From: Candidatus Roseilinea sp.
GTDB taxonomy: Bacteria; Chloroflexota; Anaerolineae; J036; Brachytrichaceae
Length of the DNA: 64,000 bases
NCBI GenBank assembly: GCA_026003755.1
Contig: BPHV01000002.1
Location: 682,001 to 746,000 of the forward strand
Direction: 5' to 3'
Within the stretch, counting starts at the first letter, position 1. The number at the start of each line of letters is the position of its first letter. Below the pieces are notes generated by a model. The model saw only the letters and a list, made by a program, of their open reading frames with translations. It had not been told where the DNA came from and made no database searches. Made by a program: the position numbers and the translations under genes. Of the stretch, positions 1 through 64,000 are shown piece by piece.

Positions 1-1166
1 GGCACGGCGTGCTGCCCTACTTAGCGCCTTTGGCCGCCGTCTCCATCGCGATCACGAGCTGGTCGGGCCTGTTGACCGGCGTCATCAGCGCCTTACTGAT
101 GGGCGTGCTGGTCGGCCTGGGGATGGATAAGCAACTGGAATTCGCCGCATGCATTGCGGCCGGCGGCATTGCGGCGTGCCTGACGCTCGGTCGCACCGAG
201 CGGTTGAGCAGTTTCCTGCGCGCCGGCGCGCTGGCCGGCATCGCGCAGTCGTTGGTCGTGCTCGCCTTCAACCTGCCCGTTGCCCAACCCAACGACGCGC
301 CGCTGCTCGCGGTTTACCTGATCGCCAGCCTGGGCAGCGGCGCATTATCCGCCGGGCTGGCATTGGCCATCCTCTACGTCAGCGGCGCCCTCTTCGACGT
401 GACCACGGTGGTGCAACTCATCGAGCTTTCGCGCCTGTCGCATCCGCTGTTGCAGCAGATGGTGACACGAGCGCCGGGCACCTACCACCATACGTTGATA
501 GTCACTAACCTGGCGGAAAACGCCGCCGAACGCATCGGCGCCGATTCGCTCCTCACACGGGTCGGGGCGTACTTTCACGACATCGGCAAGCTGGCCAACC
601 CACAATTTTTCATCGAGAACCAGCTTGAGGGGGTCAACCCACACGAACAACTCGACCCGTTGACCAGCTCGACCATCCTGCGGAACCATGTCACGGACGG
701 GCTGAAGCTGGCCGCTAAGCATCGCTTGCCGTCGCGCGTGCGGGCGTTCATCGCCGAACATCACGGCACCACAAAGACGGATTACCAATACGCGCGCGCC
801 TGCGAGGAGCACGGCCACAACGTGGATGCCCAGCCCTTCCGTTACCCTGGGCCGCGTCCGCAGAGCAAAGAAACGGCGTTGCTGATGCTGGCCGACGGCA
901 GCGAAGCCGCAGTGCGCGCTAACCGCTGCGCATCGGTAGAGGAGATGGACGACGTGCTGCGCCGACTGTTCGCCGACCGCCTCGCCGATCACCAGCTCGA
1001 CGACAGCGAACTGACGCTGCGCGAGATGGAAGTGGTGCGGCAATCTTTCCTGGAGACGTTACGCGGCATGTATCACCCTCGCGTGAAGTATCCGGAGCGG
1101 ATGCCACGGACCACCCCCCCTCAGTCGCTCCCCTCTTATCCCAACCAGGAACTGGCCACACCATGA
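1..1166 (+). CDS. 7TM-HD (PgpH-like) HD-domain phosphodiesterase, 5' truncated by window edge
   Basis: The reading frame is open to the first base, so only the C-terminal part of the protein is seen. Several hydrophobic segments (about residues 1-130 of the visible part) precede a cytosolic HD domain. That domain has HH at 160-161, the diagnostic FHDIGK at 189-194 and further histidines near 227 and 251-252. This order of membrane segments followed by an HD domain is that of the PgpH family, whose studied members hydrolyse cyclic-di-AMP. It is usually encoded just before ybeY, as here: the stop codon overlaps the next gene by 4 bp (ATGA). The family call is strong, the exact nucleotide substrate is inferred. 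Confidence 0.88.
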   Translation, partial: HGVLPYLAPLAAVSIAITSWSGLLTGVISALLMGVLVGLGMDKQLEFAACIAAGGIAACLTLGRTERLSSFLRAGALAGIAQSLVVLAFNLPVAQPNDAPLLAVYLIASLGSGALSAGLALAILYVSGALFDVTTVVQLIELSRLSHPLLQQMVTRAPGTYHHTLIVTNLAENAAERIGADSLLTRVGAYFHDIGKLANPQFFIENQLEGVNPHEQLDPLTSSTILRNHVTDGLKLAAKHRLPSRVRAFIAEHHGTTKTDYQYARACEEHGHNVDAQPFRYPGPRPQSKETALLMLADGSEAAVRANRCASVEEMDDVLRRLFADRLADHQLDDSELTLREMEVVRQSFLETLRGMYHPRVKYPERMPRTTPPQSLPSYPNQELATP

Positions 1167-1705
1167 CGCCGCGCGTGGACGTTCGTTCGACGAGGTCCAA
1201 ACCGGCGCACGATGCCGACATCCACCTGTACACACGCGCGGCATATCGCGCGCCCGGTCAAACAGCGCTTGTGCGACGCGCCGCACTTGCCGCGTTGGCC
1301 CAGGGTCGCCATCTCCCGACGCCCGTCGCGCTGACCATTCGCCTCACCGATGATGCCGAGCTGCGCGCCCTCAACCGGCAATACCGCGTCACCGACGCGC
1401 CCACCGACGTGCTCTCGTTTGGCGGCGAGGGCTATCGGGACGGCCAACCGAGCGACACGGCGCATGCGCCGGCCTATCTGGGCGATATTGCCATTTCGAT
1501 GGAACGCTGTGCAGCGCAGGCCAAGCGCTATGGCCATCCGATCGAGGACGAACTGGCGTTGCTGGTGATCCACGGCGTGCTGCACCTGCTCGGCTACGAC
1601 CATCACACACCGGCGCGCCGGCGACGGATGTGGCAGGCGCAAGACCGCGCCTTTGCCCTACTCGGCCGGCCCAATCCGCTCAAGCCCGATCAGTTTCACG
1701 ACTAG
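1163..1705 (+). CDS. ybeY: YbeY endoribonuclease / rRNA maturation factor
   Basis: This 180-residue protein carries the zinc-binding signature HGVLHLLGYDH, with ligands at about H137, H141 and H147. This is the UPF0054/YbeY hallmark. The region around residues 80-110 (TDVLSF and the following YLGDI) also matches the family. YbeY acts in 16S rRNA 3'-end maturation and ribosome quality control. The start ATG overlaps the stop of the upstream PgpH-like gene, so the two are probably translationally coupled. The family usually has 140-170 residues, so the first 20 or so residues are a mild extension and a later start is possible. Confidence 0.93.
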   Translation: MTPRVDVRSTRSKPAHDADIHLYTRAAYRAPGQTALVRRAALAALAQGRHLPTPVALTIRLTDDAELRALNRQYRVTDAPTDVLSFGGEGYRDGQPSDTAHAPAYLGDIAISMERCAAQAKRYGHPIEDELALLVIHGVLHLLGYDHHTPARRRRMWQAQDRAFALLGRPNPLKPDQFHD

Positions 1706-1725
1706 GCGGCCTTCGCCCCAAACGC

Positions 1726-4700
1726 TCACTGCAATCCGGCGCCGAGGGGGAATTCGATCAACGCGCCGTTGCGCAGGTTGGTCACGAACAACGTGTTGTT
1801 GTGCACTTTGACGCCGGTGGGCAAGTCGTCAACGTTGAAGGTGATCCCCGGAAGCTGAACCGGCGCGCCGGTCAGCGTATAGGCCAGCACTTGCGCCGTG
1901 CGCGGGCTGCTGACGAAGAGCGTGTCGCCGCTGATCGCCAAATAAGGCTTGTGATCAACCGCCCGCAATTCGGCCTCATCCATCTGCGATTCATCCCAGG
2001 CGGCCACGCGCCAAGCGCGCAGGAAGCGATAGTTCGGGTCGAACACTTGGATGCGCCGGTTCCAGGTGTCGGCCACATAGATGTTGCCGCTCGCGTCCAC
2101 GGCGATGCCGACCGGCTCGTCGAGCTGTCCCTCGCCGCTGCCCGCGCCGCCGAACTGCGTGATGAAGTTGCCGTCGCGATCGAACACCTGCACCCGCTTG
2201 TTGCCCGTGTCGGTGACCAACACGCGACCATCGCGGTCGAAGGCGATGTCGCGCGGGCCAAAGAACTGCGTATCCGTGCCGAAGCCAGGTTGGTCCGTGG
2301 CGCCGGGCCGCCCCCAAGCCATCAGGAAGTTGCCGGCAGCGTCGAACTTTTGAACGCGATGGTTGAACGTGTCGGCCACGTAGACGTTCTGCGCGTCATC
2401 TACGGCGATGCCCCAGGCATCGTTGAACTTGCCAGGCTGGTTGCCCGGGCCGCCAAAGCTGCGGATGAGCCGTCCGGCGGCATCTTGATGGAACACGCGG
2501 TTGGCCTTGCGATCCACGATGAAGCGCGTGCCGTCCGGGGCGAAGGCGATGCCGGCCGGATTCTGCAGGCTGGGGCCGAGCGTGCGCCGGCTTTGCCCGC
2601 CGGCCATGGCCCCAACGCGGTAATCCCACAGGCGGTCGGCGATGTCGTTGCGGATGAACAGCGAGAAGCGATGGCCGGGCGACCACGCCTCCGGCGTGAG
2701 CGACGTCTTGTTGAACAGCTTCGCGTAGGGCTCGAAGTTGCGGTTGAAGGCGATCTCCCAGAGCGCCGCGCGCGCCTGGGGGTTGAAAAGCGAATAGCGG
2801 ATGCGCTCCCAATTCAGGTCGTAGTAATCCTGCATGGGCCACCACACCAGCATGTAATCAAAGCGGACATAGCCCTCCGCAAGCGCGTCCACAAATTGCG
2901 CAAACTGCGCGTCCTGCTCGCTGGCGATGATGACGTCAAAGTCTTCGTAGTTGGAGGGCAATTGACTGCCGAGGAACTGCGCGCCTGGCCGGCGTTGCAT
3001 GTACCAAGACATCGGCCAGCTCGTCTCTTGCGTGTAGCCCACCTTCAACGGCGCGCGTCCCCCCACGCGCTTTTGCAGGTCGTCAATCTGGTTCAGCGCA
3101 ATCTTCACGCCCGGCGCGCCGTGGGCATAGAACAGGAACTCCCGCGTGTAGTCGTAATTGATGTAAGTCACCATCACAGCGGTGCGTATGGTCAGCACGC
3201 TCAGCAGCGCAAATCCCGCCACCACCACAGCCGGCAGCGCCGCGCTGCTCGCCACACGGCCGAGCAGATAGCCGGCAATCGCCAAGGCAATCACGCCGAT
3301 CATGAAACTCAGCGCCCACTGCAGCGCATCGGCGGCTGGCTTCCCAGCCAAGTCCAGGCCGCCGATCAATGAGAGCAAGCGCACGAACAGCAGCACGACC
3401 AGGGCCGCCAAACCGGCCGCCGCGAAGCCCTGAGCAGCGCGGCCATAAGTCGGCACCGGTTGCGCCCGAAGCTCGCTACTCAGCCTGACTACCACCTGCT
3501 GGATGAACCAGCCGGTCAGGAAAGCCATCGGCAGCGCGAAGTGCACCGTCAGCCAAGGCATCTTCTCGCCGGCGATGGTGTAGATGATCCACGTCGCAAC
3601 CGCCCACCATGCCAGGAAGAGCGGGAAGCGATGCCGGCGCAGGGTCGCAAAGAAGCGCACACGCGCGCGCAGCGCCCACAGCGTCCGCGCGGCTAGGGTC
3701 GCCATGGCGCATAGCGCGCCGGCCAGCGCGCCATACTCATACATCGGCACGAGCAAGAAGTAGTAATACCAGGGCTGATTGCCGCGCTGGACATCCTGCT
3801 GCGCCATCCAGTAGCCCAGTTGGCCGACGAAGCCTGTGCCGATGCCGGCCAAGTTGGTGAACACCGTGGTGAACAGCGTCACCGTGATGGCGAGAAAGAC
3901 GATGACGATGGCCGGCCACAGTCGCCCGTGCCAGGCCATACCGATGGCGATGGCGATGGCGATCAGCGCCAGCGACATGGCGAACATGGTGGTGATCACC
4001 TGCGGGTTCATCTGCAGGTTGCTCATGTTGCCCAGCGTGCTGATCGGCACCAGCTCCTCGCCGCGGAAGGCCTGCCAGATGCGATTCTTGATTAACAACA
4101 TGGCCGGCGAACCCATGAACATGGTTGTGGTCACCAACACGATGATGACGTTGAAAGCCGGCGCATGGCGCAAGGCGACGCGCAACCACTGGCCGAACGT
4201 CATGCGATACAAGTAGGCCAGCCCGATGCACACCAGCGCCGCCAGCAATACCATGATGGCGCCATAGATCAACGTGTTCGTCTCCCTGCCGGGCGCGTTC
4301 GGCTGCGGCGCGACCACGCCCAACGCGCGCGCCAGAGCGCTGCTCCCAAGCTCGAAGAGGATGCTCAGGCCGACCATGAAGATGGCCGTGACCGCGCCAA
4401 AGCCCAGCAGCATGGCTGCATCCTGCCAACGTTGGCCGGGTGGGAACATGCGCCGCCCGCGATACAACTGCCACAGCGCCAACGCCGAGAGAAACACCAT
4501 CAGCAACGCCACGGCCAGGAAAGACGTGGCCTTATCCGTCGCATGGAAGGCCAGCGCCGCCGCCAACCCGATCAGCCATCCCGGTCGCCGATCCTCTAAG
4601 TAGCGCCATATACACAGCACCGTCAGCGTCATCCACACCAGGATGAACGCTTCCTGACGAATGTAGCGCGCGTGATACAAAATCGAGGGTGAGATGAGCA

Positions 4701-5142
4701 ACATGAACGACGTCGCCAGCGCGCCGACGCGCCCCAGCCAACGTCGAAAGAAATAGGGCAAGACGACCAAGACGACGCCGAACGCCGCCGTAGGAATGCG
4801 CGAAGTGAAATCGTCCGCGCCGAACAAAAAGTAGCTCAGCGCGGTGACGTGAAACAGAAATGGCCCATGCATGAGCGGCGTATGTTGGAACCCCTTGCCG
4901 GTCGCCAGCAAATACGAGAAATAGGTATGCAGCGACTCGTCATGACTCATCACGCGCGCGCCCATGTCATAGAATCGTGAGACAAGGGCGATGAGGAAGA
5001 AAACGATATAGAGTGCCCTTTCCCACGTCACAGCGGCCAACAACGGCCGATCAAGCCAGGCATCGCGCGGCGCAGCCGACTGCGCCATCGCTTCAAATTC
5101 GGTCAAGCGCTGTTCACCGATCATCCCCACATCCTCCCTCAT
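1726..5142 (-). CDS. Large GT-C membrane glycosyltransferase (TIGR03663-like) fused to C-terminal NHL beta-propeller
   Basis: This is a 1138-residue membrane protein. The N-terminal half resembles dolichyl-phosphate-mannose-type (GT39/PMT-like, TIGR03663) transferases. The first extracytoplasmic loop after the first membrane helix carries the acidic pair SHDES (D68, E69), the expected site for the lipid-linked sugar donor. About a dozen hydrophobic helices follow to about residue 690. Residues from about 850 to the end form NHL-type repeats, with blades marked by GIAVDDAQNVYVADT, GRVLVTDTGNKRVQVFD and GNIYVADTWNRRIQVFD. The likely role is glycosylation of surface protein or lipid on the outer face, with the propeller as a binding module. 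It overlaps the upstream membrane glycosyltransferase gene by 4 bp. The substrate is unknown. Confidence 0.82.
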   Translation of the reverse strand: MREDVGMIGEQRLTEFEAMAQSAAPRDAWLDRPLLAAVTWERALYIVFFLIALVSRFYDMGARVMSHDESLHTYFSYLLATGKGFQHTPLMHGPFLFHVTALSYFLFGADDFTSRIPTAAFGVVLVVLPYFFRRWLGRVGALATSFMLLISPSILYHARYIRQEAFILVWMTLTVLCIWRYLEDRRPGWLIGLAAALAFHATDKATSFLAVALLMVFLSALALWQLYRGRRMFPPGQRWQDAAMLLGFGAVTAIFMVGLSILFELGSSALARALGVVAPQPNAPGRETNTLIYGAIMVLLAALVCIGLAYLYRMTFGQWLRVALRHAPAFNVIIVLVTTTMFMGSPAMLLIKNRIWQAFRGEELVPISTLGNMSNLQMNPQVITTMFAMSLALIAIAIAIGMAWHGRLWPAIVIVFLAITVTLFTTVFTNLAGIGTGFVGQLGYWMAQQDVQRGNQPWYYYFLLVPMYEYGALAGALCAMATLAARTLWALRARVRFFATLRRHRFPLFLAWWAVATWIIYTIAGEKMPWLTVHFALPMAFLTGWFIQQVVVRLSSELRAQPVPTYGRAAQGFAAAGLAALVVLLFVRLLSLIGGLDLAGKPAADALQWALSFMIGVIALAIAGYLLGRVASSAALPAVVVAGFALLSVLTIRTAVMVTYINYDYTREFLFYAHGAPGVKIALNQIDDLQKRVGGRAPLKVGYTQETSWPMSWYMQRRPGAQFLGSQLPSNYEDFDVIIASEQDAQFAQFVDALAEGYVRFDYMLVWWPMQDYYDLNWERIRYSLFNPQARAALWEIAFNRNFEPYAKLFNKTSLTPEAWSPGHRFSLFIRNDIADRLWDYRVGAMAGGQSRRTLGPSLQNPAGIAFAPDGTRFIVDRKANRVFHQDAAGRLIRSFGGPGNQPGKFNDAWGIAVDDAQNVYVADTFNHRVQKFDAAGNFLMAWGRPGATDQPGFGTDTQFFGPRDIAFDRDGRVLVTDTGNKRVQVFDRDGNFITQFGGAGSGEGQLDEPVGIAVDASGNIYVADTWNRRIQVFDPNYRFLRAWRVAAWDESQMDEAELRAVDHKPYLAISGDTLFVSSPRTAQVLAYTLTGAPVQLPGITFNVDDLPTGVKVHNNTLFVTNLRNGALIEFPLGAGLQ

Positions 5143-6800
5143 CTCATCCCGCTCGCCCGCCTTGCCACATCATCGCGCAGCCATAACACCCAGAGGTCGG
5201 CATGCGTCGTCTCGGCGTCGCGAAAGGCCAGCCAGCGCGCCAGCGACCAACAATCGCCTCCCCCCCACGGCAACCCCACGCAACGCACTGCGTTCAACGG
5301 CGCTTGCGCCGTCACCGCGTATGCCGTCCCAATAAAGTTGCCGGCCACGCGCGGCTGCTCGGGCGCCGGCGTCAATACGACATCGGGCGCGCCCGCATCC
5401 TCCAGCGCATCGAATCTGCGCCGATCGCGCAACACCCACTGCAACGCCGCTGGCGCATCTTCGGCCAGATGCACGTCAAGCGCGTTCGGCTCGCCCGTTG
5501 CGCGGACGCTGATCAGGTGAATGTCCTCCTGCAGCGTCATCAAGTCCAAATCCGCGGCCTGGGCGCGATATGGTTCGGCGGGGTTGTGTGGACGCGCATG
5601 ATTCATCTGGATGCCGACGCCAAACGTGTATAACGATAGCGCGGCGACACCGGCCAGCGCAACGCCGCGCAGGGGAGCGCCGTAGTCCATGGTCAAGCTG
5701 CCCGCCGCGATGAGCGCCGCGATCAACAGGGCGGCGACGACTACAGAGGCCAGCCACGCGCTGCGCGCCTGCCCGGCATACTGCCACACCCCCAAGCCGG
5801 CGTAGATCAGCAGCACGAAGGCGATAGCAACAACAACGCCTTCACGCCGCCAACTCCCCCAACGCTGCGCAGAGGCCAACAGCGCATCGTAAGCCGCCGA
5901 GGACAGACCCGCCATGCCGATCGTCAACGGCGCAAGCAGTGCGGCGCTGCGGCCGGCGCTGACGATGAGCACCCCCAACCCCGCCGCAACCCAGATCCAC
6001 CAAGCCGATTCGGCGCGAACCCGCGCGCGGGCAAACGCCGCAGGCGCAAAGGCCGCGCCGAGCCATAGAACCGGCTCGCTGATGACCAGGCCGAGCATCA
6101 AACGCCCAACGGAGATGGCCTCATCCCCCCCTAGTGTCTGCGCCCACAACGCATAGCCGTTGAAGGCATCGCCCAGGCCGGTCGGACGCATGAGCAGCGC
6201 TGTGGCTGACAACACGAACGCCAGCAGCACGATCGCCACCGTGCGAGCCGACGGGCGGACGGCGTCGAGCGGCAGTGCAGCCGATGAGGCGAGGACGGTC
6301 ACGATGAGCGGCGGAATCGCGTCCTGGCCGGTCGCCAGCAATGCGCCAAACGCTGCTGCGGCCAGAGCCGGACGGCGAGCGCGCCAGGCGCAATGTGCGG
6401 CGAAGGCCAACATCCAGGCCAGGATGGCGCCGCCCATCTCGCGCGAGACGAACCACAGCGTCGGCGAAAAGGCAAGCAGCGCCGCAAACATCAACGCGCG
6501 CGTTCGTCCAAGTTGAAGGCGCAACGCGACGGGCAACAGACACAACACAACACCGCTGAGCGCTGCAACCAGCCGCGCCGATACTTCGCTCGCCCCGAAG
6601 ACGGTGAAGAGCAACGCCTGTAGCCAGCCGAACAACGGATTCGGAAAGGGGGCCGGCTCGCCCCGCAGCGCCGTGAGCGAGACCAGGGCCGTCGCCGCTT
6701 CGGGGTTCGTCAGCAGGAAGTCCAGTCGCGCCAGACGTGGCACACCCGCCAAGAAAGCGATGGCGCACCACAGCGCAACCTCGCGCGTCACTCGGTGCAT
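5139..6800 (-). CDS. GT-C-like polytopic membrane glycosyltransferase (putative)
   Basis: The protein has 553 residues and many hydrophobic helices through residue 400, then a C-terminal soluble part rich in W, R and D. The layout of the N-terminal helix, long loop and clustered helices resembles GT39/ArnT-like transferases. I do not see a clear DE or DD pair in the first loop (TNPEAATA instead), so catalytic competence is uncertain. It overlaps the next gene by 4 bp (ATGA) and lies 15 bp after the sortase gene, in one operon. It may be a partner of the NHL-fused transferase or a diverged subunit. Confidence 0.6.
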   Translation of the reverse strand: MHRVTREVALWCAIAFLAGVPRLARLDFLLTNPEAATALVSLTALRGEPAPFPNPLFGWLQALLFTVFGASEVSARLVAALSGVVLCLLPVALRLQLGRTRALMFAALLAFSPTLWFVSREMGGAILAWMLAFAAHCAWRARRPALAAAAFGALLATGQDAIPPLIVTVLASSAALPLDAVRPSARTVAIVLLAFVLSATALLMRPTGLGDAFNGYALWAQTLGGDEAISVGRLMLGLVISEPVLWLGAAFAPAAFARARVRAESAWWIWVAAGLGVLIVSAGRSAALLAPLTIGMAGLSSAAYDALLASAQRWGSWRREGVVVAIAFVLLIYAGLGVWQYAGQARSAWLASVVVAALLIAALIAAGSLTMDYGAPLRGVALAGVAALSLYTFGVGIQMNHARPHNPAEPYRAQAADLDLMTLQEDIHLISVRATGEPNALDVHLAEDAPAALQWVLRDRRRFDALEDAGAPDVVLTPAPEQPRVAGNFIGTAYAVTAQAPLNAVRCVGLPWGGGDCWSLARWLAFRDAETTHADLWVLWLRDDVARRASGMR

Positions 6801-6815
6801 CGTTGCTGGTGCGAC

Positions 6816-7454
6816 TCAGTCCTCGGCTACCGGGTGGGCGATCACAATCACGCGGTGTGTGTTGCTCCACTCCGGCCAGCACGAGACCAGCGTCAGCCGG
6901 TCGTCGTTCATGGGCTGGATGTACTGCGCATTGGCAATGCGCACCGCGAGGGGTTGGTCGCGCTCGCGTAGGATCTTAACTTCTCGAACGCGATAGATCA
7001 CTTGCCGGTCGCCTGCGCCGAGGCGAATCTCATCGCCGGGTTGCAACGTGTAGAGCTTGCGAAAGACTGAGCCATAGATGTTGTTGTGGCCGTTGAGGAC
7101 GATGTTCTTGCCTTCTCCCAAGCGCCCGGAGTAGTCATGCCAGCCTACGTTCTGATTGTTTGGCGCTGTCCACTCGACGACGCCCATGCCGACGCGCTTG
7201 CCAGGGCCGACCGGCTGAATCCGTGCGTTGACTTTCAACTTGTCAATCCAGATGCGCTCCGGAACCGGATAGACCGCAGCCGCAGACGACAGCCCGGCAA
7301 ACTCCTGCGAAACCTGGCTGCCTTGCGCCGGCAGGACGCGGGGGGATGCCGCTGCGGGAATGTCCGCTACGCCGGCAAAGATCGCAGCGCCGAGCGCGAT
7401 GAGCGCCGCGCTCGCGGACCAGGCAATCCTGCGTCGGAAGTTCGGGCGAAGCAT
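6816..7454 (-). CDS. Sortase (class D/E-like) membrane transpeptidase
   Basis: The 212-residue protein has an N-terminal signal anchor (about residues 10-30) and a sortase beta-barrel. The catalytic triad is visible: H123 in NGHNNIYGSVF, C192 in LTLVSCWP and R201 in NTHRVIVIAH. Sortases cleave C-terminal sorting signals of secreted proteins and join them to the cell envelope or to each other. No LPXTG-type substrate gene lies beside it. Its neighbours are tmk upstream and two membrane glycosyltransferases downstream, so a role in building a glycosylated surface layer is plausible but inferred. Confidence 0.9.
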   Translation of the reverse strand: MLRPNFRRRIAWSASAALIALGAAIFAGVADIPAAASPRVLPAQGSQVSQEFAGLSSAAAVYPVPERIWIDKLKVNARIQPVGPGKRVGMGVVEWTAPNNQNVGWHDYSGRLGEGKNIVLNGHNNIYGSVFRKLYTLQPGDEIRLGAGDRQVIYRVREVKILRERDQPLAVRIANAQYIQPMNDDRLTLVSCWPEWSNTHRVIVIAHPVAED

Positions 7455-7463
7455 ACGCGCATC

Positions 7464-8087
7464 CTAATCAGCAATGTTGAGCCGCGTCTTAACAATATCC
7501 TGGACTTGGGCGGCCACCTGGTCGGTCGTCGCCGACGCATCAATCACCCGCCAACGCTCCGGCTCCTGGGCGATCAGTCGGTGATAGCCCTCGCGCACCC
7601 GGTGATGGAATTCGATGGTCTCAACATCCATCCGATTGACCTCGGCGCCGCTGGCCATCCTGCGCTCAAGCGCGCGTTCCGGATCCACGTCGAAATACAG
7701 CGTCAGGTCGGGTTTCATGCCCTGCGTCACGAAATCGAGCAGGCCGCGCAGAAAGTCCAGATCGAGGCCACGGCCATAGCCCTGATAGGCCAGTGTGCTG
7801 TCGGCGAAGCGGTCGCTCAGCACGATGCCGCCGCTGCGTAGATAGGGCCGAACCTGTTCGGCGACGAGCTGGGCGCGCGATGCGCAATACAACAGCAATT
7901 CGGCCCGGGGATCCATGTTCGAGTTGCTCCGGTCGTGCAGGATGACGCGAATGGCGTCGCCGATTTTGGTGCCGCCGGGCTCGCGCAGCGTGAGCACACG
8001 CTGATGATGCGTGCGCAACCACACTGCCAGACGTTGGACCTGCGTCGTCTTGCCACTGCCGTCCAGGCCTTCAAACGAGATGAACAT
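7464..8087 (-). CDS. tmk: Thymidylate kinase
   Basis: The 207-residue protein begins with the P-loop FEGLDGSGKTTQ (residues 5-16). It contains the DRFADSTLAYQGYGRG motif that binds dTMP and a lid segment RMASGAEVNRMD. Length and motif order match bacterial thymidylate kinases, which convert dTMP to dTDP. It sits between the R3H ATPase and the sortase gene with gaps of 41 and 9 bp, so it shares their transcript. Confidence 0.96.
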   Translation of the reverse strand: MFISFEGLDGSGKTTQVQRLAVWLRTHHQRVLTLREPGGTKIGDAIRVILHDRSNSNMDPRAELLLYCASRAQLVAEQVRPYLRSGGIVLSDRFADSTLAYQGYGRGLDLDFLRGLLDFVTQGMKPDLTLYFDVDPERALERRMASGAEVNRMDVETIEFHHRVREGYHRLIAQEPERWRVIDASATTDQVAAQVQDIVKTRLNIAD

Positions 8088-8128
8088 GGATAGAAGGAGA
8101 AGATTGTTCGGCGCGTGACGCTGATGGT

Positions 8129-9856
8129 TTATTCCCTAAAGATGCGCACGCGACGCATGGGTTCTTTGCCATAAGAGTGCGAGACGAGGTTAGAAGCGCG
8201 CGCGAGCTGATGCTGCTGCCGGCGCACGAACGCATTTTGCGGAGAGAGGTCCACAACGCGCTCTCCGGCCAGCACGCGCCGGATCGCCTCTTCAGCCTCC
8301 TCGATCGCGCTTTCATACGGGATGCGCTCGCCGTCGGTCAGGCCGAACAGGTCGGCCAGACAGCTTTCCATCTGCGCCACCGAGTTCGAACGCAACACGT
8401 AGATGGGCACATTATCCTGCTCGGCCTCGACGATCGTGCGCGGACGCTGGCGATAATATGACTTGGCGGTGATGAGCACATCGGCATCGTCTAGGCTATC
8501 CACGAACACGGCCGGGACGCCTAGCTGTCGGGCCGCCTGCTTCAGGCGATGCTTCGACACGCCAAAAGCGTATAGGCGCATCGCCTTGGCTTCGCTGGGC
8601 TGGGTTTCGAGCCTTTCTGTCGGCGCGGCTTTGTCCTCGCGCTCCTCCGGCGCGCCGGGCCGAACAATGACCGACTCGCCGGTTCTGTCGGTGCGCAGCA
8701 CAGGCAGATCCTCACCGGCGTCGTAGGTGCCATAGCCGTTGCGGCGGGGGCGCCGATCGCGGCGGTCGGACATCTCCGTTTCGCGCACGCGCCCGTCCTC
8801 CTGCGACAAGCGGACGCGCTCGCTGTGCATACGGCCTTCCTCGTCCCAGTAACGCAATTCGGCCACCGGCATGCGGTTACGCAATAACGCATCGACCGCC
8901 TCGCTCACGTCGTGGTGCACCAACAGACGATGTCGGTCACGAATCTCGATCAGCACGTCGAACGTGGGCGGCGCGCGGCGCTCCAGGACGGTCTTCTGCG
9001 TGCCGCGCCGGCGCGCCTCCTCATCCGAAAGTGTGACGCTCTCGATGCCGCCGATCAAATCGTTCAACGTGGGATTGACCATCAGGTTCTCGATGGTCTG
9101 ACCGTGAGCCGTGCCGATCAGTTGCACGCCGCGCTCGGCGATCGTGCGCGCCGCTTCGGCCTCTTGTTGGCGGCCGATCTCATCTATCACGATGACCTGC
9201 GGGTTGTGATTTTCGACGGCCTCAATCATCACCTCGTGTTGCATGCTGGGCGTGGAGACTTGCATGCGGCGCGCGCGGCCGACCGCCGGATGGGGGATGT
9301 CGCCATCGCCGCCGATCTCGTTCGACGTGTCTACGATCACCACGCGCTTGGTTTCGGCCAACACCCGCGCCGCTTCGCGCAGCATCGTCGTCTTGCCGAC
9401 GCCGGGCTTGCCCAACAGCAAAATGCTCTTGCCGCTTTCGATGATGTCCTCGATGATCTTGAGCGTGCCATACACGGCGCGACCCACCCGGCACGTCAGG
9501 CCCACCACCGCGCCACGCCGATTGCGGATGCCCGAGATGCGATGGAGGGTGCGGGCAATGCCGGCGCGGTTGTCGTCATCGAATTCGCCGATGCGCTCGA
9601 GCACGTAGTTCAGGTCTTCCTGGGTGACCTCTGTCTCGCGCAGCACCCGCGTCTCCTCTCGCGCGGTGGAGCTGCCGGCGTCGCCGTTCGCTTCGGCGCT
9701 CACGTAGCGTGACTCGGGCAACCGCCCCAAATCCATCACGACTTCGATGAGTTCGTTGAAGCGTCCGATTCGTCTGATCGCCTCCGCGATCGAGGGAGGC
9801 AGCACATTCAAGAGTGTGTCCAGGTCGTCAGTGATTCGCAGTTCTTGCATAGTCAT
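8129..9856 (-). CDS. Ycf45-like AAA ATPase with C-terminal R3H domain
   Basis: The protein has about 575 residues from the chosen ATG. An upstream ATG at 9898 and one at 9850 are also in frame, and none has a good Shine-Dalgarno site. Walker A is GKPGVGKTT (about 149-157) and Walker B VIVIDE (about 221-226). The ATPase core resembles SpoIIIAA and chloroplast Ycf45 proteins. A charged linker follows, then a conserved region with MRLYAFGVSKHRLKQAA, then a C-terminal R3H-type single-stranded nucleic-acid binding segment with SYGKEPMRRVRIF. The function in bacteria is not settled, but RNA or ssDNA binding is expected. The 5' end overlaps the 3' end of the GNAT gene by 29 bp. Confidence 0.85.
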   Translation of the reverse strand: MTMQELRITDDLDTLLNVLPPSIAEAIRRIGRFNELIEVVMDLGRLPESRYVSAEANGDAGSSTAREETRVLRETEVTQEDLNYVLERIGEFDDDNRAGIARTLHRISGIRNRRGAVVGLTCRVGRAVYGTLKIIEDIIESGKSILLLGKPGVGKTTMLREAARVLAETKRVVIVDTSNEIGGDGDIPHPAVGRARRMQVSTPSMQHEVMIEAVENHNPQVIVIDEIGRQQEAEAARTIAERGVQLIGTAHGQTIENLMVNPTLNDLIGGIESVTLSDEEARRRGTQKTVLERRAPPTFDVLIEIRDRHRLLVHHDVSEAVDALLRNRMPVAELRYWDEEGRMHSERVRLSQEDGRVRETEMSDRRDRRPRRNGYGTYDAGEDLPVLRTDRTGESVIVRPGAPEEREDKAAPTERLETQPSEAKAMRLYAFGVSKHRLKQAARQLGVPAVFVDSLDDADVLITAKSYYRQRPRTIVEAEQDNVPIYVLRSNSVAQMESCLADLFGLTDGERIPYESAIEEAEEAIRRVLAGERVVDLSPQNAFVRRQQHQLARASNLVSHSYGKEPMRRVRIFRE

Positions 9857-10913
9857 GCGCGCACGAGAGCGCGTCTTCGCCATGTGCGCCTTCGCCATCT
9901 GCCGGCAAGGCGCGAGATTCCAGATGAATGGAGGCCGAATGGGTGTTCTTGAGCGCTGTCCCCTCGGCTGCGACCGGAGACCAGACCGGCTGATGGACGC
10001 GCGCGGCGGTGTGGCGCGCCATCAACATCGTCGAGGTCATGTGCACGAAGCCAAGCTCGTCCAGGATCGGGAGCATCCAGCTCTGGTAGTGCCGCACGGT
10101 GAGATAAACCGGCCGCCAAGCGCGCCGCATCAGATGCGCCAGCGCGAAGCGGAGGGTGGGCAACGCGTCCTGCTCGGCGTCAGGCCGGAAGAGCGCTTGC
10201 ATGCCGTAGCCACGCTTGCCCTGACGCACCGAAACGTGCGCGACCAGCTCGTTGCCGCGCATTAACACAAAGCCGCGATCCATGCGATGCATCGAGCGCA
10301 GCAGGTCGAACGACACTTCGGCCTGGTACGTCATCTTCGGCGCAGCGCGCAAGTGCAACGCTTTGATCAGCGGCTCGTCGTCTTTGGTCTGCTCGCGCAG
10401 CCCGTTGACTTCTGGCAACGACGCCAGGTTCGGCTTGTTGGCTAGCTTGAGGACATCCTGTTGGATGAGCGGGACGAAGCCGGCGGCTTGCAACGCTTCA
10501 GCCTCGCCGCCCATTTCAGGGGCTTCGGCGACGATATGATGCGCCCCGCGCTGAGCCGCTTCGACGGCAAATTCCTGCGCGAGATACATCCACGCCTCCA
10601 TCAACTCATCCGATTGTGCGTGAGGCGCCATCAACACAAGCGCAGCGCGCCGACAGCTCGCCGCGCTATCTTCGGCGCTGTTGCCGTTCGCACCCGGCAG
10701 CACATACATTACGCCAAAGGCTTCAATATCACGATCGGCGTCGCGTTCGACCAGCACCACGGCGTGGTCGCGCCCGCCCCCCAAATACGAGCGAATCGCA
10801 TCGCGCAGCGGATTTACCCCTTCAACCGCCACCAGCTCGCAGGCCAGCGGCCGGGCCAGCGCGGTCAGCCGCTGAACGACGCTTACATCACGGATGTCGA
10901 ACGGACGAATCAT
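9828..10913 (-). CDS. GNAT-like acetyltransferase (tandem domain)
   Basis: The ATG at 10913 is preferred to a TTG at 10934 because the fold begins at MIRPFDIRDVSVVQRL, the usual first strand of GNAT proteins. There appear to be two halves. Residues about 1-165 end with an AEAPEMGGEAEALQAAGFVPL stretch, and residues 175-310 end with VRHYQSWMLPILDELGFVHM; both have the strand-then-helix end of a GNAT domain. The C-terminal 50 residues are low complexity and lie over the start of the R3H ATPase gene. Substrate unknown. First gene of the minus-strand operon. Confidence 0.65.
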   Translation of the reverse strand: MIRPFDIRDVSVVQRLTALARPLACELVAVEGVNPLRDAIRSYLGGGRDHAVVLVERDADRDIEAFGVMYVLPGANGNSAEDSAASCRRAALVLMAPHAQSDELMEAWMYLAQEFAVEAAQRGAHHIVAEAPEMGGEAEALQAAGFVPLIQQDVLKLANKPNLASLPEVNGLREQTKDDEPLIKALHLRAAPKMTYQAEVSFDLLRSMHRMDRGFVLMRGNELVAHVSVRQGKRGYGMQALFRPDAEQDALPTLRFALAHLMRRAWRPVYLTVRHYQSWMLPILDELGFVHMTSTMLMARHTAARVHQPVWSPVAAEGTALKNTHSASIHLESRALPADGEGAHGEDALSCAHDYARTANH

Positions 10914-11053
10914 CCTCGAGTGACAATTTGCCAACGCCGGGCACGGATATGCGGCCGGTCGCCGGCCACGTGCCCCGCCCGACTGAGTGAGATTCTACCC
11001 CAGCGCCCACCATCGGGTGCGGGATTCGGGTCACCCTTTACAATCGCGCCGGT

Positions 11054-12184
11054 ATGAACTACTTCCGAGAACAAATCCTGACCTTGCCCCAACTCATCGC
11101 AGAGATATCGGAAGCCTTCCTCAACGAAGCTGCGCGCGCCCTCGACGACCATTTCTGTCGCGCCTTGGAGCGGCTTTACGTCATCGGCTGTGGCGATAGC
11201 CACTTCGCTGCGCTGGCCACCGAGTTCGCGTTCGAGTCTATCGCCGGCGTGGCCACCGAAGCACAGAATGCCATGACCTTCTCACGCTACGGCGTGATCC
11301 ACTTTGATGCGCCGGGGTTCGCGCCGCGCGCAAGCGCCAGCGCGGTGATCGGCGTCTCAGTCTCCGGCGGCGTCTCGCGCACCATCGAGGGCATATTGCG
11401 CGCGAAAGCGCGAGGCTTGCGCACTTTTGCCGTGACCAACAGCGAACAGACGCCCATCGCTCAGGCCGCCGGCGCCGTGCTGACCACTCGCGCGCCCGAC
11501 GTGCCCAACGCGGCCGGCGTGCAAGTGCCCGGCGCGCGCTCGTACTTCGCCTCAATGGTGATGCTGTACTCCTGCGCGCTGCGCATAGCGGCAGCCCGCG
11601 AGCGTGACGTGCGCGTCTGGCGCACCCACCTATCGGACATGGGCCGCTGGGCGCAACACACGATCGAGATGAGCGACGTGCCGGCGCGCGCGTTGGCCGA
11701 GCGCACCCTCGACGCAGGGGAGTTCGTGTTCTGCGGCAGCGGGCCGAACTTCGGCACGGCGCAGTTCTGCGCGGCGAAGGTGCTGGAGGCGAGCGGCGAC
11801 TCGGCCATCGGCCAGGACGTGGAGGAGTGGGCGCACTTACAGTATTTCGCCAAGGCGGTGGACACGCCGACGTTTCTCATCTCGGCAAACGAGCGCGACG
11901 CCAGCCGCGCCGCCGAGGTGAAGACGGCGATGCAGGCCATCGGACGGCGCGTGATCGAGGTCTCTCCACAAGGCGCAGCGATTTCAGCCGACGGCTTTCA
12001 TCTGCCCTATGCGCCATGCCCGGAGGTCTTCTCGCCACTGCTGGCATGTATCCCGGCGATGCTGTTCGCGGCCCACCGCGCAGAGTTGCTGGGCGAGCCG
12101 TATTTCCGTGCTTTCGGCGGCGGACGCAGCATCGAAGGCGGCGGGGGCATCAGCCGCATCCGCACCAGCGCGCTGGTCGTTTGA
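11054..12184 (+). CDS. SIS-domain sugar-phosphate isomerase family protein
   Basis: This 376-residue protein has two SIS (sugar isomerase) domains. The first includes YVIGCGDSHFAALATEF and the SVSGGVSRTIEGI loop, which corresponds to the phosphosugar-binding serine loop. The second contains FVFCGSGPNFGTAQFCAAK and the acidic segment DVEEWAHLQYF. This matches GlmS isomerase-half / AgaS-like proteins without the glutaminase domain. It likely binds an amino- or keto-sugar phosphate in the cytosol. The gene is divergent from the GNAT-led operon, with a 140 bp shared upstream region. Confidence 0.82.
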   Translation: MNYFREQILTLPQLIAEISEAFLNEAARALDDHFCRALERLYVIGCGDSHFAALATEFAFESIAGVATEAQNAMTFSRYGVIHFDAPGFAPRASASAVIGVSVSGGVSRTIEGILRAKARGLRTFAVTNSEQTPIAQAAGAVLTTRAPDVPNAAGVQVPGARSYFASMVMLYSCALRIAAARERDVRVWRTHLSDMGRWAQHTIEMSDVPARALAERTLDAGEFVFCGSGPNFGTAQFCAAKVLEASGDSAIGQDVEEWAHLQYFAKAVDTPTFLISANERDASRAAEVKTAMQAIGRRVIEVSPQGAAISADGFHLPYAPCPEVFSPLLACIPAMLFAAHRAELLGEPYFRAFGGGRSIEGGGGISRIRTSALVV

Positions 12185-12187
12185 CGC

Positions 12188-12823
12188 TCACAACCGAGGC
12201 GCCACCCCAACAAGAGCGCATAACTCGCGGTAACCTGCCACGCCTAGCGCCAGCGCCACTTCTTCGGCGTAGATCTGAAAGACATACTCCGGATTGCCCG
12301 CGCAGCCCTCGTAGCATCCGCCGCCGCGATTGAAAAGGTCGTTTTCATCGTCCAGCGTCAGGCGCCTCACCGGCAAGGGGCGGCCATCTGCATCCGCATA
12401 CTCATCCACCAGCGGGAAGAGGCAACAGTAGTAGGGCTTCAGCTCCCAGGCGGGGCGACCCTGGGCGACGCAGGCAGCTTGAATTGCGCAGTAGCGATCT
12501 TCGGGGCGCAAAAACACACACGTGGTGCCGCTGGGGTGAGATGGGTCTTCCACTGTTGTTGTGCCGGTATACTGCCCCGATGGAAAGGTGGGATCATCGT
12601 CGTGCAGTTCGGCAAACCAGGTGCTTGGATCGCGTCGCGCCGCCGGCATGAAAGGCTGGATACGCTCGGCCTGGGCGATGATGCGCTGGGCGTGCGCGTA
12701 GTCCACCCACACCCCATCGGCGCAACAGCCGGCTTTACACCGGGCGACCTGGCAACGCCGGATCGCCTTCTTTTGCAGCAACTTGTCGTCTATCACGTAG
12801 CCGTTGATGATAATGTCGGCCAT
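12188..12823 (-). CDS. DUF3109 family cysteine-rich protein
   Basis: The 211-residue protein has clustered cysteines: CQVARCKAGCC near residues 24-34, then CAIQAACVAQGRP, YYCCLFPL and GGGCYEGC. The arrangement matches the DUF3109 family, whose function is unknown and which is thought to bind metal or an iron-sulfur centre. There is no signal peptide, so it is cytosolic. It is convergent with the SIS gene (3 bp gap) and precedes no obvious partner except the small YtxH gene 11 bp upstream of it, with which it is probably cotranscribed. Confidence 0.8.
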   Translation of the reverse strand: MADIIINGYVIDDKLLQKKAIRRCQVARCKAGCCADGVWVDYAHAQRIIAQAERIQPFMPAARRDPSTWFAELHDDDPTFPSGQYTGTTTVEDPSHPSGTTCVFLRPEDRYCAIQAACVAQGRPAWELKPYYCCLFPLVDEYADADGRPLPVRRLTLDDENDLFNRGGGCYEGCAGNPEYVFQIYAEEVALALGVAGYRELCALVGVAPRL

Positions 12824-12834
12824 GCTTCACTGAC

Positions 12835-13044
12835 TCACTGGCCGCGCAGCCGGTTGAGTTGCTCCTCCAGCTCGCGCTGTCTTTGCTCAGCAGCGCGACG
12901 CCCTTCTTCCAGAATTTCATCCACCTCGCGCTTGATGTCTTCGCGCAAGTCCTCACCGGATTTGGGCGCAAGTAACAAACCAATGATCGCGCCGCCAATT
13001 GCGCCGATGATCAAGCCGTTCAAAAAGCTGTCAAATTTACCCAT
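12835..13044 (-). CDS. Small YtxH-domain protein
   Basis: The 69-residue protein has a glycine-rich hydrophobic N-terminal segment (GLIIGAIGGAIIGLLLAPKS) followed by a highly charged helix likely to form a coiled coil. This is the classic YtxH/general-stress-protein layout, a small membrane-anchored protein of unknown mechanism. A strong AGGAGG Shine-Dalgarno sits 9-10 bases before the ATG (plus-strand cctcct near 13053). It lies upstream of the DUF3109 gene in the same direction. Confidence 0.85.
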   Translation of the reverse strand: MGKFDSFLNGLIIGAIGGAIIGLLLAPKSGEDLREDIKREVDEILEEGRRAAEQRQRELEEQLNRLRGQ

Positions 13045-13164
13045 AATGCGTGTTCCTCCTCACCTGGATTAACACTGTATGCCAGGCCAAGTTATGCGGC
13101 ACCTGCGTTTCAGGCTGGCCGAACGACGCATGGCTTTTGTGGGGTCGCTAAAATAGCCCAAATC

Positions 13165-14280
13165 ATGACCACCCAACGACTGAGTAGATTGAAGCAGGCG
13201 CAGCAGTTGGCCAATATAGATTATGTTGCGCTTGTGCCTGGCCCCAACTTGGTTTACTTCACCGGCCTGAACATGCACTTGAGCGAGCGGCCGATCGTGG
13301 CGTTGTTCCCCGCCGACGACACGCCGCCCGTGCTCATTGCGCCTTTCTTCGAGGTTGGCAAGGCGACCGGTGGGCCTGTCGCGCTGGATTGGCAGGTATA
13401 TAGCTACAAGGACGGCACACCCTACCAAGATGCCTTCCGCCAAGCAGCGCAAGTGCGCGGCCTGCGCGGCAAGACCATCGCCATCGAGCCGTTGCAGATG
13501 CGCATGTTGGAGTGGACGCTGCTTAGCGAGGCTGCGCCCGGCATCCGGCAGGCGTCGGCCACCGACCTGATTGCACCGCTGCGCATGGTGAAGGATGCCG
13601 ATGAGGTCAACGCGATGCGTCGCGCGGTTGAGCTGGCCGAGGCGGCTTTGACGCAAGCGTTAGAGGAGATTCGCGAAGGCATGACCGAGCGCCAGGTGGC
13701 CAACCTGATGCTGCGCCACTTGCTGGCCGCCGGCGCGCAGGAGATGCTGTTCGAGCCGCTCGTGCAATCGGGGCCAAATGGGGCCAACCCACACGGCGTG
13801 TCCGGCGACCGGCCCTTGCGCCGGGGCGACATGGTGGTCATTGATTTTGGGCTGAAGGTAGACAACTACGGCAGCGACATCACGCGCACGCTTGCCATCG
13901 GCGAACCGGACGCGCAGATGCGCGATGCCTACGAGGTGGTGAAAGCCGCCAACGCCGCCGGGCGCGCCGCAGCCCGGCCAGGAGCGACAGGTGAGGGGGT
14001 GGACCGCGCCGCGCGCAGCGTGATCGAAGCAGCCGGCTACGGCGCATATTTCACCCATCGCACCGGCCACGGCTTGGGCCTGGAAGGGCACGAGCCGCCC
14101 TACATCGTCGCAGGCGATACAACCGCATTGCAACCGGGCATGACCTTCACGGTCGAGCCGGGCATCTACATCCCCGGCAAAGGGGGGATACGCATCGAGG
14201 ACGACGTGCTCATCACCGAAGACGGCAGCCGGAGCCTGACCTCGTTCACCCGCGACCTGATCTGCCTCCCCCGTCCGTGA
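13165..14280 (+). CDS. M24 family Xaa-Pro aminopeptidase-like metallopeptidase
   Basis: The protein has 371 residues. An N-terminal creatinase-like domain (to about 135) precedes the pita-bread catalytic domain. Dinuclear metal ligands are visible in VIDFGLKVDNYGSDITRT (two Asp), HRTGHGLGLEGHEP (His), TVEPGIY (Glu) and GIRIEDDV (Glu). This is the PepP/PepQ family, which removes N-terminal residues before proline. No signal peptide. The following ATP-grasp gene overlaps its stop by 4 bp, so the two are translationally coupled. Confidence 0.93.
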   Translation: MTTQRLSRLKQAQQLANIDYVALVPGPNLVYFTGLNMHLSERPIVALFPADDTPPVLIAPFFEVGKATGGPVALDWQVYSYKDGTPYQDAFRQAAQVRGLRGKTIAIEPLQMRMLEWTLLSEAAPGIRQASATDLIAPLRMVKDADEVNAMRRAVELAEAALTQALEEIREGMTERQVANLMLRHLLAAGAQEMLFEPLVQSGPNGANPHGVSGDRPLRRGDMVVIDFGLKVDNYGSDITRTLAIGEPDAQMRDAYEVVKAANAAGRAAARPGATGEGVDRAARSVIEAAGYGAYFTHRTGHGLGLEGHEPPYIVAGDTTALQPGMTFTVEPGIYIPGKGGIRIEDDVLITEDGSRSLTSFTRDLICLPRP

Positions 14281-15203
14281 TGGCTGTGACACCCAACCGG
14301 CGCTGCGCTTCTGATCTGCTGATCCTGTGGGGCTGGGAATATGACGCTGATTTCGTCGCCATGCTGGTCCGCGCGTGCGCAATGCGCAACGTCAGCACGC
14401 GCGTCTGCGGCATAGACGAGCTGGCCCAACTGCCTGCATGGTTGGATTCGGGCGAAATCCGCGCGCGCGTCGGCCTGGACCGCGTATGGGACTGGGGCGG
14501 GGAATATGAGCGACACATTGAGGCGATGCAACGCAACGTGCCATTGATGGTCAACGACTATGCGCGTGTGCGGCGCGCCTGGAACAAGCTGACGATGCAC
14601 ATGACGTTGATTGCGCATGGCATCTATGTGCCGTACCTCATCCTCCTGCCGTCGTATGAAGAACAGCCCAACCTGCCGCGCGTGAACCTCTCGCCGCTCG
14701 GCGGCAGGTTTTCGGTGAAGAGCGTGCACAGCGGCGGCAGCGGCGTGTTAGAGCCCGTGACGCGCTGGGAAGATGTGCTTGTGAAGCGCCTCGAGTGGCC
14801 TAGCGAACAGACGATCTTGCAAGCCTGGGTCGAACCGAAGTTGCTCGGCAAGCGCCGGGCTTGGTTTCGCGTGTTCTACGCTTGCGGCAGCACCTTCCTG
14901 TGCTGGGCCGATGACCGCACCCATGTTCAAGAGCCGGTCTCGCCGGAGGACGAAAGTCGCTACCAACTGAGCATCCTGCGCGGCCTCGCCCAGCAAATCG
15001 CCGGATTGTGTGAACTCAACCTGTTCTCAACTGAAATTGCGCTCGATCAACATAACCTGTGGCAGGTGTGCGACTACGTCAACGAACCCTGCGATTTTCG
15101 GCTGAAGTCCACCGCCGTCAACGGCGTGCCCGATGAAGTCGTGGCGACAATCTGCGACCGCATCGCCGGCTGGGTCAAACGTCGGGCGCAAGCAGCCCAT
15201 TAA
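14277..15203 (+). CDS. ATP-grasp fold protein of unknown substrate
   Basis: The protein has 308 residues. Either GTG at 14277 or ATG at 14280 could start it. The order of elements fits an ATP-grasp ligase: a helix-rich N-terminus with NKLTMHMTLIAHGIYVP, a glycine-rich lysine loop (FSVKSVHSGGSGV), then a basic strand and a C-terminal metal site (STEIALDQHNLWQVCDYVNE) that resembles the acidic and Asn ligands of RimK-like enzymes. Coupling to a peptidase gene hints at amino-acid or peptide chemistry, which is inference only. Confidence 0.6.
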   Translation: MMAVTPNRRCASDLLILWGWEYDADFVAMLVRACAMRNVSTRVCGIDELAQLPAWLDSGEIRARVGLDRVWDWGGEYERHIEAMQRNVPLMVNDYARVRRAWNKLTMHMTLIAHGIYVPYLILLPSYEEQPNLPRVNLSPLGGRFSVKSVHSGGSGVLEPVTRWEDVLVKRLEWPSEQTILQAWVEPKLLGKRRAWFRVFYACGSTFLCWADDRTHVQEPVSPEDESRYQLSILRGLAQQIAGLCELNLFSTEIALDQHNLWQVCDYVNEPCDFRLKSTAVNGVPDEVVATICDRIAGWVKRRAQAAH

Positions 15204-15283
15204 ACGACGCGACGGGAACCAACGGCTTGCCTGTAACGTCTCAACCGAGCAATGACGATATACACAGCACAGGAGGAATAACG

Positions 15284-16018
15284 ATGATAAGACAGTGGTT
15301 GCCCTCCCTGGCCGCCGGCGTGTTGAGCCTGGCTGTCCTGGCCGGACGGCCCGCCTACTCAAATGCAACGCTTGAGCAAAACAATCAACCTCTTCGACGC
15401 ACCGTGACCGTGGTGGGCGTCGGTCGGGCGACAGCCACGCCGAACATCGCCTATGTGACGCTGGGCGTAGACATCATCAACCCTCGGCTGAGCGCTGCGC
15501 TCGCCGAAGCCAACCGCAAAGCGGCGGCGATCATGGCTGCGCTGGAGAAGGCCGGCGTTGCCAAGAAGGACATTCAAACGGCCGAATTCAGCGTCTTCCC
15601 GCAGCAATCGTATGAACCCAACGGCCCGGGCGCGATCACCGGCTATCGCGTGATCAACGCGATGCGGGTGACGGTGCGCAACCTGGACAAGGCGGGCGCA
15701 TTGCTCGACGTGGCCACCAACGCCGGCGCAAATACGGTGTATGGATTGGTCTTCACGATCGAGGATGTCAAAGCCATAGAGGAAAAGGCGCGCAGAGATG
15801 CGATGGCCGACGCCAAGGCTAAAGCCACCGCCCTGGCCGGAGAGGCCGGTGCAAAGGTCAGGCAGGTGCTGACCATCTCGGAGGCCACATTGGGCGGCGG
15901 CCCGGTGCCGGTATTCGCTGCCGCTCAATCCGCCGAGGGGTTGGGCAAGGGCGCACCCATCTCACCCGGCGCGCAGGATGTCGTCATCCAAGTCCAGGTG
16001 ACCTACGAGATCGAGTGA
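15284..16018 (+). CDS. SIMPL domain (DUF541) exported protein
   Basis: ATG at 15284 is chosen because an AGGAGGAAT Shine-Dalgarno lies 8-9 bases upstream and a signal peptide (residues 1-24, hydrophobic core WLPSLAAGVLSLAVLAG) begins there. The mature part carries the SIMPL/DUF541 fold: RTVTVVGVGRATATPNIA at the start and a later KARRDAMADAKAKATALA helix. Family members are periplasmic or extracellular, and some affect oxidative stress or signalling, but the biochemical role is unknown. 244 residues. Confidence 0.88.
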   Translation: MIRQWLPSLAAGVLSLAVLAGRPAYSNATLEQNNQPLRRTVTVVGVGRATATPNIAYVTLGVDIINPRLSAALAEANRKAAAIMAALEKAGVAKKDIQTAEFSVFPQQSYEPNGPGAITGYRVINAMRVTVRNLDKAGALLDVATNAGANTVYGLVFTIEDVKAIEEKARRDAMADAKAKATALAGEAGAKVRQVLTISEATLGGGPVPVFAAAQSAEGLGKGAPISPGAQDVVIQVQVTYEIE

Positions 16019-16031
16019 GCGCGAAAAACGC

Positions 16032-16064
16032 AGGGGCGAGGTGGCTTCAGGTAGCCTCGCCCCT
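16032..16064. terminator. Hairpin between convergent SIMPL and DUF2961 genes
   Basis: A perfect 10 bp inverted repeat, AGGGGCGAGG (16032-16041) and CCTCGCCCCT (16055-16064), with a 13-base loop. It overlaps the stop codon of the minus-strand gene and ends the plus-strand gene 13 bp after its stop. No U-tract follows on either strand, so intrinsic termination is only possible, not certain. Confidence 0.4.
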
Positions 16065-17154
16065 AAATCACCTCTAACCCGTCGCGATCCGGCAACGCCG
16101 GGAAGGGCGCATGGGGTTCGGTCTGATACCAAAACGCCGTTGAAGCGATGTCGTCTTGCAGCGGCAGATACCGTCCGCCGCTGCGCCAGCCCAGCGCTTG
16201 GATCGTCACGCGCAGGTCGCGCTCGAAGCGAATGGGATCGGCGATGTGCCAGCGATACATGCCGAAACGCTGCTGGCTCTGATACAGCCCATCGGGTTTG
16301 ATGACTTGCGGCAGGCCGCTGTAGGGCGTGCAGAACACGCCATACTCCCCTTTAGGGTGCTCGAAGTTCCACGCCCCGCCGAAGTAATCCTCCGTGCCGG
16401 TGCCGCAGATGGTGGGCCATTCGTCGCCGTCCAGATAAAACTTGACCTCGCCCTCGCCCCACCAGCCGTTGTTGTTCACACCCCAGGCCAGATAGGTGCC
16501 GACGTAGTGCCCTTTGCCTTGCACGCCGTCCAGCAGCGTATGCACTGACTTATAGGGCAGCGGATTGCTGCGCCGCCATTGAGCGTGGAAGTAGGCTGCG
16601 TCTTCGGGAACGTGGGTCAGCGCGTAGGTGATCTGGTAGTAACAGACCAACGGGTCGTCGGCCAGGTTCTCCAGCGTGACGCGCGCGGCGCTGCGAAAGG
16701 GCATCTCCCAGTAGGCATTGAAGCCGCCGGCCGGATTGACGCACACGGCCAACGAGGCGACGTTGCAGCGCACACCCCAACCACAGCAAAAGAAATCGCC
16801 CACCGGCGTCTCGACCGAAGGTGTTGCCTCGCCGTCCCAATACATGCGCAGCACGGCGCGCCGCCACTTATCAGGGAACATCGTCATCCAGATGTGCTGG
16901 ATTGCGCCGCTGCCTTCGATCTGGGCCAGCGTGAACGTCGTGCGCGGCGCGATCGAGACCGAAGGTGAGACCTTCCAGCCCTGGCCAAGCTCGCGCGCGG
17001 CGTTCGCGCCTGTGCCTTCGATCGCCATACCGCCCTTGCCCTTCTCACCGGTGAAGTTCTCGGCGCTGATGGAGCGCGTCTGAGCGTTTGAGAGTCGCGA
17101 CAGGTTGCCCAGGTGCATGCCCAGGCCGTTGAAAGGATACGCTGGTGTGCTCAT
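16063..17154 (-). CDS. DUF2961 / GH172-family protein
   Basis: ATG at 17154 is preferred over an upstream in-frame start at 17193 because the family begins with the YPFNGLGMHLGNLSRLSN segment. The protein has 363 residues. The body has SAENFTGEKGKGGMA, IWMTMFPDKWRRAVLRMYWDG and GTGTEDYFGGAWNF, typical of DUF2961. Members of this family, now GH172, include alpha-D-fructofuranosidase / difructose-anhydride and arabinofuranosidase enzymes. No signal peptide, so the substrate is probably an imported oligosaccharide. The exact activity cannot be read from sequence. Confidence 0.85.
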   Translation of the reverse strand: MSTPAYPFNGLGMHLGNLSRLSNAQTRSISAENFTGEKGKGGMAIEGTGANAARELGQGWKVSPSVSIAPRTTFTLAQIEGSGAIQHIWMTMFPDKWRRAVLRMYWDGEATPSVETPVGDFFCCGWGVRCNVASLAVCVNPAGGFNAYWEMPFRSAARVTLENLADDPLVCYYQITYALTHVPEDAAYFHAQWRRSNPLPYKSVHTLLDGVQGKGHYVGTYLAWGVNNNGWWGEGEVKFYLDGDEWPTICGTGTEDYFGGAWNFEHPKGEYGVFCTPYSGLPQVIKPDGLYQSQQRFGMYRWHIADPIRFERDLRVTIQALGWRSGGRYLPLQDDIASTAFWYQTEPHAPFPALPDRDGLEVI

Positions 17155-17311
17155 CGTGCGACGGATTGTGCGATCGCAGCGCCGCTTGTGCAACTACTGC
17201 GAACAACGCCGGCTTCGCAACTCGCCAGCGATCGTTTCTGCTTCAAGGGCGAGCCATCGTAGGTTCGCGCCGGCGAGCCGATCCCCGCCTGTGTGATTAA
17301 ATTCGCTGTGC

Positions 17312-18625
17312 ATGAGTTCTGCAAAAGTCCTCTTCGATCAGGCCCAGCAGGTGCTCCCCGGCGGCGTGACGGCCACGGCGCGCTTTAACAAGGCGCTAGG
17401 GCGCCCGTTCTACATTGCGCGAGGCGATGGCGCGTACGTGTTCGATCTGGATGAGCGCCCCTACGTAGACCTGTGCACCTCGCACGGCGCATCGTTGCTC
17501 GGCCACAATCACCCGGCGATCAAAGCCGCGGTGATGCGCGCGCTGGAGCTGGGGATTATTTGTGCGGCGGAGACGGAATACCAGGTGGCGCTGGCGCAGA
17601 AATTACGCGCGCGGGTGCCTTGCGCGGAGATGGCGCGTTTCTCATCCAGCGGCACCGAGACGATGATGCACGGCCTACGGCTGGCACGCGCGGCAACCGG
17701 CCGCGAGAAGGTCATCAAGTTCGAGGGGCACTTTCACGGCTATTCGGACTTTCTGAACTTCAGTTGGGCGCCGCCGCTGGCGCAGGCCGGTCCGGCCTGC
17801 ACGCCGCTGCCCTACCCCGAATCCACTGGCATCCCTGCCGTAACTGCCCAGACGATCATCATTGCGCCTTTCAACGACCCAGACGCACTGGAAGCAATCT
17901 TCGAGCGGCACGGCCACGAGGTCGCCGCGTTGGTCATGGAGCCGATCAACTACGATTCCGGCTGCATCCCGCCGCAGCCGGGCTTCGTCCAACGTTGTCG
18001 CGAGCTCTGCGATCACTACGGCGCGCTGCTGTTCTTCGACGAGGTGTTGACGGCCTTCCGCGTGGCGCCGGGCGGCGCACAACAATATCTGGGCGTGACG
18101 CCAGACCTGGCCGTGCTGGGCAAAGCGTTTGGCGGGGGCATGCCGATCAGCGCGCTGGTGGGGCGGCGCGAGGTGATGATGCATCTGAAGCCGGCCGGGC
18201 GCGCCGAGATGAGCGGCACCTACCTGGCACATCTGACCGCCGCGCTGGCGGCCGACGCGGCGCTGGACGAGTACGGCCGGCCGGGGTTCTACGAGCGCCT
18301 CGACGCGCTAGGGGAGTACTTCTACGGCGCCTTTCAGGAGCTGATCGCGCGCAGCGGCGTGAAGGTGCGCTTGCAATACATCGGGCCGCGCTTCGGGCTG
18401 TACTTCGGCCTCGACCCAGATCAGCCCGTGGTGAACTACCGGCAGGCTGCGCAGCAGGACCACGAAGCGTTTTTAACCTTCGTGCGCGGATGTATCCGGC
18501 GCGGCGCGTATGTGCACGTCTCGGCGCACCACGGCTTCTCGGCAGCGCATACCGAGGCCGACCTAGATCGCGCGCTGGAGGCCATCGCGGGCGCGCTGGA
18601 GGATGTAAAGCAGAATTGCGGATGA
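17312..18625 (+). CDS. PLP-dependent class III aminotransferase, glutamate-1-semialdehyde-mutase-like
   Basis: The 437-residue protein has the HemL-like layout: an N-terminal VLPGGVTATARF segment, SSSGTETMMHGLRLAR (phosphate loop, about 111-126), FFDEVLTAFR with D243 against the pyridine ring, and the Schiff-base lysine K271 in LGKAFGGGMPIS. Some residues around the GSA mutase active site differ, and such paralogues often act on other amino-ketones. No other heme-pathway genes lie nearby, so I do not call it hemL. It is divergent from the DUF2961 gene. Confidence 0.85.
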   Translation: MSSAKVLFDQAQQVLPGGVTATARFNKALGRPFYIARGDGAYVFDLDERPYVDLCTSHGASLLGHNHPAIKAAVMRALELGIICAAETEYQVALAQKLRARVPCAEMARFSSSGTETMMHGLRLARAATGREKVIKFEGHFHGYSDFLNFSWAPPLAQAGPACTPLPYPESTGIPAVTAQTIIIAPFNDPDALEAIFERHGHEVAALVMEPINYDSGCIPPQPGFVQRCRELCDHYGALLFFDEVLTAFRVAPGGAQQYLGVTPDLAVLGKAFGGGMPISALVGRREVMMHLKPAGRAEMSGTYLAHLTAALAADAALDEYGRPGFYERLDALGEYFYGAFQELIARSGVKVRLQYIGPRFGLYFGLDPDQPVVNYRQAAQQDHEAFLTFVRGCIRRGAYVHVSAHHGFSAAHTEADLDRALEAIAGALEDVKQNCG

Positions 18626-18637
18626 AGAAAGGGAAGA

Positions 18638-18680
18638 CATCCATGCTGCGCGGACTTGTCAGGCCACAGCAGCATGGATG
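18638..18680 (-). terminator. Long inverted repeat ending the sigma/Mau-like operon
   Basis: A perfect 12 bp inverted repeat (18638-18649 with 18669-18680) and a 19-base loop lies between the convergent genes. On the minus strand it follows the 97-residue gene by 11 bases and is followed by a pyrimidine-rich tract (TCTTCCCTTTCTTC), consistent with a terminator for that operon. Confidence 0.5.
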
Positions 18681-18691
18681 CCAACCGTTGA

Positions 18692-18985
18692 TTAGCTGAG
18701 CAAGCGCGCCACAAAACCGACGGCCACGCGCTTGGCCAAACCTCTGTGATCGCCGTTGACGGCCTCGGCGAGGTAGGCGACGCCGTCGGCATCGCTCTTG
18801 GCGCCGGGTATCTCGTAGTACTCGATGATGACCCTGCCCAAAAACTTGCTGTCCTTGCCGGCGGCACTGATGATCGGCTCTTTCGAACTTAACACTTCGG
18901 GAATATTCGCCTTGAGAATTTGCTTGGTCCACTGACCAGGCTGCGGCTCGGTTTGGGCGACGCCGCTGTTCCATCGTTCTGACAT
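18692..18985 (-). CDS. Small soluble protein of unknown function, last gene of the Mau-like operon
   Basis: The 97-residue protein has a clear AGGAGG Shine-Dalgarno 8 bases before its ATG, so it is a real gene. It has no signal peptide and no cysteine. It contains QILKANIPEVLSSKEPI and FLGRVIIEYYEIPG. I do not recognise the family. It is the last gene after the 14-cysteine Tat peptide, 33 bp downstream and in the same direction. Its role is unknown; it could be a chaperone or partner for the peptide. Confidence 0.7.
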   Translation of the reverse strand: MSERWNSGVAQTEPQPGQWTKQILKANIPEVLSSKEPIISAAGKDSKFLGRVIIEYYEIPGAKSDADGVAYLAEAVNGDHRGLAKRVAVGFVARLLS

Positions 18986-19018
18986 AGCATGACCTCCTGT
19001 TTGAATTACTCAATCCTT

Positions 19019-19345
19019 TTACCCACACGCGACGCATGCGCAATCGAATACGCATGGATCGCCGTGCCAGCTGCCGTAGGCATATACCCGGCGAGGAGTG
19101 CAGTTGCATCCGCCACATACGCACCAACATGTCAGCCCACCGCTGGTGCACTGCGATACGCACGGGTCGCACGGGCCGAAGCATTCGCCTGGGCAGCCGG
19201 CTGCAACAACCTTCGCCGCTCGTCCGATGGCAGAGAGGCCGCCGGCGAGCGCCACACCTAAGGCTGCCACTCCCTTCAAAAAGCCGCGACGCGAGAGCTG
19301 GTGCATGACGAAACCCGTCGTTCGATCGGCCAAGCCTTCGATCAC
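19019..19345 (-). CDS. Tat-exported cysteine-rich protein, MauA-like candidate
   Basis: The GTG at 19345 is chosen because AAGGAGG lies 8 bases upstream and it overlaps the thioredoxin gene by 4 bp. The 108-residue product has a twin-arginine signal (SRRGFLKGVAALGVALAGG). The mature part of about 58 residues has 14 cysteines, enough for seven disulfides, and two tryptophans: W74 in TCWCVC and W93 in AYGSWHGDPC. The methylamine dehydrogenase small subunit (MauA) is likewise exported, cysteine-dense and uses two tryptophans for its TTQ cofactor. The SGGLT and SW elements recall MauA, but the protein is half its length. Homology is therefore a hypothesis, supported by the MauE and MauD neighbours. 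Confidence 0.75.
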   Translation of the reverse strand: MIEGLADRTTGFVMHQLSRRGFLKGVAALGVALAGGLSAIGRAAKVVAAGCPGECFGPCDPCVSQCTSGGLTCWCVCGGCNCTPRRVYAYGSWHGDPCVFDCACVACG

Positions 19346-20004
19346 ATTCGATCACCTCCTTCAGGCGCTGAATGAAGTTCTCTCGACGCCGCATAGGCCG
19401 CCGGCACGATCAAACCGATCTCAGCATGCGCCTTGTGCTGAATCGGTGGCGCGATGCGAAGCGCCTTGTATATCCACTGGCCGGCATGCGGATTGAACGT
19501 TTGACTGACAAGGCGATGGCGTTCGTCCACAACCAAGCCGGTGGGCACGGCGATCAGGCTCAAGCGGCGCATCGCTGCGCCTTCGACGTCGAAGAGCGCA
19601 CCGATCGAAGAAGCGAGCCGAGGGTGGGCTTGCAGCAGCCGGCGCGCCTCAGCTTTATCCCCCACCATGACAAGCACGATGCCGCGACCGGTGACATCAC
19701 GGTCATCGAGCGTTTCGAGCTGTTCCAGCACTGCGCGGCAAGCGGCGCACGTGCCGCTCAAAAAGAGAATCACGCCGCCACGTTGCTTGAGGCGATCTCT
19801 GACCAAGACCATCGAACCATCTTGGTCAGGCAGATACAGATCTGGCAACACATCACCGACCTCGAGGGAAGTAATCGGCGGCGCAGCCATGCGCCAATGT
19901 TGCTGCATGGTGCTCAGTTGGCGCAACACGCCGATCACCAACAAACCGAGCAGGAGCAACAACGCCCATTGCGCCAAAAAGGCGATCAACCAGATTCCTT
20001 GCAT
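19342..20004 (-). CDS. MauD-like membrane-anchored thioredoxin-fold protein
   Basis: The 220-residue protein has one N-terminal membrane helix (about residues 8-28) followed by LRQLST, then a thioredoxin/AhpC-TSA fold. The redox motif is C86-A-A-C89 in FLSGTCAACRAVLEQL. The helix, the short linker and a C-x-x-C in an extracytoplasmic domain are the MauD layout. MauD is needed for correct disulfides in the MauA subunit. It sits between the MauE-like gene (3 bp gap) and the Cys-rich exported gene (4 bp overlap), the same order as mauE-mauD-mauA. Confidence 0.85.
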   Translation of the reverse strand: MQGIWLIAFLAQWALLLLLGLLVIGVLRQLSTMQQHWRMAAPPITSLEVGDVLPDLYLPDQDGSMVLVRDRLKQRGGVILFLSGTCAACRAVLEQLETLDDRDVTGRGIVLVMVGDKAEARRLLQAHPRLASSIGALFDVEGAAMRRLSLIAVPTGLVVDERHRLVSQTFNPHAGQWIYKALRIAPPIQHKAHAEIGLIVPAAYAASRELHSAPEGGDRM

Positions 20005-20007
20005 GAT

Positions 20008-20568
20008 CTATACCTGTGGCTTCACAAACACCACGCTGCCCTCGCTCAAGGCAAACACGATCATCATCAGGTTCACCACGACGACGAGCAAGCCGGCCAA
20101 CTCAGACGCGCCCAACCCAAGCAACCAAACTGGAGTAAACGTCCGCGCAGGATGCGCCCAAGCCCAGCCGGTCATCCATAAGGCCATCCCAAGCAAGATC
20201 AGGTTGCGCACGAGCGCACTTGGACCGATCGCAGCGCTACTCTCGCCGAAGCAGTTACACGACAGATTGTTTCCCCGCCGGAGATGCGCGGCGATCACCA
20301 CAGAGAAGATGCCGAGCAGCGTGCCGGCCATCGCGGGGAGAAGCGCCGGCCAGAACCCCACCAGCAATCCAACGCCGAGCGCGAACTCAGCCGGCGGCAA
20401 TCCCAACGCAGCCGACTGTGCTGCTGCGCCTGACAAGCGATGCATCGTCAATCGCTCTACGGCGTCGCGCAGCGTTCCCCAGGTGCGTAGCTTGCCAACG
20501 GCTGCCAAGATGAACACGCAGCCAAGCGACAAGTGCAGTGCAGCGATAAGCGCTTGATCTACAGTCAT
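20008..20568 (-). CDS. MauE-like (DoxX/MauE family) integral membrane protein
   Basis: The protein has 186 residues and about four membrane helices. The family-specific cytoplasmic loop motif C-x-C-F-G is present (LSCNCFGE, C104 and C106). In methylotrophs MauE works with MauD to oxidise or isomerise disulfides in the dehydrogenase small subunit. Here it directly precedes the MauD-like gene and overlaps the propeller gene by 4 bp. Confidence 0.88.
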   Translation of the reverse strand: MTVDQALIAALHLSLGCVFILAAVGKLRTWGTLRDAVERLTMHRLSGAAAQSAALGLPPAEFALGVGLLVGFWPALLPAMAGTLLGIFSVVIAAHLRRGNNLSCNCFGESSAAIGPSALVRNLILLGMALWMTGWAWAHPARTFTPVWLLGLGASELAGLLVVVVNLMMIVFALSEGSVVFVKPQV

Positions 20569-21371
20569 GGCGTCACCTTGCTTTTCCAGACAGGAATGTG
20601 CTTGATATCCACGCGATCTTTGGACGTCAGCACGATGATGACGCGGTCGTCGTAGCCAAAATGCACGGCTGCAATGCCCTCGTCTCGATACGAGAACGTT
20701 GCAACGTGCTCACCGGACTGTGTATCGCGAAGCTCCACCACTGCACCGCTGGATATGGCCAGCCAATTGCCATCGCCGCTGAGAATGACGATGTCATCGG
20801 ACGCCATCAACTTGCGTTGCCACGCGCGCGCACCTTGATCCACCAGCCAGACGGACACGCGGTCGGGTTCCCTGATGACAAGCCGAACCCCGCTCGGGTC
20901 CAAGAGAAGCCGCACCGGCGGGGTCACCGTGGTCAGAGCGCGGATGGGGTGCTCGCGTTCGAGATCCCAGACAGTGACACGATAGCGGCTGTCCACGAAA
21001 GCGACGCGCGATCCATCCGCGCTTACTGCCATGGGCGAGCCTTCCGCTATGGCCGGCGACTCTTTGCCCACCGCGGCGCCCGTCGGAGGACGCGATGACC
21101 AAGCGCCGGCAGACGCAAGTGCTATCCATACCCCGACGGCAACTAAGACAACGAGGAAGCCCAGCGAAGCCAGTGCAGATAACGGATAGCGCCAACGCTG
21201 GGACGCGTCGAGATCGGCCCCTTGAGACAACTTGCGCCGAACCCTCCCCATTACATCTGCGTGGTCGGATGCACCACGCACGGCCAGCGTGTTCAGCGCT
21301 TGCCGCACGATCGCATCCTCATCGCGTTGATCGTGGTTGTGGAAACGGTCTTGAGTCATTGGCTTTCTCAT
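20565..21371 (-). CDS. Membrane-anchored WD40-like beta-propeller protein (possible anti-sigma factor)
   Basis: The 268-residue protein has a short cytosolic N-terminus (about 65 residues, charged and helical), one membrane helix (about 66-90) and an extracytoplasmic part with WD-like strands: MAVSADGSRVAFVDS, VTVWDLEREHPIRAL, DGNWLAISSGAVVELRD and IAAVHFGYDDRVIIVLT. The topology is that of an anti-sigma factor next to its sigma gene, whose 3' end it overlaps by 53 bp. It also holds the place of mauB, whose product is a seven-bladed propeller, but only about four blades fit here. Signal reception is the more likely role. Confidence 0.65.
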   Translation of the reverse strand: MRKPMTQDRFHNHDQRDEDAIVRQALNTLAVRGASDHADVMGRVRRKLSQGADLDASQRWRYPLSALASLGFLVVLVAVGVWIALASAGAWSSRPPTGAAVGKESPAIAEGSPMAVSADGSRVAFVDSRYRVTVWDLEREHPIRALTTVTPPVRLLLDPSGVRLVIREPDRVSVWLVDQGARAWQRKLMASDDIVILSGDGNWLAISSGAVVELRDTQSGEHVATFSYRDEGIAAVHFGYDDRVIIVLTSKDRVDIKHIPVWKSKVTP

Positions 21372-21972
21372 GCTGCCGCAAGTCAGTTCGAAGAAACCGA
21401 CGTTCGCCGGCTTCTTCCCATTGACGCAACACCTCTCGTAACGTCTTTCTCGCTCGGTGCAGCCGCCACTTGACTGTTCCCAGTGGAACGTTCATGAGCG
21501 CAGCGATCTCGCGTTCCTCCAGATCCATGTAGAAGCGCAAGACGACGGTCGTCCGTTGTTCACCCGACAAGCGCCACAACGCCGCTCTGACGGCGTACAG
21601 CGATTCGTTGCGCTCGGCGATGTCATCTGGCTGAAGCGAGTTACATGGCCGCTCCTCGGCCGTCTCCCACGGCGAATGTCGCCGGTTTCGACGCAACCAC
21701 TTCAGCGCCAGATTGACGACGATGCGATAAAACCACGGCGCAAACGGACGCTTCGGGTCGTACTGATGAATGCGCTCGAAGGCCACGATGAATGCGTCGG
21801 CGACGACGTCTTCAGCTACATCGCGGCTGCCCACGATGAGAAAGGCCATGCGCAATGCGCGCAATTGGTACAGGTGGACGAGCACTTCGAGTCCCCTGAC
21901 ATCTTTTTGCCGAAGCAGCGCAATTGCGACCGATTCATCTTCGGTCACAGCCTCGTCGTTGCTCAACTGCAT
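21319..21972 (-). CDS. ECF-family RNA polymerase sigma factor
   Basis: The 217-residue protein has sigma region 2 (VAEDVVADAFIVAFERIHQY, with RPFAPWFYRIVVNLALKWLRR) and region 4 (LSGEQRTTVVLRFYMDLEEREI followed by VPLGTVKWRLHRARKTL). It lacks region 1.1 and region 3, as ECF sigmas do. It is the first gene of the operon leading through the propeller, MauE-like, MauD-like and Cys-rich genes, and probably drives that operon. It diverges from the MlrC gene, leaving an 81 bp intergenic region. Confidence 0.92.
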   Translation of the reverse strand: MQLSNDEAVTEDESVAIALLRQKDVRGLEVLVHLYQLRALRMAFLIVGSRDVAEDVVADAFIVAFERIHQYDPKRPFAPWFYRIVVNLALKWLRRNRRHSPWETAEERPCNSLQPDDIAERNESLYAVRAALWRLSGEQRTTVVLRFYMDLEEREIAALMNVPLGTVKWRLHRARKTLREVLRQWEEAGERRFLRTDLRQHEKANDSRPFPQPRSTR

Positions 21973-22053
21973 CTACCTTCAATATCCACAGCATGGGGGA
22001 AAGGTTTGCCTTCGTTCTGCATCGCGGCTATGCTGGTGACTTGGAGATCACAA

Positions 22054-23556
22054 ATGCGCATCGCCATCGGTTCTTTCGTCCAAGAGTCGCAATTCTTCTC
22101 GCCGGTCAAAGGCTCGTGGCGGCACTTTGGGCCGGAGCAGATCGCCCATGGCCAGGCCATGCTCGATGCTGCTGCCGGCACACGCGCGGAAGTCGCCGGC
22201 GCGATGGATGTCGCGGCGCAGCGTGGCGTCCGACTCATCCCGCTGCTGCGCGCCATGTCCTCCTCATCGAGCGCACCGATCATGCGCGAGGTGTACGAGT
22301 CCATCCGCGACGAGCTGCTGGCGCGCCTGCGCGACGCCATCGCCGAGCCGATAGATGGGGTGCTGATGGTGATGCATGGGGCGATGAGCGCCGAGGGCTA
22401 CGACGACGCCACTGGCGACGTATTGCAGCGCGTCCGCGAAATCGTCGGCCCACGCACGCCCCTGGTCGCCACGCTCGACCTACATGCAAACATCACCCGC
22501 TCGATGTGCGAGGCCGCGGATGGCTTAGTCGGCTATCTCACCTTCCCACACGTTGACCTGTACGAGACCGGCGCGCGCGGTATGCACCTGTTGCTCGATG
22601 CTGCGGCCGGCAGGGTCAAACCGGTCACGGTCATGGCCAAGCTGCCGATGATCGTCCCCGCCGAAAATGCGCAGACCACGCACGGCGTCATTCGCGATCT
22701 GTTGCAGGCCGCCCAAGCGCATCTGAAGGCGCCGGGCATCCTGGACATCTCGATCTTCCCGATGCAGCCGTGGATGGATGTGCCGGAGGCCGGCTGCGCC
22801 GTGGTCGTCGTCGCCGACGAGACGCAACGCAGGCGCGCCGAGGAGATCGCCACACAACTCGCCGATGTTTGGTGGCAGCGCAAGGAAGAACACCGCGTCG
22901 AACTCGCGCCAACCGAGCCGACGATCGCCGAAGCGTTGGCCGGCGAACGCAAGCCGTGGGTGTTGGCCGACTCAGCCGATGCGCCGTCGTCCGGCGCGCC
23001 GGGCGACAGCACGGTGACGCTGAAAGCGTTGCTCGATGCGCAGCCGGCGAAGGACTGCTACACCAACATCGTTGATCCGCAGGCCGTAGCGCAGATGATC
23101 GCATCGGGCGTGGGGCGCGAAGTTACAGTGTCGTTGGGGGCGTGCTCGGGGACGATGCTGTACCGGCCGGTCACCGTGTCCGGACGAGTGCGATTGATCT
23201 CGGACGGCGCATTCGTGCACAAGGGCGAGGGATTTCGCGGCGCGACGATGCACCGTGGACGAACGGTGGTGTTGCAAGCCGGGCACGTGTACATCGTGGT
23301 GATGGAGCGCGCCTGCATTCAGTGGGATCCGGAGTTGTACCGTTCGGTTGGGTTGGAGCCTGCCGATGCGCAAATCGTGATCGTCAAGTCGCCGGCCGGC
23401 TTCCGCGCCGCCTATTCGCCCTTTGCCGCCGAGATTCGCATACTGGACGCTCCCGGGGTCTGTACGCCCAACCTCACCACGCTGCCCTATGCGCGCATCC
23501 CGCGCCCGATGTGGCCGTTCGATCCCATAGACGACTGGCGCACTGCTAGGGCTTAG
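22054..23556 (+). CDS. M81 family metallopeptidase (MlrC-like)
   Basis: The start is the ATG at 22054 (MRIAIGSFVQESQFFSP). The open frame further upstream is antisense to the sigma gene and is not coding. The protein has 500 residues. It contains the M81 metal-binding stretches VMVMHGAMSAEGYDD, TLDLHANIT and LTFPHVDLYETGARG in the N-terminal domain, then the MlrC C-terminal domain from about residue 290. The family includes microcystinase MlrC and many uncharacterised hydrolases, and the substrate here is not known. Confidence 0.9.
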   Translation: MRIAIGSFVQESQFFSPVKGSWRHFGPEQIAHGQAMLDAAAGTRAEVAGAMDVAAQRGVRLIPLLRAMSSSSSAPIMREVYESIRDELLARLRDAIAEPIDGVLMVMHGAMSAEGYDDATGDVLQRVREIVGPRTPLVATLDLHANITRSMCEAADGLVGYLTFPHVDLYETGARGMHLLLDAAAGRVKPVTVMAKLPMIVPAENAQTTHGVIRDLLQAAQAHLKAPGILDISIFPMQPWMDVPEAGCAVVVVADETQRRRAEEIATQLADVWWQRKEEHRVELAPTEPTIAEALAGERKPWVLADSADAPSSGAPGDSTVTLKALLDAQPAKDCYTNIVDPQAVAQMIASGVGREVTVSLGACSGTMLYRPVTVSGRVRLISDGAFVHKGEGFRGATMHRGRTVVLQAGHVYIVVMERACIQWDPELYRSVGLEPADAQIVIVKSPAGFRAAYSPFAAEIRILDAPGVCTPNLTTLPYARIPRPMWPFDPIDDWRTARA

Positions 23557-23571
23557 CCGAGGGCCGCGCAC

Positions 23572-25497
<1,926 letters not shown>

Positions 25498-25589
25498 CGC
25501 CGCGGATTGTAGCGAATGCCGGCAAACGAACCCAAAACCTGCGCGTCATGCGTGACGACGCTGCGCGCGCAGGGAGGAGATAAAGAGGG

Positions 25590-26174
25590 CTAGCTTTGCA
25601 GAATGTCGGCCAGAGCGCAGGCGAAGCCCGGCAGTACAGCCTCGCCACTCAGCATGCCGTCCCCCCGCACTACGCTCACCGAACCGTCGGCACGGTAGAT
25701 CGTGGCGCGGCGTAGTTTGGGGTTAATCACCCAGACGAGTTGCGCGCCGTGCTTCAGATAGAGTTCGACTTTGTCCTCGATAGTCGTCATGCTGTCGCTC
25801 GGCGAGATGATCTCGACGGCGAGATCGGGAGCGAACTGGCCGAAGCCTTCAGGTGACTCCCCTCCCGGCAAGCGTTCGGTTCGGACGAAGGACACATCAG
25901 GTGACAACAGAATCCGTTCGGCCAATTGGTAACCCACGCTCGAACCGAACACTTTGCCGAGACGTTCCTTCGCAAGAAAAGAGCGAATCAAGAAAAGCAG
26001 TTCGGTTCCAACTTCTTCATGTTTCATCCCAGCCAGCGACACGATCAGCTCTCCTTCGATGAGTTCATACTTTTGCCCGTCGCGCGGGACGTGATACATA
26101 TCGTCCACCGACCGGACAACCGGGGCACTCACCTCAGAGGGTGCAGCGGTTGCTAAAACCCCTGCTTCAGCCAT
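25590..26174 (-). CDS. Uma2-family (DUF820) PD-(D/E)XK nuclease-like protein
   Basis: ATG at 26174 starts the family-typical region. The open frame continues upstream to 26366, but that part is low complexity. The 194-residue product has the DUF820 order: a DMYHVPRDGQKYELIEGELI start, LLSPDVSFVRTERL, then LAVEIISPSDSMTTIEDKVELYLKHG with the Asp, Glu and Lys of a restriction-endonuclease-like core. Such genes are abundant in Chloroflexi and cyanobacteria, and their biological role is poorly known. Confidence 0.85.
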   Translation of the reverse strand: MAEAGVLATAAPSEVSAPVVRSVDDMYHVPRDGQKYELIEGELIVSLAGMKHEEVGTELLFLIRSFLAKERLGKVFGSSVGYQLAERILLSPDVSFVRTERLPGGESPEGFGQFAPDLAVEIISPSDSMTTIEDKVELYLKHGAQLVWVINPKLRRATIYRADGSVSVVRGDGMLSGEAVLPGFACALADILQS

Positions 26175-26293
26175 ATACAAGATTGTAATCCAGCGTACCT
26201 CAAATCGGGGGTGCATTTTAAGACGGGGGAACGCGGACTTGCCGGAGGCGATCGTAGCAGTTGGAGAGCAGTGCGTGCGCGGGTGGGGTGCAA

Positions 26294-26327
26294 CTGGGTA
26301 GGCCAGGCATTGCCCTGGCCTACCCAG
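26294..26327. terminator. Strong 14 bp inverted repeat at the 3' end of the 26320-26868 gene
   Basis: CTGGGTAGGCCAGG (26294-26307) pairs perfectly with its complement at 26314-26327, with a 6-base loop. The stop codon of the minus-strand gene lies in the 3' arm. No U-run follows, so a factor-aided stop or an RNA-stabilising hairpin is as likely as an intrinsic terminator. The 145 bp to the Uma2 gene holds nothing else recognisable. Confidence 0.4.
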
Positions 26328-26868
26328 TCTGTACTCGCAACAAGGCGAGCAGGGCATCCGGCTCATCCACGCTCACCACGATCCGCTCACCGTGAAAGTC
26401 CATCAGCACCAGCCGGTCGAGGCGGGTGGCGAACATCTTGAACTCGTCGAGCGTGGGGGATTGAAACGTGCCATACCAGCCAAATACCCCGCCGACCGAC
26501 ACCAGCCGGATCGAGGACTGCAGCTCGTGGATCGCGATGCGCCGGGCGCCGGTCAGCGCGGCCAGGTGACGCGGCACGCTGCCCCAGCGGCGGCAAATGT
26601 AAACCACATCCTCGCCAACTTCGACGCCGTTCGGCGACAAGGCAAACAGGAACGCGAAGAAGGCCGACAGCCCAACGCTGACCGTCGCGAAAAAGAGCGA
26701 CCGGCCGGCTTGAGCGGCCGCGCCGGTCAGCGCGATCACAATGGCAACGATCACCAGGACGGCGACGCTGATCCATCGGGTGCGCGCATCGAACGAGGAG
26801 TGAAATCGCTTCACAGACGCGAGCGAGGATAACGGCGTCAACGCGTCATTCCCGCGCAAACTCGTCAA
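26320..26868 (-). CDS. Membrane protein with C-terminal PH-like domain
   Basis: The 182-residue frame begins at a TTG that overlaps the end of the M20 peptidase gene by 23 bp. A GTG at 26814 is an alternative, and neither has a good Shine-Dalgarno. Two membrane helices (about residues 33-50 and 57-76) are followed by a soluble beta-rich part with WGSVPRHLAALTGARRIAIHEL and IVVSVDEPDALLALL. The length and layout resemble bacterial PH-domain membrane proteins. Function unknown. Confidence 0.6.
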   Translation of the reverse strand: MTSLRGNDALTPLSSLASVKRFHSSFDARTRWISVAVLVIVAIVIALTGAAAQAGRSLFFATVSVGLSAFFAFLFALSPNGVEVGEDVVYICRRWGSVPRHLAALTGARRIAIHELQSSIRLVSVGGVFGWYGTFQSPTLDEFKMFATRLDRLVLMDFHGERIVVSVDEPDALLALLRVQTG

Positions 26869-28222
26869 TCAACGCGCCGATGTAGCGCATGCCGTCGTAG
26901 TAGTTTTGGAGGATGGCGTTCTCGTTGGGCGAATGGGCGCGGCTATCGGGATGGCTGATGCCGGCGCACACCGTCGGCACGCCACCGATGAAGGACGAGA
27001 GTGAATACATCGGGCCGCTGCCTGGGCTAAGCAACACTTTCACGGGCGTTTGGTTGTAAATGCGTTCACAGGCGCGCGCCGCTGCCCGCACGATCGGCGC
27101 GTTCACATCCGACAGCTCGGCGCGGTAGCCGCCCAGGAACTTGATCTGGATGTCGCTGAAGCCATGTTTGTCCAGGTGCCTGCGCAGGAGATCCAGCACG
27201 ATCTCCGGCGTGAGGTTGGGCACCAGCCGAAAGTCCACCTTTGCGCTGGCGACGGCCGGCAGCACGGTCTTAATGCCCTGCCCTTGCCAGCCGCTGGTCA
27301 AGCCGCAGATCGTAGCGGTGGGCTGGAAGAACAGGCGTTTGACCGCGTCGAAGCCGGTGACGCCGGTGATGAATTCGGCGATGCCCCACTTGGCTTTGAT
27401 CTCGTCCTCGTCGAAGGGCATTTCGCGCAGGATGGCTTCCTCCGCCGGCGTGAGCGCGCGCACATGGTCGTAGTAGCCCTCGATCAGGATGCGCTCGCTT
27501 GCGTCCTTGATCGTGTTCAAGGCCCACACCAACCGCCAGGCGGCGTTCGGAGCGATCGCCGCATTCGACGAGTGCAAGTCATGGCTCACGCCCTGGGCAT
27601 GCAACTCGACGTAGCAGATGCCCTTCACTCCCATCGTGAGCGTAAAGCGCCCCCGCTCGTCAAAGCCGCCAAACTCCCACAGGCAGCCGTCCATCGGCCG
27701 GCCATCCGGCTTGTGGAGCCAGCCCCGGTATCGCTCCACCCAGGCGTGCAGGTGTGGGCTGCCGACTTCCTCTTCGCCCTCGATCAGCCATTTGATCTTG
27801 AAGGGCAACTTGCCCTGCGTCGCCAACCAGGCTTCTAGGGCGTGAATGCGGGTCACCAGTTCGCCCTTGTCATCCGACGCGCCGCGGGCGAAGATCTTGC
27901 CGTCTCGGATGGTCGGCTCGAAGGGCGGCGACTCCCACAGCTCCAACGGCTCGGCGGGCTGCACGTCGTAGTGGTTGTAGATCAGCAGCTCCTTGTCGCC
28001 TTCGCCGAGTTCGGCCCACACGACCGGCGGCGCATCGCCTTCCGTCGGCACGACCTTGACTTCGGCGCCAAGCGCAGCCAAACGTCGCGCCACCAAGGCG
28101 GCCATTTCCGGGATGCCCTGGCCGGTGGCAGCGACGCTGGGTTGGCGCAGGAAGTCCTTGTAATCCTCGAGCAGGCGTTCGCGGTGCTCGTGGAGGTAAG
28201 CGTCGAACGATGCAGCGTTCAT
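26846..28222 (-). CDS. M20 family metallopeptidase (dipeptidase-like)
   Basis: The protein has 458 residues. Metal ligands are visible as HYDVQPAE (His, Asp), RGASDDKGE (Asp) and WLIEGEEEVGSPHL (Glu pair). A lid/dimerisation domain follows, with SHDLHSSNAA. This is the M20/M25/M40 family of cytosolic dipeptidases and related amidohydrolases. The 3' end overlaps the PH-like membrane gene. Confidence 0.92.
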   Translation of the reverse strand: MNAASFDAYLHEHRERLLEDYKDFLRQPSVAATGQGIPEMAALVARRLAALGAEVKVVPTEGDAPPVVWAELGEGDKELLIYNHYDVQPAEPLELWESPPFEPTIRDGKIFARGASDDKGELVTRIHALEAWLATQGKLPFKIKWLIEGEEEVGSPHLHAWVERYRGWLHKPDGRPMDGCLWEFGGFDERGRFTLTMGVKGICYVELHAQGVSHDLHSSNAAIAPNAAWRLVWALNTIKDASERILIEGYYDHVRALTPAEEAILREMPFDEDEIKAKWGIAEFITGVTGFDAVKRLFFQPTATICGLTSGWQGQGIKTVLPAVASAKVDFRLVPNLTPEIVLDLLRRHLDKHGFSDIQIKFLGGYRAELSDVNAPIVRAAARACERIYNQTPVKVLLSPGSGPMYSLSSFIGGVPTVCAGISHPDSRAHSPNENAILQNYYDGMRYIGALIDEFARE

Positions 28223-28335
28223 GTCGGCAATGGTCAGGGTAAATGTGGCGCCAGGCCCAGCGTCTGTGCGCAGACCCGCAAGACAAAGCGCGAGTGGGCG
28301 GGCGAAGGCGGTGCCGTCGCCCCCCCCACGTGGTT

Positions 28336-28704
28336 TTATAAATCAACGAATAGCTTGCCGTCCTCTTCGGTCACTGGGAAACTCTGAATCGGCGTTGGCT
28401 CTTTGCCCAGCGCAATGATCTTGCGCGACCACGCCGGCAGCTTCACGCCGGCCACGCCTTGCACCCAGTCCAGGTTCTTGCCTGTGCACAGGTCAAAGCG
28501 CGAGTTGTGGAACGGACAGGTGATGACGCCGTTCTCCACCTTGCCGCCGGCTATCGGCAAGCCCAAGTGCGGGCACTTGTTGATAACGGCACAGTATCCA
28601 CTCCCGACGCGCGCCACGACGATGCTCTTCCCTTCTACGTCGAAAGTCTTGGAGCCATTCGCCGGCACGTCTGCAGCACTCCCGATCATCGCTCGCTTAC
28701 CCAT
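28336..28704 (-). CDS. Rieske-type [2Fe-2S] ferredoxin-like protein
   Basis: The 122-residue soluble protein has both Rieske cluster motifs: NKCPHLGLP (Cys-x-His) and TCPFHNSRFD (Cys-x-x-His). It has no signal peptide or membrane anchor, so it resembles the small Rieske ferredoxins of NirD type or of oxygenase electron-transfer chains. A TAACCATG-like context with AGGTGAACC is just upstream of the start. No oxygenase lies beside it, so its partner is unknown. Confidence 0.93.
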   Translation of the reverse strand: MGKRAMIGSAADVPANGSKTFDVEGKSIVVARVGSGYCAVINKCPHLGLPIAGGKVENGVITCPFHNSRFDLCTGKNLDWVQGVAGVKLPAWSRKIIALGKEPTPIQSFPVTEEDGKLFVDL

Positions 28705-28782
28705 GGTTCACCTCGCACATTCGTAGTTCAACGGCAAATGCAATTGTATGCCAGTTGCAGAGCAACCCGCCGATGCGCGCGG

Positions 28783-30282
28783 TTACGTCGCGCCGGTCTC
28801 GGCGACGGCGGCAAAGACAAAACCGAGATACGCGCCGATCAACAGGTGCATGTTGGCGACATACAACTTGTCGAATAAGTGATGCACGGCCAGGTGCGTC
28901 CAGGCGCCGAGGATGCCGGCGCAGAGCGCGGATGAAAACGCGGAGAGGCCCCCTCGCCGCGCCGCCTGCCAAGTGACGGCGACGATCGTCGTCCAGAGTG
29001 CTAGGTAAGCGAGTAAACCCACCGCACCTGTCTCGGCGAAGAGGTTGAGGTAATAGTTGTGCGCATGGCCGAGCGCGTTCTCCCAAGGCAGCAAGCGGAA
29101 AGCCGGATACGCCGCCGCGTAGTTGCCGAAGCCCACACCCAGCCACGGGCCGGCCTCGATCATGCGCAGCGCAGCCTGCCAATGCGCTAACCGCTCGACT
29201 GTCGAGAAGGTGATCGGCGTGACATGCGCATTACGCACGTCGAGGCCAAACGCGCTGCTTGGGTCGCTGAAGTACTGCAGTGGCGCTCCGAGCGATGCTG
29301 GGAGGTGGATTACATCGAAGGCGAACGCCGCCAAGGCCAATAGGAACGCCCCGCTCGCCCAACGCCATGGTTGTCGCACCCATGCCAGGAACAACGCCGC
29401 ACCTGCTGCTGCTGCGCCGACCAGTGCCCCGCGTGAGCCGCTGGCGATGAGGGCGCGAACGCACAGCGCCGCAACGAACGCCGAAACAATCAGGAGCAGT
29501 ATGAGCCGATGCGCGCGGCCGGCGAGATGCGTAGAACATCTCAGTCCACCAGCGCGCCACTTCGTCCAGACCTGAGCCGTCGCCCACAACGCCAGCGTGG
29601 CTGCGACCGGCCATGTCAGCCCCATGAACCCGCCAAACGGGTTGGGCTGCTCGAACGTGCCATATGCGCGATACGCATCCGTGCCACGAATGCGGAACTC
29701 TGGGGGGCCAAATCCGCGCACGTCGGCCTGAATCAACCCGAAGGCAGCTTGTCCTGCCGCAGAGACCAAGATCGCGCCGAGCACGATCAGGCGCTTGCGC
29801 AGGTCCGCTTCGCCGGCGACCAGCAGCGCCACCACGCCGATCTGCATCCACTTGATGCACTCCGTGGCCCAATCGCGGAAGTCACGCGCCGGGAAGAAGG
29901 AGAGCAAGCAGACCGCGAGGAAGGCAGCGAACGCGACGGCAATCGCCGGCTGGGGGCGGGCGAGCGGGAGGCGGCGCGCAGCCAGCCAGCGAAAGGCGTA
30001 CGCAACCAGCGCGAGCGCCAACACGAGCTGACCACTGTCGAGCGGCAACTGCAACGTCACGCGCTCCAGCGGTTGAAGCGGCCCGACGACCAACGCCAGG
30101 GCGAGACCGAGGGTTGGTTCGGCGAAGATGGCTGCCACGGCCAATACGGCGGCAATGGCCGCGGCGAGGAGGAGGAGTTGGTGCTGCGGCAACAGCGCGA
30201 CGACGCAACCGGCCAAGCAGGCAGTTGCAATTTGCAGCAAAGCCCTGAGCGCCGGCCGATTACGCCAAGCCAGGGTGTTCAT
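28783..30282 (-). CDS. O-antigen ligase / polymerase-family membrane protein (WaaL/Wzy-like)
   Basis: The 499-residue protein has about 12 membrane helices. In the large loop between about residues 270 and 380 lies GSRGALVGAAAAG, and further on GAWLGVGFG-like residues (GPWLGVGFGNYAAAYPAF) and a HAHNYYLNLFAETG motif typical of the O-antigen ligase (Wzy_C) family. It would join or polymerise glycan on the outer face of the membrane. It overlaps the upstream repeat protein gene by 4 bp (ATGA). Confidence 0.85.
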   Translation of the reverse strand: MNTLAWRNRPALRALLQIATACLAGCVVALLPQHQLLLLAAAIAAVLAVAAIFAEPTLGLALALVVGPLQPLERVTLQLPLDSGQLVLALALVAYAFRWLAARRLPLARPQPAIAVAFAAFLAVCLLSFFPARDFRDWATECIKWMQIGVVALLVAGEADLRKRLIVLGAILVSAAGQAAFGLIQADVRGFGPPEFRIRGTDAYRAYGTFEQPNPFGGFMGLTWPVAATLALWATAQVWTKWRAGGLRCSTHLAGRAHRLILLLIVSAFVAALCVRALIASGSRGALVGAAAAGAALFLAWVRQPWRWASGAFLLALAAFAFDVIHLPASLGAPLQYFSDPSSAFGLDVRNAHVTPITFSTVERLAHWQAALRMIEAGPWLGVGFGNYAAAYPAFRLLPWENALGHAHNYYLNLFAETGAVGLLAYLALWTTIVAVTWQAARRGGLSAFSSALCAGILGAWTHLAVHHLFDKLYVANMHLLIGAYLGFVFAAVAETGAT

Positions 30283-31589
30283 CCGAACAGCTCGGCGAGC
30301 TCACCTTTCCACTCGATCAGGTGGATATCCTTGACCGATCCGGCTTCGCTCTTGACCTGGGGGGTAATCCACCGACCGCCCAGGGCAGGATGAGCTCTCA
30401 CGCCGGTCTTCGCCAGATACGCTGCGCGTCTCACAGCGCGCTTCAAATCCGATTCGCCAACGCCCCAGGACACCTCGACGATCAGATAGATCGGCTGGCC
30501 ATCGGTCTTCAAATGACCGGTGACAACTGCATCGGCGAGCGACAGGTCGCGGAACTGTTCTTCGGTGAGTAAGCCACTTTCGAGCGCCGGCTCCACCAAG
30601 TCAACCAGCTCTTCGTCGGTTAGAACACGTGGACGGCGCAAGATTTTGCCATACCAGGCCAGCGGGCGAGTGCGGAACGATTGCTCAATGGCGAAGCCTT
30701 TCAGTGTGCCTAGATCTTCGCTCATCTGCCGCTGAGATATGACCAGCTCAGCTACTACCCCTTCCGTGCGCTTCTGTGCCTCCACCAGCTCGGCGACCGT
30801 CTTGTCTGTGCGCTTCTGCGCCTCCACCAGCTCGGCGACCGTCTTGTCTGTGCGCTTCTGCGCCTCCACCAGCTCGGCGATCTGTTGATCCACGCGGTCA
30901 AGACGCGCCTCCGCGCGCTTCTGCGCCTCCACCAGCTCGGCGATCTGTTGATCCACGCGGTCAAGACGCGCCTCCGCGCGCTTCTGCGCCTCCACCAGCT
31001 CGGCGATCTGTTGATCCACGCGGTCAAGACGCGCCTCCGCGCGCTTCTGCGCCTCCACCAGCTCGGCGATCTGTTGATCCACGCGGTCAAGACGCGCCTC
31101 CGCGCGCTTCTGCGCTTCCACCAGCTCGGCGACCGTCTTGTCCGTGCGCTTCTGCGCCTCCACCAGCTCAGCGATCTGTTGATCCACGCGGTCAAGACGC
31201 GCCTCCGCGCGCTTCTGCGCTTCCACCAGCTCGGCGACCGTCTTGTCCGTGCGCTTCTGCGCCTCCACCAGCTCAGCGATCTGTTGATCCACGCGGTCAA
31301 GACGCGCCTCCGCGCGCTTCTGTGCCTCCACCAGCTCGGCGACCGTCTTGTCCGTGCGTTTCTGCGCCTCCACCAGCTCGGCGATCTGTTGATCCACGCG
31401 GTCAAGACGCGCCTCCGCGCGCTTCTGTGCCTCCACCAGCTCGGCGATGCGATCGCCCAGCTCTCTAACGAGCCGCGGCAGGTCTAACAACTCGTCGGTC
31501 AGCACGAGGCGTCGCAATTCCTGCCGCCATTGAGGGTGTTGCTCAAGCAGCTCGACAAGATCGTGAAAGTCGCTGACCGTGAAAGCCAT
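30279..31589 (-). CDS. Heptad-repeat coiled-coil protein with C-terminal nuclease-like domain
   Basis: The protein has 436 residues. A globular start (about 1-50) is followed by a long coiled coil of near-identical units (residues 56-286). The C-terminal 140 residues ([19 protein letters not shown] to the end) include a PD-(D/E)XK-like stretch: [10 protein letters not shown], then [11 protein letters not shown], then [12 protein letters not shown]. Similar coiled-coil plus nuclease-like proteins (DUF3782-type) are widespread in Chloroflexi and cyanobacteria and are of unknown function. The gene is coupled to the O-antigen-ligase gene by a 4 bp overlap. Confidence 0.75.
30774..31424 (-). repeat. 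In-frame tandem DNA repeats of 63 and 42 bp
   Basis: 651 bp made of seven copies of a 63 bp unit (21 residues, [21 protein letters not shown]) and five copies of a 42 bp unit (14 residues, [14 protein letters not shown]). In order these are three alternating pairs, then four long units, then two short units. A degenerate 14-residue unit follows. Both unit lengths are multiples of seven residues and of 21 bp, so changes in copy number keep the coiled-coil register and the reading frame. Confidence 0.95.
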
Positions 31590-31600
31590 TTTGCAGAATT

Positions 31601-32068
31601 TTACGCTGCTTTTGGTTTACCCTTCACAAGCAGCGTCCATGTGCCGCGCTGCACCACGCTGCCATCTTGCTTCTTCACACTGACCTTAAACGTCACCTTG
31701 CCGTTGCCCAGTCGTGGGAAGGCTTTGACTTCGGCGACTTCGGCTTCCAGGTGGATCGTATCGCCGATGAAGATGGGCGCGGTGAACTCCCACTCGATGC
31801 CGCGAAAGACTTCCACTGTGCCGAGCAGGAAACCCATTTGGAAGGCCAACCCGCTGGCGATGCTCAGGCCAAGCAAGCCGTGCGCGATGCGCCGGCCGAA
31901 CAGATGGCCCTGGGAGAAGGTTTCGCTGGTGTGGATTTCGTTGTAGTCGCCGCTCAAGCCGGCAAACATGACGATGTCGGCCTCGGTGATGGTGCGGCTG
32001 GGTGATGTGGCTTTGTCGCCAACGACGAAGTCCTCGAAGTACAAACCTTGCGGTGTAGTGAGCGCCAT
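31601..32068 (-). CDS. MaoC-like (R)-hydratase / acyl dehydratase
   Basis: The 155-residue hot-dog-fold protein has the MaoC hydratase-2 motif DYNEIHTSETFSQGHLFGRRIAHG, in which the Asp and His are the catalytic residues. Short single-domain MaoC proteins hydrate trans-2-enoyl-CoA to (R)-3-hydroxyacyl-CoA or act as related dehydratases. No other fatty-acid gene is close, so the pathway is unclear. It lies 11 bp downstream of the repeat-protein start but on the same strand. Confidence 0.88.
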   Translation of the reverse strand: MALTTPQGLYFEDFVVGDKATSPSRTITEADIVMFAGLSGDYNEIHTSETFSQGHLFGRRIAHGLLGLSIASGLAFQMGFLLGTVEVFRGIEWEFTAPIFIGDTIHLEAEVAEVKAFPRLGNGKVTFKVSVKKQDGSVVQRGTWTLLVKGKPKAA

Positions 32069-32123
32069 GAGGCTGATTGTATAAGGGCGAGGTGGGCGGG
32101 GCCGACGCGCGCGGTGCTGCGCG

Positions 32124-32936
32124 CTACTGGGTCAGCACAACGATCATGCGCTTGGAATCGTTATCTAGCGGCGGCGGCGGGATCAGCATATCGCCATACC
32201 AATGCACGGCCGAGAACGCCCCCGCGAGATCAATCAGCGCCTGCAGTTCCTGCGTCTGATACCAGCGATGGGGATGCCGGTGTTCGACGACGCGTTCTGG
32301 CCGGCCGGCTTCGCGTATCGTCAGCCGAGCGGTCACCAGCCATTGTTGGGTGATCCAGTCATACGGATCATCGGCCGCGCCGAACAGCACGTCTACTTCG
32401 GTATAAGGCTCATCGGCGAAGTAGGGCACATCGGTGGAGCGCGACAGCCACGTGTTGGGCAGGCTATCGCGCCAGATCGTAGATGGATGCGCCATCTCAA
32501 TCACGAAGACGCCGCCGGGTAGCAGACTGCGCGATACTGCTTTGAGATGCGAGACGACCTGCGCGTTCGTCACCAGATGCGATAGGCTTTCCATGAGGTT
32601 CGCAGCTAACGCCACCGGCTGATCGAGCGTGAAATCGGCCATGTCGGCAGCCACGGTCTCCAGGAAGACCCCTTCGCGCTTTGCGCCCTCGCGCGCGTAA
32701 TCGAGCATATCGGGTGAAAGATCGAGCGCCACCGCGCGCCAACCGCGTCGGGCAAACTCGCGCGCATGACGCGCCGGGCCGCAGGCCAGTTCGAGGAAAG
32801 CGGGAGCAACGCCCTCGGCGACGCAGCCATGCGTCCGCAGACACCATTCGAGGAAGTTGCACTCATCCACAAAATCCCGATCGCTGAAAGCGATGTCGTA
32901 GGCGCGCGCGTTGGCGTAGAACTCCGGCGATGTCAC
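32124..32936 (-). CDS. Class I SAM-dependent methyltransferase
   Basis: The 270-residue protein starts at GTG. The SAM-binding glycine motif is LELACGPARHAREFARRG with the acidic ALDLSPDMLDYA at the end of strand 2, and a later ANLMESLSHL segment corresponds to motif IV. The substrate cannot be predicted. Divergent from the alcohol dehydrogenase gene across 64 bp. Confidence 0.88.
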   Translation of the reverse strand: MTSPEFYANARAYDIAFSDRDFVDECNFLEWCLRTHGCVAEGVAPAFLELACGPARHAREFARRGWRAVALDLSPDMLDYAREGAKREGVFLETVAADMADFTLDQPVALAANLMESLSHLVTNAQVVSHLKAVSRSLLPGGVFVIEMAHPSTIWRDSLPNTWLSRSTDVPYFADEPYTEVDVLFGAADDPYDWITQQWLVTARLTIREAGRPERVVEHRHPHRWYQTQELQALIDLAGAFSAVHWYGDMLIPPPPLDNDSKRMIVVLTQ

Positions 32937-33000
32937 GAGGTCGAATTCTATGCGCCTCTACAATTCAATCAAGAGGCAGCCGTCACAACCGTCACAATCC

Positions 33001-34017
33001 ATGAAAGTCATCACGCTCGAAGCGCCGGGGCGATTCGCACTTGGAGCAGCGACCGCGCCTGGCGCGCCTGGCCCCGGTGAAGCGCTGGTGCGCGTGCATC
33101 GCGTCGGCATCTGTGGCACCGATGTGCACGCTTACCGCGGTAGGATGCCCTACCTTGCCTACCCACGCATCCTCGGCCACGAACTCGGCGTCGAAGTGAT
33201 CGCCGTTGGCGACGGCGTAACGCACGTGCGAGCCGGCGACCGCTGCGCTGTTGAACCCTATCTGAACTGCGGGCGCTGCATCGCCTGCCGCGCCGGCAAG
33301 ACGAACTGCTGCGCCAGCTTGCAAGTATTGGGGGTGCACACCGACGGCGGCATGCGCGACCAAATCATCGTGCCGGCGCACAAGCTACATTCGGCGAACG
33401 ACTTGAGCTACGAACAACTTGCCCTGGTCGAAACCCTGGGCATCGGGGCGCATGCCGTAGAGCGCGGCCACGTGCAACCCGACGAATGGACGCTGATCAT
33501 CGGCGCCGGGCCAATCGGCCTGACGATCATCCAGTTCGCCCAACTCATCACGTCTAGGATTATCGTGATAGACGTGAATCCGCTGCGGCTGGACTTCGTG
33601 AGCGCGCATTTCATGGCCCCACATGCGCTGCGCGCCGATGACGATCCACTGTCGAAGATCGAAGCGATCACCCATGGCGATCTGCCCACGGTCGTCTTTG
33701 ACGCAACGGGCAATCTGGAGAGCATGGTCGGCGCCTTTCGCTACGTCGCACATGGCGGCCGGCTGATCTTCGCTGGGCTGGTCAACGCCGACATCACCTT
33801 CAGCGACCCGTTCTTCCACCGCCGCGAGATCACGCTGCTGGCCACGCGCAACAGCACCGCACGCGACTTTCAGCGCATCCTCGGGCTCATCCGCGAGGGC
33901 CGGGTGGACACACGGCATTGGGTGACGCATCGCGCGCCCGCCGAGGCCATGATCGGGATCTTTGAGAGCTGGTTGAGACCGGAGAACGGCGTGATCAAGG
34001 CGATGGTGGAATTCTGA
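33001..34017 (+). CDS. Zinc-dependent medium-chain alcohol/polyol dehydrogenase
   Basis: ATG at 33001 starts the canonical N-terminus (MKVITLEAPG). The protein has 338 residues. The catalytic zinc site is GICGTDVHAY with GHELGVEV. The structural zinc site has cysteines in EPYLNCGRCIACRAGKTNCC. The Rossmann fold has IIGAGPIGLTIIQFA. The family includes threonine and sorbitol/galactitol dehydrogenases. Exact alcohol substrate unknown. Confidence 0.9.
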   Translation: MKVITLEAPGRFALGAATAPGAPGPGEALVRVHRVGICGTDVHAYRGRMPYLAYPRILGHELGVEVIAVGDGVTHVRAGDRCAVEPYLNCGRCIACRAGKTNCCASLQVLGVHTDGGMRDQIIVPAHKLHSANDLSYEQLALVETLGIGAHAVERGHVQPDEWTLIIGAGPIGLTIIQFAQLITSRIIVIDVNPLRLDFVSAHFMAPHALRADDDPLSKIEAITHGDLPTVVFDATGNLESMVGAFRYVAHGGRLIFAGLVNADITFSDPFFHRREITLLATRNSTARDFQRILGLIREGRVDTRHWVTHRAPAEAMIGIFESWLRPENGVIKAMVEF

Positions 34018-34087
34018 GGTATATTTGCGACAATATGCGAAGGACGCTGCGCACCAATAACAACGATGATAACGATGCCTTCTCCCA

Positions 34088-34163
34088 GACAGGCGTCGCC
34101 TGAGTCGTCGCGCGCAGAAACGAGCTTGAGACTGAGGGTCGCCTGATACAGGCGACCTTTTTT
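34088..34163 (+). terminator. Intrinsic terminator upstream of aspS, with a competing hairpin (possible attenuator)
   Basis: A textbook terminator has GGTCGCCTG (34137-34145), loop ATA, CAGGCGACC (34149-34157) and six T (34158-34163). It ends 59 bp before the aspS ATG. The sequence GTCGCCTGA of its left arm also occurs at 34095-34103, preceded by CAGGCG. The earlier copy could pair with the right arm and stop the terminator from forming. It may equally be the simple terminator of the dehydrogenase gene, about 120 bp upstream. No T-box consensus was seen. Confidence 0.7.
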
Positions 34164-34222
34164 GTCGGTTCATGTCGTGCGACGCCATCAACCCTAGTAA
34201 CCCTCATCCAAGGTTGGCAATC

Positions 34223-35995
34223 ATGTTAAAGACGAAGACCTGTGGTGAATTACGCAAAGAACATGTGGGGCAACGTGTCACGCTCGCCGGCTGGGTGCAT
34301 CGCCGGCGCGATCACGGTGGGGTGATCTTCATTGACCTGCGCGACCGCTTCGGTCTGACGCAGATCGTCATCAACCCCGCGCACGTGAGCAGCCCGGAAG
34401 TCTTCAAGCTGGCCGAGTCGCTGCGCAACGAATATGTGATTCAGGTTGAGGGCCAGGTCACCCTGCGGCCGGCGGGCATGGCGAACCCTAAAATGTCAAC
34501 CGGCGAGGTTGAGGTGATGGTCTCGCAGTTGGTGCTGCTCAACCCGGCCAAGACGCCGCCGTTCGTCATTGACGACGAGGGCCGCGACGTGGACGAGAAC
34601 CTGCGCCTCAAATATCGCTATCTGGATCTGCGGCGCGAACGCATGGCGCGCAACCTGACGATCCGCCACACCTTCGTCAAGTTCATCCGGGACTATCTGG
34701 ATGCACGCGGTTTCATCGAAGTCGAGACGCCGATCCTGTTCAAGACCACGCCGGAAGGCGCGCGCGACTACCTGGTGCCCAGCCGCGTGCACCCCGGCTG
34801 CTTCTATGCGCTGCCGCAAAGCCCACAGCAATTGAAGCAGTTGCTCATGGTCGCCGGCGTCGAGCGCTACTTCCAGATCGCCCGCTGCTTCCGCGACGAG
34901 GACCAACGCGCCGACCGGCAACCTGAATTCACCCAGCTCGACCTGGAGATGAGCTTTGTGGATCGCGAGGACGTGCTCACCCTGGTCGAGGGGCTGCTGA
35001 CCGAATTCACCGAGCGCTATGCGCACCTACACGGCAAGCGGCTGCTGTTCAAGCCTTTCCTGCGTCTGCCCTACGAAGCGGCCATGGAACGCTTCGGGCG
35101 CGACAACCCCGACCTGCGCTTTGGCATGGAGCTGTTCGACGCGACCGACATCACGCGCGGCTCGGAGTTCCTGCCGTTTCGCGCGGCGCACGTCAAGGGC
35201 CTTTGCGCGCCCGGCTGCGCCAGCTACACGCGCAAGCAGACCGACGAGTTGACCGAGTTCGCCAAGAAGCACGGCGCCAAGGGCCTCGTCGTGCTGTGGC
35301 ACGACCCAGATGGCATCCGCAACAGCGGCGCCGGCGCTAAGCTCAGCCAGGCCGAGAAAGATGCCATCATCGCACGGGCCGGCTCGAAGCCCGGCGACCT
35401 GATCCTGCTGGTCGCCGACGACAACCGCAAAGCAGCCAACGAAGCGCTGGGCGAGCTGCGCCACGAGCTGGGCATGCGGCTCAAGCTGGCCGACGAGAGC
35501 GTGATGGCTTATTTGTGGGTGGTGGACTTCCCGTTGTTCGAGTGGAACGAAGAGGAACGGCGCTGGGACCCATCGCACCACATGTTTACCGCGCCCAAGG
35601 ATGAACATCTCGCCTTGCTGGAATCCGATCCGGGCCAGGTGCGCAGCAAACAATATGACTTGGTATGCAACGGCTATGAGGTCGGCGGCGGCAGCATCCG
35701 AATCCATCGCCGCGAGGTGCAGGAGGCCGTGATGCGGCTCATCGGCCTGGAGATGGAAGAGGCGCGGCGCAAATTCGGGCATATCCTGGAGGCGTTTGAA
35801 TACGGCGCCCCACCGCACGGCGGCATCGCACCGGGTGTTGATCGGCTGACCATGCTGTATTGCAGCGAGCCGAACATCCGCGAGGTGATGGCGTTCCCGA
35901 AGAACCAGCAGGCCATGGACGTGATGGCCGGCGCGCCGTCGCCGGTATATGAGCAGCAATTGAAGGAATTGCATATTCGCTTGGCGCTCCCGTAA
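34223..35995 (+). CDS. aspS: Aspartyl-tRNA synthetase
   Basis: ATG at 34223 ([17 protein letters not shown]) is the usual start. The open frame begins further upstream but contains no family sequence. The 590-residue protein has an OB-fold anticodon domain ([15 protein letters not shown]), class II motif 2 ([18 protein letters not shown]), the bacterial GAD insertion, and motif 3 ([13 protein letters not shown]). It charges tRNA-Asp; the bacterial-type enzyme in some lineages also charges tRNA-Asn. See the leader hairpins upstream. Confidence 0.97.
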
Positions 35996-36003
35996 GCCCC
36001 GAA

Positions 36004-36046
36004 GCGTAAAAAGCGACAGCGCAGCTCGATCGGGCTGCGCTGTCGC
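36004..36046 (-). terminator. Terminator of the ferredoxin-NADP reductase gene
   Basis: A perfect 13 bp stem (36013-36025 with 36034-36046) followed on the minus strand by TTTTT (36012-36008). It lies just past the stop of the minus-strand gene at 36065 and 18 bp beyond the aspS stop, so it may also stop aspS transcription, though no T-run follows on the plus strand. Confidence 0.75.
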
Positions 36047-36064
36047 GTTGTGACCAAGGTTCGC

Positions 36065-37087
36065 CTAAAGCTTCTTCTCTGAGCTGTGGCCCGGGAAGGC
36101 TTTGGCGCCGGGATGCAGATACTGGTAGGCAAAGTTCACCGCGCGCGTCGCCTGGGCAAAGCCCTCGACGATGAGGTTGAGCGGCTCTTCGCCGGGCAAC
36201 GCGGCGATGTCGCCGGCAGCATAGACGCCGGGGATGCTGGTCTCCTGTTTGGTGTTGACGCGGATGTAGCGCGTGCCCTCCATCTCCAATCCCCAGTTTT
36301 TGATCGGGCCGAGGTCAACGCTATACCCCAGCGTGAGGATCACAGCGTCCACCGGCAGCGTCATCTCCTCCTTAGTGCGGTTATCGAAGATGACCGCGTA
36401 CTCCACCTTGCCGTTGCCGCCGACCGTCTTGAGTTCGTAGAACAGTTTGACCTCCACCGAGGAATTCAACAGCTCAGTCACCGATGCGCCATGGGCGCGG
36501 AACTGATCGCGCCGGTGAATCAGCGTAACATGCTTGGCGTAGTCTTTGAGGTTGAGCGCCCAGTCCACCGCTGAATCACCGCCGCCCACGATCAAGATGC
36601 GCTTGCCGCGGAAGGCGGCCTTCTCCTTCACGGTGTAATACAGGCCATGCCCTTCGTAAGGGACCAGTTCCGGATTGGGCAGCTTCTTGGGCTGAAAGGC
36701 GCCCACACCCCCGCAAATCACCACGACGCGGGTGTAATGCTCGCCTTTGTGCGTCACGAGCTTGAACGTGCCGTCTGGCTGCCGCTCTAATTGCTCTACC
36801 CGCTCGCCCAGCACGATGGTCGGCTCGAACATTTTCGCCTGCTCAACCAGGTGCTTGACCAAATCCATCGCCAGGATCTTGGGATAGCCCGGGGTGTCGT
36901 AGATGAACTTTTCGGGGTATAGCGCCGTCAACTGCCCGCCGAGGTCTTCGAGGGCGTCAATCACTTTCACCTTCATCTCGCGCAGACCGGCGTAGAAGGC
37001 GCCGAACAAGCCCGATGGGCCGGCGCCGATGATCGTCACATCATATAGGTCGCGCGTGCCATTACTCCCATTCGTGCTCACAGTCAT
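36065..37087 (-). CDS. Ferredoxin/flavodoxin-NADP+ reductase, thioredoxin-reductase-like (YumC type)
   Basis: The 340-residue flavoprotein has an N-terminal FAD motif IIGAGPSGLFGAFYAG, an NADPH motif ILIVGGGDSAVDWALNL and a GVYAAGDIAALPGEEP segment near the C-terminus. It lacks the CxxC of thioredoxin reductases, which identifies the YumC-like ferredoxin-NADP reductase class. It moves electrons between NADPH and ferredoxin or flavodoxin. AGGAGAG sits 9 bases before its ATG. Confidence 0.9.
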   Translation of the reverse strand: MTVSTNGSNGTRDLYDVTIIGAGPSGLFGAFYAGLREMKVKVIDALEDLGGQLTALYPEKFIYDTPGYPKILAMDLVKHLVEQAKMFEPTIVLGERVEQLERQPDGTFKLVTHKGEHYTRVVVICGGVGAFQPKKLPNPELVPYEGHGLYYTVKEKAAFRGKRILIVGGGDSAVDWALNLKDYAKHVTLIHRRDQFRAHGASVTELLNSSVEVKLFYELKTVGGNGKVEYAVIFDNRTKEEMTLPVDAVILTLGYSVDLGPIKNWGLEMEGTRYIRVNTKQETSIPGVYAAGDIAALPGEEPLNLIVEGFAQATRAVNFAYQYLHPGAKAFPGHSSEKKL

Positions 37088-37107
37088 AGCGTCGCTCTCC
37101 TAAAACC

Positions 37108-37129
37108 GCGCCGATTGTAACATCGGCGC
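37108..37129. promoter_or_regulatory. Inverted repeat between the reductase and RNase P genes
   Basis: GCGCCGAT (37108-37115) and ATCGGCGC (37122-37129) form a perfect 8 bp dyad around TGTAAC. It lies 21 bp upstream of the reductase ATG and about 39 bp before the RNase P RNA. It could be an operator for the divergent pair. Only the symmetry is seen. Confidence 0.35.
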
Positions 37130-37153
37130 CAATGTTCTCCCCACATTTGCTGC

Positions 37154-37159
37154 GATAAT
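37154..37159 (+). promoter_or_regulatory. Probable -10 element (GATAAT) of rnpB
   Basis: GATAAT ends 9 bases before the first paired base of the RNase P RNA at 37168-37170, which is the right distance for a transcription start at about 37165. No clear -35 hexamer is visible 17 bp upstream (the bases there are AATGTT). Confidence 0.4.
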
Positions 37160-37167
37160 TGATAGGG

Positions 37168-37514
37168 TTCGAGCCTGCTGGGCGGTCGCGTCCCGCGAGG
37201 CGGGATGAGGAAAGTCCGGACTCCACAGGGCACGGTGCTGGCTAACGGCCAGGCGGGGCGACCCGACGGAAAGTGCAACAGAAAACATACCGCCCGCAAG
37301 GGTAAGGGTGAAATGGTGCGGTAAGAGCGCACCGGCGTCGCAGCGATGCGACGGCCTGGCAAACCCCACCGGGAGCAACGCCAAGACGCGCAGATGAGGC
37401 GGCCCGCTGATGCGCAGGTAGGCGGCTGGAGGCGCGCAGTAATGCGCGTCCTAGAGGGATGATCGCCTCGGGCCTTCGGGCCTAGACAGAATCCGGCTTA
37501 TAGGCAGGCTCGAG
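37168..37514 (+). ncRNA. rnpB: RNase P RNA component, bacterial type A
   Basis: This is the catalytic RNA that removes tRNA 5' leaders. Conserved blocks are present in the right order: GAGGAAAGTCCGGACTCC near 37209, ACAGAAAACATACCGCC, GGGTGAAATGGTGCGGTAAG, GAGGGATGATCGCC and ACAGAATCCGGCTTATAG. The ends close as helix P1 (37169-37178 with 37504-37513). Its total length of about 347 nt suits type A. No terminator follows; deoC starts only 15 bases later. Confidence 0.96.
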
Positions 37515-37528
37515 CAGCCTACAGACGC

Positions 37529-38488
37529 ATGAAAACACACGATGGCCGCAACCCTGGCATCCCGCTCGACTTGAGCTGGGTGGAAGCCGCGCGCGTGAAC
37601 CGCAGCGCGGTAGAGCGCCGGAGCGCCACATTGCCGGCGCGCCGTTCGGTCAAGCAAGCCTGGCAGGCTGCCTGGCTGCTACGCGCGATCACCCTCATGG
37701 ACTTGACGACGCTTCAGGGGGATGACTCGCCCGGCAACGTGCAGCGCCTGTGCGCTAAGGCGCGCCGGCCCGTGCGCGGCGACCTGCTCGAGGCGCTCGG
37801 CGCGCGTGAGTTGCCGGTCTGCGTGGCCGCCGTGTGCGTCTATCACGAGATGGTGCCCGTCGCCGTGAAAGCGCTCGCCGGCTCCAACATCCCCGTTGCG
37901 GCCGTCTCCGCTGGCTTTCCCGCCGGCATGACTCCGCTCGACCTGCGCGTGAAAGAAATCGAATATGCCATCGAGATGGGCGCCCAAGAGATAGACATCG
38001 TGATCTCCAGGCGACACGTGCTCACCGGCAACTGGGCCGCGCTCTACGACGAAGTCCGCGCCTTCCGAGCGGCATGCGGCCATGCCCCCATGAAGGCGAT
38101 CGTGGAGGCCGGTGAACTGGCGACGCTGCGTCAGGTGTATCAGGCCAGCCTGGTGTGCATGATGGCCGGCGCCGACTTCATCAAGACTTCGACCGGGAAG
38201 GCAGCGGTCAACGCAACGCTGCCGATTGGCCTGGTGATGTGCCGAGCGATTCGCGACTACGCCGCGCGCACAGACTACCCCGTGGGGTTCAAGCCCGCCG
38301 GCGGCATTCGCACCGCCAAGCAAGCGCTTGACTGGATGATCCTCATTAAGGAGGAGTTGGGCGATGCATGGCTGCGGCCGAGTCTCTTTCGTTTCGGCGC
38401 CAGTGCGCTGCTGGCCGACATCGAACGGCAACTCGAACATCACGTCACCGGCGCCTATTCGGCGTCGTTCAGACACCCAATGGTCTAA
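37529..38488 (+). CDS. deoC: Deoxyribose-phosphate aldolase, eukaryote-like long form
   Basis: The protein has 319 residues. The Schiff-base lysine is K219 in DFIKTSTGK and the proton-relay lysine is K255 in GFKPAGGIR. It catalyses 2-deoxyribose-5-phosphate to glyceraldehyde-3-phosphate plus acetaldehyde. The N-terminus (DLSWVEAARVN, then AWQAAWLLRAITLMDLTTL) and the C-terminus (ERQLEHHVTGAYSA) resemble the long animal-type DERA, not the 220-250-residue bacterial form. This supports the upstream start despite the lack of a Shine-Dalgarno. It begins 15 bp after rnpB and is probably read through from it. Confidence 0.92.
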   Translation: MKTHDGRNPGIPLDLSWVEAARVNRSAVERRSATLPARRSVKQAWQAAWLLRAITLMDLTTLQGDDSPGNVQRLCAKARRPVRGDLLEALGARELPVCVAAVCVYHEMVPVAVKALAGSNIPVAAVSAGFPAGMTPLDLRVKEIEYAIEMGAQEIDIVISRRHVLTGNWAALYDEVRAFRAACGHAPMKAIVEAGELATLRQVYQASLVCMMAGADFIKTSTGKAAVNATLPIGLVMCRAIRDYAARTDYPVGFKPAGGIRTAKQALDWMILIKEELGDAWLRPSLFRFGASALLADIERQLEHHVTGAYSASFRHPMV

Positions 38489-38520
38489 CCAGGGGCTAAA
38501 AGTGGTCATATCGCACGCAG

Positions 38521-38721
38521 GGGGCAGGTTCTCGTCAATGAAGCGCTCGTAAGTGACCCGGGTTGAGGTCGGTCTCTACATCGTCCTCGGTCATGAAAGA
38601 CTGCATCGTGCTGATAGGGCGACATCGTGCCTTCAGCGGGCGGCCGATGGCACAGCCGCCGTAGCCTTTTGCCCACCGAGCTGACGACGCCGCCTGTGCA
38701 AAAAAAAATGAATTTAGGCAT
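38521..38721 (-). pseudogene. Decayed 5' fragment of CTP synthase (pyrG)
   Basis: On the minus strand an AGGAGG (plus 38731-38736) precedes ATG at 38721, then MPKFIFFCTGGVVSSVGK, close to the PyrG start (MTKYIFVTGGVVSSLGKG). A frame change follows with GYGGCAIGRPLKA. About 17 codons are then missing, and GTMSPYQHDAVF, TEDDVETDLNPGH and YERFIDENLPP follow in shifting frames. All are PyrG residues up to about 90. A run of nine A/T sits in the fifth to eighth codons. The rest of pyrG is gone. The gap 38489-39015 holds only this relic and, beyond it, the liv promoter. Confidence 0.85.
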
Positions 38722-38851
38722 GACTGCTCGCCTCCTAACTGATCGTGGGCTTAGGTTACATGGCGCGCGTAAAAGGCGCTGACCAAGAAATTTTGCAGCG
38801 CGTCGCATTATGGCGCCGACAGGTGAACCGATTTGCAAAGACCTCTCGCAC

Positions 38852-38880
38852 TTGACAAAGGATACTGCCTTGAGTAGATT
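38852..38880 (+). promoter_or_regulatory. Candidate sigma-70 promoter of the liv operon
   Basis: TTGACA (38852-38857), a 17 bp spacer and TAGATT (38875-38880, 4 of 6 to TATAAT). It gives a 5' UTR of about 130 nt to the livJ ATG at 39016, with AGAGGAG upstream of that start. Bases 38722-38851 show nothing else. Confidence 0.55.
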
Positions 38881-39015
38881 ATTGTCCGCGCTGCTCGGCC
38901 AGCTTACATCGGGCGCTCATAAGCCTACTCACGCGTAAACATGTCAACCTGATTCGCCCTTGTGTTCTGGATTAGCTAGAGTCAACCAAATCTTTCAGAG
39001 GAGTGAGAAAGAGCC

Positions 39016-40320
39016 ATGAGATATCAAGCCAGTAAACTGTTGCTTACCACGTTCTTGATCGGTGCGCTCGCTGCATGCGCACCGGCCGCGCCGGCCGCTC
39101 CCACGGCTGCACCGGCCGCTCCTACGGCCGCGCCGGCCGAACCCACGGCCGCGCCTACAGCCGCGCCGGCCGAACCCACGGCGACGACGGCCCCTGTCGC
39201 GCCGGCCATGAGCGGCAAGATCAAGATCGCCACGCAAAGCCCACTCTCCGGCCCACAGGCTGCGCTCGGCACCGGCATCCGCAACGGCGCCGACCTCGGC
39301 TTGCAGGATATGGGCAAGATGCTGACCGACATGGGCTTTGAAGTCGAGCTGGCGCCGTTCGACGACCAGGCCAAGCCGGAAGTCGGCGCTGCGAACGCTA
39401 AGAACATCGCCTCCGACCCCGATATTCTCTGCATCGTCGGTCACCTGAACTCCGGCGTTGCGCTGGCTTCGCTGCCGACCTACAAGGACAACAGCCTCGC
39501 GATGGTCTCCCCGGCCAACACCAACCCGAAGATCACGGAGAGCGGATATCAAAACGCCTTCCGTGTGGTGGGTCGCGATGACGTTCAGGGCGCCGTGGGC
39601 GAGGAGTTTGCCCGCACCGAGATGAAGATCAAGAGCGTGTACATCATCCACGACAAGACCGACTACGGCCAGGGCGTCGCCGAGTTCTTCCGCCAGCAAG
39701 CCGAGAAGAACGGCCTCCAGGTCTTGGGCTTCGAGGGCACGGAGGAGAAGTCGAACTTCGAGTCCATCCTGACGCCGATTCAGGCCGCCAACCCGGATCT
39801 GATCTACTTCGGCGGCATCTATGACCAGGCCGGCCCGTTGTTCCGCCAGGCGCGCGATCGCGGCATCACGGCCAAGTTCCTCGGCCCCGACGGCTTGGAC
39901 TCGCCCGAGCTGCTGAAGCTGGCCGGCGACGCGGTGAAGGGCATGTACTACACGTCAGTGGCCGCGCCCGTCAGCCAGTTCCCCGATGCCGCCAAGTTCG
40001 CCGAAGACTACAAGGCCAAGTTCAACGAGGATGCCCCGCCGTTCTCCGCGCAAGCCTATGACGCGATGGGCATCTGCATCCGCGCGATTGCGCAGGCGGC
40101 CGAGAAGGCCGGCGGCAAGCCCTCCCGCGAGCAGGTCGTCCAGGCCATTCGCGATGCGGGCGAATACAAGGGCATCACCGGCGCCTACACCTTCAACGCA
40201 AAGGGCGACCCCGTCACCTCCACCTACTTCGTATTGCAGGTGAGCGATAAGGACGGCGAACCTGGCGAGGTGTGGAATGAAAACGCCGTGGTCAAGAAGC
40301 TGGACATCCCAGCGCCGTAA
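39016..40320 (+). CDS. livJ: Branched-chain amino-acid ABC transporter substrate-binding lipoprotein
   Basis: The 434-residue protein has a lipobox LAAC with the lipidated C21. An Ala-Pro-Thr-rich linker (residues 22-60) built from repeats of AAPTAAP/AAPAEPT follows, then a Leu/Ile/Val-binding-type domain beginning with GKIKIATQSPLSGPQAALG. It is the first gene of livJHMGF and would bind branched-chain amino acids or related ligands outside the membrane. The exact ligand cannot be told from sequence. Confidence 0.93.
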   Translation: MRYQASKLLLTTFLIGALAACAPAAPAAPTAAPAAPTAAPAEPTAAPTAAPAEPTATTAPVAPAMSGKIKIATQSPLSGPQAALGTGIRNGADLGLQDMGKMLTDMGFEVELAPFDDQAKPEVGAANAKNIASDPDILCIVGHLNSGVALASLPTYKDNSLAMVSPANTNPKITESGYQNAFRVVGRDDVQGAVGEEFARTEMKIKSVYIIHDKTDYGQGVAEFFRQQAEKNGLQVLGFEGTEEKSNFESILTPIQAANPDLIYFGGIYDQAGPLFRQARDRGITAKFLGPDGLDSPELLKLAGDAVKGMYYTSVAAPVSQFPDAAKFAEDYKAKFNEDAPPFSAQAYDAMGICIRAIAQAAEKAGGKPSREQVVQAIRDAGEYKGITGAYTFNAKGDPVTSTYFVLQVSDKDGEPGEVWNENAVVKKLDIPAP

Positions 40321-40352
40321 AGCCCATCCGATCACCGCTGCCGCATGAAACG

Positions 40353-40387
40353 GGCGGGGGAGCTTCTACCCTCCCCCGCCTGTTTTG
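40353..40387 (+). terminator. Intrinsic terminator between livJ and livH
   Basis: A 10 bp GC stem (40353-40362 with 40371-40380) followed by TGTTTTG. It lies 33 bp after the livJ stop. Partial termination here would give more binding protein than permease, the usual arrangement for ABC importers. Confidence 0.75.
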
Positions 40388-40476
40388 TATTAGACTGTGC
40401 GGCCAAGCGGCGCAGACGCGCCTGCGCCGTCGAAGATCGAAAGAGCCGAAACTAAAGCTGGTCAGTCCACCTCCCT

Positions 40477-41656
40477 ATGGCGATTGCAGCAGATGCTCTT
40501 CCCGCCCCTGCTAGCCGCCGCACGCTGCGCATGACCTTGGCTGGCGTGTTCGGACCACTGGGACAAGTGTTCATCTTCGTCGTCGGCAGCGCCATCGTGC
40601 TCAGCGTGATCACGGTGCTGGTCGCTTTTCTGTTGCGCGGCACGCGCACCAACGTAGACCTCGTCCAGGCGACGCTCACCATCCTGCCGCAGGTGATCGT
40701 TGACGGATTGGTGCGCGGCTTCCTGTTTGCCACGATCGCGCTCGGCTACACCATGGTGTACGGCGTGCTGGAATTCATCAACTTCGCGCACGGCGAAATC
40801 TTCATGGTCGGCGCATTCCTCCGGCGCTGCGCTAGGCGCAGCATTAGCCGCATCGGGAATACTGAATGCCCTCCCGCCTTTGTTGTTCGTCCTGATCGCG
40901 GTGATCGTGGGCATGGCGGTCAGCGGCACGCTGGCCGTCACGATCGAACGCATCGCCTATCGTCCACTGCGCAACGCACCTCGCCTGGTGCCGCTGATCT
41001 CAGCCATCGGCGTTTCGTTGTTGCTGCAAGACGGCATGCGCCTGATCGCTAACGTGACCGGCCTGGGCTTCAACGCACGCTTCCCGACGCCAAACTTCGG
41101 CCCGCCGTTGCAACTGGCGCAGATCCCCGCGGCCGATGGGCGCACCATCCCGCTCATCCTCGACGTGCGCGCGCTGATCTTCATCGTTGCCGCCACGCTG
41201 ATGTTGATCGGGCTGAACTACCTGGTCAACGCCACCAAGCTGGGCACGGCCATCCGCGCCGTGGCGCAAGACCGCCCGACGGCTAGCCTGATGGGGATCA
41301 ACGTCAATCAGATCATCGCGCTCACCTTCCTGATCGGCGGCGCGCTGGGCGGCGCGGCCGGCGTGCTCTTCGGCATCCGCGTGGGCACGGTCAACCCCTA
41401 CATCGGTTTTCTCCCCGGCTTGAAGGCGTTTACCGCGGCGGTGCTGGGCGGCATCGGCAACATTCCGGGCGCGATGGTCGGCGGGATCGTCCTAGGCTTC
41501 TTGGAGGCGTTCGTGGCCTCTTATCTGTCGCTGCTCACCGGCGGCGCATTCTCCGGCGCCAGTTACGCCGACATCGTGGCGTTCGCCATCTTGATCCTGA
41601 TTTTGATCTTCCGCCCATCCGGCCTGCTGGGCGAAGCCGTCGCGCAAAAGGTGTAA
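40477..41656 (+). pseudogene. livH: Branched-chain amino-acid permease LivH, interrupted by an apparent frameshift
   Basis: The N-terminal part is read in one frame (MAIAADALPAPASRRT to EFINFAHGEIFMVGAF, 40477 to about 40818). Everything after it, SGAALGAALAASGILNALPP to the end, is read in the +1 frame from about 40817. Joined, they make one normal LivH permease of about 390 residues with about eight helices and the GGIGNIPGAMVGGIVLG loop. The break is around TTCCTCCGG near 40815-40822. All the neighbouring liv genes are intact, so a base error in the assembly is as likely as a real inactivating mutation. Confidence 0.85.
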
Positions 41657-41659
41657 CCC

Positions 41660-42976
41660 ATGAGCACGACTTCTCTGCCGAACTCTCCGTTCGCCGCGCT
41701 GAATCGCGGGCCGCTGGCTTACGTCGCACTCACGGCCTACATCGTCGTGACCAGCGCCCTGATGCTGATGAACACGCGCACCAGCCTCGGCGCAGATGTG
41801 TTGTTCATCTTGTTCCTGTTGAGCTTCTTGTGGCTCTACCGCGCCAAGGTATCGAACGGCTATAAGCTGGCGCTCGGCGCGATCATGCTGATCGGCGTCG
41901 TGCCCTACTTCGGCACGATGAACGCCTACTACATCGAGTTGGCCATCCAGGCCGGCATCTTCGTCGCGTTGGCGCTCGGGCTGAACGTGGTGGTGGGCTT
42001 CGCCGGCTTGCTCGACCTCGGCTATGTGGCCTTCTTCGCCGTCGGCGCGTATCTCTGGGGCATCTTCAGCACGGATCAGATCGGACAGATCTCGCCGGGC
42101 GCCTCCCCGGTCGCGTCACAGTTGTTCTATCTGTTCATGGCGCTGGGGCTATTCGTGGGCGCGTTCTTCGGCGTCTTGCTTGGCTTGCCGGTGCTGCGGT
42201 TGCGCGGCGACTATCTGGCCATCGTCACGCTCGGCCTGGGCGAGGTCATTCGTGTGCTGGCAGTGAACCTAGATCGGCCGATCAACATCACCAACGGCTC
42301 GCAGGGCATCAAGTCGATCGCCCGGCCTCCGTTGCCCGACTTCTTGCGCGCGCTCTTCCCGGGGCTAAACGATCCACAACTCTACCAACTCTTCATCTAT
42401 GCGCTGGCGCTGCTGGTGGTGGGCCTGACCGTGCTAACCGTCTTCCGACTGAAGCACTCGCGCATCGGCCGCGCCTGGGAGGCGATCCGCGAGGATGAGA
42501 CGGCGGCCATCGCCATGGGCGTCCCGCTGGTGCGGATGAAGCTGATGGCTTTCGCTGTGGGCGCGTCGTTCGCCGGCGTGATGGGCGTGTTGTTCGCAGC
42601 CAAACAGCAGTTCATCAATCCGCCGACCTTCGACCTGATCCGCTCCATCGGTATCCTGGCCATGGTGATCCTCGGCGGCATGGGCAGCATTCCCGGCGTG
42701 ATCCTCGGCGGCGTGCTCGTCACGCTGCTCGACTTGCAGATCCTGCCACGCATCGCCACCGAGCTGAGCGCTCTCAAGCGGCAGGGGGTCGTCATTCCAG
42801 ACTGGTTCGACCCGGCACAATACCAGCGCGCGTTGTTCGGGTTACTGCTGATCATCATGATGATCTTCCGGCCGGAGGGCATCTTGCCCGACCAGCGTCG
42901 GCGTGAAGAAGCACACGCGACTGAGGATCAGGAGGCATTGGCCGAAGCCGAAACCGGCGAAGCAACGCCGGCGTAG
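41660..42976 (+). CDS. livM: Branched-chain amino-acid permease LivM
   Basis: The 438-residue polytopic membrane protein has the LivM coupling loop (AWEAIREDETAAIAMG) and the GGMGSIPGVILGG element near the C-terminus, followed by a charged tail. It starts 3 bp after livH. It would pair with LivH to form the membrane channel of the importer. Confidence 0.93.
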   Translation: MSTTSLPNSPFAALNRGPLAYVALTAYIVVTSALMLMNTRTSLGADVLFILFLLSFLWLYRAKVSNGYKLALGAIMLIGVVPYFGTMNAYYIELAIQAGIFVALALGLNVVVGFAGLLDLGYVAFFAVGAYLWGIFSTDQIGQISPGASPVASQLFYLFMALGLFVGAFFGVLLGLPVLRLRGDYLAIVTLGLGEVIRVLAVNLDRPINITNGSQGIKSIARPPLPDFLRALFPGLNDPQLYQLFIYALALLVVGLTVLTVFRLKHSRIGRAWEAIREDETAAIAMGVPLVRMKLMAFAVGASFAGVMGVLFAAKQQFINPPTFDLIRSIGILAMVILGGMGSIPGVILGGVLVTLLDLQILPRIATELSALKRQGVVIPDWFDPAQYQRALFGLLLIIMMIFRPEGILPDQRRREEAHATEDQEALAEAETGEATPA

Positions 42977-42985
42977 AGGACAATC

Positions 42986-43762
42986 ATGGCGCTACTCGAA
43001 GCACAAAACGTCACCAAGTCCTTTGGCGGTCTGACCGCAGTGAACAACGTCTCGCTCACCGTCGAACGCGGCAGCATCGTCAGCGTGATCGGCCCCAACG
43101 GGGCCGGCAAGACCACGTTCTTCAACGTGCTGACGGGCATCTACAAGCCCGATCACGGCAGCGTCATCTTCGACGGCGCATCCATCGCCGGTCAGCGTCC
43201 CGACCAAATCACCCGGCAGGGCATCGCCCGCACCTTTCAGAACATCCGGCTGTTCAACAACATGACCGCGATCGAAAATGTGCTGGTGGGGATGCACGCG
43301 CGCTTAAGCGCCAAGATGTGGCAGATTATCTTCCAAAGCCCAAGCGTGCGCGCCGAGGAGCTGCGCGCACGCGCCCGCGCTCGCGAGCTGCTGAAGTTCG
43401 TCGGCCTGGAAGGCCGGTATGACGCGCTGGCCAAGAATCTGCCCTACGGCGACCAGCGCCGCTTGGAGATCGCCCGCGCGTTGGCTACTGAGCCAAAGCT
43501 GATCTTGTTGGACGAGCCGACCGCCGGCATGAATCCCCAAGAGACGCTCGAAGCGACGCGGCTGATCCAACGCCTGCGCGACGAGTTGGGGCTGACGGTG
43601 ATCCTGATCGAGCACGATATGCGCGTGGTCATGACCATCTCCGAGCGCATCTCGGTGCTGGACTACGGCGAGAAGATCGCCGAGGGCAAGCCGGAGGAGA
43701 TTCGCGCCAACGCACGCGTCGTGGAGGCTTATCTGGGACGCGGCGCGGCGGCCGGCCATTGA
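42986..43762 (+). CDS. livG: Branched-chain amino-acid ABC transporter ATPase LivG
   Basis: The 258-residue ATPase has Walker A GPNGAGKTT, signature YGDQRRLEIARAL and Walker B ILLDEPTAGMNP, with the His-switch at EHDMRVV. The longer helical insert after Walker A is the LivG type. It starts 9 bp after livM. Confidence 0.94.
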   Translation: MALLEAQNVTKSFGGLTAVNNVSLTVERGSIVSVIGPNGAGKTTFFNVLTGIYKPDHGSVIFDGASIAGQRPDQITRQGIARTFQNIRLFNNMTAIENVLVGMHARLSAKMWQIIFQSPSVRAEELRARARARELLKFVGLEGRYDALAKNLPYGDQRRLEIARALATEPKLILLDEPTAGMNPQETLEATRLIQRLRDELGLTVILIEHDMRVVMTISERISVLDYGEKIAEGKPEEIRANARVVEAYLGRGAAAGH

Positions 43763-43869
43763 GCGCCATTTGGGGCTGGGGCGTGGGGGTGAAGGCCGTG
43801 CCTTCGCCTATCCCGATATGACCAGATAGACGTTACACGACTTAACCTTAACCAGTGATCGAGCGCAGC

Positions 43870-44589
43870 ATGACACTACTCGAGCTGAAAGACGTCCACA
43901 CCTACTACGGCAACATCCACGCCCTCAAAGGCATCTCGCTATCGGTCGAGAAAGGCGAGATCGTCACGTTGATCGGGTCGAACGGCGCCGGAAAGAGCAC
44001 CACGCTGCGGACAATCTCCGGACTGCTGACGCCGCGCCACGGCGAAATCTTGCTGGAGGGGCAGCGGATTGACCACCTGCCGGCGCACGAGATCGTCGCC
44101 CGCGGCGTGTTGCAATCCCCCGAAGGGCGGCGCATCTTTCCCCGGCTGACGGTGCGCGAAAACCTGGAGATGGGCGCCTATCAGCGTCGCGACGCCGACG
44201 GCGTCCGACAGGATATGGAGCGCGTGTTCACGCTCTTCCCGCGCTTGCGCGAACGCATCAATCAGCGCGGCGGCACGCTCTCCGGCGGCGAGCAACAGAT
44301 GCTCGCCATCGGCCGAGCGCTGATGGGCCGGCCGCGCGTGTTGTTGCTCGATGAGCCTTCCATGGGGCTGGCGCCGGTGCTCGTCGAGCAAATCTTCAAC
44401 ATCATCCAGGAGATCAACCAGCAGGGTACGACTATCCTGCTGGTGGAGCAGAACGCGCGCCTGGCGCTGGGCATCGCCCACCGCGGCTACGTGTTGGAAA
44501 CCGGCCGGATCACGCTCTCCGGCGAGGGTAAGCGCCTGCTCGACGATCCGCGGGTGAGAGCTGCCTACCTGGGTGAATCGGAACACTGA
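43870..44589 (+). CDS. livF: Branched-chain amino-acid ABC transporter ATPase LivF
   Basis: ATG at 43870 (MTLLELKDVHTYYGN) matches the family start. An in-frame GTG at 43855 is the alternative. The 239-residue ATPase has Walker A GSNGAGKSTT, signature LSGGEQQMLAIGRAL and Walker B LLLDEPSMGL. It lies 107 bp after livG, and the gap shows two adjacent TTAACC words (43842-43853) but no terminator. Confidence 0.94.
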   Translation: MTLLELKDVHTYYGNIHALKGISLSVEKGEIVTLIGSNGAGKSTTLRTISGLLTPRHGEILLEGQRIDHLPAHEIVARGVLQSPEGRRIFPRLTVRENLEMGAYQRRDADGVRQDMERVFTLFPRLRERINQRGGTLSGGEQQMLAIGRALMGRPRVLLLDEPSMGLAPVLVEQIFNIIQEINQQGTTILLVEQNARLALGIAHRGYVLETGRITLSGEGKRLLDDPRVRAAYLGESEH

Positions 44590-44616
44590 CGTGAGCGACT
44601 ACCGAAGGTCGCCCCG

Positions 44617-44958
44617 CTATGCAGGCGCTTGCGCCAGATCGGCGATGATGTCATCGGCGCCCTCGCAGCCGACTGATTCGCCAGCGCGCTGCGGATGCCA
44701 CTCGAGGCCGAGGTGATGCACCTTGCCCACCGCGGGGTGCGACTCGAGGAGGCGTGCCACGGCCCAGGCACGGGCATTGTGCCGCGCCATGCGCAGCCCG
44801 TAGGTCAGCAGGCCGCGCGCAAACGACCGCATCCGCATCGCCAACGGTCCCCTTCGGGCCACATCATCTTGCCACACAGTCCAGGACTCGCCGCCGTGCG
44901 CATCCTTAAGCGCCATGAACAGCGCGTAATCCTCCAGCCAACGTTTGCTCTTCAGCAT
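44617..44958 (-). pseudogene. Chimeric remnant: malQ piece joined to a trans-sulfuration PLP-enzyme piece
   Basis: This 113-codon frame is not a normal protein. Residues 5-33 (WLEDYALFMALKDAHGG and on) match the middle of 4-alpha-glucanotransferase (MalQ). Residues about 46-91 (LLTYGLRMARHNARAWAVAR, HPAVGKVHHLGLEWHPQ) match the C-terminal part of cystathionine gamma-synthase / O-acetylhomoserine sulfhydrylase. The end (SVGCEGADDIIADLAQA) matches its last helix, with the intervening segment deleted. It is best read as two gene relics fused by deletion, although the frame is still open and might be expressed. Confidence 0.7.
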
Positions 44959-45077
44959 TCCTCATTGGGTGAAGCCGAACACCGCTCGACCTTCCCATAG
45001 CGCATTCCTCGCGATGATGATGTGCGATGTGATTGTGACCTAAACGCATGGCTCCGGCCGCCCTGCCTCTAGAGCGT

Positions 45078-45155
45078 TAACCACCTTTTTAAAGCCTGTT
45101 TACGCCGGCCTAACCACTTTACCTCTACCTTTGGTTATCCTCATCGGCGTAACCA
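45078..45155 (+). promoter_or_regulatory. Three spaced TAACCA direct repeats upstream of the secreted duplicated protein
   Basis: TAACCA occurs at 45078-45083, 45111-45116 and 45150-45155, 33 and 39 bp apart, all in the 103 bp before the gene. The first two extend to TAACCAC followed by T-rich bases. Such repeats could bind a response regulator; an OmpR-type one is encoded 700 bp downstream. Only the repetition is observed. Confidence 0.35.
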
Positions 45156-45180
45156 ACATTACACTGATGGAGGATAACAG

Positions 45181-45711
45181 ATGAATCGCTTTATCAAGGT
45201 ATGTGTCGCCGGTATCGCGGCTTTCGCGCTAGCACTGATCGCCTTGCAACCGGCTTTCGCCAAGCACAATAACGGCAACTTTAAGTTCTACGGCACCGTG
45301 CAGAGCCTGCCGGCCGGCCTGTACGGCGCATGGGTGGTGGATGGCCGCACCGTCAACGTCGGCCCCGGCACCGCGATCAAGCAGAAATACGGCCCCATAG
45401 GGGTGGGGTCCTACGTAGAAGTGAAAGGCTGGTTACAGCCGGACGGCTCGGTGAACGCCACGAAGATTGATGTCAAGCGCGGCAACGGCGGCGGGCCTGG
45501 CTACTATACGAAGTTCTACGGCGTGGTGCAAAGCCTGCCGGCCGGCCTGTACGGCGCATGGGTGGTAAACGGCCGCACCGTCAACGTCGGCCCCGGCACT
45601 GTGATCCGGCAAAAGTACGGCCCCATCGGCGTCGGCTCGATCGTCGAAGTGAAGGGCTACCAGCAGCCGGACGGCTCAGTGAACGCCACAAAGATTGAAG
45701 GCAAGCGATAA
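45181..45711 (+). CDS. Secreted protein of two tandem DUF5666-like domains
   Basis: GGAGG precedes the ATG by about 6 bases. A signal peptide (residues 1-27, core AGIAAFALALIALQPAFA) is followed by two copies of a domain of about 76 residues. The copies begin at DNA 45283 and 45511 and share FYGxVQSLPAGLYGAWVV, then GRTVNVGPGT, then QKYGPIGVGS. The pattern fits the OB-fold-like DUF5666 family of unknown function. The two copies are nearly identical in DNA, so the duplication is recent or kept similar by conversion. Confidence 0.8.
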   Translation: MNRFIKVCVAGIAAFALALIALQPAFAKHNNGNFKFYGTVQSLPAGLYGAWVVDGRTVNVGPGTAIKQKYGPIGVGSYVEVKGWLQPDGSVNATKIDVKRGNGGGPGYYTKFYGVVQSLPAGLYGAWVVNGRTVNVGPGTVIRQKYGPIGVGSIVEVKGYQQPDGSVNATKIEGKR

Positions 45712-45734
45712 GCAATATTCCCGGCGAGAGCACC

Positions 45735-45774
45735 CAGCAGAGTGGGCAGCCTGATCGGGCTGCCCACTCTGCTG
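45735..45774 (+). terminator. 17 bp hairpin after the DUF5666-like gene
   Basis: 45735-45751 pairs perfectly with 45758-45774, with a 6-base loop, 23 bp past the stop. No T-run follows, but the stem is very strong, so a terminator or a 3' stability element is likely. Confidence 0.5.
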
Positions 45775-45865
45775 GCATGAGACACTCGATGAACATCGCA
45801 GCCTCCGATCGAGTGCGGCACAGGCCTGACGCGGTTGCATCGCGGCCAAATGTAGGATTCTGACC

Positions 45866-46606
45866 ATGACACCCGAACATGGCCCATCCGAAAGATGCAC
45901 GCAACCGCGCTCGCCGCTGTTGCAGATCATTGAGGACGACCCCACGATTGCCGAGCCGCTCGTCTTCGGCCTGGCGAAAGAAGGCTTTCAAGTCATGCAC
46001 GCCAGTACTGGCGCAGAAGGGTTGGAGCAAATCGGCCAACAGCGCCCCGACCTGGTGTTGCTGGACATCATGCTGCCCGACATGGACGGCTATGAAATCT
46101 GCCGCAGGCTGCGCGCGCGCGACCCCGCCCTGCCCATCATCATGTTGACGGCGCGCGGGCAAGAGATGGAACGCGTGATGGGCCTGGAGATCGGCGCCGA
46201 CGATTACATCGTTAAGCCGTTCAGCTTCCGCGAGCTGGTGGCGCGCATCCAGGTACAGCTTCGGCACGTCGGCAGGCAACCGGCCGAGACATCGTCGGCG
46301 CTCTCCATCGGCGACATCACCCTCGACATCCAGGCCCGCCAAGCATCACTGCGCGGACAACCGGTCAAACTCAGCCAGCGCGAATTCGACCTGTTGTTGG
46401 CGCTCATGCAACATGCCGGCCAGGCGCTCTCGCGCCAAGAACTACTGGACCGGGTGTGGGGTGAGACGTGGGTGGGCAATCCGCGCGTGCTTGATGTCTA
46501 TATCCGCTGGTTGCGCGAAAAGTTCGAGGCTGATCCGGCCAACCCGTGCTATCTGGAGACCGTCTATGGCTACGGCTACCGCTTCAAGTGCCCAAGCGAT
46601 CGCTAA
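45866..46606 (+). CDS. OmpR/PhoB-type response regulator
   Basis: The 246-residue protein has a receiver with acidic pocket EDD (23-25), phospho-acceptor D67 (LLDIMLP), T95 and K117. A winged-helix DNA-binding domain (about 145-240) follows, with LSQREFDLLLALMQHAG and VDVYIRWLREKFE-like residues (LDVYIRWLREKFE). It is transcribed with the following kinase gene, whose start it overlaps by 41 bp. Confidence 0.93.
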   Translation: MTPEHGPSERCTQPRSPLLQIIEDDPTIAEPLVFGLAKEGFQVMHASTGAEGLEQIGQQRPDLVLLDIMLPDMDGYEICRRLRARDPALPIIMLTARGQEMERVMGLEIGADDYIVKPFSFRELVARIQVQLRHVGRQPAETSSALSIGDITLDIQARQASLRGQPVKLSQREFDLLLALMQHAGQALSRQELLDRVWGETWVGNPRVLDVYIRWLREKFEADPANPCYLETVYGYGYRFKCPSDR

Positions 46607-48080
46607 ACCCAACCGGCGACGTTTGACGCTGCGCGCCCAACTCATCCTCACCCACTGGCTCATCGTGTTCTTTGGACTGGGCGGGTTGGTGCTCTGGTCG
46701 GCGTATCGCAGTCAGGTCGAAATTATCGAAAGCGCCGAGCATGACCTAGAGATACAGAACCACCTGCTGGTCATCGTGTTGCACGATCAAATCGAGGCGA
46801 CGTTAAACGGCTATCTTTCGTCTGAAACGCTGCGCGAGGAGTTGGTTCTGCACCGCGAGAACCCAGAGACGCGGATCACCGTGCTGGACGATGAGCTATT
46901 CGTGCTGGTGAGCACCGATCCGAAGGCGCCGATCGGCAAAGAGGATCAGCACATCGAACTCGTAGCTGCCCGCAACCGCCGCGAGGAACATGACATTCGC
47001 TGGGACTCCATCAGCAACGCCGAACGGGTATTCACAGCAGCGCCGGTGCTGGACGCTAACAAAGAGCCGATTGCCTACATACAACTTTCGGCGCCCATGC
47101 AACCCGTGCGCGAGCGGATCTATGCGTCTTGGAGCATGTTGGGCGGCGTGTGGCTGCTCATCACGTTGATCGCCGGCGGGATCGCCGTCATCACTGCCCG
47201 GCGCATGGCGCAGCCACTGACCGACTTGACTCGAGCAGCGCAGTCCATGGCGCACGGCGAATTGCGCCAACAGGCTGCCATCAGCGGGCCGCAGGAAGTC
47301 GCCAAGCTCGTCGAGGTCTTCAACACCATGTCCGAGCGACTGGAACGGATGATCAACCGGCAAAAGCAGTTCGTCGCCAACGCCGCCCATGAATTGCGCT
47401 CGCCGCTCGCCGCAATGCGCCTGCGGCTGGAGATGATGCAAGCGCAGCGCTTAACGCCGGACGAGACGCCGCAATTTCTGGATGCGGTGTTGCGCTCGCT
47501 TGATCAACTGCACCACACGATTGATCAATTGTTGATGCTCTCTGCATTGGACGAGGGCAATCATCCGCCGCTGGCGCCGCTTGACCTTGCGCCCATGCTC
47601 TATGATTTGGCCGACCAGGTGCAACCCCTGGCGCGCACGGCCAACGTCATGGTCGAGGTAGACGTGCCCCCGCACCTTCCGCCGGTGCTGGCCAACGCCG
47701 AGCAGATGCGCGTGATGGTGTGGAACTTATTGGACAACGCCTGCAAATACACGCCGGCCGGCCGACGCATTGGCGTGCGGGCCGAGGCCAAAAACGGCCA
47801 AGTGTGCGTGCAGGTGTGGGACAACGGCCCCGGCTTGCCGCCCGACGTGCAGGCACACCTGTTCGAGCGCTTTCAACGCGGCGCGCGCGATCGCCACCGG
47901 CGCACCGGCAGCGGGTTGGGCTTGGCGCTGGTGCATGAACTGGCGCAGGTCAACCGCGTCCGAATCAACGTGGAAAGCCGGCCCGATCTCGGCACGACGT
48001 TCACCCTGTGCTGCGACGCTCACCGCGCGGATGCGCCTCGGCCGGGTTCACCTCCGCCCACCAACGCACCGCGGGGATAA
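46566..48080 (+). CDS. Sensor histidine kinase
   Basis: The ATG at 46566 lies within the end of the regulator gene; the frame upstream of it is not coding. The 504-residue protein has two membrane helices (about 25-45 and 190-210) around an extracytoplasmic sensor, HAMP (about 211-262), the HisKA phospho-acceptor H276 (ANAAHELRSPLAAMR), and ATP-binding N box (NLLDNACKYTP) and G1/G2 boxes (DNGPGL, GSGLGLALV). The signal sensed is unknown. Confidence 0.92.
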   Translation: MATATASSAQAIAKPNRRRLTLRAQLILTHWLIVFFGLGGLVLWSAYRSQVEIIESAEHDLEIQNHLLVIVLHDQIEATLNGYLSSETLREELVLHRENPETRITVLDDELFVLVSTDPKAPIGKEDQHIELVAARNRREEHDIRWDSISNAERVFTAAPVLDANKEPIAYIQLSAPMQPVRERIYASWSMLGGVWLLITLIAGGIAVITARRMAQPLTDLTRAAQSMAHGELRQQAAISGPQEVAKLVEVFNTMSERLERMINRQKQFVANAAHELRSPLAAMRLRLEMMQAQRLTPDETPQFLDAVLRSLDQLHHTIDQLLMLSALDEGNHPPLAPLDLAPMLYDLADQVQPLARTANVMVEVDVPPHLPPVLANAEQMRVMVWNLLDNACKYTPAGRRIGVRAEAKNGQVCVQVWDNGPGLPPDVQAHLFERFQRGARDRHRRTGSGLGLALVHELAQVNRVRINVESRPDLGTTFTLCCDAHRADAPRPGSPPPTNAPRG

Positions 48081-48083
48081 TCC

Positions 48084-48520
48084 ATGATGAGTTGCCGGCC
48101 AGCACGTGCTCATCAGCCGATTGCCCTGCTGGTTGGCGCCCCCCAACGCGGTGACATCGCTGCTGCGCGCAGCGCAACTAACCCGAGGCGCGTCACCTTT
48201 CATTGCGTGATCGGCCTACCCGGCGATGTGCTCGACATCCGCGGAGCACAGGTAACCATGAACGGCCGGCTGCTGGTCGAGCCTGACCTGCCTGAGGGGC
48301 GTGTGAGCGCGTGAACCTCGAGGTCACGACTGTCGCCCGATATCGCGCCGGCCCGGAGCGCTACTTCTTGCTCAACGACAACTGGGCCGATCTCGCCGAC
48401 AACCGATCGCCGGGCGAATTCGCGCATGCCCAACTGATGGGCCGCACTTGGATCATCTGTTGGCCACCACAATCTGCCGCCGCTATAGCGCACGCCCAGC
48501 CCACCTCTAATGAAGCGTAG
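48084..48520 (+). pseudogene. Decayed signal peptidase I (lepB) remnant in two frames
   Basis: Two overlapping small frames (48084-48314 and 48311-48520, joined by a GTGA overlap) hold successive parts of one signal peptidase. The first has APQRGDI, then CVIGLPGDVLDIRGAQVTMN (compare KRVIGLPGD in real enzymes), then PDLPEG. The second has ERYFLLNDNWADLADNR and MGRTWIICWPP. The N-terminal anchor with the catalytic serine is missing. The residue normally KR before VIGLPGD is HC, so the catalytic lysine is also lost. It cannot be an active peptidase. Confidence 0.8.
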
Positions 48521-48544
48521 CACACCACACCAAGCGCGCCTAAA

Positions 48545-50305
48545 ATGGATGCATCGTTTGCGCTAACTCCGATGGCTCCACCCGACCGGACAACCCCGCT
48601 GAGTAAGATCAGCGCCCTGTGCCGCGCCATCTACGGCGATGTGCTGGGTGCAGCAGCATATGCGCGCCTCCAACAGATCATCGCTGCGCATCCCCCGCTG
48701 ACGCCAAAACATTCCGCCGAACTCACACAGCGCGACGCCATGCTGATCACCTATGGGGATCAAGTGCGCGCACCGGGCCAGCCTCCGCTTCAGACGCTGG
48801 CCGACTTTTGCGCGCGTCACCTCACCGGCGCGATCAGCACCATTCATCTCCTGCCGTTTTATCCCTACACCTCGGATGACGGATTCGCCGTGGTGGACTA
48901 TCGCACGGTTAATCCCGCGCTGGGGAGCTGGGCGGACATCGCGCGCCTGGGCGCGTCGTTCCGCTTGATGTTTGACGCCGTCATCAACCACGTCTCAGCG
49001 CAGAGCGCCTGGTTTCAGGGCTACCTGCGTGGTGAGGCCCAATACCAGGACTACTTCATCACCGTCACGGGTCGCCCCGACTTGTCGCGCGTGGTGCGTC
49101 CACGCGCCTTGCCGCTATTAACCCCCTTTGAGACTCTGAACGGGCGGCGCATGGTGTGGACCACGTTCAGCGCTGACCAAATAGACCTGAACTACGCCAA
49201 CCCGCACGTGTTGGTCGAAATGGTGGACGTGCTGTTGTTCTACGCCGCGCGCGGTGCAGATTTCATCCGCCTCGATGCTGTCGCCTATCTGTGGAAGGAG
49301 ATCGGCACCCCTTGCATCCACCTGCCGAACACCCACCGCGTGATACAGATTTTCCGCGCTGCGCTGGATGCTGTGGCACCACACGTCCGGCTTGTCACCG
49401 AGACCAACGTGCCGCACCACGACAACCTCACCTATTTCGGTGACGGCTTCAATGAGGCGCAGCTCGTTTACAACTTCGCTTTGCCGCCGTTAGTGCTGCA
49501 CACCTTACAAACCGGAGATGCCCGCATGCTGACGCAGTGGGCCAGCACGTTGTCCTTGCCGTCCAAACACGTCACCTTCCTCAACTTCCTGGCCTCCCAC
49601 GACGGCATTGGGCTGAACCCGGTGCGCGACATCCTCAGCAACCGTGAGATCCAAGCCCTGGTGGCGCGCACCCTGGACGTGGGCGGGTTGATCAGCGAAA
49701 GTCACACCCCCGACGGCGCCCGCCGCCCCTACGAGATGAATGTGAATTACCTTGATGCGCTCAGCTTCGGGGCGCGCAGCGAGGCAGAGACGATGGACCG
49801 CTTTATTGCCGCCCATGCTATCCTGATGGCCATGCAAGGGGTGCCGGCCCTGTACTTCCATAGCCTGTTTGGGTCGCGCGGCTGGCCGGAAGGCGTGCGA
49901 CAGCTCGGCCATCGCCGCGCCATCAACCGACAAAAGCTCGATCGTGGTGAATTGGAACACGCCCTGGCCGAGCCGGCATCACGCCGCACGCGCCTCTTCA
50001 CCCGCCTGACCCATCTGTTGCGCGCACGCGCCAGCCACCCGGCCTTTCACCCCTGCGGGGAACAACGCATCGTCTCATGCGCGCCATCCGTATTCGCCCT
50101 GTTGCGCGCCGCGCCCGACGACCGGGCCCGGGCGCTATGCCTGGTCAATGTGTCGGCAGAAGATCAACTCGTCCAGCTTCCCTGGCGGGCGCTATTGGGC
50201 ACTAACAACGTCGTGCGTGACCTCTTGAGCGGTGCGCGGCTAAACGTGCATGGGCCGTCCCTTGAGCTTGAACCTTATGAGGTGCGCTGGTTGTCTGTCC
50301 CTTGA
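48545..50305 (+). CDS. GH13 subfamily 18 sucrose-phosphorylase-like enzyme, probably glucosylglycerate phosphorylase
   Basis: The protein has 586 residues. The alpha-amylase barrel has nucleophile D244 (FIRLDAVAYLWKE), acid/base E286 (VTETNVPHHDN) and D353 (FLASHDGIGL). HLLPFYPYTSDDGFAVVDYR is the sucrose-phosphorylase-type start. GH13_18 enzymes phosphorolyse sucrose, sucrose-6-phosphate or glucosylglycerate. The neighbouring GpgS-type and GpgP-type genes make glucosylglycerate the best guess. Starts are ATG 48545 or ATG 48572. First gene of a five-gene plus-strand operon. Confidence 0.85.
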   Translation: MDASFALTPMAPPDRTTPLSKISALCRAIYGDVLGAAAYARLQQIIAAHPPLTPKHSAELTQRDAMLITYGDQVRAPGQPPLQTLADFCARHLTGAISTIHLLPFYPYTSDDGFAVVDYRTVNPALGSWADIARLGASFRLMFDAVINHVSAQSAWFQGYLRGEAQYQDYFITVTGRPDLSRVVRPRALPLLTPFETLNGRRMVWTTFSADQIDLNYANPHVLVEMVDVLLFYAARGADFIRLDAVAYLWKEIGTPCIHLPNTHRVIQIFRAALDAVAPHVRLVTETNVPHHDNLTYFGDGFNEAQLVYNFALPPLVLHTLQTGDARMLTQWASTLSLPSKHVTFLNFLASHDGIGLNPVRDILSNREIQALVARTLDVGGLISESHTPDGARRPYEMNVNYLDALSFGARSEAETMDRFIAAHAILMAMQGVPALYFHSLFGSRGWPEGVRQLGHRRAINRQKLDRGELEHALAEPASRRTRLFTRLTHLLRARASHPAFHPCGEQRIVSCAPSVFALLRAAPDDRARALCLVNVSAEDQLVQLPWRALLGTNNVVRDLLSGARLNVHGPSLELEPYEVRWLSVP

Positions 50306-50337
50306 GGCCCCTTTTCTATCCCTCGCATAAAGCGACC

Positions 50338-51669
50338 ATGACATCTTCCCGCGCACACCGCATCGGCTTCATCTCCACACGTTTCGCCGGCACCGACGGC
50401 GTCTCGCTGGAAACGAGCAAGTGGGCCCACGCGCTGGAAGCGATGGGCCACACGTGTTACTACTTTGCCGGCCAATGCGATCGGCCTGCCGAGCGCAGCC
50501 ACATTGTGCCTGAGGCGTTTTACCGCCACCCCATCATTGACGAGATCAACCACGTCGCGTTTCAAAGCGATTGGGCGAGCCAGCCCAGGGAAGAGATCGG
50601 TCCGTTGTTTCGGGACCACTTCTCCATTTATACGCGCCCGCCCGCCCTATCGCGGCGCATCCAGGAATTGAAAGAGTATTTCAAGCAACGGCTTTACCAC
50701 TTTGTGCGGGACTTCGCGCCGGAGTTGCTCATCGTCGAGAACGCGCTTACCATTCCGCTGAATGTGCCGCTGGGCCTGGCGATCACCGAGCTGATCGCTG
50801 AGACCGGCTTCCCCACCATCGCCCACCACCACGACTTTGCCTGGGAACGCCAGCGCTTCATGGTGAACTGCGTGCAGGACTACATCGCGGCCGCTTTTCC
50901 GCCTCGCCTCCCCTCCATCCGCCATGTGGTGATCAACTCGATCCAAGCCGGCGAGCTGGCCCGGCGCGTAGGCGTGACCGCTCGCATCGTCCCCAACGTG
51001 ATGGACTTCGACCATCCCCCGGCCCCTGCGGACGGCTACACCAGCACGCTGCGAGCCGACCTGGGCCTGCGCGACGCTGAATACCTTTTCTTACAACCCA
51101 CCCGCGTCATCCAGCGCAAAGGCATCGAACATGCCATCGAGCTGACGCGACGGCTGGGTCTGCCGGCCAAGCTGGTGATCTCGCATGCCGCCGGCGACGA
51201 AGGCACGGAATACGAGCGGCGCGTGCGGGAGTATGCCAATCTGCTAGGCGTATCCGTTTGCTTCGAGGCCGACATCATCGCCGAACATCGCGGCACCACC
51301 CCCGACGGCCGCAAAATTTACGCCTTGGCCGACCTATACCGTCAGGCCGACTTGGTCACCTACCCATCCACCTTTGAGGGATTCGGAAACGCCTTCCTGG
51401 AAGCACTGTACTACCGCCGCCCCGTCGTCGTGAACAACTATTCCATCTACGAAGTGGACATCAAGCCGAAAGGGTTCAAGGTGATCGAATTCGACGGCTT
51501 CATCTCCGAAGCCACGCTTCATCAGGTGCGCCAGGTGCTGTTCGATGACGCGCTGGTCGAATCCTGGGCCGAGCACAACTACCGGCTAGGACAGCGTTAC
51601 TTCTCCTTCTCCGTGCTACGCCTGCGCTTGGCGGCGTTGTTGGCCGACTGCTTCGGCTATCAGTCCTGA
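50338..51669 (+). CDS. GT4-family glycosyltransferase
   Basis: ATG at 50338 is used (MTSSRAHRIGFISTRFAGTDG), 32 bp after the phosphorylase. The 443-residue GT-B protein has an N-terminal acceptor domain with AHHHDFAWERQRF and a C-terminal nucleotide-sugar domain with QPTRVIQRKGIEHAIEL and STFEGFGNAFLEALYYRRPVVV, where the Glu residues of the E-x7-E motif are seen. It may add a sugar to glucosylglycerate or use it as an acceptor, which is inferred from position only. Confidence 0.88.
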   Translation: MTSSRAHRIGFISTRFAGTDGVSLETSKWAHALEAMGHTCYYFAGQCDRPAERSHIVPEAFYRHPIIDEINHVAFQSDWASQPREEIGPLFRDHFSIYTRPPALSRRIQELKEYFKQRLYHFVRDFAPELLIVENALTIPLNVPLGLAITELIAETGFPTIAHHHDFAWERQRFMVNCVQDYIAAAFPPRLPSIRHVVINSIQAGELARRVGVTARIVPNVMDFDHPPAPADGYTSTLRADLGLRDAEYLFLQPTRVIQRKGIEHAIELTRRLGLPAKLVISHAAGDEGTEYERRVREYANLLGVSVCFEADIIAEHRGTTPDGRKIYALADLYRQADLVTYPSTFEGFGNAFLEALYYRRPVVVNNYSIYEVDIKPKGFKVIEFDGFISEATLHQVRQVLFDDALVESWAEHNYRLGQRYFSFSVLRLRLAALLADCFGYQS

Positions 51670-51772
51670 GCAGCAAGTCACATGGCGCTACCGCGCATTG
51701 ACGCATGCGCAGAGCGCTCCCCTTCGGCGCACGCGACCATGCTAACATTGCGAAACGGCCTTCGCGCTCCAT

Positions 51773-53026
51773 ATGGCTGCTTCCCGACGCATCGCCCTGT
51801 TGCATTACACCGCGCCGCCCGTGGTAGGTGGCGTGGAAAGCGTGATCGCGCACCAAGCGCGCTGCCTGGGCGCCCTCGGGCACGCGGTGCGCATCATCGC
51901 TGCGCGCGGCGCACAAACCGATCCCCAAGTTTGCTTCGTCCCCTTCCCGCTGGCCGATTCGCGCCACCCTCAGGTGCTCCACGTGAAAGCACAATTGGAC
52001 CGCGGCCAGGTGACCGAGGCGTTTGAGGTGCTGCGCCGCACCATCAAGGAGGCGCTGGCGCACGCCTTGGCTGATCTGGACGTGGTCATCGCTCATAACG
52101 TTGGTTCGCTTCACAAAAACCTCGCCCTCACCGCTGCGTTGCACGACTGCTTCGCATCTGATGATGCCCCGGCCCGCCCACGCCTGATCCTATGGCATCA
52201 CGACCTCGCTTGGGCAACGCCGCGCTATCGCGCAGAACTACACGACGGCTATCCCTGGGACCTGCTGCGGACCGCCTGGCGCAACGTCCGACACGTGGCG
52301 ATCTCAGAGTTGCGGCGCAGGGAGCTGGCCAGCTTGACGGGAATTGCCGCAGCGACGGTCAGCGTGATCCCTAACGGCCTCGACCTCGCGCGCTTCCACA
52401 AACTGGAAGCGCGCACGCGCGTCCTTGCGGAGCGCATACGACTCACCCAGGCCGATCTCATCCTCCTGCTACCGGTGCGGGTGACGCCGCGTAAGAACAT
52501 CGAGTTGGCGCTAGAGGTGTTGGCCGAGCTGAGGCGCTCCTTCCGTCGTCCCATCCTCATCATCACCGGCCCACTCGGCCCGCACAACGCCAAGAACGCC
52601 GACTACTTTGCCCTGCTCAAACAACGCCGTGCTGCGCTGGCACTCGAGGACAATGCTTATTTCCTGGCCGAAATGTACGACCACTTTTTACCGGACGAGG
52701 TCATCACCGACCTCTACCGGCTGGCTGATGCGCTGTTCCTGCCCAGCCGCGAAGAGGGATTCGGGCTACCCATGTTGGAAGCAGCAATCAGTCGTTTGCC
52801 GATCTTTTGCAGCGACCTCGCTCCACTGCGCGACCTGGGGGGCGACTACGCCTACTACTTCTCGCCCGACGCTGCCCCCGGTCCACTTGCCGACGCAATC
52901 ACTGAACGGCTGCGCAACGATGCCACCTTCCAACATGCCAGCCGCACACGCCGTCAGTTCACATGGGCGCATGTGTGCGCCGAGCACATTGCCCCTCTGA
53001 TAGAAGCTGTCTGCGCTGACGGATGA
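51773..53026 (+). CDS. GT4-family glycosyltransferase, second copy
   Basis: This 417-residue GT-B transferase has the N-terminal GGVESVIAHQARCLGALGHAV loop for donor entry and the C-terminal LLLPVRVTPRKNIELALEVL and REEGFGLPMLEAAISRLPIFC motifs. It is only distantly similar to the preceding transferase. A 103 bp gap separates them. Its stop overlaps the next gene by 4 bp (ATGA). Confidence 0.88.
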   Translation: MAASRRIALLHYTAPPVVGGVESVIAHQARCLGALGHAVRIIAARGAQTDPQVCFVPFPLADSRHPQVLHVKAQLDRGQVTEAFEVLRRTIKEALAHALADLDVVIAHNVGSLHKNLALTAALHDCFASDDAPARPRLILWHHDLAWATPRYRAELHDGYPWDLLRTAWRNVRHVAISELRRRELASLTGIAAATVSVIPNGLDLARFHKLEARTRVLAERIRLTQADLILLLPVRVTPRKNIELALEVLAELRRSFRRPILIITGPLGPHNAKNADYFALLKQRRAALALEDNAYFLAEMYDHFLPDEVITDLYRLADALFLPSREEGFGLPMLEAAISRLPIFCSDLAPLRDLGGDYAYYFSPDAAPGPLADAITERLRNDATFQHASRTRRQFTWAHVCAEHIAPLIEAVCADG

Positions 53027-54852
53027 ACAGAAAAGCGCTCTTTGCTTCGCTCCGTCGCATCCTCGTGCCGGTGGTTCACGGCTGCGATGATAGCGCTGCC
53101 TTTGCCCTCGCCCAGGCGCTTGCCCCAGAAGTGGTGTTGGTGGGCATCGTCCATCTGCCCAACACAGAAGCCCTGAGCGCCGGCGCCGGTAAAGCCCAGG
53201 CGTTGCGCAAACGCCTGCGCCAACTTGGCCGCGGCAAACAAGTGCGCGCCCGGTCTCAGGTGATCGTGAGCCGCGATCCTTGGCCGGAGCTTCAGCGCGT
53301 CATTCAGTCTGAAGGGCCGGACCTGATGCTGCTGGATTACCCCACGCAACTGGTCCAGCTCGGGGTGTCGGCCGATGCAGTGCTCACCCACTCGCCCTGC
53401 GACATTGGCCTGGTGCGCGGGCCGCTGACGTCACATGCGCATGTGTTGGTGCCGGTGCGCGGCGGTCCTTCCGCTGAGCTGGCCCTGCGCATTGGCCTCA
53501 ATCTCTCCCCTAAGGAACTGAACGCGCTACACATCCAACTGCGGGGGAGCAGCGAAGCCAACGCCCCCTTCCGCGCCCTCGAACGCGTGCTTCAGCACAT
53601 GCCGGAAGTCAAGCTTCACGCGGCGCTCACCGACGACACCATCAAGACCATCCTGGACCACGCACAGCAAACGCAGGCCGACTTCATCATCCTTGGCGCA
53701 TCCGCGCGCGCTGCGCACGCCGGCCCAGGGTTAGGCCCAGTGGCCGAACAGGTGCTAGCACATGCCCAAGCCGCGGTCTTGGTCGTTAAAGCGCGCCGTC
53801 CCACGCCGGCGTCGTTCGCCGACGAACGGGTGGGCGCCGGAGCAATTTCGCTGTTGGTGGACAAGTGGTTCGCCCAAAATACCTTCCAGGCCGACGAATT
53901 TGCCGACCTCGACCAACTGATGGAGCTGAAGCAGGCTCAGGGCGTCACCATTAGCCTGGCCCTGCCCGCCCTAAACGAAGAAGCCACGGTCGGCCGCGTT
54001 ATCCACACCATCAAGCAGGCATTGATGGATCGCACACCGCTGCTGGATGAGATCGTGCTGATTGACTCCAACTCCACCGATCGCACGCGTCAGATCGCTC
54101 ACGAAGCCGGCATCCCCGTCTATGTGCATCAGGAACTACTGCCGGCGTACGGCGCACGCCCCGGCAAGGGTGAGGCGCTGTGGAAGAGCCTGTTCGTCAC
54201 GCGCGGCGACCTGCTCATCTGGATTGACACGGACATCGCTAACATCCACCCACGCTTTGTGTATGGCATCATCGGGCCGATGCTCCTCAACCGCGACATC
54301 CAATTCGTCAAAGGCTTTTACCGTCGGCCGCTTCGCGTGGGCGACAAGCTCCAGGCCAGCGGCGGCGGACGCGTGACGGAGCTGACCGCCCGCCCACTCC
54401 TCAATCTGTTCTACCCCGAACTCTCCGGGGTGATCCAGCCCCTGTCAGGCGAATACGGCGGCCGACGCAGCGCTCTTGAACGATGCACGTTCACCTCCGG
54501 CTATGGCGTGGAAACCAGCCTGCTGATTGACATTTACGAGTTGTTCGGGCTGTCCGCCATCGCCCAGGTAGACTTGCTCGAGCGCATCCACCACAACCAG
54601 ACGCTTGAAGCGCTCAGCAAGATGTCATTCGCCATCATCCAAACGGTCATGCGCAAGCTGGAACGACACTACGAGCGATCCTTCATCGCGGACGTCAACA
54701 AAACTATGAAGCTAATCCGCTATGGGCCAGGGGGATATTATCTTGACATCGAAGAGATCGCCGAACTGGAACGCCCACCGATGATCGAGATTCCCGAATA
54801 TCTAGCCCGCCGCGACGGCCAAGCCCCCTCCCCCCTTCAGCACAGGTCATAG
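53023..54852 (+). CDS. Glucosyl-3-phosphoglycerate synthase fused behind two universal-stress (UspA-like) domains
   Basis: The protein has 609 residues. Residues 11-130 and 140-256 are two Usp-like domains (ILVPVVHGCDDS and VLVPVRGGPSAELA starts, a VLVVKA end). From about residue 300 there is a GT81 catalytic part of GpgS type: SLALPALNEEATVG, GKGEALWKS (381-389) and the metal motif DTD (402-404), then GEYGGRR and SGYGVE. GpgS joins glucose from a nucleotide donor to 3-phosphoglycerate. The known enzymes have no Usp domains, so the fusion suggests control by ATP or stress. The following gene is a GpgP-type phosphatase. Confidence 0.88.
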   Translation: MNRKALFASLRRILVPVVHGCDDSAAFALAQALAPEVVLVGIVHLPNTEALSAGAGKAQALRKRLRQLGRGKQVRARSQVIVSRDPWPELQRVIQSEGPDLMLLDYPTQLVQLGVSADAVLTHSPCDIGLVRGPLTSHAHVLVPVRGGPSAELALRIGLNLSPKELNALHIQLRGSSEANAPFRALERVLQHMPEVKLHAALTDDTIKTILDHAQQTQADFIILGASARAAHAGPGLGPVAEQVLAHAQAAVLVVKARRPTPASFADERVGAGAISLLVDKWFAQNTFQADEFADLDQLMELKQAQGVTISLALPALNEEATVGRVIHTIKQALMDRTPLLDEIVLIDSNSTDRTRQIAHEAGIPVYVHQELLPAYGARPGKGEALWKSLFVTRGDLLIWIDTDIANIHPRFVYGIIGPMLLNRDIQFVKGFYRRPLRVGDKLQASGGGRVTELTARPLLNLFYPELSGVIQPLSGEYGGRRSALERCTFTSGYGVETSLLIDIYELFGLSAIAQVDLLERIHHNQTLEALSKMSFAIIQTVMRKLERHYERSFIADVNKTMKLIRYGPGGYYLDIEEIAELERPPMIEIPEYLARRDGQAPSPLQHRS

Positions 54853-54864
54853 CACCGAAGCCCC

Positions 54865-55503
54865 ATGACAACAGCACACCTCTGGCTCATCCGCCACGGC
54901 CAAACCGATTGGAACCTACAAGGACGCTGGCAAGGCCAAACGCCCCATGCGCCCCCACTGAACACCACCGGCCTCGCTCAGGCGCATACCTTGGCCACAA
55001 CGCTCGCCCAGCAAGCCGCACACATCCCCTTTCGGGCCATTTACAGCAGCGACCTCACCCGCGCCCATCAAACGGCGGCCATCCTTGCCGCCCGGTTGGG
55101 GTTAGACGTGCGATGCGACCCCCGCCTGCGCGAAGTCAACCTCGGCGCGTGGGAAGGGATGCTCGGCGAAGACGTGGCGCGGCGCTATCCAGAGATGTTA
55201 GACGAGCGCAGGCGAAACCCGGTCCACGCCCGACCGCCATGTGGAGAAACCGTGCTTGAGCTAGCCACCCGCATGAGTCAGGCTCTGACCGACATCGCAA
55301 ATGCCCACCCGGACGAAAACGTAATCATCGTCTCCCACGGTCTGGCCATTGCCGCAGCGCGATGCATCGCCCATGGCATCCCCCTAGCGCAGATCTTTGA
55401 CCATCTGCCCGACCACGCCACCCCGTACTGCGTCACGTGGCGTTGCCAATGTGGGCACAAGCGCGTTGCAGCGCATCGCCGCATAGACATCTGCACAGAG
55501 TAG
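54865..55503 (+). CDS. Histidine phosphatase, probably glucosyl-3-phosphoglycerate phosphatase (GpgP-like)
   Basis: The 212-residue protein begins with the phosphohistidine motif LIRHGQTDWNLQGRWQG (R10, H11, G12) and has IIVSHGLAIAAARC near the end, the second histidine. It belongs to the phosphoglycerate-mutase superfamily. Its place 12 bp after the GpgS-like gene makes the phosphatase that yields glucosylglycerate the most likely activity. A general phosphatase cannot be excluded. Confidence 0.82.
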   Translation: MTTAHLWLIRHGQTDWNLQGRWQGQTPHAPPLNTTGLAQAHTLATTLAQQAAHIPFRAIYSSDLTRAHQTAAILAARLGLDVRCDPRLREVNLGAWEGMLGEDVARRYPEMLDERRRNPVHARPPCGETVLELATRMSQALTDIANAHPDENVIIVSHGLAIAAARCIAHGIPLAQIFDHLPDHATPYCVTWRCQCGHKRVAAHRRIDICTE

Positions 55504-55600
55504 TGCACGCGCGGGACTCGGCAGGGAGGTAGCGCGTAAGGTCAGCCATTTGGAAGGCGATGATCCAGAGCGTCAATGGACGAGCGCCGTCTCTGCCACG

Positions 55601-56671
55601 CTATAGCAGCGGGTGCCACCACAGCGAGAGGGCGAAGGCCAGCGCCGCCAGCAACGCGCCCAACGCCGCGAAGGCGAAGCTGATCTCCTGCGTCTCGTAT
55701 TTGGCGATGAGTTGCGTCGGCAGCTCACGGAAGATGTTCGCCAACTCCTCGGCGCTCTCCGCCGGGTAATACTTCGCCGAGGTCATGGCTGCGACCCGCT
55801 TGAGCGTCTCTTCGTCAATCCCGCGTCGGAATTGCCCCATGAATCCTCCCCCGAACGCGCCGCTCCCCATGCCGTAGCCGCTGTAAGGCTCGTTGCCCAC
55901 ATAGCGGGGGTTGCAGTTGGGCATCTCGCCGCCCTGTTCGGTGCCGAAGCCGATCGTGTATACGCGAATGCCGCGGTCGGCGGCCTGCTGCGCTGCCTCT
56001 TCGGGCAGCGGGCCGGCGTTGCTGGCGCCATCGGTGAGCAGCACGATGATGTGCGGCGCAAACTGGCCAGGCACGACCGGCGCCGGCGGGATAGCGGTCG
56101 AGCGATCCGTGACCGGCGGTGAGACGTCGGGATCCACCTCGGCGATCACCTCTAGCGACTTGATGATGGCGCTGCCGATCGCCGTCCGGCGGCCGGTCGT
56201 CAGGCTCAAGATCGCTTCGCGCAGGGCCTCTCGGTCGGTGGTGGGCGCTTGGATCAGCTCGGCGAAGCCGGCGAACGCGACGATGCCGATCGGGATATCG
56301 GGCTTTTGGGCTGCGATGAACGTCAGCGCAGCGTTCTGAGCCGCCACCAGCCGGTTGGGGGGGATGTCGGTCGAGCACATGCTACGCGATACATCCATCG
56401 CCATGATGATCGTCGTCTTGCTGCTGGGCACGGCGAAGACCGTGACCGGCCGCGCGAGCGCGAACGTCAAGCTCGCCAGCGCCAGCAGGAACAAGGCCGG
56501 GGGCAAGTAGCGCCGCCAGCGCGACCGGTTCGGCTGCGCCTCGCGCATCAGCGACAGGCTGGAGAAACGCACGGCGAAGCGCCGCCTTCGTCGTTGCATC
56601 CAAATGTAGAGCGCGACAAGCAGCGGGATCGCCGCCAACAAGGCGAGGAATCCCGGCCAGAGCAAGCTCAC
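55601..56671 (-). CDS. VWA-domain membrane protein (BatA/BatB-like)
   Basis: The 356-residue protein starts at GTG, with GGGAGG 7 bases upstream. Membrane helices lie at about 5-25 and 56-76 and again at the C-terminus. Between them a von Willebrand A domain carries the metal site DVSRS (D93, S95, S97). Such proteins come in pairs after MoxR and DUF58 genes and are thought to form a metal-dependent complex with the MoxR ATPase. This is the last gene of the cluster. Confidence 0.85.
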   Translation of the reverse strand: MSLLWPGFLALLAAIPLLVALYIWMQRRRRRFAVRFSSLSLMREAQPNRSRWRRYLPPALFLLALASLTFALARPVTVFAVPSSKTTIIMAMDVSRSMCSTDIPPNRLVAAQNAALTFIAAQKPDIPIGIVAFAGFAELIQAPTTDREALREAILSLTTGRRTAIGSAIIKSLEVIAEVDPDVSPPVTDRSTAIPPAPVVPGQFAPHIIVLLTDGASNAGPLPEEAAQQAADRGIRVYTIGFGTEQGGEMPNCNPRYVGNEPYSGYGMGSGAFGGGFMGQFRRGIDEETLKRVAAMTSAKYYPAESAEELANIFRELPTQLIAKYETQEISFAFAALGALLAALAFALSLWWHPLL

Positions 56672-56698
56672 GGTTGACCTCCCATTTTTCTCAGGCCA

Positions 56699-57709
56699 TC
56701 ACGGCAGGCGGTTAAACCACGCCAGCGACAGCGCGCCGCCGATCAGCAACAGGATCACGCCCAATCCGACAAAGAGAGCGGTGATCTCGGTCTCCTCCGG
56801 CTCGACCACCAATTGCGAGCCGATGCTATCGTAGATCGTGCGCAGGTCGTCCTCGGTCTGCGCGTTGTAATACACACCGCCGGTGCGCTCCGCGATGTAC
56901 TGCAACAAGGGCGCGTCGAGCTGGGTGTGCACCATGAACCCCTCGATCTTGAGCACTGCGCCCTCCGGGCTGCCGACGCCGACGGTGTGGATGCGCACGC
57001 CGCGATAGACCGCCGCTTCGGTCGCTGCGATCGGATCGGGCGGCGCGGTGTTCTCACCGTCGGTGAGGAGCACGATGACGGCGGGTTGATATACTCCCGG
57101 CGGCATCGGCGTGGGCGTAGGCGTCGGCTGTGGCTCGCGGTTGCTGTAGTAGTTCGTCGCTTGCTTCTTGCCCAGGTCGTCAATCGTGGTCAGCGCGGCA
57201 AAGATGCCGTTGGCGAGCGACGTGCCGCGCGCCGGCGACAAACGGTTGATAGCTGCTAAGACGGCTTGCTGATCGTCGGTCGGCGGCAACACCGTCATGC
57301 CGCTATCGCTGAAAGCTACTACGCCGATCTGAACCGTGCGCGGCTGGCGTTGCACGAATTCGCGCGCCGCTGCTTTAGCCGCTTCCATGCGCGTAGGTTG
57401 GATGTCCTCGGCCGCCATGCTGCCCGACACATCGAAGGCGAGCACGACGGTGCCCTGGGCGCGGGGCAGGCTGAGCACGGCCTGCGGACGGGCGAGGGCG
57501 ATGGCCAGCGTCGTTAGGCCGGCGAACATGAAGGCTGCGGGCACATGCCGGCGCGCACCGAGCCGGCGACCGCTCGATTGCTGCACGAACCCCATGCTGC
57601 CGTAGCGCGCCATCATCTGCCGGCGGCGCGCCTGCGCGCGCGCATACAGCACGGCCACCGGCAACAGCGCCAGCACAGACAGCAGCATCGCGGGCCAGAT
57701 GAACGACAT
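56699..57709 (-). CDS. VWA-domain membrane protein, second of the pair
   Basis: The 336-residue protein is similar in layout to its neighbour 27 bp away. It has helices at about 3-22 and 55-75, the MIDAS DVSGS (D93) and a C-terminal helix. A Pro-Thr stretch (PTPTPTPM) sits in the middle of the VWA domain. It is part of the MoxR-DUF58-VWA-VWA operon. Confidence 0.87.
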   Translation of the reverse strand: MSFIWPAMLLSVLALLPVAVLYARAQARRRQMMARYGSMGFVQQSSGRRLGARRHVPAAFMFAGLTTLAIALARPQAVLSLPRAQGTVVLAFDVSGSMAAEDIQPTRMEAAKAAAREFVQRQPRTVQIGVVAFSDSGMTVLPPTDDQQAVLAAINRLSPARGTSLANGIFAALTTIDDLGKKQATNYYSNREPQPTPTPTPMPPGVYQPAVIVLLTDGENTAPPDPIAATEAAVYRGVRIHTVGVGSPEGAVLKIEGFMVHTQLDAPLLQYIAERTGGVYYNAQTEDDLRTIYDSIGSQLVVEPEETEITALFVGLGVILLLIGGALSLAWFNRLP

Positions 57710-57716
57710 GAACGCA

Positions 57717-58622
57717 TTACCTCCGGCGATGCTTGCGCCGCATCGCGAAGCGCATCACCGCACCCACCAGGTCCTCCTCGGTTGAGAGCGACAACGCATC
57801 TACGCCGGCGTGCTTAAACGCATCGCTCAACGCGGCTTCGCGCCGGCGCGCCGCTTCCTCGAAGCGTTTGCGAAAGCGCGGGTCGCTCGTGTCTACGTAG
57901 ATCTGCTCGCCCGTCTCGGCGTCTTCCATCACCACCAGGCCGATGTCGGGCAGCCCGGCCTCGCGCGGATCCCACAGCCGGATCGCGAGCACTTCGTGGC
58001 GCCGGTTGAGCAGATGCAGCGGGCGCTCCCAGCCCGGCGCGCTGATGAAGTCGGAGATGACGAAGATGAGCGACCGGCGTTTGAACGTGCTCAGGGCTGA
58101 TTCGAGCAGCGGCGTTAGATCGGTCAACGGTGCGCGCGGCAGGTGCGGATAGCGCAGCAGGTCGTTGATGGTGCGCAACACGTGGATGCGCCCGCTGCCG
58201 ACAGGGATGGTGCGACGGGCGCGGCCGTCGTATAGCACGGCGCCGAATCGGTTGCCGTTGCGGTTCAGCACACGCGCCAGCACGGCGACGAAGTCAATCA
58301 GCACCATGCGCTTCTGGCGTTGCCCGGCAGCCGTGCCGAAGTCCACCGACGGGCTGAGGTCGAGCAGGAACCAGGCCGTCAGGTCGCGATCCTCGTGATA
58401 CTCGCGGATGTAGGGCGTGTCCATGCGCGCGGTGACGTTCCAGTCAATGTAGCGGATGTCATCGCCGTGCTGATATTCGCGCAGGTCGGCGAAGTCCAGG
58501 CCGTAACCGCGCATCAGGCTGCGATAGTCGCCTTGCAGCAGGCCGTCCAGCCGGCGCACCACGTGCCAGTCTAGGCGCTGCAAGATGCGCTCAGGCGTTG
58601 ACACGAATGTTGGCGTGTTCAT
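57717..58622 (-). CDS. DUF58 domain protein
   Basis: This 301-residue soluble protein contains the DUF58 signature YQHGDDIRYIDWNVTARMDTPYIREYHEDRD split across residues about 50-80, and a VWA-like fold after it (WFLLDLSPSVDFGT, with DLSPS). It sits between the MoxR and VWA genes, as in aerotolerance-type (Bat) clusters. Its start overlaps the MoxR gene by 32 bp. Confidence 0.9.
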   Translation of the reverse strand: MNTPTFVSTPERILQRLDWHVVRRLDGLLQGDYRSLMRGYGLDFADLREYQHGDDIRYIDWNVTARMDTPYIREYHEDRDLTAWFLLDLSPSVDFGTAAGQRQKRMVLIDFVAVLARVLNRNGNRFGAVLYDGRARRTIPVGSGRIHVLRTINDLLRYPHLPRAPLTDLTPLLESALSTFKRRSLIFVISDFISAPGWERPLHLLNRRHEVLAIRLWDPREAGLPDIGLVVMEDAETGEQIYVDTSDPRFRKRFEEAARRREAALSDAFKHAGVDALSLSTEEDLVGAVMRFAMRRKHRRR

Positions 58623-59604
58623 GCAACGGCACCACGGGGATCGGAATGCGGTCGAGGATGCGCTTGATCAGCGCATCGCTGGTGATGTTGTCGGAGAGCG
58701 CCTCGTATGACAAAACGATGCGATGGCGCAGCACATCCAGCGCCATATCCACCACGTCGTCGGGGAGCGCATAGGTGCGGCCGCGCACGAAGGCGAGCGC
58801 CTTGGCCGTGAGGATGAGGTTGATGGAGGCGCGCGGGCTGGCCCCGAACATGATATATCGCTCCAGTTCCTTCAGGCCGACGTCTTTGGGCTGCCGCGTC
58901 GCGTTCACCACGCGAATGGCATATTCGATCAGCGCCGGGTCCACATACACCTGATACGCGCGCTTTTGCAGGTCGAGCAACTGCTCGGTCGTCAACACTT
59001 TTTGCACTGCGTCCAGGGAGCCGGTCATGCGCTCGACGATGACGAACTCCTCGGTCGGCGTGGGATAGCCCACGATGACCTTCATCATGAAGCGATCCAC
59101 CTGCGCCTCCGGCAGGTCGTAGGTGCCTTCGGATTCGATGGGGTTCTGGGTCGCCATGACCAGGAAGGGGTTAGGCACTTTGAAGGTCTCGCCGCCGATG
59201 GTCACCTGGCGCTCTTGCATCACTTCGAGCAGCGCGCTCTGTACCTTGGCCGGCGCGCGGTTGATCTCATCGGCCAGCAGCAGGTTGGTGAAGACCGGGC
59301 CGAGCGCCACACTGAACTCGCCGGTCTTCTGGTTGTAGATGCGCGTGCCCACCAAGTCGGCGGGAACCAGGTCGGGCGTAAATTGAATGCGTTTGAACGA
59401 TCCACCGATCGCATCGGCCAGCGTCTTGATTGCCATGGTCTTGGCCAGCCCCGGCACGCCTTCGACAAGGATGTGCCCACGCGCCAGCAGCGCAACCGCC
59501 AGGCGCTCCAGCAGATGATCTTGGCCGACGATCACTTTCTTCACTTCGTAGAGCAGACGCTCGATTGCCGTCCGGGGTTCAGGCGTTCTGTGCGAATCCA
59601 TCAT
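58591..59604 (-). CDS. MoxR family AAA+ ATPase
   Basis: ATG ATG at 59604/59601 follows AAGGAG at a good distance, so the longer frame to 59658 is not needed. The protein of about 337 residues has Walker A GVPGLAKT (about 49-56), Walker B LLADEINRAPAKVQSALLE and a sensor segment MATQNPIESEGTYDLPEAQ. MoxR ATPases act as chaperones in the maturation or loading of metal-containing or membrane complexes, together with VWA proteins. Confidence 0.93.
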   Translation of the reverse strand: MMDSHRTPEPRTAIERLLYEVKKVIVGQDHLLERLAVALLARGHILVEGVPGLAKTMAIKTLADAIGGSFKRIQFTPDLVPADLVGTRIYNQKTGEFSVALGPVFTNLLLADEINRAPAKVQSALLEVMQERQVTIGGETFKVPNPFLVMATQNPIESEGTYDLPEAQVDRFMMKVIVGYPTPTEEFVIVERMTGSLDAVQKVLTTEQLLDLQKRAYQVYVDPALIEYAIRVVNATRQPKDVGLKELERYIMFGASPRASINLILTAKALAFVRGRTYALPDDVVDMALDVLRHRIVLSYEALSDNITSDALIKRILDRIPIPVVPLHEHANIRVNA

Positions 59605-59687
59605 CAACGCTCCTTGAGTCAAAGGTTGGCTTGCAACGCGCGCAGCCGGCTCGCGCACATAGGCGCAGTGCAGCGCGTCATGTCCGC

Positions 59688-60506
59688 TTAGTATGACGGC
59701 ATTCCCGCCGCACCGCCGGCGATGTCTATCGGCACGGCGAATCCGATGCCGCTGAAGGCCTCCTGGCCGCTGGGATTGGCCAAGCCGGTCACGATACCGA
59801 CCACCTGGCCGTAGCGATTGAGCAGTGGGCCGCCGGAACTGCCGGGATTCACGGCCGCATCGAACTGGATGAGGTTCGCCATCCGCCGGCTGCGGCCGGG
59901 CGGCGTGAACGAGCGCTTCAAGCCGGAGATCACACCGGCGCTCAGCGAGCCGTATAAGCCGAGTGGATTGCCGACGACGAACGCTTCATCGCCCACGCGC
60001 AGCGCGTTGGGATTGCCCAGCGGCGCCGGCGCGAGCACGCCCGGCAGTCGGCTGGGCTGTAGCACGGCAATATCGTTCTCCGGCTGCTTGGCGATCACCC
60101 AGGCATAGGCTTCGGTGCCGTCGGCAAACGTCAAGCGAATCTCCTGCGCGTCCGCGACCACATGCAAGCTGGTAAGGATCAAACCCTGGTCGTTGACGAT
60201 GACGCCGCTGCCCAGCCCGCGGCGCTGACCGTCATTGCTCGCATTGTCTTGGTCCGGGCGCTCGGTCTGGATGAGCACGAGCGCGGGAGCGACGGCTTGG
60301 AAGGCGCCGACGGAGAACGGCGGGCGCGGCGTAGCCGAGGCCATCGCCCGGACGATCGCGTCGTTGACGTCGCGCGGGGTCAGTTGTGGCGGATCGGGGG
60401 TGAGGGCGGTGTAGAGGATCAGCGCGACGAGCGTTGCGAGCACGCCTGCAGTGAACAGAATCGGCGCGCGTAGGCGGTCGGGCAGGGCGCCGACGCGCAA
60501 ATGCAT
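59688..60506 (-). CDS. Membrane-anchored trypsin-like serine protease (HtrA-like, no PDZ)
   Basis: ATG at 60506 is preferred, because GGAGAG lies 6-7 bases before it; an in-frame ATG at 60554 is the alternative. One membrane helix (about residues 13-33) precedes an extracytoplasmic trypsin fold. The triad residues are His (TSLHVVADA), Asp (ENDIAVL) and Ser (NPGSSGGP), in numbering from 60506 H115, D145 and S224. No PDZ domain follows, unlike DegP. It lies 83 bp upstream of the MoxR gene on the same strand and may be cotranscribed. Confidence 0.88.
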   Translation of the reverse strand: MHLRVGALPDRLRAPILFTAGVLATLVALILYTALTPDPPQLTPRDVNDAIVRAMASATPRPPFSVGAFQAVAPALVLIQTERPDQDNASNDGQRRGLGSGVIVNDQGLILTSLHVVADAQEIRLTFADGTEAYAWVIAKQPENDIAVLQPSRLPGVLAPAPLGNPNALRVGDEAFVVGNPLGLYGSLSAGVISGLKRSFTPPGRSRRMANLIQFDAAVNPGSSGGPLLNRYGQVVGIVTGLANPSGQEAFSGIGFAVPIDIAGGAAGMPSY

Positions 60507-60554
60507 GAATCGCTCTCCGGGGTGAGGATCATCGCGCTCTGGCGTGCTTCGCAT

Positions 60555-61148
60555 AAGTCAAGACCTGTCTCGACGCGAGGCATCTTCGATGGAGTGGGGA
60601 ATCGCGTCTATTCTTATCTTAGGTGCATATTTAGCACGTCTTTCTGAAGGTCGCGTGAGACGAAGCTGAACGCACGAGGTTTCTGGAACATCTCAGGTTT
60701 ACCCGGAGGGGGTGATGCCCCGGCGGCGCGGCGACCGTCGCTCGCTGCGCCGCCGGGCGAGTGTGTGGGGGTGGGCGTGTCGGTATGGGGATCGTGACGC
60801 GGGATGAGTGTCTGGCGCGAATCGTGAGTGCAACCTACGTCGCCCGGCGCTTCGCCGAAGCCCATGTGCACGAGCCGGCTGCGCGCTATCCCTGGGCGCA
60901 ATACAACTCCTGAGCCTCGACGCGCCGGCGGCCAGGCCCACCCCCGAATGGCTGACTCACACCGACGACTACTTCGGCGCAGCGCCGTTGTGCCTGAGCC
61001 ATACCCCCTGCCGTGAGTGGCCGAGCGGCGAGATCGGGGTGGGTTCAGCTCCGAAGTGATCCGGATCGAGAGTGACTCAGCGAGTTCATCGTGGGCGTCC
61101 GCGCATCTTCAATCTCCAGCATGGGCTACCAGCCGCGCCGAACACAAA
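60555..61148. other. Intergenic region with no recognisable gene
   Basis: About 600 bp between the protease start and the terminator of the S8 peptidase. Short frames exist on both strands: a 42-codon frame starting MGIVTRDECLARI near 60785, and a codon-like stretch containing PEWLTHTDDYFGA near 60940. None has a Shine-Dalgarno or matches a family I know. They may be further gene relics or chance frames. Confidence 0.4.
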
Positions 61149-61178
61149 GCGAGGCGCTTCTCAAATGAAGCGCCTCGC
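61149..61178 (-). terminator. Terminator of the S8 peptidase gene
   Basis: A perfect 12 bp stem (61149-61160 with 61167-61178) and a 6-base loop, 40 bp past the stop codon of the minus-strand peptidase gene. On the minus strand TTTGTG follows, a weak U-tract. Confidence 0.6.
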
Positions 61179-61217
61179 CAAGGGAAGACGAACACAGTGG
61201 ATGTCGCTCGCGCCTGA

Positions 61218-64000
61218 TCAGCGTCGCACGATGGGCAGATAGACGATGCCCACCGGCACGACTTCTGTTGTAAGTGCATAGCCGCCAGGGTTCACCGCCT
61301 CGTCGCCGAGGAAGAGCGACGCCGTCGCAGTGATCACGCCGCTGATGATGGTGGGCTTGACCGTGTATTGCACGGTGTGTGATGTGCCGGCCGTCAAGTT
61401 GCCGTTCCAGACGATGGTGTTGGCCGCGGCGGCGTCAACGGCGAAGGTCCCAAGGCTGGGCGCGCTGTTTGGCGACAAAGCGGAGAAGGGCATGGCGAGT
61501 GGCGTGCCGCCAATGGCGCTGCCGCCCACATACGCGCTATTAGCCGGAATCGGCAGCACGAGCAAAATCCCCGTGGCGTTGCCTGGCCCGGCGTTCGACA
61601 CGGTGAACGTGTAGGTGATCAGGCCGTTGGCGCTCACCACGTTAGATGAGTGGCTGAACGCGCTGAGGTTCAGGCCGGTGGTGGTGACATTTTGCGTAAA
61701 CGTCACGAGCCGAGACGTGGACAGCGGGCCGGCCAGCGCAAATACCGTGCCGTTGCCTGCGGTGAGCGGCGCCGTGAGCGTGGTGGTCACGCCGCCGCTG
61801 GCATCGGTGGTGCCGCTGTTGCTGCCCAGTGTGCCGGCGCTGGCCAGTAGCGTCACGCCGAGGCCGCTGAACGGCGCGTTGTATTGGTCGAACACCCGTG
61901 CGACGACTTGGGCGCTGGCGCTGCCGTCGGCCAGCAGTGTCGTCGGCGACACGCTCAGCGTAAGCTGCACCGGCGTGGGCGGCACGTTCACCGTCGCCAA
62001 TGCATTAGCAGTCGCGGTGAAGACGCTGGAGGCCGTCCAGAAAGCCAGGTTGGTGACGGTCTGGGTGGCCACTTGGCTGATGGTGAGGCCCGCTGCGACG
62101 GTGTTGATGCTCGCGCCGGGTGTGAGCGTGTAGTTGAAACTGTTCAAGATCGCCCCGAGCACCGTGTCGGTCAGTGTGTGATGGGTGAACGTGAGGTCGC
62201 CGGTGTTTTGGATGCTGTAGCAGTAGTACACCGGGGTGCCATAGGTGACGGTGATTGCCGACGTGGTGGCGCACACGCCCGGCGTCGTGCCGACCGTCTT
62301 CGTGATCAGAATGGACGGCGAGAAGACGTTCACCCGCGCCAGGCTGGCGCTAAAGGCGGGGTAATCCGTGCCCGGGTCTGCGTCTGCGTAGGCAGTCCAT
62401 TCAGCAGTATTCACTACTGTTTGGGTGGCCACTTGGCTGATGGTGAGGCCCGCCGCGACGGTGTTGATGCTCGCGCCGGGTGTGAGCGTGTAGGCGAACG
62501 AGTTCAGGATCGTGCCCAGCACGTCGTCTGTCAGATAGTGATCGGTCAAGGTGATGTTGCCGGTGTTTTGCACGGTGTAGCAGTAATACACCGTCGTGCC
62601 ATAGGTGACGGTGATCTCCGACGTGGTGGCGCACACGCCCGGCGTCGTGCCGACCGTCTTCGTAATGATGATGCTGGGTAGTTCAAGCGTGATGACGTCG
62701 GCCTCGCGCCCCCACTGCGCGTCGCGGTACATCAACAGAATGCCGAGCTGCGACGGCGAATCGAGATCATTGAAGGGGAATGGCGTGATGGTCAGCGTGC
62801 TGCTGCTGCCTATTGGCACCGGATTGGGGGCAAGACCGGTTGATGTCGCACGCGGGAAGGCTGGGTTCACCCGCATAACGCTCGTAGAAAGGTCAGTCAG
62901 GTTGCCGGTGAAGTAGTTGTCGAAGGCGAGCACGTAGAAGTCGAAAGGCGTCCACGCGCTCGGGTTGGTGGCACTTAGCCCGATCGCGCTGGCCGGGATG
63001 GTCATGATCACGTTGCCGGAGTTGAAGTCGGCGTCGGTGTAGAAGAAGCCTTGGAATGGGCCGCTCGGCAACGGGCCAACGTAGGTGAGGTTCAGGCCGG
63101 TTGCCCCGAAGCCGTTCTGCTCCGCGTTGAAGATCACGTAATCATCCTCGCCGTCAAGGTCGGCGTCAATGTAGATGTCGAACTCGGCGGGGTAGTTGGG
63201 GTGCGTGCGTGGCTGCCACGTGTTGATGGCGAACTGCACGCCAAACTGCCCGCTCCCGATGCTTACGGCGCGCACGCCGATATAACGCAGGTCTATGACT
63301 GCTTCGTTGTCGCCGCGGCCGGGCAATGCGCTATCCGGGTAGTCCTTGGGATTGATGTCGGTGAGGATAAAGGGATTGACACGTCCACTGCGCGCGCCTT
63401 GGGGATTTGCCAGCGTCGCAACGATATCCGCTGTCGTTGTCACCATGGCCGAGGTGATGGTTGGCGTCACGACGCCGGCAGCGCGGTGCGGCAGAATATG
63501 CCAGGGCAGGCTCACGGTGTCGGTCACATCGCCGACCAGCACGTAGCCGTCGAATTCAACGCTGCGCAGCAGCGCGCCGTCGCCCAGGCCGCTAGGTGGG
63601 AAGTTCCAGATCGGCAGCGCTCCGGCGTTCACCGTCCAGGTGATATCGAAGGTGGCGCTGCTGTTGGCCGACACACTGATAGTTGGCTGGACGGAAGGAG
63701 TGATGGCGCCGCTCAGCGCGTCGCTCAGGTAGCGGAATGTAGGCGTGATGACATACTCGCGGTCAACGCTGCTGTAATTGCGCACGAGCACAGTGCGGCT
63801 GAAGGTGTATGTGCCGGTCAGCAAGCGGTGATAGCCCAGCGATAGGCTGACGCCATCGGTGTAGCGCTCGCTGCTGAGGATTTGCGGATTGGCTGCCCAG
63901 AGCGCCGTGGTGCTGCTTAGGGCGCGATCGGCGCGCACTTCGCCGCCGCCGATGCGCGTGATCTCGGCCAGCAAGCCGGGCTGAGAGATGGGATTAATGT
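61218..64000 (-). CDS. Secreted S8-family (subtilisin-like) peptidase, C-terminal part, with DUF11 and Big-1 domains; 5' end beyond the window
   Basis: The frame is still open at 64000, so the N-terminal part is missing. The first visible residues (NPISQPGLLAEITRIGGGEVRADRAL) are the end of an S8 catalytic domain; the triad is outside the window. There follow a Fn3-like region, a segment with a FDIYIDADLDGEDDYV stretch, two nearly identical DUF11-like domains (ITKTVGTTPGVCATTS in each), a Big-1 domain (LTLSVSPTTLLADGSA and VFDQYNAPFSGLGVTL), a third DUF11 domain and the ending VVPVGIVYLPIVRR. A secreted surface protease is likely. Confidence 0.85.
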   Translation of the reverse strand, partial: INPISQPGLLAEITRIGGGEVRADRALSSTTALWAANPQILSSERYTDGVSLSLGYHRLLTGTYTFSRTVLVRNYSSVDREYVITPTFRYLSDALSGAITPSVQPTISVSANSSATFDITWTVNAGALPIWNFPPSGLGDGALLRSVEFDGYVLVGDVTDTVSLPWHILPHRAAGVVTPTITSAMVTTTADIVATLANPQGARSGRVNPFILTDINPKDYPDSALPGRGDNEAVIDLRYIGVRAVSIGSGQFGVQFAINTWQPRTHPNYPAEFDIYIDADLDGEDDYVIFNAEQNGFGATGLNLTYVGPLPSGPFQGFFYTDADFNSGNVIMTIPASAIGLSATNPSAWTPFDFYVLAFDNYFTGNLTDLSTSVMRVNPAFPRATSTGLAPNPVPIGSSSTLTITPFPFNDLDSPSQLGILLMYRDAQWGREADVITLELPSIIITKTVGTTPGVCATTSEITVTYGTTVYYCYTVQNTGNITLTDHYLTDDVLGTILNSFAYTLTPGASINTVAAGLTISQVATQTVVNTAEWTAYADADPGTDYPAFSASLARVNVFSPSILITKTVGTTPGVCATTSAITVTYGTPVYYCYSIQNTGDLTFTHHTLTDTVLGAILNSFNYTLTPGASINTVAAGLTISQVATQTVTNLAFWTASSVFTATANALATVNVPPTPVQLTLSVSPTTLLADGSASAQVVARVFDQYNAPFSGLGVTLLASAGTLGSNSGTTDASGGVTTTLTAPLTAGNGTVFALAGPLSTSRLVTFTQNVTTTGLNLSAFSHSSNVVSANGLITYTFTVSNAGPGNATGILLVLPIPANSAYVGGSAIGGTPLAMPFSALSPNSAPSLGTFAVDAAAANTIVWNGNLTAGTSHTVQYTVKPTIISGVITATASLFLGDEAVNPGGYALTTEVVPVGIVYLPIVRR
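62041..62670 (-). repeat. Direct duplication inside the S8 peptidase gene
   Basis: Stretches 62041-62310 and 62401-62670 are closely similar over about 270 bp and lie exactly 360 bp apart, encoding two copies of a 120-residue DUF11-like unit. They hold the same ITKTVG and CYTVQNTGN / CYSIQNTGD elements. The high DNA identity points to a recent duplication. Confidence 0.85.

Follow-up and report, generated by a model that had tools for sequence, protein, structure and literature searches.

A conserved mauE-mauD-cysteine-rich peptide-sm gene cassette in Chloroflexota with a putative role in export and oxidative folding of a small protein

Known systems and the layout of the operon

MauA, the small subunit of methylamine dehydrogenase, is a Tat-type, multi-disulfide client of MauE and MauD, and the Tat pathway normally exports prefolded, cofactor-bearing proteins. 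Thiol oxidoreductases (BdbA/BdbB) are also found in sublancin/glycocin clusters, together with peptidase-containing ABC export and glycosylation. In Streptomyces, candidate families detected by decRiPPter have MauE (one also MauD) beside a precursor with at least 8 cysteines, in genomes that lack the mau pathway (Kloosterman 2020, PMC7794033). Here we describe a locus from a hot-spring Chloroflexota bacterium of the Roseilinea genus, located at positions 18692-21972 on the minus strand of the window (the whole stretch of 64,000 nucleotides that was analysed), where six tightly packed genes follow a putative promoter:

21982..22006, minus strand: putative ECF promoter of the operon, AACCTTT-N12-GGATAT, kept upstream of the sigma gene in L011, L012 and L014
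21319..21972, minus strand: ECF sigma factor, 217 aa (PF04542 5.9e-13, PF08281 1.9e-12; TIGR02937 above cut-off)
20565..21371, minus strand: membrane protein spanning once, with a short outer domain resembling a propeller; putative anti-sigma factor/sensor (from topology and sigma overlap)
20008..20568, minus strand: MauE-family membrane protein with a CNCFG loop (PF07291 4.3e-21, above cut-off)
19342..20004, minus strand: MauD-like membrane-anchored thioredoxin, CAAC (TIGR02661 1.6e-9, under the equivalog cut-off)
19019..19345, minus strand: Tat-exported 14-cysteine peptide with 58 mature residues and a GTG start, the probable main product (TIGR01409; dN/dS 0.06)
18692..18985, minus strand: 'sm', 97 aa, with a disordered N-terminal tail and a beta-beta-alpha domain (AF2), putative immunity- or escort-type partner

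All six open reading frames of the original prediction, which had claimed close-set or overlapping genes, are present at the coordinates it gave. The sigma gene overlaps the membrane propeller-like gene by 53 bp, which in turn overlaps the MauE gene by 4 bp; a gap of 3 bp separates the MauE and MauD-like genes, the latter overlaps the peptide gene by 4 bp, and 33 bp lie between the peptide and sm genes. Since the same operon occurs in four further genomes of the genus (five of nine in all) and dN/dS against L012, the nearest usable relative, is 0.03-0.27 across all six genes, the arrangement is not due to chance. The search of Chloroflexota for these proteins and their order, which had been proposed as a check, returned a conserved mauE-mauD-Cys peptide-sm core in the Roseilinea family and in four other families of the phylum, and its recurrence establishes the core as a real, undescribed cassette. 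Its distribution is patchy, with decay in several genomes.

The claim that no known system has this composition does not hold, given the Streptomyces clusters. As there, MauE and MauD-like proteins adjoin a short precursor containing 8 or more cysteines in a genome without the mau pathway; the Streptomyces families belong to another phylum and are likened by their description, and the Tat signal, sm partner and ECF sigma/propeller pair reported here are not drawn from that paper. Because the operon has genes for neither a protease nor a dedicated transporter, and its only modifying enzymes would be the oxidoreductases, the term RiPP is used as an analogy. The likeness to sublancin/glycocin clusters lies in the dedicated oxidoreductases that fold an exported disulfide-containing peptide, whereas export and folding here would use Tat and MauE/MauD.

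The cysteine-rich peptide and its oxidoreductases

The MauE of the operon is the only MauE in the genome, and its C-x-C-x-G motif is invariant in the family alignment, as are the CxxC and a later proline of the MauD-like protein. The latter has one N-terminal transmembrane segment and scores 37.5 bits against the TIGR02661 equivalog (cut-off 188.6), and is thus MauD-like only. Genes for MauE and/or the MauD-like protein adjoin every intact peptide copy examined (families f1, f27, f30, f31 and f48). A second peptide copy in G142 comes with a separate MauD-like gene, the mauE of the locus being common to both copies; in G085 the mauE and mauD beside the peptide gene are both disrupted. Hence peptide homologues lacking both partners, which the original prediction had named as grounds for abandoning the mau analogy, were not found among the intact copies; only sm was seen as lone copies. 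Neither MauD nor sm gave a match when searched against plasmids.

The Tat signal of the peptide, SRRGFLKG (TIGR01409, 22.6 bits, above cut-off), is followed, as predicted, by 14 cysteines and two tryptophans in 58 mature residues. The pair of tryptophans is a property of the window peptide and not of the family, in which a single tryptophan is conserved: the second one, Trp74, is leucine in G023, and even the conserved Trp93 is replaced in G053. Cysteine counts are even in 11 of the 12 family members tabulated (12-16), the exception being the second G142 copy with nine. The peptide of G022 has lost one of its 14 cysteines (C59Y), an observation that counts against the folding role preferred below. 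The peptide gene has a strong Shine-Dalgarno site (AAGGAGGTGAT), and the strongest sites of the operon are those of the peptide (mean -11.2 kcal/mol) and sm (-9.6 kcal/mol), compared with -1.3 to -7.1 kcal/mol for the other genes. Together with their dN/dS against L012, the lowest of the operon (peptide 0.06, sm 0.03), this points to the peptide and sm as its products. AF2 gave a low-confidence model of the peptide (mean pLDDT 46), so that its disulfide pattern is left unpredicted.

Overall, we consider it probable (about 0.6) that the operon is a self-regulated line that exports one small cystine-rich extracytoplasmic protein and folds it oxidatively. An exported metal- or cluster-binding protein appears unlikely. 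Its cofactor would be loaded in the cytoplasm, in keeping with the usual cargo of Tat, and MauE/MauD would keep its cysteines reduced in the manner of CcdA/ResA, as a thioredoxin could reduce instead of oxidise; sm could then be a cytoplasmic loading chaperone. However, the even but varying cysteine numbers (12, 14, 16) at poorly conserved positions are more easily reconciled with disulfides than with a fixed metal site, MauA too is a Tat-type, multi-disulfide client of the same oxidoreductases, and sm is kept where the peptide is gone.

Comparison with mau operons and MauA

The operon shares with mau operons the E-D-A order, a Tat-type small product apparently rich in disulfides, a PF07291 MauE and a MauD-like thioredoxin, and differs from them in lacking a PF06433 large subunit, a PF02975 match, the second TTQ tryptophan and an operon-borne MauG, and in having the extra sm gene. 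The mau analogy therefore stands as far as the E-D-A-like order is concerned, which is kept in five families, but fails for a tryptophan quinone and a MauB-like propeller.

In its strongest form, this analogy would make the peptide a truncated MauA in which the tryptophan of YGSW, equivalent to MauA Trp57, carries a quinone or a tryptophan crosslink, with the propeller as large subunit. We regard this as very unlikely, even though the gene order is that of mau and the C-6-CxC and NC-x10-W spacings match MauA by eye (NCPPGTKLATASW versus NCTPRRVYAYGSW). The best PDB match of a profile built from nine peptides was MauA (3c75_L), at an E-value of 0.043 and in the by-eye register, but the match was lost when the profile was enlarged to 11 sequences; hhalign of peptide against MauA gave a probability of 2%, within the range of cysteine-preserving shuffles, as were most of the per-sequence HMM scores. 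With all three failing to confirm it, homology to MauA is left unproven. None of the nine family members matches PF02975 (the MauA small subunit), nor does anything in G000, the genome of the window. The region of MauA Trp108 is absent from the peptide. As predicted, there is no MauG-family (PF03150) gene in the operon, the nearest lying 115 kb away in G000, and a search of nine genomes from outside the genus, of which six have the cassette, found none. The substitutions of both tryptophans and the carriers without MauG speak against the proposed tryptophan-derived quinone, and the evidence as a whole is against an enzyme resembling methylamine dehydrogenase and bearing a tryptophan cofactor.

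True MauA-like genes do occur in related settings, which speaks for the truncated-MauA reading. One, in G272, comes after mauE and mauD, arranged as in the cassette, and lies 6 kb away from a short-peptide cassette; the f56 cluster brings together propeller-MauA tandems, a propeller-MauE fusion, an ECF sigma factor and MauE in one neighbourhood. Unlike the peptides, the MauA-like proteins of both match PF02975 and keep both TTQ-position tryptophans, and the f56 cluster is without sm. That the cassettes form a new, phylum-wide class of cystine-rich effectors, exported by Tat, folded by MauE/MauD and paired with their own cytoplasmic immunity proteins, which arose from MauA-type small subunits once the TTQ partner tryptophan had been lost, seems quite unlikely.

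Control of the operon and the sm protein

The membrane propeller-like protein has a cytoplasmic N-terminus of ~65 aa, one transmembrane segment at about residues 67-85 and weak propeller matches in a profile search. It does not match PF06433 (the MauB-type large subunit), which was found in none of 14 genomes, the control genomes of the same search likewise giving none. We therefore rejected its identification with MauB: the cytoplasmic N-terminus, single transmembrane segment and overlap with the sigma gene make an anti-sigma factor or sensor likelier than the MauB analogue originally proposed. A short N-terminal motif is common with L014, where the propeller part differs in length and sequence. 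No Pfam family, known anti-sigma families included, matches the N-terminal domain; this counts against the preferred reading. Elsewhere in the genome, the ECF loci showed no comparable anti-sigma N-terminus. The predicted control by the operon's own sigma factor is supported by the promoter, which is conserved ahead of the sigma gene in L011 and L012 and also in L014, where the placement differs (a second genomic location); four genomes each contain a single exact match, the operon's copy, the motif having been derived from these same sequences. Outside Roseilinea, no sigma/propeller pair was found to accompany the cassette, so this control is not a general cassette feature; this confinement also counts against the preferred reading.

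The export and folding line might operate as follows. On sensing a signal through its outer domain, the membrane propeller protein would release the ECF sigma factor, which would then transcribe the operon that encodes it, starting from the promoter AACCTTT-N12-GSATAT. The peptide would be synthesized on a large scale and exported by Tat; outside the cell, MauD would pair its cysteines into about seven disulfides while exchanging electrons with MauE, its membrane partner, as proposed for MauA folding. The product, a peptide knotted by covalent bonds and either secreted or held at the surface, would more likely be bacteriocin-like or RiPP-like than an enzyme subunit, and sm would be its cytoplasmic beta-beta-alpha cognate partner, most likely for immunity or escort.

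Residues 51-97 of sm are modelled with a pLDDT of about 90, and the protein has no Pfam, NCBIfam or PDB match. Every intact peptide gene is trailed by sm; sm survives where the peptide gene is broken (L074 and L075) and is present without a recognisable peptide in L100, L101, L103 and L104, as expected of an immunity-type gene. This retention, like the patchy distribution and decay of the cassette, argues against a housekeeping surface or structural protein that is induced by envelope stress and not antagonistic, with sm as a second structural partner or regulator. Such a role is rather unlikely, yet would suit the low peptide dN/dS, control by an ECF sigma factor with a membrane sensor, and presence in over half of the genus genomes. 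Strong conservation of the peptide within the genus is unusual for an arms-race bacteriocin and counts against the export and folding line as we picture it.

If that reading is correct, MauE/MauD would not be specific to methylamine but would serve more generally as a module for the oxidative folding of small, cystine-rich exported proteins, here in uncultured anoxygenic phototrophs and their relatives, and an antagonistic peptide would represent a Tat-exported kind of bacteriocin. The cassette (peptide, two oxidoreductases, partner, own sigma factor and promoter) is compact and testable, and the peptide and sm are two protein families unnamed in the libraries searched.

A cryptophyte phycoerythrin alpha fold for sm was rejected (Foldseek E-value 3.2, TM 0.15; no PF02972 match at the sm locus in 12 genomes). 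The orphan sm in L103 adjoins a LanB gene; no other sm locus examined has such a neighbour, so placement in a lanthipeptide cluster was rejected and the LanB gene is treated as a chance neighbour.

Organization and control of the operon

As originally predicted, six genes form an operon on the minus strand of the window, running from 21972 down to 18692 without real gaps between them:

Gene 1 (-): ECF sigma factor
Gene 2, 20565-21371 (-): propeller protein, 268 aa, with one transmembrane segment (residues 67-85); propeller matches are weak
Gene 3 (-): MauE (PF07291, 4.3e-21)
Gene 4 (-): membrane-anchored thioredoxin with CAAC, MauD-like, far under the MauD equivalog cut-off
Gene 5, 19019-19345 (-): Tat-signal peptide, 58 mature residues with 14 Cys and 2 Trp
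Gene 6, 18692-18985 (-): sm, 97 aa, without Pfam or NCBIfam match

Searches of the window's own genome (G000) found neither a second MauE nor a MauA (PF02975). The operon is present in five of the nine genomes of the host's genus, Candidatus Roseilinea, and its neighbours on at least one side are common to three relatives. Candidatus Roseilinea sp. SKYG71 (JANWYN010000019.1) carries the same operon with a 92% identical peptide, and in genome G023 the operon occupies a different genomic place, with identities over the matched stretches of 65% (peptide), 33% (MauE) and 44% (MauD). We read the peptide and sm as the products of the operon, and the other genes as serving regulation and maturation, because these two have the lowest dN/dS against locus L012 (sm 0.03 and peptide 0.06, followed by sigma at 0.09 and by propeller, MauD and MauE at 0.18-0.27) and the strongest Shine-Dalgarno sites, both in the window and in most related loci, a comparison in which a few start positions are approximate in distant loci. 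The site of the peptide gene is nearly a perfect AAGGAGGTGAT. For sm, AF2 predicted with high confidence a beta-beta-alpha domain preceded by a disordered tail; no transmembrane segment and no usable PDB match were found for it. Separately, the operon and the neighbouring aminotransferase (17312-21972) are 98-100% identical as protein to locus L011 of genome G022, and the adjoining M81-like and ABC-F genes are just 83-87% identical, a step for which recent recombination between species is possible.

Upstream of the sigma gene, all four alignable genomes share the putative promoter AACCTTT-N12-GSATAT, one of them being G023 with its different surroundings. Exact matches number one per genome in four genomes, each being the operon's own, and the reversed pattern has none in any of them; as we calculate about 0.2 chance matches per genome, this uniqueness mainly means that there is no second strong site. 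Since the propeller gene overlaps the sigma gene by 53 bp, and its protein has a short conserved motif in the cytoplasmic N-terminus (AL..A.RG.....DV...VR..L.Q) and an outer part that is very different between G000 and G023, a role as putative anti-sigma factor or sensor suits it better than that of an enzyme subunit; no Pfam anti-sigma domain matched it.

The cassette across Chloroflexota

Profile searches in two sets, 400 genomes of the phylum and 47 genomes of a single class, turned up more family members outside the genus. Neighbourhoods in five genomes (G142, G245, G197, G272 and G053) have the core order mauE-mauD-Cys peptide-sm, and G134 has the same four genes but with mauE after sm. 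G142 has a second peptide-sm pair after the first, with its own MauD-like gene, and in both of its peptide loci sm is a tandem two-domain protein (L058 8500-9072 and 10874-11389). Every intact peptide gene examined is directly followed by sm. Sm is also still open where the peptide gene is broken (G316 and G373) or where no recognisable peptide lies beside it (G213, G367, G094 and a second G373 locus). Such retention would be the behaviour expected of an immunity gene, and is no proof of one. Two copies are decaying cassettes: in G085 (L073 6304-8473) frameshifts divide both mauE and mauD but leave peptide and sm intact, and in G094 (L104 6159-6854) a remnant of mauE and sm are all that is left.

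Two further loci were noted. A stretch of L074 (1890-3117) hints that MauE may be linked to further peptide families: a second MauE-like gene there has as neighbours another small Cys-rich protein with a Tat signal (2235-2537) and a small partner of a different kind (1890-2210). In L103 an orphan sm (6625-6897) adjoins a lanthipeptide dehydratase gene (LanB, PF04738/PF14028; 7242-11996), followed by a LanC-like gene.

Relation of the peptide to MauA

MauA, the small subunit of methylamine dehydrogenase (MADH), bears the Trp-derived quinone TTQ, and the spacings C-6-CxC and NC-x10-W of the peptide agree by eye with MauA near Trp57. With a nine-sequence peptide profile the best PDB match was the MauA precursor 3c75_L (E 0.043) in the same register, a match that was gone once two sequences were added. 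Aligned by hhalign to MauA-like sequences of the same phylum, the peptide gave a probability of 2%, in another register and inside the range of Cys-preserving shuffles. Against a MauA profile, one of 11 peptides scored above all 500 of its own shuffles; for three others, 3-18 shuffles equalled or beat the real score, and the remainder were ordinary. AF2 gave no usable model. MauA homology of the peptide is thus unproven, its one PDB match being upheld by neither hhalign, shuffles nor the larger profile; the two may still share a distant ancestor.

The suggested Trp-derived quinone fared poorly: Trp74 is Leu in G023, RAHGYN takes the place of a Trp conserved in others in the G053 peptide, and the MauA partner-Trp region is absent. 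MauG-family genes are present in Roseilinea genomes, in G000 at 115 kb from the operon; none was found in nine searched genomes of other families. With the MauA match not holding, the Trps not conserved or missing and MauG distant or absent, TTQ on the peptide is unlikely.

True MauA-like genes, which match PF02975 and retain the Trps at both TTQ positions, do occur in the phylum. The one in G272 (L057 8072-9646) follows mauE and mauD, about 6 kb away from the short-peptide cassette; those of three genomes of family f56 (loci include L061 8229-13754 and L062) stand in tandem, and the two f56 neighbourhoods read also hold propellers, genes for MauE or MauD-like proteins and an ECF sigma, one with a propeller-MauE fusion confirmed by Pfam. 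No MauG (PF03150) matched in the searched genomes with either type of locus. Should an ancestral link join the two kinds of cluster, these loci are its best candidates.

Precedent in Streptomyces

Kloosterman et al. 2020 (PMC7794033) described three candidate RiPP families of Streptomyces, all with MauE and one with MauD as well, in which every precursor has at least 8 Cys; they cite an earlier proposal that MauE aids disulfide formation in the beta subunit of MADH, and infer that it has a role in precursor modification. Our literature search found nothing closer. Given this precedent, the cassette is a new variant in another phylum, which has a Tat signal and a dedicated small partner and, in Roseilinea, its own sigma factor and putative promoter.

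Follow-up and report, generated by a model that had tools for sequence, protein, structure and literature searches.

The MauE-MauD pair is thought to oxidise the light chain of methylamine dehydrogenase, whose gene holds the same place in the mau operon as the peptide gene described here, and the two proteins have so far been studied as accessories of this one enzyme. Small exported peptides with an adjacent cytosolic partner are familiar from another setting, that of bacteriocins and their immunity proteins. The notion that MauE/MauD serve Cys-rich peptides has already been published, as a prediction, for Streptomyces, where decRiPPter proposed three mauE-containing candidate RiPP families, one of them also containing mauD, with precursors of at least eight cysteines (PMC7794033). 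These predicted families were chosen for the presence of transporter, peptidase and regulator genes, and that paper describes as speculative the part that MauE plays in forming disulfides. In the literature that we searched, which covered few subscription papers, the idea of MauE/MauD acting on peptides occurs only in PMC7794033, and nothing was found on the peptide family or on the companion protein reported here. As far as this search extends, the new elements are a peptide family in Chloroflexota, the Tat leader and the tandem copies found in that family, and a companion protein together with the way in which it survives.

The window (the whole stretch of 64,000 nucleotides that was analysed) comes from a hot-spring Chloroflexota bacterium, Candidatus Roseilinea sp., and carries a six-gene operon on the minus strand, with neighbouring genes overlapping by 4 to 53 nt or separated by gaps of 3 to 33 nt. 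The first gene (21319..21972) encodes an ECF sigma factor (PF04542, 5.9e-13; PF08281, 1.9e-12) with orthologues at loci L021 and L068. The second (20565..21371) encodes a single-pass membrane protein with a hydrophobic stretch near residues 65-90 and an extracytoplasmic WD40/propeller-like part (Beta-prop_THOC3, 2.6e-7, far under the curated cut-off); its position and topology suggest a putative anti-sigma factor. In TBLASTN comparisons of ten regions, these two genes accompany the module in Roseilinea only. They are followed by a membrane protein of the MauE family that carries a CNCFG motif (20008..20568; PF07291, 4.3e-21, scoring 76 where the cut-off is 27 bits) and a MauD-like membrane-anchored thioredoxin-fold protein with a CAAC motif (19342..20004; TIGR02661, 1.6e-9, 37.5 bits, under the equivalog cut-off). 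The CxxC of MauD is invariant in all six aligned relatives; the MauD-like protein is likely a disulfide-forming enzyme, to which MauE likely feeds oxidising equivalents. The fifth gene (19019..19345) encodes the Cys-rich peptide, and the sixth (18692..18985) a 97-aa companion with neither a signal sequence nor a cysteine; a Pfam search found no transporter or peptidase gene among the six. Between the window's genome (G000) and a second Roseilinea genome (G218), the tract from 18500 to 22000 that holds the operon is 99.4-100% identical and flanking blocks fall to 77% (at 15-16 kb and 23.5 kb), which looks like a recent exchange between the two species.

Compared with the described systems, the locus shares with mauE-mauD-mauA of methylamine or aromatic amine dehydrogenase the gene order, a Tat leader, a Cys-rich product and the presence of both MauE and MauD, whereas the peptide differs from a TTQ light chain in having about half the mature length and in lacking the Trp pair, a PF02975 match and an accompanying MauB. 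The decRiPPter candidates (PMC7794033) resemble it in that MauE/MauD lie beside a precursor of at least eight cysteines and the rest of the mau cluster is absent; the module in the window differs from them in its Chloroflexota host, its Tat leader, the absence of transporter and peptidase genes from the operon and the conserved 97-aa companion.

The peptide gene starts with a GTG that shares 4 nt with the MauD stop; AAGGAGGTGATC lies directly 5' of this start, with GGAGG 9 nt before the GTG. The ORF encodes 108 aa, and an alternative shorter start at 19306 would give 95 aa. Its Tat signal scores above the TIGR01409 cut-off (22.6 against 16.7 bits) and slightly below that of Pfam TAT_signal (21.7 against 22.7), and TatC is present in the window's genome, as in all eight genomes checked. 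The predicted cleavage site places the mature Cys-rich part at 19022..19198. The C-terminal 59 residues (GCPGEC...ACG) contain 14 cysteines, or 23.7%, several of them in CxxC/CxC clusters. The extreme Cys density on which the preliminary description remarked is therefore borne out, over 59 residues and not 58: among the window's ORFs of 40 aa or more, no other has 14 cysteines in 59 residues, and this density was reached in none of 60 dinucleotide shuffles of the window, where the best value was 11 and the mean of the best values 8.7. Against the PDB the sole match was to a Tat leader (E 0.22), and AlphaFold2 predictions made from three near-identical sequences gave pLDDT values of 45 and 37, too low to be of use.

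The peptide occurs in four genomes of the genus, and the three orthologues outside the window's genome (G218, G248 and G197) are 99, 93 and 88% identical to the window copy. Where dS exceeds zero, dN/dS within the genus is 0.014-0.035 for the mature peptide, 0.19-0.30 for MauD and 0.20-0.32 for MauE; by this measure the mature peptide is under stronger constraint than any other product of the operon. Since orthologues exist in three other genomes and dN/dS is low, the ORF represents a real gene. Three further genus genomes in the class sample (G041, G119 and G258) gave no real peptide match, that in G041 reaching just 35% identity at E 0.007. Weak matches in 13 genomes (E 8e-5 to 0.01) were screened by their Cys content, two of them twice, and discounted as leader or chance matches. 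The G218 copy (L005) is otherwise identical to the window peptide and has the third mature cysteine replaced by tyrosine (GPC to GPY), at a position that is invariant in the eight-row alignment A2, from which the G218 copy is excluded.

The Tat leader, together with the linkage to MauE and MauD with its invariant CxxC, speaks for a peptide that is exported and probably disulfide-bonded, as first proposed. The accompanying claim that nothing nearby except MauD and MauE could guide the folding reverses the evidence, MauD and MauE being the obvious guides; the conserved neighbouring gene at 18692-18985 had been overlooked. The linkage extends well beyond the genus. A MauD profile (A1) was run over 400 Chloroflexota genomes and 40 regions were then taken for inspection, in which small Cys-rich ORFs, diverse in kind, lie downstream of MauE-MauD pairs. 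In these regions such an ORF lies at most 900 bp downstream of 26 of 38 strong MauD genes, a count that excludes weaker MauD matches (E between 1e-18 and 1e-6) and genes close to region ends; other genes have one in 42 of 382 cases (Fisher p 2e-14). Among the 12 misses, L100 and L104 carry a peptide overlapping the end of MauD, and L063 has a true MauA upstream. Homologues of the window peptide itself were found in G400 (two tandem copies), G491, G449, G393, G350 and G515, with a more distant one in G321, and the listed family members have 9 to 16 cysteines. TBLASTN with the window's proteins recovered the order MauE-MauD-peptide-companion in the G400, G491 and G449 regions. At two loci with an intact peptide, G350 and G449, MauD is frameshifted, perhaps through assembly errors. 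Searched against plasmids, the G400 peptide and MauD gave no match.

MauE and MauD look like dedicated disulfide machinery for the peptide and, across Chloroflexota, seem to form a portable pair that serves a wide range of Cys-rich clients. Their role becomes testable on a very small substrate, and the loci point to a reservoir of exported, disulfide-rich peptides that await characterisation. A separate group of MauE-MauD loci, of Ktedonobacterial type (L105-L107, L117 and L123-L131), shows diverse Cys-rich peptides together with an S26 signal peptidase and, by eye, ABC-type genes, and some of the leaders are non-Tat. These loci are likely natural-product clusters, their make-up resembling that of bacteriocin clusters.

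The companion lacks a membrane segment and has no match in Pfam or NCBIfam at the thresholds used. Its profile (A4) matches in 13 of the 400 Chloroflexota genomes, at 16 sites as counted from the match rows. Nine of these adjoin an intact peptide, and at the other seven the peptide is deleted, truncated or absent (G358, G463, G558, two sites in G609 and two in G615); both G609 sites lie close to contig ends and are perhaps one duplicated stretch. All nine intact peptide sites found have the companion alongside. A search of 241 genomes with the peptide profile likewise gave eight sites, all eight with the companion, an association that is not fully independent because the profile was trained on the same sites; G515 is not among the matches listed and may lie outside that sample. 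A search of viral contigs found no companion.

MauD and the peptide are gone from G358 and MauE is in two fragments, all of them being present in its relative G393, and the companion is intact. Compared with the G350 companion it has 2 nonsynonymous and 22 synonymous changes (dN 0.009, dS 0.41), and on these counts the orphan is clearly under constraint. One site in G615 keeps a leader remnant with KK in place of RR and the other a leaderless Cys-rich remnant, both with intact companions. A leaderless mature peptide remnant, 92% identical to the mature part of the G491 peptide, is found in G558, where the companion is frameshifted after codon 7, and the orphan companion at G609 C5 has an internal stop. 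At the sites found, the peptide never occurs without the companion and the companion often occurs without the peptide, which is the pattern that a producer-immunity pair predicts; a companion with a second function would give the same loss pattern. The companion is most likely immunity-like, judging from this distribution. As in bacteriocin and immunity pairs, the partner outlives the peptide and can occur alone; unlike them, the pair in the window has a Tat leader and shows strong sequence constraint. In both module copies of G400 (L099:8500-9069 and 10823-11386) the companion is an internal tandem duplication with two domains per ORF, and in G306 (L109:9576-9908) a 111-aa ORF that follows a Tat Cys-rich peptide and falls below the companion-profile threshold resembles the companion by eye (LEIELW...DD).

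Taken together, we tentatively propose a model, to which we give slightly less than an even chance, in which the operon is a sigma-controlled export module for a Tat peptide with MauE/MauD-formed disulfides and an immunity-like companion, used in antagonism of related bacteria. Expression of the operon would be under the control of the sigma factor, and the peptide would be made with its Tat leader and exported via Tat. At or after membrane passage, MauE-MauD would convert its 14 cysteines into as many as seven disulfides, MauD oxidising the peptide through its CAAC motif and MauE recharging MauD. The product would be a compact secreted or surface disulfide peptide and not a subunit of a TTQ enzyme, and the cytosolic 97-aa companion would protect the producer. 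Since protection of the producer is the most likely role of the companion, the peptide would most likely act against the cells of related bacteria. Several observations speak against this model: there is very little variation in the mature peptide across the genus (dN/dS ~0.02), in contrast to many antagonistic peptides; the operon lacks genes for an exporter or a peptidase; the companion is without a membrane segment; its orphan copies may simply do another job; and two of these, in G609 C5 and G558, are damaged. The frameshifted MauD genes of G350 and G449 and the tyrosine at an invariant Cys position in G218 also count against it. A wider version, which we regard as unlikely, would make these peptides a phylum-wide class, exported by Tat, stapled by MauE/MauD into multi-disulfide products and deployed among related Chloroflexota, and would give them a soluble immunity protein from a family not described before. 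If this were true, the methylamine dehydrogenase machinery would serve bacteria generally as a factory for disulfide peptides, with the TTQ light chain as one of its clients.

The same low dN/dS of the mature part, and the solubility of the companion, fit a possible alternative in which the peptide is an exported disulfide-rich house protein with a structural, redox or metal-handling function, matured by MauE/MauD and serving no antagonism, and the companion is an accessory, for instance a chaperone of the Tat leader or a regulator. Dedicated cytosolic chaperones are common among Tat substrates, and the ECF sigma factor and putative anti-sigma factor suggest an envelope response. Against this account, which we hold possible without thinking it probable, the companion is kept after loss of the peptide, in one case under constraint, and the distribution is patchy, the companion being found in 13 of 400 genomes. 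Whether the companion family acts in immunity or as a chaperone is a clean two-way question.

It is also conceivable, though improbable, that the peptide binds a metal (Zn, Cu or Fe-S), around which it would fold in the cytosol before being exported. Folded cofactor proteins are carried by Tat, and the CxxC/CxC clusters would suit metal ligation; however, the gene is linked to MauE and MauD, proteins of a thiol-oxidising kind, and the number of cysteines varies from 9 to 16 among the homologues.

The preliminary description had further suggested that two tryptophans, in TCWCVC and in GSW, might be crosslinked as in MauA. In the nine-row alignment A7, the TCWCVC Trp is confined to the two Roseilinea rows and so did not hold outside the genus, whereas the GSW Trp stood in eight of nine rows, missing in G321. 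The window peptide has no PF02975 match at E up to 10, nor is there one anywhere in G000 at E up to 1, and the MauB/AauB-type large subunit (PF06433) was found in none of nine genomes, the window's and eight related ones, by a profile that matched all three mau plasmids used as positive controls. With the first Trp unconserved and neither a PF02975 match nor a large subunit found, a TTQ Trp pair is not supported. A MauG-type diheme protein (PF03150) occurs in all four Roseilinea genomes and is absent from all five distant peptide-bearing genomes; G000 has one copy, which lies about 115 kb away from its peptide gene. Comparison of the peptide with MauA by hhalign gave 92% at full length, carried by the Tat leader, and 1% (score 14.8) for the mature part only, a score equalled by 11 of 200 column shuffles and by 14 of 200 with the Cys columns fixed. 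Since the match is leader-driven and the mature part scores within the shuffles, homology of the mature peptide to MauA was rejected and we claim none beyond the leader and the operon place; a distant kinship is possible because the alignment matches the GSW Trp to the MauA Trp, with a Cys to Trp distance of +11 in both. That the peptide is a reduced MauA-type light chain carrying a quinone derived from Trp (TTQ, or at GSW a variant made from a single Trp) is very improbable, since its mauA place in mauE-mauD-mauA, its MauA-like Tat leader and the retained, MauA-aligned GSW Trp are set against an unconserved first Trp, the lack of a PF02975 match, a mature-only profile match no better than column shuffles, the large subunit not found in nine genomes, five distant peptide genomes without a MauG-type protein and the missing GSW Trp in G321.

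Elsewhere in the genus, G218 carries a mau-like cluster (L023; L063:15441-18667) of a light chain, a membrane protein, a 454-aa protein, MauE and MauD. The 454-aa protein gives no PF06433 match, stands in the place of the large subunit and has weak PQQ-repeat similarity. The light chain (L023) is a true one, scoring 31.1 bits with PF02975 against a cut-off of 25 and matching PDB 3c75_L at 2.1e-9, with both TTQ Trp columns filled.
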